Positions 1 to 38,347 of a stretch of 38,347 bases of DNA are shown here, piece by piece; within the stretch, counting starts at the first letter, position 1; every line of letters starts with the position of its first letter. Origin of the DNA: an uncultured Methanobrevibacter sp. (GTDB taxonomy: Archaea > Methanobacteriota > Methanobacteria > Methanobacteriales > Methanobacteriaceae). The notes under the pieces were generated by a model. It saw only the letters and a list, made by a program, of their open reading frames with translations. It was not told the origin of the DNA and ran no database searches. The position numbers and the translations under genes were made by a program. The DNA lies in contig CADAOO010000018.1 of NCBI GenBank assembly GCA_902789505.1, positions 1-38,347 of the forward strand, read 5' to 3'.

Positions 1-42
1 CTCTTTAACTTCTTCCTTTTTCCATTCAGCAACATGAGCCAT
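1..42 (-). CDS. rpl10: Ribosomal protein L10 (P0), N-terminal 14 residues only
   Basis: The first 42 bases encode, on the minus strand, an ATG followed by AHVAEWKKEEVKE and then run off the window. This matches the start of archaeal L10/P0, the stalk base protein that binds 23S rRNA and carries L12 dimers. Its ATG shares one base with the stop codon of the L1 reading frame (TAATG), so it is probably translated by coupling to L1. The order L11-L1-L10 is the expected archaeal order. Because L1 is frameshifted here, ribosomes would stop about 290 bases before this start, which could lower L10 expression if the lesion is real. Confidence 0.85.
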   Translation of the reverse strand, partial: MAHVAEWKKEEVKE

Positions 43-327
43 TAGATCACCCTCACTACTGGTCCCATAGTTGTTTTTATAAACATGGACTTGATTTGAC
101 TTCTTCCTTTTTCTAAATTGCGGTCTAGGACTGTAAGAACAGTTTCAATGTTTTCAGCTATGTCTTCGTCTGACATGTCTTGGCTTCCAACAACAATTTG
201 AACACTAGCTTGTTGTTTTACACCAACTTTAACAGTACTTTGTAATCTTTCTAAAAGAGGGTCAAGTTTGATACTTGCAGGCACTGGTTTTGGCATTTTT
301 CCACGAGGACCAAGAACTGGACCTAAG

Positions 328-347
328 AATCTACCAAAATCTACCAA
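328..347 (-). repeat. 10-bp perfect tandem duplication inside rpl1
   Basis: On the plus strand aatctaccaa occupies 328-337 and again 338-347 (TTGGTAGATT on the coding strand). Removing one copy restores the uninterrupted L1 sequence [11 protein letters not shown]. Because the junction contains a TTTT run, removing one T instead would also restore the frame, leaving an in-frame three-residue insertion (GRFGRF). Confidence 0.95.
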
Positions 348-625
348 CGAGTGGCATCATATCAGCTTGAGCTACAAAGAAATCAACAGAGTTTGCTGCT
401 TTTTTAGCTGCTTTTCTGTCTTTTCCGAACTCCTCTAAATCAGTTTTGTTGATTACAAGATCGAGACCAGCATTTTTAGCTTGAACAATGAGTTCCCCAT
501 CAGCTATGACTCCGATTTTTACGTCTTTGCCACGGCCGTTAGGAAGAGTAACTTCCTCATTAAACCTATTTTCTGGCTTTCTGACATCTAAGTCACGGAT
601 ATTAATAATAATATCTACGGACTCA

Positions 626-666
626 GTGAAGTTTCTCGGCTTAGATTGTTCTTTAGCCTCCTTCAC
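626..666 (-). promoter_or_regulatory. L1 autogenous-control site in the rpl1 mRNA
   Basis: About 24 nt inside the L1 coding region the mRNA reads GUGAAGGAGGCU, a short loop, then AAGCCGAGAAACUUCAC. GUGAAG pairs with CUUCAC and GGCU with AGCC, leaving the asymmetric internal loop typical of L1-binding sites. It closely resembles the Methanococcus vannielii and M. jannaschii L1 mRNA element, which mimics the 23S rRNA site and lies at a similar distance inside the gene. Known role there: excess L1 binds and blocks translation of L1-L10-L12. Inference: the same feedback operates in this organism when functional L1 is made. Confidence 0.8.
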
Positions 667-696
667 CGCGTTTACTACATCTTGTGTCATATTCAT

Positions 697-868
697 CCCC
701 CATGAACATTCTGTTCATTGGATTTTTTTTGGTTTCATGAGAATCGAGTACTAAGAAAAAAATTCTTAAACGATTGCATGAATTAAAAACAGTATATCAA
801 TTATAACCGTAATTATAACATCATATACACTGTATTATTAACTTAAATTTAATTTGAATGATAAATAC
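697..868 (-). promoter_or_regulatory. AT-rich L11-L1 intergenic region with hairpins
   Basis: This 172-bp gap separates L11 from L1 and holds no gene. On the coding strand it contains TA-rich stretches that could serve as a separate L1 promoter. One imperfect hairpin (790-832, arms CAGTGTAT and ATATACTG, one GU pair) is visible. A compact perfect hairpin sits directly before the L1 ribosome-binding site: ATGAACA, three-base loop, TGTTCAT at 702-718. Its closeness to the GGGGATGA motif suggests it could affect initiation, but that is inference. Confidence 0.45.
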
Positions 869-1351
869 CTATTCTACTAAGATATCATCATATTTTCCAG
901 CATCTACATCTTTTTGTGCTTCTCTTGGGTCTTTACCATCAACAGATAAACCCATACTTACACAGGTTCCCATTACTTCTTTTACAGCTGCTTTGTAATC
1001 GTTAGAAAGTAATGAATCAAATTTCATTCTAGCGATTTTTAAAGCTGTTTCGATTGGTAAATCGTTGACAATATCTAAACCTGGTTCATGAGAAGCTTTA
1101 TCGATGCCTAATTCTTCCATGATAAGAGCAGTTGTAGGTGGAGTACCGATTTCAATTTCAAAATCTTTGGTATCTCTGTCAATTGTAACTTTTACAGGTA
1201 CTTTCATTCCTGCGAAGTCTGCACTTTTTTTATTGATTTCTTCAACTACTTGCATCATGTTAATACCGAAAGGTCCTAAAGCAGGTCCCAATGGTGGTCC
1301 CGGAGTAGCAGTTCCACCTTCGATAAGAACTTCGACTGTATCTTTAGCCAT
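869..1351 (-). CDS. rpl11: Ribosomal protein L11
   Basis: A 160-residue protein starting [27 protein letters not shown], the diagnostic L11 N-terminal signature with its proline-rich stretch. The rRNA-binding C-terminal domain follows ([15 protein letters not shown] ... [14 protein letters not shown]). L11 binds the GTPase-associated centre of 23S rRNA with the L10/L12 stalk. The ATG shares one base with the spt5 stop codon (TGATG) and is preceded by AGGAGG, so translation is coupled to the upstream gene. Length matches archaeal L11. No anomalies seen. Confidence 0.98.
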
Positions 1352-1821
1352 CAGTCAGCCTCCTTTTGAATTATTCTAATTTGATCAGCTTTAACAGTAA
1401 CCGGAATAGGTACTGCTGCCTCTATTAACTCTAGAACGACTTCTTCACGTGATTCATCAATACGAACCACTTTCGCCCTTTCTCCTTTGAATGGTCCAGA
1501 AATAAGCTCAACAATACTTCCTTTTTGAATTGAGGAAATAATTGGTTCCGGCTTCAAGAATCTTTTTACTTCTTCAAAAGTAATGCCAACACTACCTTCT
1601 ACTACTCCCCTTAAATGCTGTACTTTTAAGTCAGGATTTCTGAGATCTATTTTTGTTGAGGATTCAACCAAAATATATCCTTTTAAAGATTCTGGAACAA
1701 GAATTGAGGAAATGCCTATGCCATCAATGGTTCTGGCTTTACGTGCCAGAAGTCTAGCAACATTTCTTTCTTGACCCGCAGAGGTCTTAAGAGCATATAT
1801 GGAACTATTAGTATCTTCCAT
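1351..1821 (-). CDS. spt5: Transcription elongation factor Spt5 (NusG homolog)
   Basis: A 156-residue protein with an N-terminal NGN domain ([23 protein letters not shown] ... GYILVES) and a C-terminal KOW domain ([54 protein letters not shown]). Archaeal Spt5 pairs with Spt4 to clamp RNA polymerase on the template, raise processivity and link to ribosomes. An upstream in-frame ATG at 1860 exists, but the ATG at 1821 is preceded by AGGTGA seven bases upstream and begins MEDTNSS, so I use it. The gene lies between SecE and L11 as in most euryarchaea. An unusual 272-bp structured gap separates it from secE. Confidence 0.95.
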
Positions 1822-1884
1822 GAAAAATTCACCTATTTCTAATTTACTGGTTAAAATCACACATTAAGTTAAAAGTTATTGAAG

Positions 1885-1980
1885 CACTACAATTGTGAAA
1901 TTGTAGATTCTTAGGTAATTCACGATAGAAGTGAAAATTGACTAAGCTATCCCCCATCTTCCCTAGGTTCTAATAATATC
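1885..1980. other. Structured segment between secE and spt5 (possible RNA element)
   Basis: The 272 bases between secE and spt5 contain no credible reading frame but show local structure. There is a perfect 8-bp hairpin with a four-base loop at 1887-1906 (CTACAATT / AATTGTAG). A second, two-part stem lies at 1910-1946: CTTAG/CTAAG outside and TTCAC/GTGAA inside, with a GATAGAA loop on the plus strand. Next to it is an unusually GC-rich patch (1948-1967). It could be a leader element for spt5-L11 or a small RNA on either strand; no known family is recognised. Confidence 0.4.
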
Positions 1981-2093
1981 ATATTGTTGATTTAAAACAC
2001 AACTTAACAAGTTGAAAATCTAAATCAAAAAAGATACAATAATTATTACAAAATTCTATTATAATTTAAATGGGCTTAAAAATGGTTTATGTT

Positions 2094-2273
2094 TTATAAA
2101 CCAATCAATGCTCCAAGTAAAAATACAACAAAACCAAGTACACCAACAATAACTACACCGAGTGATGTAACTTTAGCAAGCTCGAAATATTCTTGCTTGT
2201 CTGGCTTTTTTGATACTTTCAATACTCTTTTACTGTCTTTAACAAATTTATTAAAACTTTCTTGCACATTCAT
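2094..2273 (-). CDS. secE: Protein translocase subunit SecE (Sec61 gamma)
   Basis: A 59-residue protein beginning MNVQESFNKFVKDSKRVLKV. It has an amphipathic cytosolic helix (residues 5-33, including KPDKQEYFELAKVTSLG) and one C-terminal membrane helix (about 38-58, VVIVGVLGFVVFLLGALIGL). This is the archaeal SecE/Sec61-gamma architecture and size; it clamps the SecY channel. Position between ftsZ and spt5 is the conserved euryarchaeal location. Confidence 0.93.
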   Translation of the reverse strand: MNVQESFNKFVKDSKRVLKVSKKPDKQEYFELAKVTSLGVVIVGVLGFVVFLLGALIGL

Positions 2274-2405
2274 TTTAAATACCCAAAATTAAAAAAACTA
2301 TGAAACATAGTTTAATGAATTATAATAAAATAATAGTAATAAAATAATTTATATTTTAAACATTAATAAATGTTTGCATTTTAAGAAAAAAATAAAAAGA
2401 TAGAA

Positions 2406-3542
2406 TTAGAAAATTCCATCAATGAAATCATCTAATTGGTCTTTAGCTGATTCAGATTCAACATTTTCCTCAGCATATTCAATTTCTGGTTCATTAGCTG
2501 ATTCATAATCTGCATTAATTCCTGAAACAACCACAGTGGTCCTAACCATATTTTGAAGACTTTCATCAATTTGAGTACCCCAAATAATGTTGGCTTCAGG
2601 ATCTAATTTGTCAGCAACAACTTGAACGATTTTTTCAGCTTCGTGCAATGTTAAATCAGAACTACCAGTTATGTTAACCAAAGCGGCAGTAGCATTTGAA
2701 ATATCAATATCCAATAATGGACTGCTTAATGCTTCATGTACAGATTCTAAAGCTCTGTCTCCGGAATCTGATTCGCCCATACCAATCATAGCCATTCCAG
2801 AGCCACTCATGATACTTCTAATATCCGCGAAGTCCAAACTGATAAGACCTCTTTTGGTAATCAGTTCAGTGATTCCTTTAACAGCTCTGCCCAATATCTC
2901 ATCGGATACCATGAAAGCTTTGTTTAAAGGTAAATTTGGTGCAACTTCCAATAACTTATCATTAGGTATGATAATTACGGTATCTGCAGCTTCTTGAAGT
3001 TTTTCCAAACCTTGTTCTGCATTTTCCCTTCTTCTAATTCCTTCAGCAGAAAATGGTAAAGTTGCAACTGCAACAGTTAATGCGCCTAATTTTTTAGCTA
3101 ATTTGGAGATGATTGGAGCTGATCCTGTACCGGTTCCCCCACCAAGACCACAGGTGACAAATACCATATCTGCACCTACTAATTCCTCTCTAATTTCATC
3201 TTCACTTTCTTCAGCACATTCTTCACCTACAGCTGGCTCTCCACCTGCACCCAATCCTTTTGAAGTCTGTCTACCTAACAATATTTTTTTACTGGACTGG
3301 CTGTAAAATAAATCTTGAGCATCAGTATTGACGGCAATGGTTGTTGCCCCTTCAATACCCATCTCGTTTAATCTTGAAATAGTGTTGTTACCTGCTCCAC
3401 CAGCACCAACAACGAAAATTTTAGTTTTAACACCGTTCATTATGTCTGTAAGCTCTTCATCGATATCTGATGCGAGTTTATTTGGTGTTTTCTCTTCCAT
3501 TCTTTGTTCGGATTCTTTGATTGCATCATCTATAAATTTCAC
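2406..3542 (-). CDS. ftsZ: Cell division protein FtsZ
   Basis: A 378-residue tubulin-fold GTPase. The nucleotide-binding start [15 protein letters not shown] lies at about residues 44-58 and the tubulin signature [10 protein letters not shown] at 134-143. The T7-loop region and [15 protein letters not shown] follow, with an acidic variable C-terminal tail ([28 protein letters not shown]) likely to bind membrane-anchor partners. It polymerises into the division ring. The start is GTG at 3542 in front of [10 protein letters not shown], with GGGG upstream. It is the first gene of the ftsZ-secE-spt5-ribosomal block; the 123-bp upstream gap is very AT-rich and holds TATA-like sequence but no gene. 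Confidence 0.97.
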
Positions 3543-3665
3543 AAATTAACCCCACATACTCTGCTATTAAAATTAATTGTTAAATATTTCTATTGTAACT
3601 AATATTTAAATGCAACTCTTTTTAAAAAATATGAAAGAAATATTATATATTTCATAATATTTAAA

Positions 3666-4238
3666 TTAATCCCTTGGCATTGCAAGGATTTCATGGAACT
3701 CCAAATCGAAGAGATTTTTAGAATTGACCGGAGTTAAAATGACTGCAGTGTCAACGCCATGACCTCTTCCACCAATGGCAATGATCTCCTCACCGACAGG
3801 AATCAAACCTGCATCGGCAGCCATAATGGAAATTTCAGCTGATACTTTAACCCCATGAGAAAACATCCTGAGAGTATCTGCAACAATATCCAATGGAGAA
3901 TAACCACCGTATTTGTTGGTAACTCCTCTTGCAGCGCCGCTGAAAGCATGCAGTCCGAAGTATGTTACAATACCCAAATCCTCCAATTTTTTAATCATGT
4001 CTTCACTGATATCAGACTGGTTGGGTCCGCTAAAACCGCAGTTATGAGTAACATTAATTATCTTAACTTTATCGCCAACTGCATCAGCAAGCTTCAATGC
4101 TGACTTTCCGGATGCAGAAGCAATGACAATATGCTTAATGTTTTCACATTTGTCCAATTTATCACAAACCACTGAAATAAGTTCATCAGTGTAATCGTTT
4201 CCCTGTTCATCAAAATATGTTATGAATTTTCTTGCCAT
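3666..4238 (-). CDS. Pyruvate kinase C-terminal-like domain protein (COG1751 type)
   Basis: A 190-residue soluble protein resembling stand-alone pyruvate-kinase C-terminal (alpha/beta) domain proteins found in archaea. Visible features are an N-terminal alpha/beta unit with IVIASASGKSALKLADAVG (about 37-55), THNCGFSGPNQSDI (about 84-97), FSGAARGVTNKYGGYSPLDIVADTLRMFSHGVKV and the glycine-rich EEIIAIGGRGHGVDTAVILTP. There is no pyruvate kinase catalytic barrel. The family has no established function; the fold suggests effector or nucleotide binding. It is a single gene with its own upstream AT-rich region, divergent from the CofE-like gene. Confidence 0.8.
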   Translation of the reverse strand: MARKFITYFDEQGNDYTDELISVVCDKLDKCENIKHIVIASASGKSALKLADAVGDKVKIINVTHNCGFSGPNQSDISEDMIKKLEDLGIVTYFGLHAFSGAARGVTNKYGGYSPLDIVADTLRMFSHGVKVSAEISIMAADAGLIPVGEEIIAIGGRGHGVDTAVILTPVNSKNLFDLEFHEILAMPRD

Positions 4239-4318
4239 ACTTACACCTTCTAAAGTTATAAATTACATAAATCTAAATATTAATATTATATTAAACAACT
4301 AGTTTTAAAAAGATTTTT

Positions 4319-5182
4319 ATGACAAGCGAGGATATGAAAAATGTGAAACATGTTATCAATGGAGATTACATCGTAATTCCAATTGAGACAGGTTATATTA
4401 AGCCAAATGAAGATTTAAATCAGATTATACTCCCGGCAAAGGAACTGATGAAGGATGGAGATTATCTGGTAATAGCTGAAACACCCGTTTCAGTATCTCA
4501 AAACAGGCTGGTTGACGAATCTGAATACACACCATCACTAACCGCAAAATTCCTAACAACAGTCTGGAGCAAATATCTTTGGGGATACGCTTTGGGACCT
4601 CTTTTAGGAATTAAAAAAAGAACCATCAGAAATCTCAGAAAGCTGCCTGAAGAAACCAAGGCACATAAGGAAGTGGTTCTCCAATTATACGGATTGAAAC
4701 ATGCCCTAAAACCTGCTTCAGAAGCCGGAATTGACTTGAGTAATGCTCCGGGGTCATGTGTTTCCCTACTTCCAGAAAATCCCGAAAAAGTTGCAAAGGA
4801 AATTAAAAAAGAAATAGGAAAGGACATTATCGTTTTAATAATCGATACCGACGCAACATATATGAAAAACGGGAAATACTTCACAGGACTTCCAATAGCT
4901 ATCGACGGAATTGAATCCGATAAGGGCTTTTTCGGATATTTGAAAGGACAACTGTCTGAAAATATGGGATCAACACCCTTAGGATGTAGTGAAAAAATAA
5001 GTATTGAGAAGGGATTAAAAATGGCAAACATTGCGGAGGATTATCAAAAATCACTTTCAACTGAAATGAAAACAATCCATAGTGTCAAATCCGTCCTGGG
5101 TACTGAAATTGATGAAGTGACAATTGAAGCATTGGATTCCATAACACACACCCCCGCTGTAATAATTAGAAAAAAACAATGA
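4319..5182 (+). CDS. CofE-like protein (F420-0:L-glutamate ligase family)
   Basis: A 287-residue protein related to coenzyme F420-0:gamma-L-glutamyl ligase, which adds glutamates to F420. Family-like stretches are LMKDGDYLVIAETPVSVSQNRLV, SEAGIDLSNAPGSCVSLLPENPEKVAKEI (compare the AGIDxSN motif of CofE), IIVLIIDTDATY and a glycine-containing segment. The N-terminus and middle (WSKYLWGYALGPLLGIKKRT) differ from classical CofE, so it is probably a methanogen paralog with related but unproven activity. TATA-like sequence about 30-40 bases upstream and no clear Shine-Dalgarno suggest a leaderless or short-leader transcript; an in-frame ATG at 4334 is an alternative start. Confidence 0.7.
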   Translation: MTSEDMKNVKHVINGDYIVIPIETGYIKPNEDLNQIILPAKELMKDGDYLVIAETPVSVSQNRLVDESEYTPSLTAKFLTTVWSKYLWGYALGPLLGIKKRTIRNLRKLPEETKAHKEVVLQLYGLKHALKPASEAGIDLSNAPGSCVSLLPENPEKVAKEIKKEIGKDIIVLIIDTDATYMKNGKYFTGLPIAIDGIESDKGFFGYLKGQLSENMGSTPLGCSEKISIEKGLKMANIAEDYQKSLSTEMKTIHSVKSVLGTEIDEVTIEALDSITHTPAVIIRKKQ

Positions 5183-5337
5183 TTTTAAAAAAATGACTTT
5201 TAAATTAGTTATATTTTTATAATAAAAAAGATATATCTAAACATTAATTTTAATATATTATCATAAATTTTAGTTTATTTTTTAAATCTTCATTTTTAGA
5301 TGAAATATGATAATGAGATGTTTTAAGGGGAAATTAA

Positions 5338-6003
5338 ATGTTAAACAATCCATTAGTTAAGAAATTATTATCAAAAATCGTTGAAAAAGAACATGAAGAA
5401 ATCCTTAAAAAAAGATTTAAAGAAACATATCCCGATGAAGAAACACCTGATGGAATTGATAATCTCATACGAGCGTTAGAACTTCCTCCTGAAGAAATCC
5501 AATTCATTGCCAATGATATTAAAAAAACAGTGGAAGAAACAATAATTCCAATCATAAATTCATTAATAAATGGAACTGACACCGATGAAGAAATCGCCAA
5601 GGAAACCGGCATTAAATTGAATGTTGTCAGAAAAATATTGTACAAATTATATGATTTAAAAATTGCCAATTACAAAAGAAGCAAAGATCCTGAAACCCAG
5701 TGGTTTACATATTCCTGGAAATTTGAAAAAGAAGAACTGATTAAACAGGTTAGGGACGAATGCGAAAAAGATTTGAATACACTTAATCAGGAATTGGACA
5801 AAGAAGAAAACAACATGTTCTTCGTATGCCCTTACGGCCATATCCGATGCACATTTGACGAAGCTTCAGATGAAGAATTTTTATGTGAATGCGGAGAAGA
5901 ACTGGAATTCCAGGACAATTCCGAAATTATCGAACACATCAAATCAGCCATCAAAGAAACAGAAAGTGATTTAAATTCATTTACCGAAACAGTTGAACAA
6001 TAA
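5338..6003 (+). CDS. tfe: Transcription initiation factor E (TFE alpha)
   Basis: A 221-residue protein with a winged helix (about 66-130: NSLINGTDTDEEIAKETGIKLNVVRKILYKLYDLKIANYKR, then TQWFTYSWKF), a charged coiled-coil linker (about 131-157) and a zinc ribbon (C164, C171, C183, C185). TFE stabilises the open promoter complex with TBP, TFB and RNA polymerase. The first zinc knuckle is C-PYGHIR-C rather than the usual CxxC, while the second (CEC) is also compressed. N- and C-terminal tails make it longer than many archaeal TFEs. AAGGGGAA precedes the ATG. It is the first gene of an apparent operon with the HD and ArcS-like genes. Confidence 0.93.
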   Translation: MLNNPLVKKLLSKIVEKEHEEILKKRFKETYPDEETPDGIDNLIRALELPPEEIQFIANDIKKTVEETIIPIINSLINGTDTDEEIAKETGIKLNVVRKILYKLYDLKIANYKRSKDPETQWFTYSWKFEKEELIKQVRDECEKDLNTLNQELDKEENNMFFVCPYGHIRCTFDEASDEEFLCECGEELEFQDNSEIIEHIKSAIKETESDLNSFTETVEQ

Positions 6004-6010
6004 GATAAAA

Positions 6011-6502
6011 ATGGAAATTGAATTACTTAAAAAGGAAAATACCCCTGAAAATGTTATAGATCATTCACTGGCAGTTTATAAAAAGGCTATGGAAATAGCT
6101 GCTAATTTTGATGATGCAGACAAAGACCTTATCAGGAAAGGTGCTTTACTGCATGATATCGGAAGGTCAAAAACCCATGGCATAACCCATGCAATCGAAG
6201 GCGTTGAAATTGCTAAAAAGTACGGTTATGGCGAAGACGTTTTGAATATTATAGAAAGGCACATCGGTGCTGGAATTACAGAAAGCGAAGCTGAAAAATT
6301 AGGCCTTCCCGTAAAGTCATACTTACCTGAAACCCTTGAAGAGAAAATTGTAGCTCATGCCGATAATTTAACCAGCGGCAGCAAGGAAGTGGATATCGAT
6401 TTTGTCATGAAAAAATGGAAAAGAAGAATTGATGACAGCGAAGACAACATTGAAAGACTGATTAGGTTAGATGATGAATTAATAAAAGCTTTTGAGGAAT
6501 AA
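6011..6502 (+). CDS. HD-domain (HDIG) protein, TIGR00295-like
   Basis: A 163-residue metal-dependent phosphohydrolase-fold protein. Metal ligands are visible in the order expected for HD proteins: H near the N-terminus (NVIDHSLAV), LLHDIGRSKTHGITHAIEGVEIAK, RHIGAGIT and a late aspartate (AHADNLTSG). This compact archaeal family has no firmly known substrate. I start at the ATG at 6011, seven bases after the tfe stop; a TTG further upstream would overlap tfe. One base separates its stop codon from the next ATG, so it is almost certainly co-transcribed with tfe and the ArcS-like gene. Confidence 0.85.
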   Translation: MEIELLKKENTPENVIDHSLAVYKKAMEIAANFDDADKDLIRKGALLHDIGRSKTHGITHAIEGVEIAKKYGYGEDVLNIIERHIGAGITESEAEKLGLPVKSYLPETLEEKIVAHADNLTSGSKEVDIDFVMKKWKRRIDDSEDNIERLIRLDDELIKAFEE

Positions 6503-6503
6503 T

Positions 6504-7412
6504 ATGAAAGTAATATGTTCAAGTGAAGAGTCTTTATACCGTCCTGAGGCGGTCAGATGGAGACAAAGAATGGAAATGATGAAACCTCTTGGAGATACTG
6601 TTGTTTTACTGCCATGCAGTATGAAAAAACCTTATTCTAATTCAAAATCCCATCAGAAGTTCAGAAAAATTACAAGATCATTTCAGGAACTCATCGTCAC
6701 ATCCCCTTTCGGAATCTGCCCTAGGGAACTTGAAAACACCTTTCCGATACAGTCATATGATGTAAGCACTACAGGTTCCTGGTCACAGGATGAGATTGAC
6801 GAAAGCGGAAAATTGATCAAAAAATACACTGAAGGTAAAACCGTGATTGCCAATCTCAGCGGAGGATATCTGGAAAGCTGCCAGCAGTATGTTGATGAAT
6901 TCATCAATGTCTGCGAGGACGGCAGACCGACATCTCCTGATTCCCTTTACAACCTGAGGATGGAACTCAAAAATCATCAAAGGGTGAACCGAAAAGAAAA
7001 GACCCTTCATGAATTGAGGTCCATTGCGATGTATCAGTTCGGTGAAGATGCATATGACTTCATTCCGGACAACGTTAAAACCAAGGGAATGTATCACAAA
7101 AGAATACTTTCAGATGGAAAGCAATTGGCTTTACTCAACAAGGACCACGGATTGTTCAGGTTGAATTTGCCCGGCGGAGAAATTCTGAAGGATTTGGGAA
7201 TTAATATAGTTGAGATCGATTTTGATTTGCAAACCAATACAGTATTTGCCCCTGGAATCCAAAAGGCAGACCACAACATCATTCCGAATGACGAAGTGGT
7301 TGTCGTTAAGGACAGGGAAGTTGTCGGAGTCGGCAAGGCCATAATGACCGGCCGTGAAATGGAGGAATGCACAAACGGCATAGGCGTCAAGATAAAACAT
7401 AGAGTCAAATGA
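6504..7412 (+). CDS. Archaeosine synthase-like protein (ArcS core plus PUA), short form
   Basis: A 302-residue protein. The segment VVLLPCSMKKPYSNSKSHQKF (about 33-53) matches the catalytic-domain signature of archaeosine synthase (ArcS/TgtA2, DUF5591), which converts preQ0 at tRNA position 15 towards archaeosine. The C-terminal 80 residues (MYHKRILSDGKQLALLNKDHGLFRLNLPGGEIL ... NDEVVVVKDREVVGVGKAIMTGREM) are a PUA RNA-binding domain. Classical ArcS is nearly twice as long because of an N-terminal TGT-like region that is absent here, so this is a reduced or split form. GAGGA lies 6 bases before the ATG. It is the third gene after tfe and the HD gene. A candidate preQ0 importer is encoded at 23369-24001. 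Confidence 0.75.
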   Translation: MKVICSSEESLYRPEAVRWRQRMEMMKPLGDTVVLLPCSMKKPYSNSKSHQKFRKITRSFQELIVTSPFGICPRELENTFPIQSYDVSTTGSWSQDEIDESGKLIKKYTEGKTVIANLSGGYLESCQQYVDEFINVCEDGRPTSPDSLYNLRMELKNHQRVNRKEKTLHELRSIAMYQFGEDAYDFIPDNVKTKGMYHKRILSDGKQLALLNKDHGLFRLNLPGGEILKDLGINIVEIDFDLQTNTVFAPGIQKADHNIIPNDEVVVVKDREVVGVGKAIMTGREMEECTNGIGVKIKHRVK

Positions 7413-7440
7413 AATTTAATTTTAACACATACTAACAAAA

Positions 7441-7451
7441 CATATATAAAT
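7441..7451 (+). promoter_or_regulatory. TATA box of the MIP18-family gene
   Basis: The sequence CATATATAAAT lies about 50 bases before the ATG at 7501, preceded by an A-rich stretch that could serve as BRE. Transcription would begin around 7470-7475, leaving a short leader that carries the ribosome-binding site AGGAGA at 7488-7493. Confidence 0.5.
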
Positions 7452-7500
7452 ACCCTAAACTAATAAGTATTAAATACAATAAAAAATAGGAGACTAAATT

Positions 7501-7785
7501 ATGTCAGAAGATTTAGTAAATGATATTAAAGACGCTATTTATGTGATTAATGACCCACATATGGGAATAAGCATTGTAGAAATGGGTATTGTACAAGATA
7601 TCGCTGTAAACGGTGATCAAGCTGAAATTACACTCAAACCTACCAATCCAGGATGCATGAGTATTACCCGTATTGCTGCTGATGCTAAAATCAGAGCTGA
7701 AAATGTTGAAGGCATTGAAAAAGCAAAAATTATCGTTGAAGGACATGCTATGGCAGACTCCATTAACGAAATGATTAACAGATAA
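7501..7785 (+). CDS. MIP18-family (DUF59) iron-sulfur assembly protein
   Basis: A 94-residue protein of the MIP18/DUF59 family. VINDPHMGISIVEMGIVQDIAV (about 17-38) is the family signature, and GCMSITRIAADAKIRAENVEG contains the conserved cysteine that replaces the second cysteine-rich motif. Relatives (SufT, CIA2) help mature Fe-S proteins, a heavy demand in methanogens. It is a single gene with a clear TATA box and AGGAGA ribosome-binding site; the stop codon is followed by a T-rich stretch and an inverted repeat that may end transcription. Confidence 0.9.
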   Translation: MSEDLVNDIKDAIYVINDPHMGISIVEMGIVQDIAVNGDQAEITLKPTNPGCMSITRIAADAKIRAENVEGIEKAKIIVEGHAMADSINEMINR

Positions 7786-7807
7786 TTTTTTTAATCTTAT
7801 TTAATTT

Positions 7808-7849
7808 CTATATATAATCTGACCAAAAAACCAAAAAGATTATATATAG
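7808..7849. repeat. Perfect 13-bp inverted repeat overlapping the tRNA-Ile promoter
   Basis: CTATATATAATCT at 7808-7820 is the exact reverse complement of AGATTATATATAG at 7837-7849, with a 16-base A-rich spacer. The right arm contains the TATA box that, at 55-60 bases before the mature tRNA, best fits the tRNA promoter. The left arm is the same TATA sequence facing the other way. The structure could act as a terminator hairpin for the upstream gene, a bidirectional promoter or a DNA-binding site. Confidence 0.75.
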
Positions 7850-7871
7850 CTATTAATATAAGTATAAGTGT

Positions 7872-7887
7872 TGACAGTTAACTGTCA
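7872..7887. repeat. 16-bp perfect palindrome upstream of tRNA-Ile
   Basis: TGACAGTTAACTGTCA is perfectly self-complementary. It lies 15 bases before the mature tRNA 5' end and about 25-30 bases after the TATA box, that is at the expected transcription start. A dimeric regulator binding here would block initiation; alternatively it is part of the pre-tRNA leader. Confidence 0.8.
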
Positions 7888-7902
7888 TATCGATTTTTTT
7901 AT

Positions 7903-7977
7903 AGGCTAGTGGCACAGCTTGGTTAGCGCGCTCGGCTGATAACCGGGAGGTCATGGGTTCGAATCCCATCTAGCCTA
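7903..7977 (+). tRNA. tRNA-Ile (anticodon GAU)
   Basis: A 75-base cloverleaf. The 7-bp acceptor stem pairs AGGCTAG (7903-7909) with CTAGCCT (7970-7976) and leaves A as discriminator. The D-arm is GGCACAGCTTGGTTAGCGC. The anticodon stem CTCGG/CCGGG has loop CTGATAA, giving anticodon GAT (isoleucine). The T-arm is ATGGG-TTCGAAT-CCCAT. No intron is present and CCA is not encoded. The TATA box lies near 7841-7848. The 3' end shows no attachment-site duplication or integrase nearby. Confidence 0.96.
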
Positions 7978-8101
7978 CTTATAACTATTTTTACTGTGTT
8001 TTTTTCTGTGATTGTAATCTTTTTCTTTGAATAACTAATTTTATATATCATTTTCAACATAATATAACATGAATGTACAAAAAGTTGGAATGATGATACT
8101 T

Positions 8102-8605
8102 ATGTGGGAAAAAATTAACCAAAAATTTAAGAAATATCCTGCCCGTATACGAGTTGCTGAAAAAATGATTGAACTTGGACTGTCTTTAAATGAAGACGGT
8201 AAAATCTATTGCGGAAATTTAAAAATAAGTGATAAGGCACTGGCTACAGCAGCAGATGTTGATAGAAGAGTAATAAAATCAACAATAGACATCATCAAAG
8301 ACGATGAAGAATTATACAACCTTTTTAAAAATATAATCCCCGCCGGAACCCTCCTTAAGAATATTGCAAAAAATCTTAATCTTGGTGTCGTTCAAATAGA
8401 AGTAGGATCTGATAATGAGGGCATTCTGGCCGCAACAGCAAACTTAATATCAGAAAATGGCATCGGTATAAGACAGGCTTATGCTGAAGATACAGAGCTT
8501 CAAAAAACTCCTTCATTAACAATAATTACTGAAAAGCCTGTTAGTGGTGATTTGATAAAAGAATTCCTAAAAATAAAAGGAGTGACAAGAGTATCAATTT
8601 ATTGA
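8102..8605 (+). CDS. ACT-domain amino-acid regulator (COG2150-like)
   Basis: About 167 residues from MWEKINQKF. The N-terminal half is a helical, probably DNA-binding region ([52 protein letters not shown]). The C-terminal part is an ACT domain ([38 protein letters not shown] ... [30 protein letters not shown]). ACT domains bind amino acids; this archaeal family is regarded as a predicted regulator of amino-acid metabolism. In-frame ATGs at 8069, 8090 and 8093 make the start uncertain. Its 3' end overlaps the convergent hypC by seven bases. Confidence 0.8.
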
Positions 8606-8886
8606 TTCTCTAAACTCTCTAAATGTTCCCTTCTTGCCTGTTCCATTTCTCTATCTTCTTCTTCAAGAACATCAAGAAGTTCTTCCCAAGCTTCTAAAGA
8701 TTCTTTAGCAGCTTCTTCACTTAATTTTTCAATTGCATAGCCTGCATGGATTAGAACATAATCCCCGATTTCTACATCCGGCAATAAATCCATTTTGGCT
8801 TTTTGCCTTGCTCCGCCAAAGTCGGCGAACAACATATTTTCCTCTTTATCTATTTCAACAATTTGAGCCGGAGCCGCAATACACAT
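8599..8886 (-). CDS. hypC: Hydrogenase assembly chaperone HypC
   Basis: A 95-residue protein beginning [12 protein letters not shown], where Cys2 is the conserved residue that binds the Fe(CN)2CO precursor and the hydrogenase large subunit. The OB-like body [34 protein letters not shown] is typical. The C-terminus carries about 25 extra glutamate-rich residues ([27 protein letters not shown]) beyond the usual HypC length, likely a helix. It matures NiFe hydrogenases used in methanogenesis. GGAGAG precedes the ATG. No other hyp genes are adjacent. Confidence 0.95.
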
Positions 8887-8963
8887 TATTATCTCTCCAA
8901 AATATAATTATATACATTATTTACTAAATAGTATTATATAAAATTATCTAAAGAGGTATTTTA

Positions 8964-10265
8964 ATGAAGAATATAGTTATTGGATCAGGCCCTGCGGGAA
9001 GATTAGCTTCCTTAAAACTCGGTAGACTTGGTGAAGACGTTCTTTTAATTGAAAAAAATCATATTGCCGGAACTTGTCTGAATGAAGGATGTATGGTTAT
9101 TTGTGCATTAACAGACATTACAAAATTTATTGAAACAAACAACAGGTTCAACAGACACGGTTTTGTTAAAAGCCAGCTTGATGTCTCTTATGAAAAAATT
9201 GTTGAAAAGATTGTGGAAACACAGGAAAAACTCAGATATCTTGAACAGCTTGAAAATGAATCTGTCGGGAATACAGTCATTTTTGGAGAAGCCATCATCA
9301 ATGGAGAATCTGTTGAGGTGAATAATGAAAGTTATGAGTATGAAAATCTATTAATAGCTACAGGAGCACGTCCTTTTATTCCTGATATCAAAGGCAGCGA
9401 ATACGGACTTACAAACAAGGACATGTTAAAACTCGATGAAGTTCCTGAAAAACTAAACATTATCGGAGGAGGCATACTCGCCTGTGAAATAGCCAACATA
9501 TACTCAAAACTCGGCAGTGAAGTCAATGTTATTGCAAGAAGCCAGTTCCTAAAAGAAATTGGGCAAAACACCAGAGAATATGTTCTAAAAAAGATTCTGC
9601 AGGACATAAACATCTATGAAAATACATCCGTGACCGAAATCACAAAAGACAAGGTAATCACCGACAAGAATGAAGAAATGGAAGGAACCGCATTTTTTGC
9701 AACCGGAAGAATACCTAACAGTGAAATCGCCGACGGATTTGTTGAACTTAATCCAGACAGGACAATAAAGGTCAATGAAATGATGCAAACAAGCGTCGAT
9801 AATGTATATGCTGCAGGAGACGTTATCGGAGGATACCGATTAACTCCAGTAGCCAGACGGGAAGGTGTCACAGCCGCAATAAATATGGCAGGCTATTCAA
9901 CCAAGGTAAATTACAGCTGCATTCCTCAGACATTGAGCCTTAACATGGAAGTCGGCTTTTTTGAAAACGAAAAGAATGACTGCAGTGATGATGAGAAGGC
10001 TACAATCGCAATTCCTGGAATTGCAGGTCCTGGCGTTTTCTGGAACATACTGGATGGAGACACCGGATACACTGAAATAGAATTCGACAAAAAGAAAAAT
10101 AAAATAAACAGAATTGAATCAGTTTCTCCTTCATCCCCAAGTGATCTCGCTTATCTCTCATATTTGATGAGAGAGGATTATGATTTGGATGACTATGAGG
10201 ACTTTTTAGAGGTGCATCCTACTACAGATGCAAATTTCAAAATAATTAAAGGTATGTGGTTATAA
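8964..10265 (+). CDS. Pyridine nucleotide-disulfide oxidoreductase, dihydrolipoyl dehydrogenase-like
   Basis: A 433-residue flavoprotein. The FAD-binding motif VIGSGPAGRLASLKL is at 5-19 and the redox disulfide GTCLNEGC has Cys38 and Cys43. The second Rossmann fold contains IIGGGILACEIANIY, and the flavin loop VYAAGDVIGGYRLTPVARREG follows. Near the C-terminus EVHPTTD resembles the active-site His-Pro of lipoamide dehydrogenases. Methanogens lack classical 2-oxoacid dehydrogenase complexes and none is encoded nearby, so the natural disulfide substrate is unclear. AGAGGT precedes the ATG. Single gene, divergent from hypC. Confidence 0.85.
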   Translation: MKNIVIGSGPAGRLASLKLGRLGEDVLLIEKNHIAGTCLNEGCMVICALTDITKFIETNNRFNRHGFVKSQLDVSYEKIVEKIVETQEKLRYLEQLENESVGNTVIFGEAIINGESVEVNNESYEYENLLIATGARPFIPDIKGSEYGLTNKDMLKLDEVPEKLNIIGGGILACEIANIYSKLGSEVNVIARSQFLKEIGQNTREYVLKKILQDINIYENTSVTEITKDKVITDKNEEMEGTAFFATGRIPNSEIADGFVELNPDRTIKVNEMMQTSVDNVYAAGDVIGGYRLTPVARREGVTAAINMAGYSTKVNYSCIPQTLSLNMEVGFFENEKNDCSDDEKATIAIPGIAGPGVFWNILDGDTGYTEIEFDKKKNKINRIESVSPSSPSDLAYLSYLMREDYDLDDYEDFLEVHPTTDANFKIIKGMWL

Positions 10266-10270
10266 TACCA

Positions 10271-11320
10271 CTATTCTAATTTTTTTAGCATTTTATCCAC
10301 CAGAACATCACTGGCCTCAAGACAGAGCTTTGCATATTTGGAAGTATTTTCACTTAAGGATTCATAATTTTCAAATGCCTTTTCGACATTGCCAACCACA
10401 TCATCCACAGAGGATTCAATAATAGCTCCCTTAAATACTCCCGCCATATTCTGATACCTCCCCCATTTGACATGAGTCAGGGCAACAATTGGAGTGTTAG
10501 TGGTTAATGCTTCCTGAATGGAAACTCCATCATCCGTCAAAACCGCCAAATCGGCGAATTTGAATAAATGATTGACCCAATCCACATATCCGGCATATAT
10601 TATGTTTCTTTTATTTATCTCATCCAGATATTCGTCTTTTAATGGAAGGCCGATTAAAACAAGATTATACTTATCCGTAAAATCTGCAACGTTGCAGACG
10701 CCGTCAATCATGCCTTTGAAAATTGATGAACCTGAAGAGAAGACTATGGTCTTTTTGCTTTCGTCAAAATTGGAATATTCCTTTAATTTCAAAAGACCTG
10801 ACTCAGCATTGCCTTTGGAGAAATCATCAGACAACGGATAAAAAGATTTGTCTGTATTTTTAGGAAGTGTATCCAATTTGAATTTATCCAAATCAGGCAA
10901 TATGAAACACTCATTGAATTTAGGGCATACTTTTGAATCCAATGGTGTTGAAATTAATGAAAACGCTTTTTTAAAAGCAAATTTCGCACCCAATGATGCA
11001 ACAATAGCTCCTCCACCCAAAACACCAATTACAAAATCTGCATTGACTTTTTTAATAAGGCTTCTGGCTTTAAAAGTTGCTGAAATCAATTTTAATGCAC
11101 CTTTAATGGCTGATGCCTTGGTGGCAGCATGACCTCCTGCCTGAGGAATGGATATTTTATGCCAGGAGTATCCGTTCTTTTTAAATAGAATTCCCGGTGC
11201 GGACTCATCCAAAGCAATATCACATTGAACCCCTCTTTTTTCAAGTGCCTTTATTACATTCAATGCGATTGCTGCATCTCCACCTAATCCTCTACCTGTG
11301 ACAATCAATAAAGCCTTCAT
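10271..11320 (-). CDS. MurG-like glycosyltransferase (candidate pseudomurein pMurG)
   Basis: A 349-residue GT-B glycosyltransferase resembling MurG and related GT28 enzymes. The N-terminus MKALLIVTGRGLGGDAAIALNVIKALEKRG corresponds to the glycine-rich acceptor-binding loop. VIGVLGGGAIVASLGAKFAFKK resembles the MurG GGYxS region. The C-terminal donor domain carries IVFSSGSSIFKGMI, DLAVLTDDGVSIQEALTTNTPIVAL and the H-V-K-W-G-R-Y-Q-N-M-AGVFKGA segment. Seven bases separate it from the MraY-like gene, with AGGGAGGT between them. MurG follows MraY in the lipid-linked cell-wall pathway, so it probably adds the second sugar of the pseudomurein unit. The specificity is inference. Confidence 0.72.
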   Translation of the reverse strand: MKALLIVTGRGLGGDAAIALNVIKALEKRGVQCDIALDESAPGILFKKNGYSWHKISIPQAGGHAATKASAIKGALKLISATFKARSLIKKVNADFVIGVLGGGAIVASLGAKFAFKKAFSLISTPLDSKVCPKFNECFILPDLDKFKLDTLPKNTDKSFYPLSDDFSKGNAESGLLKLKEYSNFDESKKTIVFSSGSSIFKGMIDGVCNVADFTDKYNLVLIGLPLKDEYLDEINKRNIIYAGYVDWVNHLFKFADLAVLTDDGVSIQEALTTNTPIVALTHVKWGRYQNMAGVFKGAIIESSVDDVVGNVEKAFENYESLSENTSKYAKLCLEASDVLVDKMLKKLE

Positions 11321-11326
11321 TAAAGT

Positions 11327-12289
11327 TTACCTCCCTAACCTTGGGGGCTGTTTGTTTCTTGGAACATATCTGCCACTTTGTCTTGCATGCGGATTATACA
11401 ATAATCTTCTAAAGCCCAAAATGATTAACCAGGGATTTTCAACGGAGTACTGCTTATCTCCAAGAATTATTTTCCTAAGCAGATCTCCAAGACCCCCTCC
11501 GGTTAAAACATCCATGAAATAATCGCCGAACACAGGATTGACAAGTCCAAGGCGTTGACTGAAGAATATCCTCAATGTATTTCGTCTTACAAAAGCTATC
11601 AAAGCTGTAATAATTATTGTGAATAGAAGCAGCCACCAAAATCCTCCTATCAAATAGAATGCAATTCCAAGTGCAACACCGAAAGTATGGTTTCCAACTT
11701 CCCCCATCATGATTTTTCCGGCAAAATCAAGAGGGCAGTAACCAAGACAGACTGACAGGATTAATAACGGTGTGTAAATAGCTATCAACTCCCCATATGG
11801 CTGGGAACCAATCAGCAGCATGACAAGGATGGTCAATACTGACATGATAATGGTTACAATACATGTTGAACCGGGCTGCATATCTGAAATATTGAGAGGT
11901 TGAACCAAAAAGGCAATAAGGATTGCGGAAAATCCTAAACCTTCCAGAATTCCGACAATCATCACCAGCACAATTCCTATTCCTCTTGAAAGCTGGCCCC
12001 ATTCAATACCCAATGGAACGCATTTCCTTCTTCCCATGATATCGTCGATAAAAGCAAATACACCTATTATCAATACAAGATTGTTGAACTTGGGCAGCAT
12101 ATAAAATGATAAGATTATAAACGGAACCAATCCAACGGCTCTTGGAATTCCTCCCCGGACATTAGGATACAGATTGCCCAAATAACCTCTCTTCCCAAGA
12201 AAACTGAAAATTAAATTTAAGACTACTGTCCCAAATGCAGACATGAGAAAAACAACAATCAATGCAATAATTACTGACGAATACATCAT
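11327..12289 (-). CDS. MraY-like phosphoglycosyl transferase (candidate pMraY)
   Basis: About 320 residues with nine to ten predicted membrane helices. Family features include FAFIDDIMGRR (DD at about residue 82, the catalytic Asp pair of MraY/WecA enzymes), MGEVGNHTFGVALGIAFYLIGG, LRIFFSQRLGLVNP and a basic C-terminal tail NPHARQSGRYVPRNKQPPRLGR. MraY moves phospho-sugar-peptide from UDP onto undecaprenyl phosphate. In this lineage the wall polymer is pseudomurein, and the adjacent MurG-like gene supports that role. GTTGAT lies before ATG 12289; the next ATG at 12286 is equally possible. Confidence 0.82.
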   Translation of the reverse strand: MMYSSVIIALIVVFLMSAFGTVVLNLIFSFLGKRGYLGNLYPNVRGGIPRAVGLVPFIILSFYMLPKFNNLVLIIGVFAFIDDIMGRRKCVPLGIEWGQLSRGIGIVLVMIVGILEGLGFSAILIAFLVQPLNISDMQPGSTCIVTIIMSVLTILVMLLIGSQPYGELIAIYTPLLILSVCLGYCPLDFAGKIMMGEVGNHTFGVALGIAFYLIGGFWWLLLFTIIITALIAFVRRNTLRIFFSQRLGLVNPVFGDYFMDVLTGGGLGDLLRKIILGDKQYSVENPWLIILGFRRLLYNPHARQSGRYVPRNKQPPRLGR

Positions 12290-12374
12290 AAATATCAACT
12301 GTTATATTACGAAAATTAATTTATAATATGATTTAATTCTTTATTGTATATATATTTTATAACGGATATTGAAA

Positions 12375-13436
12375 TCAGCCGATTTCATACCTTAAAATGG
12401 CAGCCATTCCACCTAAACTTTCCAATTGTTTGCCGCCCTCATGTTCACTGCTGATTACCAGCACTTCCCCTTTCATGTTTTCAACCATATCCATCAAATC
12501 ACCCATGTTTTCACTAGCCACCTTAGTGTCAAGGATTAAAAGCTCACTGACGGCACCCAAATTAATTGCATTTGTAGTTTCCTTTAATCCGTAAGCGATT
12601 TTGGATGAGTTTTTACCTATTTGCGAGAGAAGATTGTCCACTGCCATCATCTCCAGGGCGACCCTATTTTCTGAAGTTAGCTTTTCAACCGTGCCCTTTT
12701 TTAGAACTTCGCTTATTCCGACCCGTCCACCGGATCCGGTACTTTCAATTATTGCAATTTTGGCCAAATCCTTATGCTTATCCTTAATATAGTCATAAAA
12801 ATCATTTTTTACAAAACCGGGTCCTGCAATAATGATATTTTCAATATAATCAAATTTTTCAATTGACTCAATGACCTTTTCATAGAACTGGACAATATTC
12901 TTTTGCCTGTTCTTATCAAGGATTCTTTTGCCTGAAACATTGCCCTTAATAGGTCCATAATATTCTATGCCGAATTGTCTCATCAAACCGATTGTTGCAG
13001 TATCATCTTCCAAAACTATAATTAATGCAGATAATTTTTTAGATGCATCAATAGCCTGATTCAATCTTTTTATTGCCCATTTAGGCCATTTTTCTTTTTT
13101 GATTGTGAGCGGTGTATTGAGTTTGACCTCAAGAGTGTGGTGAGAACCCAACGGTATTAAATCTTCAGGACCTCTTGTAATGACCCCTGTCAATCTTAAT
13201 TTTCCTGTAAACAAATGAAAACTGATATTTTCAATATCCAAACCTAAATAAAAAGTTTTTTTAACACCCCTGTCACTTCTCAGCTTATCCCCTGTATTGT
13301 CCTGTATACGGCGTGTTGTTTTGGATGATGCATTGTCCCCAACTTCCACAATATGGGACAAATGCCATAAATCATCCAGTGTTTGCGGAACCACTTCAAC
13401 TATTCCTTCCTTTGTATCCTGGTTTATGATTTTCAT
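12375..13436 (-). CDS. pelA: mRNA surveillance protein Pelota
   Basis: A 353-residue homolog of eRF1 lacking the GGQ motif. Its Sm-like N-terminal domain includes TLDDLWHLSHIVEVGDNASSKTTRRIQ. The middle domain shows AIIESTGSGGRVGISEVLKKG, and the C-terminal domain LILDTKVA ... SSEHEGGKQLESLGGMAAILRY. Pelota binds stalled ribosomes in the A site and, with ABCE1, splits them. In archaea it also works with aEF1A as the Hbs1 equivalent. Length and domains are normal. Single gene, divergent from tyrA. Confidence 0.97.
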   Translation of the reverse strand: MKIINQDTKEGIVEVVPQTLDDLWHLSHIVEVGDNASSKTTRRIQDNTGDKLRSDRGVKKTFYLGLDIENISFHLFTGKLRLTGVITRGPEDLIPLGSHHTLEVKLNTPLTIKKEKWPKWAIKRLNQAIDASKKLSALIIVLEDDTATIGLMRQFGIEYYGPIKGNVSGKRILDKNRQKNIVQFYEKVIESIEKFDYIENIIIAGPGFVKNDFYDYIKDKHKDLAKIAIIESTGSGGRVGISEVLKKGTVEKLTSENRVALEMMAVDNLLSQIGKNSSKIAYGLKETTNAINLGAVSELLILDTKVASENMGDLMDMVENMKGEVLVISSEHEGGKQLESLGGMAAILRYEIG

Positions 13437-13494
13437 ATTTTCACGATAATTTTTTTTATAATAATTATATATAACTTCTAATTAAAAACTATTA

Positions 13495-14805
13495 ATGATT
13501 AAAATGAATGTTGGAATAATTGGTGGAAGCAGCGGTTTGGGAAAAACAATCATCTACTATTTAAGGGACGATTTTGATGTATTCATAAGCGGAAGAGACC
13601 ACAAAAAAGGAAGAGAAGTTGCCAGTGAAGCTGATGTGAATTATCTGGAGTCAAATGAAGAATTGGCTAATATCAGTGATATATTGATAATTTCCGTCCC
13701 CATACAGAATACTGAAGACGTAATACGTGAAGTAGCTCCATTCATGAAGGAAGGAAGCGTTATGATAGATGTGACTTCAGTTAAAGAGGGTCCGTCCAAA
13801 ACAATGGCTGAAGTTGTTGCGGATAATGTGGACTATATCCCAACACACCCCATTTTCGGCCCGAGAACAACACGGCTGGACAACCAGGTCATTGTACTGA
13901 CACCCGACAGGAAGGGCAAATGGTATGAAAGAGTTTACAATTATCTAGACAGCAAGAATATGAGAATAATTGAAACTACCGCTGAAAAGCACGATTACAT
14001 GATGAGCATTGTCCAAGTTCTAACCCATTTCTCATTTATTTCGACTGCATCAACAATCGAAAAACTGAAGGTGGACCTGTCCGAAACCGAAGATTATGAA
14101 AGTCCAATCTATAATCTGATGATTGATCTGATTGCCCGTATTGTTGCTCAAAATCCTTATTTAACATATAACATCCAGGCCATGAATGAAAATGGTCCTA
14201 AAATAAGAAATACATTTACAGAAGCCGCACTCGAACTTAGAGACGTTATAAACAGTGGCGATAGTGAAAAATTTGTTGAAATAGCAAACAAGGCTACCAA
14301 GCACATGGGAGATATCAAAAATGCATTGGGCAGAAGTGACAAGGCCATTGCAGCCCTGAATTATGAATATACATATTTGAATAAATTGATAGGCCATGAA
14401 GTTGGACTGAAACATATTTACTCAGGTAAAATTCATATCGGAATTCTTGAAAGTGTCGACGGCAAAACTGCAGTATTGAAAAATGGAAATAAAACCAAAA
14501 AACTGAGAATAGCAAACATCAGAATTCTGATTAACAACGAGCTTTATGACTGGAAAGTTAAAAATCTGGACAAGAAAACCGAATCCATCAGCTGTGTTTT
14601 CCCCAAAAATGTCAATTCTAAAGTCATTGAAGATACCGTGTTAAATATGGACAACATTATAGAAATCAAATTAATTGATACCTATAACGGCCCTCAAATT
14701 GATGATGACCATATAAGCCTGACATTTACAGTAACTGCATTATACAAGGAAGATATCGAAAAGGTCAGGACCCTGTTCACAGGTTTTGGTGGAAACATAA
14801 GGTGA
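13495..14805 (+). CDS. tyrA: Prephenate dehydrogenase with C-terminal extension
   Basis: A 436-residue enzyme (433 if ATG 13504 is used). The NAD(P) Rossmann motif is MNVGIIGGSSGLGKTI; SDILIISVPIQNTEDVI, DVTSVKEGP and THPIFGP are TyrA signatures; the helical dimerisation domain runs to about residue 285. It oxidises prephenate to 4-hydroxyphenylpyruvate for tyrosine. The C-terminal 150 residues are separate: a linker domain (IYSGKIHIGILESVDGKTAVLKNG) and a last 75-residue domain whose ending (LIDTYNGPQIDDDHISLTFTVTAL) resembles an FDX-ACB or ACT-like alpha/beta sandwich. The extension probably senses an amino acid; that is inference. Confidence 0.9.
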   Translation: MIKMNVGIIGGSSGLGKTIIYYLRDDFDVFISGRDHKKGREVASEADVNYLESNEELANISDILIISVPIQNTEDVIREVAPFMKEGSVMIDVTSVKEGPSKTMAEVVADNVDYIPTHPIFGPRTTRLDNQVIVLTPDRKGKWYERVYNYLDSKNMRIIETTAEKHDYMMSIVQVLTHFSFISTASTIEKLKVDLSETEDYESPIYNLMIDLIARIVAQNPYLTYNIQAMNENGPKIRNTFTEAALELRDVINSGDSEKFVEIANKATKHMGDIKNALGRSDKAIAALNYEYTYLNKLIGHEVGLKHIYSGKIHIGILESVDGKTAVLKNGNKTKKLRIANIRILINNELYDWKVKNLDKKTESISCVFPKNVNSKVIEDTVLNMDNIIEIKLIDTYNGPQIDDDHISLTFTVTALYKEDIEKVRTLFTGFGGNIR

Positions 14806-15126
14806 ATTTGTTTAGTTTGATGCGAACAAATATTAAAATACCAAAAAGTAATTAAAATTTTATTTCAAATATAACCATCCCACCACAATTATTTATTTTA
14901 AATTAAAATCATTAAAACAATAAAAATAAAAATAAATAATCTAAACTGTTTTTAATTAAAACAAAGAAAAATTAAAAGAGAAATTTTTAAATTTTTGACC
15001 GAAACATTTATATAGTAAAACATACTACGTTATATTGTCAAGAATTAATAAACTTACAAAAAGTTATAAAAAGATTTTTGACAGATTACAATTATTTACT
15101 TACAGCCATTCAAAGGAGATGATAAT
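14806..15126 (+). promoter_or_regulatory. Intergenic region with cdc48 promoter
   Basis: A very AT-rich 321-bp gap with no gene. A good archaeal promoter is CCGAAACATTTATATAG at 14999-15015: the purine-rich CCGAAA is the BRE and TTTATATA the TATA box. Transcription should start near 15035-15040, giving a leader of about 90 nt. The strong ribosome-binding site AAAGGAGATGA lies at 15113-15123, immediately before cdc48. Nothing else is recognisable in the upstream two thirds. Confidence 0.7.
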
Positions 15127-17328
15127 ATGGCAGAAAATCAAATTACTCTAAAAGTTGCAGAAGCAATTTCCCAAAAAGATGTTGGTCAAGGAGTTGCAAG
15201 ACTTGACCCGAATGTTATGGATGACTTAGGCATCCAGGAAAGAGATTTAATAGAAATAGTCGGCGAAAGAAAAACTGCAGCTATCGCTCTTCCTTCACAA
15301 ACCGATATTGGTCTTGGAGTTATCAGAATCGATGGTTTAGTGCGTAAAAATTCCGGAGCAACTATCGGCGGAGAAGTTACAATTAAAAAAACCAAAGCAA
15401 CCGAAGCAAAAAAGGTTGTTTTAGCCCCAATTGAAAACAATATCCGTGTCCAAGGAGATGTCCGCGGACTGTTTGCCGGAAAAGTAATGGTGCAAGGAGA
15501 CATCATAGGATCTCAAATCAGAGCCCCAAGACCAAGCATGAACAGAGGATTCAATAGCCTATTCGATGAACTGATGGACTTTACTCCTGCAATGAAAGAA
15601 ATCAAATTCGCAGTTGTATCCACCAGTCCAAAAGATATCGTTATTGTTGGTCCGAATACTGAAGTTCAGCTTCATGAATCCCCAATTGACGTAAGCAAAC
15701 TCGAAGGTGTCGGAAACCTTGTTGACGTGAGCTATGAAGACATCGGCGGTTTAAAAGATGAGGTCAAAAAAGTAAGGGAAATGATTGAAATCCCTCTTAA
15801 AAGACCTGAACTCTTTGAGAAATTAGGAATCGCTCCACCAAAAGGAGTCCTGATGCACGGTCCGCCAGGAACCGGAAAAACATTACTGGCAAAAGCCGTG
15901 GCCAGTGAAAGTGATGCCCACTTCATTGCTATTAACGGTCCTGAAATCATGAGCAAATATGTCGGCGGATCTGAAGAAAACTTAAGGGAATACTTTGAAG
16001 AAGCAGAGGAAAACTCACCTTCAATCATATTTATAGATGAACTCGATGCAATTGCTCCAAAAAGAGAAGAAACCAACGGTGAAACTGAAAGGAGAACCGT
16101 TGCACAGTTGTTAACTTTAATGGACGGTCTTAAATCAAGAGGGCAAGTGGTTGTAATTGGTGCAACCAACAGACCGGATTCACTTGACCCTGCTTTAAGA
16201 AGACCTGGAAGATTCGACCGTGAAATCGAAATTGGAGTGCCTGATTCAGAAGAAAGAAAAGAGGTTCTTGAAATCCACACAAGAAACATGCCGCTTGCAG
16301 ATGATGTTGACCTTGACAAAATCGCAAACACAACCCACGGATTTGTGGGAGCCGATCTTGAGTCTTTATGTAAAGAGGCTGCAATGAGAGTAGTCAGAAG
16401 AATATTACCTGAAATCCAAAATGACGAAGAGATTCCAAAAGAGGTAATGGAAAAAATCGTGGTAACCGGCGAGGACTTTAAAAACGCTCAAAAGGAAATA
16501 CAGCCTTCAGCATTGAGAGAAGTTCTTGTGCAAATCCCTGATATCAAATGGGATGATGTCGGCGGACTTGAAGACGTGAAACAGGAATTGAAAGAAGCTG
16601 TCGAATGGCCATTAAAACATCCTGAAACCTTCCAGCGCTTAGGCATAAGACCTCCTAAAGGAACATTGCTTTATGGAATTCCGGGAACCGGTAAAACCCT
16701 GCTTGCAAAAGCGGTGGCCAGTGAAAGTGAAGCTAACTTCATTTCCGTCAAAGGCCCTGAACTCTTATCAAAATGGGTTGGCGAATCTGAAAAAGGCGTG
16801 CGCGAAGTATTCAGAAAAGCAAAACAGGCCGCACCTACCGTGATCTTCTTCGATGAAATCGATGCGATAGCAAGTACACGCAGCGGTAACGACACAGACA
16901 GCGGCGTTACAAAAAGAGTTGTAAACCAATTGTTAACTGAAATGGACGGTTTGGAAGAATTGGAAGACGTTGCAATTATTGCAGCCACCAACAGGCCGGA
17001 CATTCTTGATGCCGGTTTGATGAGGCCTGGAAGATTTGACAGACACATTCAAGTTAGTGAACCTGATGAAGAAGCTAGACTTTCAATCTTTGAAGTACAT
17101 ACAAAAGATATGCCACTTGCAGACGATGTTGACCTCAAAAAATTAGCTAAAAATACTGAAGGATATGTCGGAGCAGACATTGAATCAGTATGCCGTGAAG
17201 CAGCAATGCTCACATTAAGAAATGATCTCGAATCAAAAGAAATCCCATATAAATACTTCAAAGAAGCAATAGAAAAAGTCAAACCTGGAAACAAAGCCCA
17301 GGACGAACAGCTTGTTCAGTATATGTAG
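15127..17328 (+). CDS. cdc48: CDC48/VAT AAA+ ATPase
   Basis: A 733-residue double AAA+ ATPase. The N-domain (about 1-190) has the double-psi barrel start [22 protein letters not shown]1 has Walker A GPPGTGKT (about 244) and Walker [11 protein letters not shown] (about 300). D2 has Walker A GIPGTGKT (about 517) and Walker [11 protein letters not shown] (about 572). Arginine-finger and second-region motifs ATNRPDxLDxxLxRPGRFDR occur in both. Archaeal CDC48 unfolds proteins, partly for the proteasome; the terminal VQYM only loosely resembles an HbYX motif. Strong BRE/TATA, strong ribosome-binding site and a hairpin terminator suggest high, monocistronic expression. Confidence 0.98.
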
Positions 17329-17356
17329 GAAGAAAATAACCAATTTTCTTCCTTTT
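17328..17356 (+). terminator. Hairpin terminator of cdc48
   Basis: GGAAGAAAAT (17328-17337) and ATTTTCTTCC (17343-17352) form a perfect 10-bp stem with the loop AACCA, starting at the last base of the cdc48 stop codon and followed by TTTT. Confidence 0.65.
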
Positions 17357-17413
17357 CCTCCTAGTTATTATTTTGAAGAACTTTCTAACCATATTTAGTG
17401 GGAAGAACAGACC

Positions 17414-18029
17414 CTTCCCACACAACCTCCAATAATCATCATCCCGAATTTTTAATCTCATACACCCTATCCAAAGGAATTTCAAGCTTATCAGAAATCT
17501 CCTCAGGACTCATGAATTTCAAAAGCTTTAAAACAAACTCCTTTTCGGTAGACTCATGATACCCTCTTTTATACCTTCCTTTTTACCTTTCTCTTCAGAC
17601 CTCATTAATGCTCCAGCAATTCGAGCTGATTTAATATCCTCTTCCAAAGAGTTAATCTTAATTGCAGACATCTCCAAATCTCCCTTTAATTTTACCTAAT
17701 TTTACACTATCCGCAAGAAACTTTCCCACACAACCTCCAAAAAAATTATCATCCCGAATTCTTAATTTCATACACCCTATCCAAAGGAATTTCAAGCTTA
17801 TCAGAAATCTCCTCAGGACTCATGAATTTCAAAAGCTTTAAAACAAACTCCTTTTCGGTAGACTCACCTCTTTGATACCTTCCTTTTTACCTTTCTCTTC
17901 AGATCTCATTAATGCTCCAGCAATTCTGGCTGATTTAATATCCTCTTCCAAAGAGTTGATTTCCATTGCAGACATTTTCAAATCTCCTTTAATTTTATCT
18001 AATTTTTCACTATCCACTACAAACTTTCC
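17414..18029. repeat. Tandem direct duplication, unit about 307 bp
   Basis: Segment 17414-17722 and segment 17722-18029 are about 90% identical in tandem. For example TCATACACCCTATCCAAAGG occurs at 17458 and at 17768, and CTCATTAATGCTCCAGCAAT at 17601 and at 17905. The offset drifts from 310 to 303 because of small indels around 17556 and 17866. The junction is a shared AAACTTTCC, suggesting unequal recombination or slippage at a short homology. Confidence 0.88.
17439..17722 (-). pseudogene. Duplicated 3' fragment of the Rpn-like nuclease gene
   Basis: On the minus strand this fragment encodes, from the 17722 side, remnants of the same tail as the neighbouring gene: GDLEMSAIKINSLEEDIKSARIAGALMRSEEKGKKEG. 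After a frame change come ESTEKEFVLKLLKFMSPEEISDKLEIPLDRVYEIKNSG and a stop at 17439-17441. It lacks any N-terminal part and lies directly behind a second copy of the same tail. It is debris from a tandem duplication, not an expressed gene. Confidence 0.8.
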
Positions 18030-18650
18030 AGCCCAAAGAATCAAACTTCTTCTAAGGACATATGATAATTTTTTATCAATTATCAATTCCCTGTAAATTC
18101 CGGCGATTTCAACAATCATTTCCTCAATAGAGATATCCAATCTAAATTTAGGCATCCAAATCAAATCTAGAACATCATATACATTAATTACTTCATTATT
18201 TAACAGTTTGTACTTAATATTATTTAGACATATTGAAGCAGTCATTTCCTTGGTATTAATCCAGATAGGGCTGAAGAATGAAATCGGATTAACATATTCA
18301 ATCTTCAAACTGGGAATTGGACCTGTGTTGAATATGTAAGATTGGACTTCCTTTTTGGACCCGGCATGCAAAGATGTTTGATATTCAAAATCCCTGCTCA
18401 GCAGATATCTGTTTATGGATGAATGATGCTCTATATTAATAAGAGATTGATTGGACCGCTCCCGGACGGAATCCAAATTCAAATCCCTATATGATTTAGA
18501 CAGAAATCTCTGATGGAATATGCCTTCAATATCCTCAAGCCTTGTCAGATACTGGGGAAACTCATCAATTTCGACCATGCAAAGATTGAAAATTTTGTCT
18601 TCGGCATCCCATTTGTCCGGTAATGAATTATCCACAATTTCGCCGTACAT
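17838..18650 (-). CDS. Rpn-like PD-(D/E)XK nuclease family protein, C-terminus frameshifted
   Basis: The open frame gives 270 residues. SNQSLINIEHHSSINRYLLSRDFEYQTSL (about 66-95) resembles the catalytic segment of Rpn/transposase-like PD-(D/E)XK nucleases, where an I-E-x-Q/H core follows an upstream Asp. The C-terminal LEEDIKSARIAGALMRSEEKGKKEG is the charged helix typical of these proteins in Methanobrevibacter. The frame then reads VSLPKRSLF and stops, while the natural tail (ESTEKEFVLKLLKFMSPEEISDKL ... YEIKNSG) continues in the next frame down to 17749, consistent with loss of one base. Relatives promote recombination or are domesticated transposases. This copy may be partly active or decaying. 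Confidence 0.65.
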   Translation of the reverse strand: MYGEIVDNSLPDKWDAEDKIFNLCMVEIDEFPQYLTRLEDIEGIFHQRFLSKSYRDLNLDSVRERSNQSLINIEHHSSINRYLLSRDFEYQTSLHAGSKKEVQSYIFNTGPIPSLKIEYVNPISFFSPIWINTKEMTASICLNNIKYKLLNNEVINVYDVLDLIWMPKFRLDISIEEMIVEIAGIYRELIIDKKLSYVLRRSLILWAGKFVVDSEKLDKIKGDLKMSAMEINSLEEDIKSARIAGALMRSEEKGKKEGIKEVSLPKRSLF

Positions 18651-18855
18651 ACTTCCACCTCAGTAAGATGTTTTAAACAATTTAATTTATAATTTAGAAC
18701 TATTTAAACTTTTTTTCCAAATTTAAAGCCAAATTAAAGCAATATTGTATTCATACTGAAGTATTTACTCAACATGGAAAAATTGAAGCCAAAATAAACT
18801 CCAAAGAAAAGTAAACAAAAAGCTATAACAACCACCATATAGAAAATATAAAATC

Positions 18856-19689
18856 ATGAGCAGACATATTATCGAAGCATTGGGATTAAGTAGAATTACC
18901 GTAGAAGACGGCAAAGTTGTTGACGTTACAGAGCCTCAGGTTGAATACTGTCCTCTTTTTGACCACCACAGAGGAATAAAAAAATTAACCAAAGAGGTAA
19001 TAGCTGAAAACATACAGTTCAGAATTGACGATTTTGGAATGTGCACACCCAAAAGACAATTAAGAATGAAAGACTTCTTAAACTTTGGAATTTCCGAAAT
19101 CCTGTGCACATTGCTTGAAAAACAGGAAATCGATTCTGTAGTTATGGTCTTGGAAGGGTGCGGAACAGTAATTGTCAACGAACCTGAACTTGTTCAGGGA
19201 ATTGGCGGGCGAGTCTCCGGACTTGTGGAAACAAGCCCCATACCTGAACTGGTGCCGGAAATTGGTGAAAAAAATGTTCTTAATCCTAAAACTGCAGAAA
19301 TTGACCAGATCGAAGGAATAAAACTAGCTATCAGAGAAGGCTACAAAAACATTGCAGTCACAATAACTCTAGCCGGCGATGCCGAAAAGATAAATGAGCT
19401 TAAAAAGGAATATCCCGACGTGAACATTTACGTTTTCGTGGTCCACACCTCAAAAAGAACTCCTGAGGAAGCAAGAATATTATTTGACTCCTGTGACGTT
19501 GCAACTGCCTGTGCATCCAAAAACATTCGCGAAATCGGAGATGAAGAAAGCATTAAAACTGTAGGCCAGTCTATACCGATTTATGCAAAAACTGATGATG
19601 GAAAAAGGTTTCTGGAATTGAGACTTGAAAAGATTGGTGGAGAAAAACCTAAAAAGGAAAATCCGGATTTACCTTATCCTCTGATTTAA
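18856..19689 (+). CDS. Methanogenesis marker protein 8 (DUF2099)
   Basis: A 277-residue protein beginning MSRHIIEALGLSRITVEDGKVVDVTEPQVEYCPLF, the start of the DUF2099/methanogenesis marker 8 family, present in nearly all methanogens and of unknown function. Conserved cysteines occur in EYCPLF, GMCTPKRQ, EILCTLL, LEGCGTVIV and SCDVATACASKNIRE, compatible with metal or Fe-S binding. A central part (VNEPELVQGIGGRVSGLVETSPIPEL) is well conserved. The last 21 bases overlap the convergent exonuclease gene. The 205-bp upstream gap is AT-rich and shows no gene. Confidence 0.9.
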   Translation: MSRHIIEALGLSRITVEDGKVVDVTEPQVEYCPLFDHHRGIKKLTKEVIAENIQFRIDDFGMCTPKRQLRMKDFLNFGISEILCTLLEKQEIDSVVMVLEGCGTVIVNEPELVQGIGGRVSGLVETSPIPELVPEIGEKNVLNPKTAEIDQIEGIKLAIREGYKNIAVTITLAGDAEKINELKKEYPDVNIYVFVVHTSKRTPEEARILFDSCDVATACASKNIREIGDEESIKTVGQSIPIYAKTDDGKRFLELRLEKIGGEKPKKENPDLPYPLI

Positions 19690-20358
19690 ACCTCTTCTCG
19701 GCAGAATCCTTTCCGCATCAACCAAACCGCAGTTGTGGTAGGGTTGTGGCCTGTATTTGATGAATGGAAACTCACCCCTTTCATCACGATACTTAGGGTT
19801 GTAGCCAAAAATGTTTTTGTATTCAGCCAAATCATCCCTTTCATTTTTCATTGCAAGCGCCACGTAATAGAGTGCTCTTGTATCATCTATGGATCTGTGG
19901 AAATTAACTTTTTCAATATTGTAATACTCAACAGCATCAATAAGCTTATGAGGATAATTCTTTCTGTCCTTTAAAACAGTGACTGTATCTATCCAATCCA
20001 CATTTCGAACAATTTCATCGGCTTCCGCTGGAAAATGCCTTTTTAAGAGATAATATATAAATGACAAGTCAAACTGGGCATTATGTGCAACCATTACTGT
20101 CTTTTCAGTCAATTTTTCTTTCAGGTCATTTGCTATTTCTTCTTCGCCGACTCCCTTTTCCAAAAGGTCCTGATCTGTAATTCCAGTAAGCCGTGTGATT
20201 TTGGAATCCAACGGCCTGCCGACATTCACGAATTTATCATATTCATCCACAACTTTACCGTCAACAACCGTAAGCATTGCAAGTTCGATTATCCTGCAGA
20301 AACGGCAGTTCAAACCTGTTGTTTCGGTATCAAAAAATATATACTTTATAATAAACAC
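19669..20358 (-). CDS. DnaQ-like 3'-5' exonuclease (DEDDh)
   Basis: A 229-residue protein. All exonuclease motifs are present: FFDTETTGLN (ExoI), VAHNAQFDLSFIYYLL (ExoII) and FHRSIDDTRALYYVALAM (ExoIII with the catalytic His). It likely trims DNA or RNA 3' ends as a proofreading or repair nuclease; no polymerase domain is fused. About 55 extra residues follow the core (DDLAEYKNIFGYNPKYRDERGEFPFIKYRPQPYHNCGL), of unknown role. No in-frame ATG lies near the first motif, so the GTG at 20358 is the best start, possibly leaderless. It converges on the marker 8 gene with a 21-bp overlap. Confidence 0.88.
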   Translation of the reverse strand: MFIIKYIFFDTETTGLNCRFCRIIELAMLTVVDGKVVDEYDKFVNVGRPLDSKITRLTGITDQDLLEKGVGEEEIANDLKEKLTEKTVMVAHNAQFDLSFIYYLLKRHFPAEADEIVRNVDWIDTVTVLKDRKNYPHKLIDAVEYYNIEKVNFHRSIDDTRALYYVALAMKNERDDLAEYKNIFGYNPKYRDERGEFPFIKYRPQPYHNCGLVDAERILPRRGLNQRIR

Positions 20359-20439
20359 ATCCCAAAAATGAATAATTAATTAATTCTATATATTTGAAGG
20401 TATATAATTAGTAATGATTAGTCAACACGAGGGATAAAT

Positions 20440-21714
20440 TTGACTCAGAAAAGCGAAGCTCAAAAAGGCAACATCACTCCTGAAATGGAATACGTTGCAG
20501 AATATGAAAATATAGATGTTAATAAACTAGCTAAATTAATTGATAAAGGATTAGTCGTGATTCCAAAAAATATCAATGGACACTCAAAACCCTGCGGTAT
20601 CGGAGAATGCCTGAAAACCAAAATCAACGCAAATATCGGTTCATCATCAAAAATTGACGATATTGACCTTGAGATTGACAAGGCAAAACTGGCCCAGGAA
20701 TACGGTGCGGATGCACTGATGGACCTGTCAACAGGCTCCGATTTAAAGCTGTTCAGACGCAAAATCATGGAAGCGGTTGACATTTGCATCGGAACCGTCC
20801 CAATATATGAAGCTGGCGTCGTGACATTAGGTAAAGATAAAGAGATTGTCGATATGGATCCTGATGACATATTCAAGGCAATCGAAAACCAGGCAAAGGA
20901 AGGAGTGGACTTCATGACACTCCACTGCGGAATAACAAAAGATCTGGTTCAAAAACTGAAAGCTGCCAACAGAATGATGGGTATTGTAAGCCGTGGAGGA
21001 ACATTCATGGCATCCTGGATTAATCATAACGACCAGGAAAATCCGTTGTATGAAAATTACGACTATCTATTAGAGTTATCCTATGAATACGACATTACAT
21101 TATCATTAGGCGACGGTTTAAGGCCGGGCTGTTTGGCAGATGCAAGCGATATCCCTCAAATTCAAGAGCTTGTAAACCTTGGAGGCCTTGTCAAAAGAGC
21201 CCAGGATGCCAATGTTCAGGTAATGGTGGAAGGGCCAGGACATATGCCTTTAAATCAGATTAAGGCAAATATGGAAATTCAAAAAACAGTTTGCCATGGC
21301 GCTCCATTTTATGTTCTCGGACCGCTCGTAACAGACATTGCCCCAGGCTACGACCACATTACCGGAGCTATCGGAGGAGCAATAGCCGCCTCATCAGGAG
21401 CAAACTTCCTGTGTTACGTAACTCCTGCAGAACATTTGTCCCTGCCAAGCCTGGAAGATGTAAAGGAAGGAACCATTGCATCCAAAATAGCTGCAGAAGC
21501 CGCTGATGTTGCAAGAGGTCTTGACTCCGCATGGAAGCGTGAAAAGGCAATGGCAAAAGCAAGAAGGGAATTTGACTGGGAAAAACAGTTCGACCTTGCC
21601 CTTGACAAATCCAAACCTAGAAAATACAGGAACAAATGTGAACTTGACGATGATGAGATGTGTGCAATGTGCGGAGAATATTGTGCAGTAAAAATAGCAA
21701 AAGGCGATTTCTAA
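20440..21714 (+). CDS. thiC: Phosphomethylpyrimidine synthase ThiC
   Basis: A 424-residue radical SAM-type enzyme that converts aminoimidazole ribotide to HMP-phosphate for thiamine. Motifs: KINANIGSSSKIDDID (about 63-78), GADALMDLSTGSDL, TVPIYEAG, FMTLHCGITKDLV, VSRGGTFMASWI, ISLGDGLRPGCLADA-like SLGDGLRPGCLADASD, VMVEGPGHMPLNQI and GALGGAxAA-like IGGAIAASSGANFLCYVTPAEHL. The C-terminal cluster ligands are C408, C411 and C415 (CAMCGEYC), one residue tighter than the CX2CX4C of bacterial ThiC. The start is TTG at 20440 after GAGGGAT. It overlaps the DNA ligase start by one base. No TPP riboswitch is seen upstream. Confidence 0.95.
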   Translation: MTQKSEAQKGNITPEMEYVAEYENIDVNKLAKLIDKGLVVIPKNINGHSKPCGIGECLKTKINANIGSSSKIDDIDLEIDKAKLAQEYGADALMDLSTGSDLKLFRRKIMEAVDICIGTVPIYEAGVVTLGKDKEIVDMDPDDIFKAIENQAKEGVDFMTLHCGITKDLVQKLKAANRMMGIVSRGGTFMASWINHNDQENPLYENYDYLLELSYEYDITLSLGDGLRPGCLADASDIPQIQELVNLGGLVKRAQDANVQVMVEGPGHMPLNQIKANMEIQKTVCHGAPFYVLGPLVTDIAPGYDHITGAIGGAIAASSGANFLCYVTPAEHLSLPSLEDVKEGTIASKIAAEAADVARGLDSAWKREKAMAKARREFDWEKQFDLALDKSKPRKYRNKCELDDDEMCAMCGEYCAVKIAKGDF

Positions 21715-23372
21715 TGAAATATCAAGAACTTGTAGATGTTTACTCAGCTCTGGAGGCAACCACAAAAAGACTGGAAAAGACAGAAATAATTTCCGATTTT
21801 CTAAAAAAGCTGGACAGCGAAACAATTGAACAGGTAGGATTGCTGATTTTGGGCGTTGTGTTTCCGGCATGGAGTTCTGAAGAAATTGGAATTGGCGGTA
21901 AACTTGTAGAAAGGGCAGTGGCCGAAGCTGTAGGAACAACACAGGATGCAGTTGAGGATGCTGTTCGTGACGAAGGAGATATCGGTCTTGCATGCATCAG
22001 GCTTTATGCCAAAAAATCCCAGATGACCTTTTTCTCAAAGCCATTGACAATCGACTTTGTTTTCAACAGCCTTCGCAAGCTATCCCAGATAAGCGGTTCA
22101 AGATCCACCAACCGTAAAATTGCCATCATCCTGGAACTGCTGTCACAGGCCAGCGCAACAGAGGCCAAATATCTGACCCGTACCATTACCGAAGAGTTAA
22201 GAATCGGCGTTGGGGACGGTGTCGTAAGGGATGCAATAGCCCAGGCTTTCGACATTGATAAAAAAGTTGTGGAAAGGGCTCAAATGCTTACAAACGATTT
22301 TTCAGTTGTTGCAAGAACCGCCAAAGAACAGGGTGCAGAAGGTCTGGAAAAACTTAACCTGACTCCAGGAACACCTGTAAAGCCAATGCTTGCCCAGTTG
22401 GCACCCCCTCTTGATGAAATCATACCTGAAATGGGAGAGGCAATATGTGAAACAAAATACGATGGAATCAGACTCCAGGTCCACAGAAAGGATTCTGAAA
22501 TTAAAATATTCACCCGAAGACTTGAAAACATTACCCATGCCCTTCCAGAAATTGTTGAACTGTTTGACGAACACCTCCCCCATGAAGACTACATTGTAGA
22601 GGGCGAAGTAATAGCTACAAGGGACGGAAAGCCTCTGCCCTTCCAGAACATATTGCACCGGGTGAGAAGAAAACACAATGTGGAAGAGGCAATGGAAAAT
22701 GTTCCTTTAAAATTATACCTGTTTGATGTGCTTTACTATAAGGTTCCAATGATTGATGAAGCCCTGAAAACAAGAAGGGAAACACTGGAAGAGATTGTTG
22801 ACACCTCAATTGACGAGATGAATCTGAGCACCATGATAATCGGAACACCGGACAATATCGACGAGATTCAAAACCTCTTTGAAGCATCAATCGAAGGAGG
22901 CCACGAGGGAATTATGATTAAGGACGCAAAAGAACCTTACATTCCAGGTTTGAGAGGTAAAAAGATGCTTAAATACAAAGCAGAGCCAGAAACATTGGAC
23001 ATGGTGATTGTCGGCGGAACCTATGGAATCGGGAAACGCGGAGACTTTGTCGGATCTTATCTTGTGGCTTTAAGGGATGAAAACAATGACTTCAAGACAG
23101 TGGCCTATGCAGCAACCGGTCTTGACGATGCAACCCTTGAGTACCTCACCGGAAAAATGAAAGAGCTCGAGATTTCAACAAAGGGCCGTGAAATAAAGGT
23201 GGAGCCGAAAATAGTTCTGGAAATCGCATTTTCTGAAATTGTCGAGTCCCCCGAATATGAAACAGGCTACTCCCTAAGGTTTCCTGTCGTCAAAAACATA
23301 AGAAAGGACAAGGGCCCTATGGATGCAGATACAGTTGAAAGGCTGATTTCCATGTACAATACAGGAAATTAA
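21714..23372 (+). CDS. lig: ATP-dependent DNA ligase
   Basis: A 552-residue archaeal replicative-type ligase. The N-terminal DNA-binding domain is helical (to about 215). Nucleotidyltransferase motif I is ETKYDGIRLQVH with adenylated Lys248, motif III YLFDVLYY, motif IV EGGHEGIMIKD and motif V LKYKAEPETLDMVIVGG. The OB domain ends in FPVVKNIRKDKGP (motif VI region). It seals Okazaki fragments, probably with PCNA. I start at ATG 21714, overlapping the thiC stop (TAATG), because family members begin MKYQELVDVYSALEAT; a frame open upstream adds 18 unlikely residues. Its 3' end overlaps the next, convergent gene by four bases. Confidence 0.96.
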   Translation: MKYQELVDVYSALEATTKRLEKTEIISDFLKKLDSETIEQVGLLILGVVFPAWSSEEIGIGGKLVERAVAEAVGTTQDAVEDAVRDEGDIGLACIRLYAKKSQMTFFSKPLTIDFVFNSLRKLSQISGSRSTNRKIAIILELLSQASATEAKYLTRTITEELRIGVGDGVVRDAIAQAFDIDKKVVERAQMLTNDFSVVARTAKEQGAEGLEKLNLTPGTPVKPMLAQLAPPLDEIIPEMGEAICETKYDGIRLQVHRKDSEIKIFTRRLENITHALPEIVELFDEHLPHEDYIVEGEVIATRDGKPLPFQNILHRVRRKHNVEEAMENVPLKLYLFDVLYYKVPMIDEALKTRRETLEEIVDTSIDEMNLSTMIIGTPDNIDEIQNLFEASIEGGHEGIMIKDAKEPYIPGLRGKKMLKYKAEPETLDMVIVGGTYGIGKRGDFVGSYLVALRDENNDFKTVAYAATGLDDATLEYLTGKMKELEISTKGREIKVEPKIVLEIAFSEIVESPEYETGYSLRFPVVKNIRKDKGPMDADTVERLISMYNTGN

Positions 23373-24001
23373 ACCTCAGGCAATCTTTTGACATACCCTA
23401 TGACGTATCTTGTCAGAGGATATATAATAATCTCATAGATGGTTTTGAATAATGCCTGTGCCACTATCATCAGGAGCAATGCTTCCAAAGGCATTGTTCC
23501 CAGAAACCCTATGAAAATGAATATTATAGCATCCAAACCTTCACCAACAAGTGTTGAAGCGATACATCTTAAAAATAGCTTATCTTCATATTTTTTCTTT
23601 AAGACAACCATCACTTTAGCATTCAGAAGTGAACCTGCCAGATATGCTGCAAAACTGGCCACCAGAAGCCTGAAAGTGGATCCCAAAACTATGCTGAAAG
23701 CTTCGGAGTTTGTGAAAAATGCCGGAGCAGGCATGATGATTGTAATGTTATAGCATATTACCGCAACCAGATTCATAAAAAATCCAAGCAGAATAACCCT
23801 TTTTGCCTTTTGATATCCGTAAACCTCTGCCAAAACATCATTAACTATGTAAATTACCGGAAATATAATCACACCGCAGGGCAATGTGAACGAAAAAAAG
23901 TCAAATGTTTTACCTGCTATGATATTTGATACTATCAAACAGGCCGTGAATACACCGGTTAAAATGGCATACAGTTCAGTTTTTGTCAGGTTTTCAAACA
24001 T
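23369..24001 (-). CDS. VUT-family (YhhQ-like) queuosine-precursor transporter
   Basis: A 210-residue integral membrane protein with about six helices. Characteristic features are IVSNIIAGKTFDFF (about 23-36), PVIYIVNDVLAEVYGYQKAKRVILLGF (about 48-74) and a late VGEGLDAIIFIFIGFLG with FKTIYEIIIYPLTRYVI. This is the Vut_1/YhhQ family, whose bacterial members import preQ0/preQ1. In an archaeon the product would be used for archaeosine, and the window also has an ArcS-like gene. The substrate is inferred from family only. Confidence 0.88.
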   Translation of the reverse strand: MFENLTKTELYAILTGVFTACLIVSNIIAGKTFDFFSFTLPCGVIIFPVIYIVNDVLAEVYGYQKAKRVILLGFFMNLVAVICYNITIIMPAPAFFTNSEAFSIVLGSTFRLLVASFAAYLAGSLLNAKVMVVLKKKYEDKLFLRCIASTLVGEGLDAIIFIFIGFLGTMPLEALLLMIVAQALFKTIYEIIIYPLTRYVIGYVKRLPEV

Positions 24002-24085
24002 AATAATACTATATTTTCAATATAAATAAATTTAACACATCCAAATCCTATCGGCTATTTTTACCTTGAAAACCAATAGAAATCC

Positions 24086-24484
24086 ATGGAAATCACAGAC
24101 GACAAATTATTAAGAATAGCTTTGGTTACTTCCCTTATCGGAATTATAGGTCTGATAATCTTTACCCCTACAATCGAAGTTAAAAAAATTGATATTGAAG
24201 ACATCAACCGGGGAATGATTGATGAAGAGGTAAAAATAGATGGTGTCATTCAGGACATTTCGCAGTCCAGTTCAAAAAGCAGCTATTTTTTAACTGTAAA
24301 CGACGGTACAGGCCAGATTCCCCTGATTATCTTCGAAAGTCAGGCGGTGGAAATCCAGTCCAACAGCTTTGACATTGATGACTTTAAAGGCAGGAAAGTT
24401 GAGGTTGTCGGCAAAATCACCGAATACAATTCGCAGCTGGAACTGATATTGACTTCGGGAGACAATCTTAAACTAACAAAATAA
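24086..24484 (+). CDS. Membrane-anchored OB-fold protein
   Basis: A 132-residue protein with one N-terminal membrane helix (about 10-27, IALVTSLIGIIGLIIFTP). An OB-fold follows (about 45-130): GMIDEEVKIDGVIQDISQSSSKSSYFLTVNDGTGQIPLIIFES ... FKGRKVEVVGKITEYNSQLELILTSGDNLKL. This looks like the nucleic-acid-binding tRNA_anti-type OB domain on the outside or inside of the membrane. Function unknown. It is 61 bases ahead of the phosphohexomutase on the same strand. Confidence 0.75.
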   Translation: MEITDDKLLRIALVTSLIGIIGLIIFTPTIEVKKIDIEDINRGMIDEEVKIDGVIQDISQSSSKSSYFLTVNDGTGQIPLIIFESQAVEIQSNSFDIDDFKGRKVEVVGKITEYNSQLELILTSGDNLKLTK

Positions 24485-24545
24485 ATAGCTATTTATTTAT
24501 TGAACGCCAAAAATGATAGTAATAAAATATATAGGATTTAATAAA

Positions 24546-25910
24546 ATGTCTGACAAGAAACGATTATTTGGAACATTTGGAGTTAGGAGAACTGCAAATG
24601 ATGTTTTAACTCCGGAGTTTGCATCAAGACTTGCCGCCTGTTACGGAACCCAAATTCAAGGTACCGTAGCGGTTGGTGGAGACACAAGAACATCTTCCCC
24701 AATGTTAATGGAAGCCGTTAAGGCGGGACTTTTATCATCCGGATGTGACGTAGTGGATTTGGGAATATTGCCAACACCTGCCGTCCAATATGCTGTTCGC
24801 AAATATTATGACGGTGGAGTTATGATTACCGCATCACACAACCCTCCAAAATATAATGGCCTTAAGTTTTTAGATGAATTCGGTATTGGAATACCTGATG
24901 AAATGGATATTGCAATCGAAAAGTTATACTTCGATGAAGAGCCGAAAAGAGCCCACTGGTCTGAAATTGGAAAATTATATAAAAACGACAAGATAATCGA
25001 CGAATACATTGACGAGGCGATTTCCAAAGTGGACACCGAAGCCATCAAAGAAGCAAAATTAAAAGTAGTGGTGGACTGCGGTTCCGGTGCAGGATCATAC
25101 ACCGCACCTTATCTGATTAGAAAACTCGGATGCGACGTGACAACACTCAATTGTCAGGCGGACGGATTTTTCCCAGGCCGTGACCCTGAACCGATTGAAG
25201 AGAACCTGCAAGAACTGATTAGTGTCGTGAAGGAACTTGATGCAGACATAGGCCTTGCACACGACGGTGATGCCGACAGAACAATCTGCATTGACGAGAA
25301 GGGAAACTTCGTTTTAGGAGACAAAACATTCACACTCGTCGAAAAACAAATGCTTAAGGAAAACAATGGAGGAACAATTGTTACAACAGTTGCAACTTCA
25401 CAGGCCATTTATGACATTGCAGAGGAATACAACGGAAAAGTGATAGCTACTGCCGTTGGAGATTTGCTTGTAGCACGTAAACTTAAAGATGAAAACGGCT
25501 TATTTGGTGGAGAAGAAAACGGAGGTTTGATTTTCCCGGATTTCGTTTACGGAAGAGATGCCGTAATGACTGTGGCCAAGATTTTGGAAATTGTGGCCAA
25601 AGAGAAAAAAACACTGTCCGAACTGGTCAGCGAACTTCCGGTATATTATGCAAGCAAAATGAAAATTGAATGTCCTGATGACGAAAAGGAATTTGTCATG
25701 AACAGTATCGCTGAAGAAATCAAAACAACAACAGACTTTAAACTTGACTTAACAGACGGCGTTAAAATCCTAAAAGAGGATGGCTGGGTAATCATAAGAC
25801 CATCCGGTACAGAACCTATTTTCAGATGCTTTGCCGAGTCCGACTCACAGGAAAAAGCAGATGAAATGACTGAATGGGGATTGGATTTGATTAAAAAATA
25901 CAAAAAATAA
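24546..25910 (+). CDS. Phosphohexomutase (phosphoglucosamine/phosphomannomutase), paralog 1
   Basis: A 454-residue alpha-D-phosphohexomutase. It starts MSDKKRLFGTFGVRR. The active-site serine is Ser97 in TASHNPPKYNG, the metal loop is DGDADRTIC, sugar recognition is GGEENGGLIFP and the phosphate site RPSGTEPIFRCFAES. It isomerises hexose 1- and 6-phosphates. GEENGG rather than GEPSGT differs from the second paralog at 32124-33461, suggesting a different sugar preference (GlcN, Man or Glc). AGGAT precedes ATG 24546; an upstream in-frame ATG at 24513 has no such support. Confidence 0.9.
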   Translation: MSDKKRLFGTFGVRRTANDVLTPEFASRLAACYGTQIQGTVAVGGDTRTSSPMLMEAVKAGLLSSGCDVVDLGILPTPAVQYAVRKYYDGGVMITASHNPPKYNGLKFLDEFGIGIPDEMDIAIEKLYFDEEPKRAHWSEIGKLYKNDKIIDEYIDEAISKVDTEAIKEAKLKVVVDCGSGAGSYTAPYLIRKLGCDVTTLNCQADGFFPGRDPEPIEENLQELISVVKELDADIGLAHDGDADRTICIDEKGNFVLGDKTFTLVEKQMLKENNGGTIVTTVATSQAIYDIAEEYNGKVIATAVGDLLVARKLKDENGLFGGEENGGLIFPDFVYGRDAVMTVAKILEIVAKEKKTLSELVSELPVYYASKMKIECPDDEKEFVMNSIAEEIKTTTDFKLDLTDGVKILKEDGWVIIRPSGTEPIFRCFAESDSQEKADEMTEWGLDLIKKYKK

Positions 25911-26083
25911 TTTCCCCCATACCATCACCCACTTCCTTCCAATTAAATGAAATGAATGACAAATTAAAATAACCAATTCGTTTTTAATAGTAATTTTAAT
26001 TTAAGGAATTTTTAAAATAAAAAAAGTTAGATTAAATTCCATATGTTAATCAGCTCTGATTATACATCATACGGTAAAAATAG
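25911..26083 (-). terminator. Intergenic region with candidate terminator for the 30.8-26.1 kb operon
   Basis: Two genes converge here. A hairpin TAATCAG-CT-CTGATTA lies at 26047-26062, and the minus-strand transcript then reaches a run of seven T at about 26020-26026, consistent with termination after the ASCH-TPR gene. The stem is short, so the call is tentative. Confidence 0.35.
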
Positions 26084-27220
26084 CTAAAAGTTTTCCAAAC
26101 ATTCTTCTTTTAAGAAAAATGCATCCTCATTATCCGGGTTTCTAAGCAATACCTTATTGAAACTATCAACGGCCTCTTCAAATTTGCCCAGCTCCATTAA
26201 AACAACACCTTTATTCAGCAAAAAGTCAATGTTGTACTTTTCCAAATCAATAGCTTTATTGAAACATTCCAAAGCATCATCCAGCCTGCCCAAATCAATG
26301 AAAGCATTTCCCATCCTATTTATAGCCGAAGCATCCATTTCAGAATCATCCAAACAGACTTCAACCGCTTTGTTGAATGAATCGACAGCATCTTCAAGTC
26401 TGCCCATATCGCTCAGCAGGTTGCCTCTTGCATTCCAAACTTCAGGATTTTCACCATCAATGACTATGAGCTTGTCGTAAATTCTCAATGCCTGATCATA
26501 ACGGCCCAGAATTTCCAGAATAAAACCTCTCCAGTAGAGAACAATTGGACTGCTTGGTGTGAAATTATAGGCAATTGTGCTGGCCTTGTATGCCTCGTTA
26601 ATGTTTCCGGAGTTTAAAAGGGCAATAGCCTTGTTATTTAAAATATAAACATTGTCCGGCTCTATCTCCAATGCCTTGTCATAGCATTCTATGGCATCTA
26701 TAAATCTCCCCAGCCTGGAAAGATTGTCGCCCTGCTTGTTGAGCAGATAAACATCATTCGGATCAAGCCTTAATGCGGCATCATAACACATGGTTGACTT
26801 ATCAAACTTACCGCTGTCAAAGAGAATGTCCGCCCTTTTCATTATCATCGCTTTTTCATCTATCTTGTCACCTTTCCAATCGTCTATGTCAAGCTTTTCA
26901 AAATAGATTATTTGAAATTTCTCGTCACTGTCAATTTTACCGCCATACATCTTTTTAAACTCTTTCAACATTTCTTTAGAGTCTTTGAAACCTTCCTGTA
27001 CGGCCAATTCATCGTTTCCTTCAATTTCACTAAATGAAATATCCTCAACATCTGTGACAATAGCTTCAAAGATTTTCATTTTTTCCTTTGAAACCAGATT
27101 CCAGTAACAGTAAAGCCGGTCACCTTTTTTAAGGGGTGTCTTCCAAGTCTTACGAATGGTTCTGGTTTTTTTACCAGTAATCACATCAATATCATTACTT
27201 GAAAACGATAAAATTGGCAT
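26084..27220 (-). CDS. ASCH domain fused to TPR repeats
   Basis: A 378-residue two-part protein. Residues 1-112 are an ASCH (PUA-like) domain: GKKTRTIRKTWKTPLKKGDRLYCYW, then KIFEAIVTDVEDISFSEIEGNDELAVQEGFKDSKEMLKEFKKMYG, with the typical DVxxIxF and EGFxSxxE motifs. Residues about 120-378 are seven or so tetratricopeptide repeats (for example LLNKQGDNLSRLGRFIDAIECYDKALEIEPDN). ASCH domains bind RNA or modified nucleosides and some are RNases; TPRs bind proteins. Single-domain ASCH proteins are common but this fusion is unusual. It is the last gene of an operon with the radical SAM, HisC, gamma-CA and GlmU-like genes, 11 bases behind the radical SAM gene. Confidence 0.85.
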   Translation of the reverse strand: MPILSFSSNDIDVITGKKTRTIRKTWKTPLKKGDRLYCYWNLVSKEKMKIFEAIVTDVEDISFSEIEGNDELAVQEGFKDSKEMLKEFKKMYGGKIDSDEKFQIIYFEKLDIDDWKGDKIDEKAMIMKRADILFDSGKFDKSTMCYDAALRLDPNDVYLLNKQGDNLSRLGRFIDAIECYDKALEIEPDNVYILNNKAIALLNSGNINEAYKASTIAYNFTPSSPIVLYWRGFILEILGRYDQALRIYDKLIVIDGENPEVWNARGNLLSDMGRLEDAVDSFNKAVEVCLDDSEMDASAINRMGNAFIDLGRLDDALECFNKAIDLEKYNIDFLLNKGVVLMELGKFEEAVDSFNKVLLRNPDNEDAFFLKEECLENF

Positions 27221-27231
27221 TACGACACTCC

Positions 27232-27939
27232 CTAAATGATTTCCTCTCCAAATTCTGCACTTTTTACCTTAACCTGACCCTCAAAATATGGTTTAAGTTC
27301 CTCAGCCAATTTCCGCAGGTCATGAGGATTTGGAACTTCAACCTTTTCAAGAGCGGGATCCAATACATTCTTGTTTCTGAATTGCTGGATTGTGTAAATA
27401 TCCCCTTTTATTTCATCAACAAGATTGAGCATGTCCTTTTTGGTGTGCAATGTAGGAACATAAGTTGTCCTGAGCTCCAAATGAACATTTGAATCATCAT
27501 TGATTAATTTCATGGATTTTTTAACATTGAAACCTACATTGGCTCCTGTAATTTTTCTGTATTTTGAAAATGTTGTTTTTACGTCAAGTGAAACATAATC
27601 CAACAATTTCAAATCCAGAAGTTCCCTTATTTTATCAGGATAGATTCCGCTGGTATCTAGCTTGGTTTTTAAACCTATCTTACGGACATGCTTTAGAATT
27701 TCAATTACTGCATCCGTTTGAACCAGAGGTTCCCCTCCGGATATTACAACCGCATCCAAAAAATCGGCTGAAGAGTCAATTTCAGAAATTACCTTCTCCA
27801 GTGACCATTCAGTATTGTCCTCCAGCAGTTCAACATTATGACAATACCTGCAGGCCAGAGGACATTTTGACATGAAAATAACCAGAGACATGTTTCCATG
27901 AAATTCAACAGAGGATATTACTGTTCCGCCAATATACAT
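27232..27939 (-). CDS. Radical SAM activating protein (NrdG-like)
   Basis: A 235-residue radical SAM protein. The cluster motif CPLACRYC has Cys26, Cys30 and Cys33; GGEPL follows at about 70 (VVISGGEPLVQ). It resembles the NrdG2-type activators of anaerobic ribonucleotide reductase, which generate the glycyl radical in NrdD. No nrdD is in the window, so it could serve a distant NrdD or another glycyl enzyme. Its ATG directly abuts the hisC stop codon, so it is in the same operon. Confidence 0.85.
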   Translation of the reverse strand: MYIGGTVISSVEFHGNMSLVIFMSKCPLACRYCHNVELLEDNTEWSLEKVISEIDSSADFLDAVVISGGEPLVQTDAVIEILKHVRKIGLKTKLDTSGIYPDKIRELLDLKLLDYVSLDVKTTFSKYRKITGANVGFNVKKSMKLINDDSNVHLELRTTYVPTLHTKKDMLNLVDEIKGDIYTIQQFRNKNVLDPALEKVEVPNPHDLRKLAEELKPYFEGQVKVKSAEFGEEII

Positions 27940-29040
27940 TTAACTTAAAACCTCTTTTATTATATCGATAAATTTCTTATCTTCTTCAAGGGTGCAAATA
28001 CTTATCCTAATCCAGTATTCATCCAATCCCTTAAATGAAGTACAATCCCTTACAATGATTCCGCGTTTCATTAATTCCAAAGCCAACTGGGATGCAGTAA
28101 AACCAGTATCCCTTATGCCAATCAGCATGAAGTTGGATTTTGACGGGAATACATTGAGCGAATCGATTTTTGATAATTCATCATATAAATATTGTCTTGA
28201 TTCTATTCCTTTCCTGATTGATTCTTCGATGTATTCTGTGTCTCTGAATGTATTGAGAGCCGCAACAAAAGACAATCTTGTAAGTGAAAATACCGGTTTG
28301 ATTCTGTGCATATATTCAATAATCTCACTGCAAGCCAAACCGTAACCGATTCTCATTCCTGCAAGCCCCAAAACTTTAGACATTGTGCGGATAATGAAAA
28401 TGTTATTGAATTCGTTGATCAAATCCTTGTTGGTGACTTCTGAGTATTCGAAGTAAGCCTCATCAACAACAACCAGTATGTCCGGATTTTTAGAAGCTAT
28501 ATCGGCTAAAACATCTTTTTGGATTAATGTTCCTGTAGGATTATTCGGACTGCAGAGGAAAATCATTTTTGTCCTCTCCCCGATAGCTTCAAAAATCGAA
28601 TCCACATCCAATTCGTTTTTATCCAAATCCCATTTTGCATAAACCGGACGTGCCCCATATTGCTGCAGTAAATATTCATAGTACATATATGAAGGCAAAG
28701 GCACTATGAATTCATCGCCCTCGTCAATGAATGTTTTAGCCAGAACATCAATGATTTCATCAGCACCATCTCCTCCGACAATCACCTGACTGTCCTCAAC
28801 TCCACTATATCTGGCCATTTCACTAACCAGTTCCTTGAGCTGGGATTCGGGATATCGGTTAATTGATGGGATTTCCTTTTTAATAGCTTCCATCGCTTTT
28901 GGAGACGGACCCCATGGGTTTTCGTTTGATCCCAATTTAATGATTTCATCCTTTTTTAAATTGAATTCCTGAGCGATTTCGTCCTGTGACCTTCCGGGAA
29001 CATAAGAATCCATTTCATCTACAATTCGTCTTGGTTTCAT
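27940..29040 (-). CDS. hisC: Histidinol-phosphate aminotransferase HisC
   Basis: A 366-residue fold-type I aminotransferase. PLP is held by Lys222 in [42 protein letters not shown] and [10 protein letters not shown] are HisC signatures, and the C-terminal arginine is in EYWIRISI. It makes histidinol phosphate from imidazole acetol phosphate with glutamate. Three bases separate it from the gamma-carbonic-anhydrase gene upstream, and the radical SAM gene follows with no gap. It is separated from other his genes, as is common in methanogens. Confidence 0.95.
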
Positions 29041-29043
29041 ATT

Positions 29044-29526
29044 TTAGTCTTCCTTATACTGTTTGGAAAGTTTTACATAATTTTCAGCATTTTTCTGAAT
29101 GAGTTCAATCTGTTCGGGAGTAACTTCTTTGACTGCTTTAGCCGGAACTCCCAATATCAGGCTGCCTTCCGGGAATTCCTTTCCTTCACTTACGACAGCA
29201 CCCGCACCTACGATTGAATTCTTGGATATGTGTGCACCATTTAAAACGGTAGCGTTCATTCCAATCAAGACATTATCGTCGAGCTTGCATCCGTGAACAA
29301 CAGCACCGTGGCCTATTGATACGTTGTCTCCAACTTCAACCGGAAATCCACGAGTACAATGAACAACGCAATTATCCTGTACATTGGAATTGTCACCTAT
29401 AGTGATGGAGTCAGTATCTCCCCTGACAACTGCTCCGTGCCATATGGAGACATTTTCTCCCAATTCAACATCACCTAATACCTGTGCACCTGGGCATATT
29501 ACAATAGAGTCTTTTTTATTTTCCAT
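29044..29526 (-). CDS. Gamma-carbonic anhydrase family protein
   Basis: A 160-residue left-handed beta-helix hexapeptide-repeat protein. The three zinc-ligand positions are visible: His56 (NCVVHC), His73 (SIGHGAVV) and His78 (VVHGC), plus Arg36-Asp38 (VVRGDTD) and a C-terminal helix. This is the Cam/YrdA-type family, so it may hydrate CO2, though many members have no proven activity. Thirteen bases separate it from the GlmU-like gene and three from hisC. Confidence 0.92.
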   Translation of the reverse strand: MENKKDSIVICPGAQVLGDVELGENVSIWHGAVVRGDTDSITIGDNSNVQDNCVVHCTRGFPVEVGDNVSIGHGAVVHGCKLDDNVLIGMNATVLNGAHISKNSIVGAGAVVSEGKEFPEGSLILGVPAKAVKEVTPEQIELIQKNAENYVKLSKQYKED

Positions 29527-29539
29527 AATATCGCCATAG

Positions 29540-30820
29540 TTATTTTTTCTTATTTTTATCTTGTATGATATGATTTTGTTTTACTAATACGCGTGTATCA
29601 GAGGGTACATCATCATATAACAAAACCCCTGAACCGATAGTGGCATTGTGCCCTACCTTTACACCCGGAGAAAAGCTTGAGTTGATACCTGTCTTTACTG
29701 AATCTCCGATAATGGAACCGAGCTTACGCCTTCCGCTGTCAATCATCTGATTTTTGATTTTTGTCTTTACTGACTGGTTGTCAAATCGCAGGTTGGCAAT
29801 GTTTGTTCCTGCAGCTATGTTACAGTTGGATCCGATGACTGAATCTCCAACGTAACTCAAATGGCTGACATTGGTATTTTCCATGATGATGGAATTCTTA
29901 ATTTCAACAGCATTTCCCACCTGAACATTGTCTCCAAAGTAGGAATTACCACGAATATATGAATTAGGACCAATATCACAGTTTTTACCAATGTAAACAT
30001 TGCCTTCAATGTATACTCCTGCCCTGATTATGCTTCCTTCATCCAAAAAGATTTCACCGTGGATGTGTGCGCCGCCTTCAATTTTACCCCTTATTTCTGT
30101 TTTTAATTTGCTGATCAATTCCTCGTTAACTTCAATCAGCTCCCAAGGGCGACCTACATCAATCCAATCCTTATTGGTCTTATGGCCAATTACCTTTTTG
30201 CCGTCAGCAATCTGCATTGAAAGGGAATCGGTAATTTCATATTCTCCCCTTTCCGAAATTTCGGTTTTCTTGATTTTTTCAAATATGTCCTTGTCGAAGA
30301 TATATATTCCTGTGTTGATTAAATTACTTGGCTCTTCACCCTTTTTAGGTTTTTCTACAATGCTTTTTACATTTCCATCTTCTATTTCAACAACCCCAAA
30401 GGCAGACGGATTGTCCACTTCTGTTAAAACCATCAAAGTGTCGGGATTCAGATAATTGTATTTCTTGATGATTTCACCAATGATTTCATCATCAAGGATG
30501 ATATCACCATTCAAAACTATCAGACTATCCTCAATAAAATCTTCCCCATAGGAAATTGCATTTGCAGTTCCAAGGAAATCCTTTTGGGTTTTATAAGATA
30601 TTTTGACGCCGAAATCACTACCGTCACCAAAGTAATCACGAACCATTTCCTCTTTATACCGCACTATCAACAGAATGTCTGTAATTCCATTGTTTCTTAA
30701 TGATTCTATGTTATATTGGATAATTGGTTTTCCGGCAACTGGTAACATGGTCTTAGGCTTAGTAAGTGTTAATGGCCTCATTCTGGACCCTTCACCAGCA
30801 CTTAAAATTATTGCTTTCAT
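29540..30820 (-). CDS. Bifunctional GlmU-like sugar-phosphate nucleotidyltransferase/acetyltransferase
   Basis: A 426-residue two-domain enzyme. The N-terminal nucleotidyltransferase has LSAGEGSRMRPLTLTKPKTM (6-25), the UTP/metal loop LIVLNGDIILDD (about 96-107) and VEKP. From about 240 it is a left-handed beta-helix acetyltransferase (AHIHGEIFLDEGSIIRAGVYIEGNVYIGKNCDIGPNSYIRGNSYF). It probably makes UDP-GlcNAc from GlcN-1-P, feeding pseudomurein and glycan synthesis with GlmM (32124-33461). First gene of the five-gene operon that runs down to 26084; the 173-bp upstream region shared with rubredoxin holds TATA-like sequence only. Confidence 0.9.
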   Translation of the reverse strand: MKAIILSAGEGSRMRPLTLTKPKTMLPVAGKPIIQYNIESLRNNGITDILLIVRYKEEMVRDYFGDGSDFGVKISYKTQKDFLGTANAISYGEDFIEDSLIVLNGDIILDDEIIGEIIKKYNYLNPDTLMVLTEVDNPSAFGVVEIEDGNVKSIVEKPKKGEEPSNLINTGIYIFDKDIFEKIKKTEISERGEYEITDSLSMQIADGKKVIGHKTNKDWIDVGRPWELIEVNEELISKLKTEIRGKIEGGAHIHGEIFLDEGSIIRAGVYIEGNVYIGKNCDIGPNSYIRGNSYFGDNVQVGNAVEIKNSIIMENTNVSHLSYVGDSVIGSNCNIAAGTNIANLRFDNQSVKTKIKNQMIDSGRRKLGSIIGDSVKTGINSSFSPGVKVGHNATIGSGVLLYDDVPSDTRVLVKQNHIIQDKNKKK

Positions 30821-30993
30821 ATCATATCCCCTTATAAAATTATCTTATAATAGTATATGTTTAACTCCATACTTATTAATTAACTTTCCTAAAAAAATAA
30901 CCAATTTTAAATATTAGATTAAATATAGTAAAAATCATATTAGCTGTTGTAATATAAATTTGCAATGGTGAAACTTAAAAGGAGATTAATAAA

Positions 30994-31161
30994 ATGACTG
31001 TATATGTATGTCTTCATTGCGAATATCGCTTTGATACTGAAAAAGGCGACCCTGCATACAACATTCCTGCTGGAAAAACTCCTGCAGACATGCCGGATGA
31101 TTGGGTTTGCCCAGAATGTGCTGCTCTTGGAAAAGACGCATTTATTGTAGAAGAAGAATAA
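30994..31161 (+). CDS. Rubredoxin
   Basis: A 55-residue protein, MTVYVCLHCEYRFDTEKGDPAYNIPAGKTPADMPDDWVCPECAALGKDAFIVEEE. The iron ligands are Cys6, Cys9, Cys39 and Cys42 in two CxxC knuckles, with Tyr11 and Trp37 of the conserved core. It is a small electron carrier, in anaerobes often serving oxygen or peroxide detoxification. AAAAGGAGATT lies nine bases before the ATG. It is a single gene with a hairpin terminator overlapping the end of the gene. Confidence 0.96.
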   Translation: MTVYVCLHCEYRFDTEKGDPAYNIPAGKTPADMPDDWVCPECAALGKDAFIVEEE

Positions 31162-31183
31162 ATTCATCTTCTACATCTTTTTT
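31147..31183 (+). terminator. Rubredoxin terminator hairpin
   Basis: GTAGAAGA (31147-31154) and TCTTCTAC (31167-31174) make a perfect 8-bp stem that spans the stop codon and is followed by CTTTTTTT. Confidence 0.65.
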
Positions 31184-31322
31184 TAATTAAAAATTTTTTA
31201 ATTTTAAAAATATTTAAATAATGAAATGTTAAAATATATAGTGAAACAAAATTCTGTTTATTAACTTCAGATTTTATTAATGTTTTTTTAAAAGTAATTC
31301 CAAATTAAGGAATGTGAATTAA

Positions 31323-32039
31323 ATGAATAGAACAAAAAAATTAATAATAGCCATCCTTCTTGTAATTCTTGCCGGATTATTGGTTGTTATTTTTGGAGCA
31401 TTATTTATGACTCCCGATTTAACTCTAGAAAGTAAGACCATATTGGTGTTAGCTTCAGATAAAACCGAACAGCCTAACGGTTCTGTTGATATGGCATACA
31501 TGGTCCGTCTGGAAAATGGATCACTTAAAAACTACACACCGGTATATCCTGGTGGAATGACACATCCAACACAGCCCGCACCGGGCGGTCTTAGCGGAAA
31601 GATGTTCCTGCATGACTGTCTATGGGACGGAACGAACCAAGGTATGGAGTATGCAAAAGAGATAGTGGCAGCAAATACTGGAATGCAGGCTGACGCAGTG
31701 GTTGTCGTTTATGATGAAGGTCTTGATGCAGTAATCGATTCAATCAGACCTCTCGTAGTGGACGGTGAAGTAACCAACCTCAGCGCAACAGACATCGTCC
31801 GTTCAAATGATGCATATAACGGTTATCCCGGCAGCGAAAATGTTCAAGGAAACATGTCCAGAGGAGATGCCGTGATGGTATTGGCTAAAGCTATTGCTAA
31901 CGCTACCAAAGATCCTAATAAGAAAAGTACAATGGTGCAAGTAGCATTGGATCAGTATTCCAAAGGCAACATCATTATGAAGCCTGAAGGGTCATTTACA
32001 AAATTGCTTGCTACAAAAGGATTTGAAAAATTAGGTTAG
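31323..32039 (+). CDS. DUF4012-like membrane-anchored protein
   Basis: A 238-residue protein with a short basic N-terminus (MNRTKK), one membrane helix (about 7-29) and an outside domain. The outside part ILVLASDKTEQPNGSVDMAYMVRLENGSLKNYTPVYPGGMTHPTQPAPGGL and the following ADAVVVVYDEGLDAVIDSIRPLVVDGEVTNLSATDIVRSNDAY resemble DUF4012, a family distantly related to LytR-CpsA-Psr domains. Those bacterial enzymes attach polymers to the cell wall; here the role is unknown. Two N-glycosylation-type sequons are visible (NGSV/NGSL). Leader of about 50 nt, own terminator downstream. Confidence 0.65.
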   Translation: MNRTKKLIIAILLVILAGLLVVIFGALFMTPDLTLESKTILVLASDKTEQPNGSVDMAYMVRLENGSLKNYTPVYPGGMTHPTQPAPGGLSGKMFLHDCLWDGTNQGMEYAKEIVAANTGMQADAVVVVYDEGLDAVIDSIRPLVVDGEVTNLSATDIVRSNDAYNGYPGSENVQGNMSRGDAVMVLAKAIANATKDPNKKSTMVQVALDQYSKGNIIMKPEGSFTKLLATKGFEKLG

Positions 32040-32045
32040 TCTTTG

Positions 32046-32079
32046 AAGAATTTAAACAATTCTTTAAAGAACTTTTTTT
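32046..32079 (+). terminator. Terminator after the DUF4012-like gene
   Basis: AAGAATT (32046-32052) and AATTCTT (32058-32064) form a stem, the overlapping palindrome TTCTTTAAAGAA lies at 32060-32071, and a run of seven T follows. Confidence 0.55.
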
Positions 32080-32123
32080 ATATTTGATTTTAAAAAAAAG
32101 AATAGGAATAGAAGCTAAAGCTC

Positions 32124-33461
32124 CTATAAGTTTTCATTAATTATTTTTACGCATGTTTCCTTAATGGATTCGGCTCTTTTTTGGTTTCTTGACTCCAAAG
32201 TTATTCTGACATAGTCTTCAGTTCCGGAAGGTCTCACCAATACCCAGCTGTCATCTTCGAAAGTCAATCTAACGCCGTCGATTGAATTGATGTCACGGAT
32301 GTCATCAAAAGCGCCGGTGAGCAACTCCTCCATGTTTTCCATGACTTTGACTTTTGCCTCCTTAGAGCAGGTTATTTTTTCACGGATGTTTGGATACTGC
32401 GGAATCTGGGCAAGCAAATCAGATAATTTGCCGTCTCTTGAAACAATTTCCGCCATTCTTAAACCTGAAAGTATTCCATCAGGACACATGCAGAAATCCG
32501 GATGCAGCCATGTTCCGGACGGTTCGCCTCCGAAGCTTGCGTCTTTTTCTATGATGACTTCGGCCACGTTAACATCCCCGACAGGTGTCCTCAGAACTTC
32601 ACCGTTTACTGATTCATCCATGCATAATCCGGCATCCACTGTTGTTACAATATCTCCATCGAACTCTTTTGCTATCAAAGCAAGCAAAGAGTCAAATGGT
32701 GAAATATTACCTTTTTCATCAACAGTTATCATCCTATCCGCATCACCGTCATGAGCTATTCCAAGGTCTGCACCAATAGCCACGACAGTTTTCATTAATG
32801 TCTGAAGATTATCTGCATTAGGTTCAGGGTTTCTCCCAGGGAAAAATCCGTCAGGCTGGGAATTGAGTGTAGTGACTTCACATCCCGCTTTTCTAAATAC
32901 TAAAGGTGATATTTCGCTTCCTGCACCGGATGCGCAGTCAATAACCACTTTAAGACCTGGTTTGATGTTCACCATGCTGACCAAGTCATCAATATACTGC
33001 CCTTTGATTTCCTCATTGACGCTTAATGTACCTACATTATCCCATGATACTGAAATGTAATCCTTATTGGCATATATTTCTTCGATTTCGGCTTCCTGAG
33101 CTGAGGTATATGCCATGGCATTCCTATTCCACAATTTAATTCCATTATACTGGGAAGGGTTATGGGATGCTGTAAGCATCACTCCGGCATCGGCACCCAA
33201 TTTTTCAGTGGCATAACCGACTAAAGGAGTTGGAACCATACCTATCTTAATTACATCCACTCCGCTTTCAAGCAAACCTGCACATATAGCCTGGTCAAGC
33301 ATCTTGTTGGTTGTTCTTGTATCATAACCCAAAACAACAGTTCCTTCGTTACCCAGATAATAAGCTAAGGATTTACCTACATTCAATGCAAGTTCACATG
33401 TTACTTCAGAACCTATTTTTCCACGGATTCCGGATGTGCCGAAGAGTTTTTTAGCTGCCAT
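32124..33461 (-). CDS. glmM: Phosphoglucosamine mutase GlmM
   Basis: A 445-residue alpha-D-phosphohexomutase. It starts MAAKKLFGTSGIRGK. The active-site serine is Ser99 in TASHNPSQYNG, the metal loop AHDGDADRMI, the sugar-recognition loop GGEPSGTW and the phosphate site RPSGTEDYVRI. The GEPSGT loop is typical of archaeal GlmM, which makes glucosamine-1-phosphate for UDP-GlcNAc. Eight bases lie between the apgM stop and this ATG, with AGGTGATGG as ribosome-binding site. It is the paralog of 24546-25910. Confidence 0.93.
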   Translation of the reverse strand: MAAKKLFGTSGIRGKIGSEVTCELALNVGKSLAYYLGNEGTVVLGYDTRTTNKMLDQAICAGLLESGVDVIKIGMVPTPLVGYATEKLGADAGVMLTASHNPSQYNGIKLWNRNAMAYTSAQEAEIEEIYANKDYISVSWDNVGTLSVNEEIKGQYIDDLVSMVNIKPGLKVVIDCASGAGSEISPLVFRKAGCEVTTLNSQPDGFFPGRNPEPNADNLQTLMKTVVAIGADLGIAHDGDADRMITVDEKGNISPFDSLLALIAKEFDGDIVTTVDAGLCMDESVNGEVLRTPVGDVNVAEVIIEKDASFGGEPSGTWLHPDFCMCPDGILSGLRMAEIVSRDGKLSDLLAQIPQYPNIREKITCSKEAKVKVMENMEELLTGAFDDIRDINSIDGVRLTFEDDSWVLVRPSGTEDYVRITLESRNQKRAESIKETCVKIINENL

Positions 33462-33469
33462 TCCATCAC

Positions 33470-34708
33470 CTAAGCTCCGAATTTATGGGCGTAATTCATC
33501 AGGTCCATCATGATGTTCATTACATCTGAGCCCCTGATTCTGCAAAGCCCCCCTTTTGCACATGCAACCTCTGAGAACTCCTTAACATCATCCACCCTTA
33601 CTTCAGGACCCCTTATCAATACAGGAACCGGGTCACCGGAGTGGTTCAATACTGAAATAGGAGTTGAATGGTCTGCAGTTAGGAAAATATAAACATCTTC
33701 CAGTTTAATCAGTTCACTCATGACAACTTCATCAACCTTTTCTATGAATTCCTTTTTCTCGATTATCTGTCCGTCATGGCCCGCCTCATCAGCACCGTCT
33801 ATGTTTATCAGGAAGAAGTCATGCTCTGAGTTTTTGACCTGATCAACAATAGTGTCACGGATATTATCAAGATTAGTGTCAATTCCGCCGGTCACATCAT
33901 CCATTTCAATGATATCCATACCTGCAAATCTTCCTATACCCATAATGAGACCTGTTTCTGCAATACATGCTGAATTGACTTCATATTTATCATTCAATGA
34001 TTCGACTGAAGGCACTTCTCCAGCTCCACGAGGAATTACGATATTTGCCGGATGCAATCCTTCTTCGATTCTTTTCAGGTTTACCGGATGATCCTTAATC
34101 ATTTCATATGTTTTTACAACCAGCTTGTTTAATATGTCTGCAGTTTTAGCCGCTTCAGGTGAATCATCCAAAGCTTTCACTTCTTTAGGCTTGTTGCCTT
34201 CAACTTTCGGGTCTGCATCACTGACTTTTCCTGAAAGACCTTCACCTCTTAAGACCAGAACTGCCCTGTGGCCGGTGGATTCCTTGAATATTATTTTGAC
34301 ATCCGGATAATCCTCCAAAACCATTGTGTTTAAAACATCCACAATCTCTTTGGTGCCTTCCTTGATTCTTCCCGCACGCCTGTCTGTAACAACCAAGTCG
34401 TCATCGACAGTAGAAAAATTGCATCTGAATGCGATATCACCCGGAAGCACGTCCACGCCAACACCATTTGCCTCAAACGGACCTCTGCCGGTGTAGACTT
34501 CATATGGATTGTAGCCCAATATTGACAAGTGCGCTGTGTCACTTCCGGGAATGATTCCCGGAGCTATTGAATCCATAATTCCAGTAATTCCTTCAGCCGC
34601 CATTTTATCCATATTCGGAGTATTTGCAGCTTCAAGAGGAGTTTTATTTCCTAATTCTTTAATCGGACGGTCACCCATACCATCCATAATTAAAATAAGA
34701 CCTTTCAT
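33470..34708 (-). CDS. apgM: 2,3-bisphosphoglycerate-independent phosphoglycerate mutase (archaeal)
   Basis: A 412-residue alkaline-phosphatase-superfamily enzyme. The metal site and nucleophile region include LILIMDGMGDRP (3-14) and GSDTAHLSILGYNPYEVYTGRGPFEA (about 54-79, with Ser/Asp). DINVHADPKVEG-like SDADPKVEGNKPKEVKAL and FLTADHSTPISVLNHSGDPVP complete the binuclear metal site. It interconverts 3- and 2-phosphoglycerate. I use ATG 34708 because AGGTGAT lies six bases before it; an upstream TTG lacks support. Organised as an operon with glmM downstream. Confidence 0.95.
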   Translation of the reverse strand: MKGLILIMDGMGDRPIKELGNKTPLEAANTPNMDKMAAEGITGIMDSIAPGIIPGSDTAHLSILGYNPYEVYTGRGPFEANGVGVDVLPGDIAFRCNFSTVDDDLVVTDRRAGRIKEGTKEIVDVLNTMVLEDYPDVKIIFKESTGHRAVLVLRGEGLSGKVSDADPKVEGNKPKEVKALDDSPEAAKTADILNKLVVKTYEMIKDHPVNLKRIEEGLHPANIVIPRGAGEVPSVESLNDKYEVNSACIAETGLIMGIGRFAGMDIIEMDDVTGGIDTNLDNIRDTIVDQVKNSEHDFFLINIDGADEAGHDGQIIEKKEFIEKVDEVVMSELIKLEDVYIFLTADHSTPISVLNHSGDPVPVLIRGPEVRVDDVKEFSEVACAKGGLCRIRGSDVMNIMMDLMNYAHKFGA

Positions 34709-34775
34709 AAATATCACCTAATTATATGATAATAACTTTTATTTTTAATAGTTAAAATAATTTTTTTAAAAATAG

Positions 34776-35474
34776 TTAAATCAACAGGATTCCTACAATG
34801 GCACCAACAATAGTTGCAATCAGATTAACATGCTCATTTGTAATCCAACCCTGATTTTCAAAAAGAGCTCCCAGAATACTGTCCATAAAACAGCCTACAG
34901 TACCGGAAATAATGGAAACTAAAATTGCAGATAATGCATTAGGCATGATTCCCAAAAAGTATGCCGCAATACCAATAACGGCCGCACCTGCCATTCCAAC
35001 AGCAGTCCCCAAGACAGATACCGCACCATTAGTGCCCGGATTCACCTTTTGAAAAGTGGTAATCAGACGGGGATTCTGGTCCAATACGCCTATTTCGGAA
35101 GCCAGGGTATCTGCAGTTGCTGTTGCAATTGCACCTATGAAACCGCCAACGAAAGGCAGGTAATATCCTCCGAAGGCAGCCATAAAACAGGCCACAACAC
35201 CATTTGAGATAACGTTTTTGGATGTTCTTCTGCCTTCAAACTCGCCCAATGACATTTTGTACTTTTTGGAATACTTTGTTGCAAGCAAAGACATGACAAG
35301 AAATAGTATAATCAGCAATAGCCAATTCGTACCAGCGGAAAAGATAATTACAATACCCATAATTATCATGACTGCAGAACCGAATAAATCCAGGGATTTC
35401 CTCTGATATGTTATGAATCCCAAAATAAATAAAATGAGTACGTAAGCCCAATTAATCATTACTGCTTCAACCAT
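34776..35474 (-). CDS. DUF92/TIGR00297 integral membrane protein
   Basis: A 232-residue polytopic membrane protein with six to seven helices. Family features are SLGEFEGRRTSKNVISNGVVACFMAAFGG (about 75-103), ATADTLASEIGVLD (about 120-133), PGTNGAVSVLGTAVGMAGA and a C-terminal GTVGCFMDSILGALFENQ. Plant relatives (VTE5/VTE6) are phytol and phytyl-phosphate kinases; in archaea a lipid kinase or isoprenoid role is possible but unproven. ATG 35474 or 35459 (MINWAY) may be the start. Confidence 0.85.
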   Translation of the reverse strand: MVEAVMINWAYVLILFILGFITYQRKSLDLFGSAVMIIMGIVIIFSAGTNWLLLIILFLVMSLLATKYSKKYKMSLGEFEGRRTSKNVISNGVVACFMAAFGGYYLPFVGGFIGAIATATADTLASEIGVLDQNPRLITTFQKVNPGTNGAVSVLGTAVGMAGAAVIGIAAYFLGIMPNALSAILVSIISGTVGCFMDSILGALFENQGWITNEHVNLIATIVGAIVGILLI

Positions 35475-35877
35475 AATAACCCAATCTCATTTTTTTACTA
35501 ATATTTTGTTGCAAATTATATAAAAAGATTTATGCTTTTTAATGGAATTTTAAACAAAAATCGCCTTAAGTAATTTAAACTAAATTTAACTTGTCAAATA
35601 TTAAAGCATCAAAAAAATTGAAAGCATATCATGTTAACAGGAATCAGGTTAACTCTCAGCGAGAATTACAACAAACCAATTTTTCCAAAAAATTTTGCCA
35701 TCACTTTCCTTGAAGCAACGATTAAAAATATTGGAAGTATAATGAATACTATAAAAAATATCAATTCTAAAATTAATTAAATTATAGGTTGCATTAGAAA
35801 AATAAAAATGAAACTTAACTCAGTAACATCAAGCAGCATAATTTTATCAATTTCTTAAAAAAAGTAAAAAAGGAAGA
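35475..35877. other. 403-bp AT-rich intergenic region
   Basis: This gap separates the DUF92 gene from the adhesin-like gene, both on the minus strand. The adhesin 3' end lies at the right side. TATA-like sequence for the DUF92 gene is present near 35510-35525. Apart from the possible small membrane peptide listed separately, I see no gene, tRNA or clear repeat. Confidence 0.6.
35666..35764 (-). CDS. Possible 32-residue membrane peptide
   Basis: A TTG at 35764 opens a short frame reading LIFFIVFIILPIFLIVASRKVMAKFFGKIGLL. It has one hydrophobic helix followed by a basic amphipathic tail, the pattern of a small membrane protein. No convincing ribosome-binding site is present, an in-frame stop lies just upstream, and the start is not ATG, so it may be chance or the residue of a lost gene. 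Confidence 0.2.
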   Translation of the reverse strand: MIFFIVFIILPIFLIVASRKVMAKFFGKIGLL

Positions 35878-38347
35878 TTATTTTTTAAATCTTCTAATCT
35901 TTATTGATCCGATAGCCAACATTACCAACAGAAGTACCAATATCGGATTACCGGTAGGATAATCGGCTAAATTGATGCCTCCATTACTCTCTTTTGAAGC
36001 TTCAGCATCAGGAACTGTGCCGTTGCCGTCTTCAGGATAGTAAACATCAATGTCAGTTACTGTTTCGCTGGCTTCATATTTCCTATCTCCAGAGTAAAAT
36101 GCAGTAATCTTATGATCACCTTTAGGCAATCCAGGAATTACAAATACGGCTTTGCCTTCTTTAACATCTGCAGTGTAGGATTTTCCATCAACTACTATTG
36201 TTACAGTACCTGTTGCGTCTTCAGGCAGGTGGACAATAATAGTTGCATCATCACCATATTCAATTTCACCACCGGTTGCGCTAATAGGGGCATTGACCTT
36301 AGTTACGGTAAATGATGTGTAAGTTGTGTTCGGCAGGTATTTGTCATCTCCGTCGTAAACTACCTTAGCTGTGTATTCTCCGCTTGCAAGTTCAGGGATG
36401 ATTATTTTTGCCTTACCGTTGATAATATCACCATAATATCCGACACCATTAATGTCAACCATTACACGACCGGTTGCATCGCTTGGAAGGATTACTGTGA
36501 TTACTTCATCTGTTCCAACATTGATGTCTCTGGATGATGCGCTTATGGTGGACTCACATTTGGAAACTGTGAATTTTCCTGTAGTTGAGTTTTCTACATA
36601 ATACTCATTACCGCCATATTTGACAGCTACTGTTTTGTCTCCAGCAGCCAATCCTTCAATGTTGAATACTGCTTTACCGCCTTCAATGCTTTGGGTATAT
36701 TGCCTACCGTTTACTTCAATAGTGACATCTCCTGTAGCATCTGCAGGTACGTTGACAGTTATTACAGCAGTTTCACCGACTTTAATTTCATTTACATCGA
36801 CACTAATAGGTGTTTCGCGTTTTGGAATGTCCACTACAATATTTACGACCTGGCGGTCATGATGTTCATCACCGGAATATATTACTGTAACATTATGCTT
36901 ACCAGGAGTTTCATTCGCCAAATCAACACTGACAGTGCCGTTGACTACTTTAGCGTAGTAAGTTTTGTTTCCAACCAAAACAGTTATGTATCCTGTTGCA
37001 TTGTCCGGAAGATCAATGATTATTGTACCATTACCACCATCATGAACATGTGTGTCGTTATTGATTACTTTGAATACGGTTGCATTGGTAGCTGAAAGAT
37101 ATTTGTCATTTCCATTATATTTTACGTTGACTGTGTATTCTCCTTTAGGCAATCCTGAAATCACCAATATTCCTTTACCTTCACTTACAGCTACAGTGAA
37201 TTCATTTGAATTCTGACCGCTTCCAAGAGTTCCATTTGCAATATCGAAATTATATTCCACACCACCGATAACTACAGTCAGGGTTCCTGTTGCATCTTCA
37301 GGAACAACAAACCTGATTACTTCATTTTCGCCGACATAGATGTCTTCAGCATACGGTTTTACAAATGAAGGAACCTTTTCGACAGTGAACTGTGCAGTAG
37401 TTGAGCTGCCTTCGTATTTGTCATCACCTGTGTATGTCAGGGTTACGTTGTATACACCATTTGGCATGCGAGGTATTTGCGCGGTTCCTGTACCTCCTGT
37501 GACATTTACATAGTAACCTACGCCATCAATGTCTATAAGCACTTGACCTGTTGCATCTTCAGGAACATATACAGTGATTGTTACGTTTTCACCGACATCA
37601 ATGTCTGTGATTGTAGCATCAACAAATGATTCCTGTTTGGATACTGTCACATTGGCAATTGTGTGGTTTGCGACATAATTGTCGTCACCGATATAGTCAA
37701 CTGCAATTGTCTTGTCACCTGCAGGCAGATTTTCGAATATGAATACTGCTTTTCCATCTTTGATTTGTGCTGTGTAGGTTCTGCCATCAATAGCAAGAGT
37801 TATGTTTCCGCTAGCTCCTTTTGGAACATTTACAGTAATTATGTTGGTATCGCCAACCCTAGTGTTTTCAACATCAACAGTGATTGAGTGGGTGCCCGGA
37901 GTTACATTCTCTAAATTGACCACAGCAACACCATCGACAACAGGAACTGTAATGTTTTTGCCGTCAACAGTGACAGTGACATTACCTGTAGCGTTATCAC
38001 CTACAACAACTACGATAGTGCCGTTGCCTTGATCAACAACAGTAATGTCTGAATCGGATTTGCACTCACCAACAGTCAAGTTGCCGATTACATAAGTGTC
38101 AGTATAATTACCGTCACCGGAATACTTGACAACATAAGTCTTATTACCGGCAGTCAAACCGTCAACAACAACAGTGGCAACACCGTCTTTAACTTCAGCA
38201 GGATACTCCTTACCATCAATATAAACTGTCACATTGCCTGTAGCACCTTCAGGAACCTCAACAGTAACAACTAAAGGCTCACCCTCAGTAATCTCAGGAA
38301 CATCAACCACAATCTCACCAGGATACTTAGGAGCAGTCACATTACTT
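35878..38347 (-). CDS. Adhesin-like surface protein with Ig-like repeats, C-terminal part
   Basis: The frame is open to the right edge of the window, so the N-terminus and signal peptide are missing; 822 residues are visible. Counting from the GTG-coded Val at 38340, nine Ig-like beta-sandwich domains of 60-105 residues follow each other, with the repeated core VPEDATGxVTVxVDGxxYxAxVxxGxAxxxIxGLxxGxxxVxVxYxGDDxY. After them comes a short linker rich in N, G and E, one membrane helix (about 798-812) and the basic end IKIRRFKK, which anchors the protein in the membrane. Many N-x-S/T sequons suggest heavy glycosylation. Such proteins decorate Methanobrevibacter cells and mediate contact with partners or hosts. 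Almost all Cys are absent. Confidence 0.92.
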   Translation of the reverse strand, partial: SNVTAPKYPGEIVVDVPEITEGEPLVVTVEVPEGATGNVTVYIDGKEYPAEVKDGVATVVVDGLTAGNKTYVVKYSGDGNYTDTYVIGNLTVGECKSDSDITVVDQGNGTIVVVVGDNATGNVTVTVDGKNITVPVVDGVAVVNLENVTPGTHSITVDVENTRVGDTNIITVNVPKGASGNITLAIDGRTYTAQIKDGKAVFIFENLPAGDKTIAVDYIGDDNYVANHTIANVTVSKQESFVDATITDIDVGENVTITVYVPEDATGQVLIDIDGVGYYVNVTGGTGTAQIPRMPNGVYNVTLTYTGDDKYEGSSTTAQFTVEKVPSFVKPYAEDIYVGENEVIRFVVPEDATGTLTVVIGGVEYNFDIANGTLGSGQNSNEFTVAVSEGKGILVISGLPKGEYTVNVKYNGNDKYLSATNATVFKVINNDTHVHDGGNGTIIIDLPDNATGYITVLVGNKTYYAKVVNGTVSVDLANETPGKHNVTVIYSGDEHHDRQVVNIVVDIPKRETPISVDVNEIKVGETAVITVNVPADATGDVTIEVNGRQYTQSIEGGKAVFNIEGLAAGDKTVAVKYGGNEYYVENSTTGKFTVSKCESTISASSRDINVGTDEVITVILPSDATGRVMVDINGVGYYGDIINGKAKIIIPELASGEYTAKVVYDGDDKYLPNTTYTSFTVTKVNAPISATGGEIEYGDDATIIVHLPEDATGTVTIVVDGKSYTADVKEGKAVFVIPGLPKGDHKITAFYSGDRKYEASETVTDIDVYYPEDGNGTVPDAEASKESNGGINLADYPTGNPILVLLLVMLAIGSIKIRRFKK
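36037..38049 (-). repeat. Four-domain super-repeat inside the adhesin-like gene
   Basis: The domains are not equal copies but fall into a period of four. Block A (37057-38049) holds domains 2-5 and block B (36037-37056) domains 6-9. Matching pairs share private features: 2 and 6 start with GNGTI and use TPGxH; 3 and 7 share PAGDK/AAGDK and end VSK-ES; 4 and 8 share DIDGVGYY/DINGVGYY; 5 and 9 share GLPKG. Domain 2 is shortened at its end and domain 5 has an insertion of about 17 residues. Confidence 0.7.

Follow-up and report, generated by a model that had tools for sequence, protein, structure and literature searches.

A conserved ASCH-TPR fusion protein beside nrdG2 in Methanobacteriales, a candidate non-catalytic adaptor

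An operon of an uncultured Methanobrevibacter sp. ends in a gene whose product carries an ASCH domain in front of a series of TPRs, which raises the question of what such a protein binds with either part and which cellular system it serves. The gene lies within a stretch of 38,347 nucleotides (contig CADAOO010000018.1 of assembly GCA_902789505.1), referred to here as the window. On its minus strand, the gene order is glmU, hexapeptide protein, hisC, nrdG2, and ASCH-TPR, separated by 13, 3, 0, and 11 nt as computed from the coordinates. The operon opens with an archaeal glmU-type nucleotidyl/acetyltransferase gene (29540–30820; TIGR03992, 542 bits, cut-off 292), followed by a gene for a hexapeptide-repeat (gamma carbonic anhydrase-like) protein (29044–29526; Pfam Hexapep match, NF050158 below cut-off), hisC (27940–29040; TIGR01141, 366 bits, cut-off 276.6), nrdG2, encoding a radical SAM activase of class III ribonucleotide reductase (27232–27939; TIGR02495, 169.8 bits, cut-off 131.15), and finally the ASCH-TPR gene (26084–27220; a 378-aa ORF with an ATG start). 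An earlier sequence-only reading of this DNA had placed the gene at the end of a biosynthetic operon, and this holds, given that glmU, hisC, and nrdG2 pass their NCBIfam cut-offs and the gaps are short. The element GGGAG (27228–27232, minus strand) overlaps the nrdG2 stop codon TAG (27232–27234) by one base; akin purine-rich stretches precede ASCH-TPR in most of 40 loci. Judged from its sequence and position, GGGAG suggests a Shine–Dalgarno element and translational coupling of nrdG2 and ASCH-TPR.

Several flanking genes merit a brief description. Downstream of the operon and convergent with it lies glmM (24513–25910), which passes the archaeal GlmM cut-off. The operon is thereby flanked by two phosphoglucosamine mutase-like genes, the second of which (32124–33461) was assigned by its match to counterparts in related loci. 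Just before glmM, positions 24086–24484 encode a protein of 132 aa that matches PF01336 (OB-fold nucleic-acid-binding) and has, by eye, an N-terminal membrane-like stretch. Upstream of the operon, on the opposite strand, positions 31323–32039 encode a protein of 238 aa that matches DUF4012 and whose N-terminal stretch looks signal- or anchor-like by eye.

The ASCH-TPR protein can be divided into four regions, all encoded on the minus strand: (i) an ASCH (PUA-like) domain, residues 1–112 (26885–27220); (ii) a linker, residues 113–121 (26858–26884), in which W115, G117, and I120 are constant among 93 homologs; (iii) seven TPRs, residues 122–363 (26132–26857), delimited by the AlphaFold2 model, Pfam, and conservation by TPR position; and (iv) a C-terminal capping helix, residues 365–377 (26090–26128), seen in the same model. 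Built from 41 orthologs, the AlphaFold2 model of the whole protein has a mean pLDDT of 89.7 and a pTM of 0.67, so the angle between the ASCH and TPR parts is uncertain. In the model, a mixed alpha/beta head precedes exactly seven tandem 34-residue helix pairs (122–135/139–152 through 331–343/347–360), while Pfam TPR_1 scores 161 bits (E 1.7e-48) over six stretches. Pfam ASCH (PF04266) matches residues 12–110 at 40.1 bits, above its cut-off of 21.2 (E 6.4e-10), bearing out the proposal of an N-terminal ASCH domain followed by about seven TPRs.

The predicted structure of residues 1–112 has an ASCH/PUA-like fold, the outcome that the sequence-only reading had staked itself on. Modeled alone, the ASCH part has a pLDDT of 83.0, and ASCH structures rank first in its Foldseek search, the top match being E. 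coli YqfB (E 3.5e-6). Structural matching gave a Z-score of 10.8 for YqfB (rmsd 2.6 Å over 100 residues), followed by 9.8 for PH0355, and Z-scores of 4–5 for EVE and YTH structures, a level that may mean little according to the tool. No ASCH protein was retrieved by a PDB sequence search with the ASCH part alone; a PDB profile search returned YqfB as the best match (E 0.019). The signature motif, defined as GxKxxxxR in the available text of PMC5615036, is present as G16-x-K18-x4-R23 in the octapeptide GKKTRTIR (G16–R23; 27152–27175, minus strand; from the alignment of 93 homologs). The domain thus belongs to the ASCH superfamily by a Pfam match above cut-off, by the motif, and by a PUA-like beta-barrel fold.

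How widespread is this combination? We searched 101 Methanobacteriales genomes, namely the source genome and 100 others (G001–G100) drawn from 149 relatives, with the ASCH part as query; 97 were positive, usually with one copy. By profile search, ASCH-TPR was present in 144/150 genomes of the order, and in 89 of the 90 whose completeness is 90% or higher and whose contamination is 5% or lower. Genomes without it include G012, G173, and G194, which are 75%, 68%, and 84% complete, respectively. Relatives in named records come from Methanobrevibacter, Methanosphaera, and other Methanobacteriaceae. Open frames around the ASCH match are near full length in nearly all genomes of the order, the exceptions being short frames of 167–216 aa in G005, G075, and G172, which lie at contig ends as far as checked. 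From the conserved MPI start, 41 aligned proteins measure 376–378 aa. The idea that two separate genes are fused only in this assembly is refuted: the parts are fused throughout Methanobacteriales, and an assembly artifact is ruled out.

Outside the order, the same domain order was absent from all 48 related genomes searched, eight of which have weak ASCH matches (E 5e-8 to 8e-4) in frames of at most 291 aa. Similarly, among 196 genomes of another archaeal phylum, a PF04266 search detected matches in 62 and no ASCH-TPR fusion. The ASCH frames listed for that phylum are short except for three of 270, 565, and 667 aa; read by eye, these three contain no TPRs, and their partner regions are restriction-specificity-like, acetyltransferase-like, or not recognizable. 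Within the archaeal genomes sampled, ASCH-TPR is order-specific.

Conservation was analyzed in 93 distinct sequences, obtained from 132 hits among which several loci duplicate each other. Frames shorter than 340 aa were excluded (L069, at a contig end, and L133, for which the ORF caller gave a short frame). One retained member, L121 (genome G099, family f2), has its ASCH-TPR gene in two pieces, apparently through a frameshift around residue 32. The ASCH and TPR parts are equally conserved (3.25 and 3.22 bits, respectively), and dN/dS is 0.02–0.06 in the five of eight half-gene comparisons with unsaturated dS. ASCH-TPR is kept under strong purifying selection. Taken together, order-wide presence, near-constant length, and low dN/dS indicate that the fusion is old in the order and strongly selected.

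Within the head, T21 and R23 never vary among homologs with a residue there, while K18 is lysine in 77 and arginine in 15 of the 92 homologs with a residue at that position. A family-specific segment, C38-Y39-W40-N41-x-x-S44-K45-x-x-x-K49 (27074–27109, minus strand), spans a strand end and a basic loop, the latter modeled with low confidence in both the whole protein and the ASCH part alone. C38, Y39, W40, S44, K45, and K49 are constant in 93/93 homologs, as are E52, W115, G117, and I120. From this pattern we infer that these ten residues mark a family-specific ligand site and interface. The invariant cysteines C38, C145, and C374, considered as a metal site, are widely separated in sequence.

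The close resemblance to YqfB raises the possibility that the protein is an N4-acylcytidine (ac4C) amidohydrolase mounted on a TPR scaffold and active in cytidine salvage. Fold and profile comparisons both rank YqfB first among PDB entries, and K18, T21, R23, E76, and Y92 of the window protein correspond to YqfB K21, T24, R26, E74, and Y89, the E76 and Y92 pairings being a reading of the alignment. In YqfB, Lys21 is the proposed base, Thr24 the nucleophile, and Glu74 the acid, and Asp27 and His70 are conserved; replacing K21, T24, or R26 with alanine eliminates activity, and the E74 alanine variant is 100- to 1000-fold less active (PMC6972931, available text). The window protein has the complete Lys-Thr-Glu triad, but its orthologs do not retain it consistently: besides the 15 arginines at K18, position 76 holds glutamate in 71 homologs, aspartate in 13, and leucine in 9. 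Equivalents of Asp27 and His70 are absent from the family, whose members have K or R at the former position (residue 24) and L, I, V, M, F, or T, mostly L, at the latter (residue 72). Moreover, the RNA cytidine acetyltransferase domain PF13718, the ac4C writer, was found in none of 14 genomes (the source genome and 12 further Methanobacteriales, plus G101, from another order of the same class), while three of 14 control genomes, those of E. coli, Haloferax, and Sulfolobus, have it. A YqfB-like reaction is unlikely as the family-wide function because the triad drifts and the writer domain was found in none of those 14 genomes. Ac4C hydrolysis was dropped as the main reading on these two grounds, and we consider it improbable.

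A second catalytic possibility is a single-strand-specific ribonuclease like ZmASCH of Zymomonas, whose active residues are Tyr47, Lys53, and Ser128 according to the available text of PMC5615036. ZmASCH shares superfamily and fold with the ASCH head, but the match (Z 7.2) is weaker than that for YqfB, and a ribonuclease of this type seems to us highly improbable.

The TPR part offers a second set of clues. Positions 2, 5, 9, 12, and 13 of each repeat, which we take to line the groove, average 3.60 bits, close to the 3.65 bits of the positions that we take to be structural and above the 2.96 bits of the remainder. Among 20,000 random picks of non-structural positions, 61 equaled the groove positions in conservation; restricted to helix A, 42 of 252 picks did so, which is not exceptional. 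The inner helix face of the TPRs is conserved as judged by these alignments, with the inner-groove positions most conserved in TPR1–TPR3. The most constant groove residues are K123, A130, F134, N161, D165, R169, N195, and I199 in TPR1–TPR3, and Y229 and E236 in TPR4. The net charge of the TPR part is −19. This pattern fits a peptide or protein held close to the ASCH head, as far as sequence conservation can tell.

We favor a lineage-specific, non-catalytic adaptor, with the class III ribonucleotide reductase system as its client. An adaptor is favored by the ASCH/PUA-like fold, the equal conservation of both parts, and the low dN/dS; by groove positions as conserved as structural ones; and by the drift of the YqfB catalytic Lys and Glu while T21, R23, C38, Y39, W40, S44, K45, and K49 stay fixed. 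In general terms, such an adaptor would do three things. (i) The pocket behind the GxKxxTxR motif, with the family-specific basic loop, would bind a nucleotide, nucleoside, or RNA. (ii) The concave groove of the seven-TPR superhelix would hold a protein, mainly through TPR1–TPR4 beside the ASCH domain. (iii) The adaptor would aid assembly of its client, or tune the client according to the ligand, the likeliest client being the class III system, either NrdG2, encoded just upstream, or NrdD. Domains, model, fold match, and conservation all support the general idea, already voiced from the sequence, that a scaffold for protein contacts carries a binding module; for this anatomy alone, a ligand-reading head joined to a protein-holding groove, we would put the probability well above one half.

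The choice of client rests on genome context. In 37 of 39 assessable loci, which are not phylogenetically independent, nrdG2 is the immediate same-strand upstream gene of ASCH-TPR (40 loci, L095–L134, were inspected; L111 starts too close to a contig end to be judged). The earlier view that the neighbors offer no obvious explanation was therefore too pessimistic: one of them, nrdG2, is persistent. Both genes were measurable in 38 loci, where they always share a strand (38/38) at a median gap of 18 nt; the gap is at most 55 nt in 29/38, and misread starts may account for the handful of wider gaps and for a single negative value. The pair is broken in few genomes: the two genes are 4.8 kb apart in G072 and on separate contigs in G069 and G084. 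NrdG2 itself is found in 97/101 Methanobacteriales genomes, mostly in single copy, and the copies of the window, G101, and Methanosphaera pass the equivalog cut-off.

The pairing can be compared with the situation outside the class, where at least 16 of 28 genomes with an NrdG2 match have it less than 2 kb from an NrdD match (G102, G104, G108, G114, G116, G119, G124–G127, G129, G135, G136, G140, G144, and G147). This proximity to nrdD in distant archaea associates the NrdG2 family with class III ribonucleotide reductase. In Methanobacteriales, the close neighbor of nrdG2 is ASCH-TPR instead of nrdD. NrdD of the source genome passes the equivalog cut-off and is encoded on a different contig from ASCH-TPR; no activase was recognized by eye beside its gene among ORFs of at least 100 aa, from about 5 kb before to about 8 kb after it. 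As a side observation, on contig C1 of G000 (L169, positions 1884–7720), nrdD (772 aa) directly follows a 1099-aa gene that by eye reads like the DNA polymerase D large subunit, a possible tie of DNA precursor synthesis to replication.

An RNR client is favored because nrdG2 lies directly upstream, because NrdG2 is mostly single-copy, and because no activase was seen beside NrdD. Against it, the operon also carries hisC and glmU, and the position of ASCH-TPR may reflect convenience. The locus of G101 bears on the same point: it reads glmM-glmU-hisC-nrdG2, followed by a gene that looks ribosomal-protein-like by eye, and lacks both ASCH-TPR and a hexapeptide gene beside nrdG2. Because G101 keeps nrdG2 in an operon of similar make-up that lacks ASCH-TPR, NrdG2 can function without the fusion protein. 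Given G101, the few broken pairs, and the non-independence of the linkage counts, we assign the adaptor with an RNR client a probability of about one in three. The more specific version, a dedicated RNR accessory or sensor in which the ASCH domain would read a nucleotide or RNA signal and the TPRs would dock NrdG or NrdD, coupling the activation of dNTP synthesis to that signal, we hold to be rather unlikely.

Joint absence of NrdD, NrdG2, and ASCH-TPR was weighed as support for the link to RNR and rejected. G073 and G078, placed in Methanobacteriaceae, lack all three; both have McrA. In G073, a class II reductase was found, and NrdD gave no match. Their best glmU/glmM matches reach 28–36% identity, compared with 57–64% in G101, and since close glmU and glmM are absent too, these absences were left unused. 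Together with G040, which is likewise placed in Methanobacteriaceae, also lacks ASCH-TPR and close glmU and glmM, and gave no glmM match at E 1e-30, they are possibly misplaced, contaminated, or very divergent bins.

The same gene neighborhoods weigh on two further readings. In one, the TPRs would scaffold a different operon-encoded enzyme, be it HisC, GlmU, or the hexapeptide protein, and the ASCH domain would sense a nucleotide or a nucleotide sugar. The operon order is conserved in most loci, as this would predict, but nrdG2 and ASCH-TPR stay paired in Methanosphaera (L131, L132) while hisC and the hexapeptide gene run on the opposite strand there, and G084 keeps hexapeptide, hisC, and nrdG2 together without ASCH-TPR; we give this reading little credence. 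In the other, the same two-part binder would serve translation or RNA handling: the ASCH domain would bind tRNA, rRNA, or mRNA, the TPRs would recruit a ribosome- or RNA-processing factor, and the operon position would be incidental. The general RNA binding of PUA and ASCH domains (PMC7641849 and PMC5615036, available text), the constant basic residues of the family-specific loop, and the near-universal presence of the gene in Methanobacteriales all speak for it. However, the persistent neighbor is nrdG2 rather than any translation gene, and YqfB analogs show no native-looking RNA binding in the available text of PMC9599836. We see a role in RNA handling as a substantial, though doubtful, prospect.

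ASCH and TPR domains are each known already. In the literature searched, which excludes the founding ASCH paper (Iyer et al.) and most subscription journals, no mention was found of their combination, its order-wide conservation, or the nrdG2 pairing; the same search found no description of the Methanobacteriales protein and no accessory protein for an archaeal class III ribonucleotide reductase. ASCH-TPR is a core gene of a whole methanogen order, gut and rumen species included. If the link to NrdG/NrdD is true, the protein would be an extra control point in the DNA precursor synthesis of strict anaerobes; if it is false, ASCH-TPR would still, to judge by its sequence, be a conserved adaptor with a head of nucleotide- or RNA-binding type.

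Among known systems, E. coli YqfB (ac4C amidohydrolase; PDB 9kyf, 9kyh, and 1te7) has the fold of the ASCH part, and the K, T, and R of its octapeptide recur in the window protein. Yet YqfB is a 103-aa protein without TPRs, whereas ASCH-TPR is a 378-aa TPR fusion that lacks D27 and H70 and does not keep the triad Lys and Glu family-wide. Stand-alone archaeal ASCH proteins (PH0355, 2z0t; PF0470, 1xne; PF0455, 1s04) also share the fold of the head, and ASCH relatives in other archaea have a similar octapeptide, but these are single-domain proteins, in frames of mostly 100–200 aa, without TPRs. Zymomonas ZmASCH, an ssRNA ribonuclease of the same superfamily and fold, likewise differs from ASCH-TPR in that its description, in the available text of PMC5615036, mentions no TPRs. 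In L171 and L172, from the other archaeal phylum, ASCH is an N-terminal module as in ASCH-TPR, but the partners, by eye a type I restriction specificity-like and an acetyltransferase-like region, are of restriction/defense type rather than TPRs; an ASCH-HsdS fusion has been reported (PMC7641849, available text). TPR proteins dominate the Foldseek matches of the whole model, for instance, the eight-repeat CTPR 8chy (E 5.3e-16) and the TPR domain of O-GlcNAc transferase 1w3b (E 7.2e-14). ASCH-TPR has the TPR fold in common with these superhelices and differs from them in its build of seven repeats, a cap, and an ASCH head.
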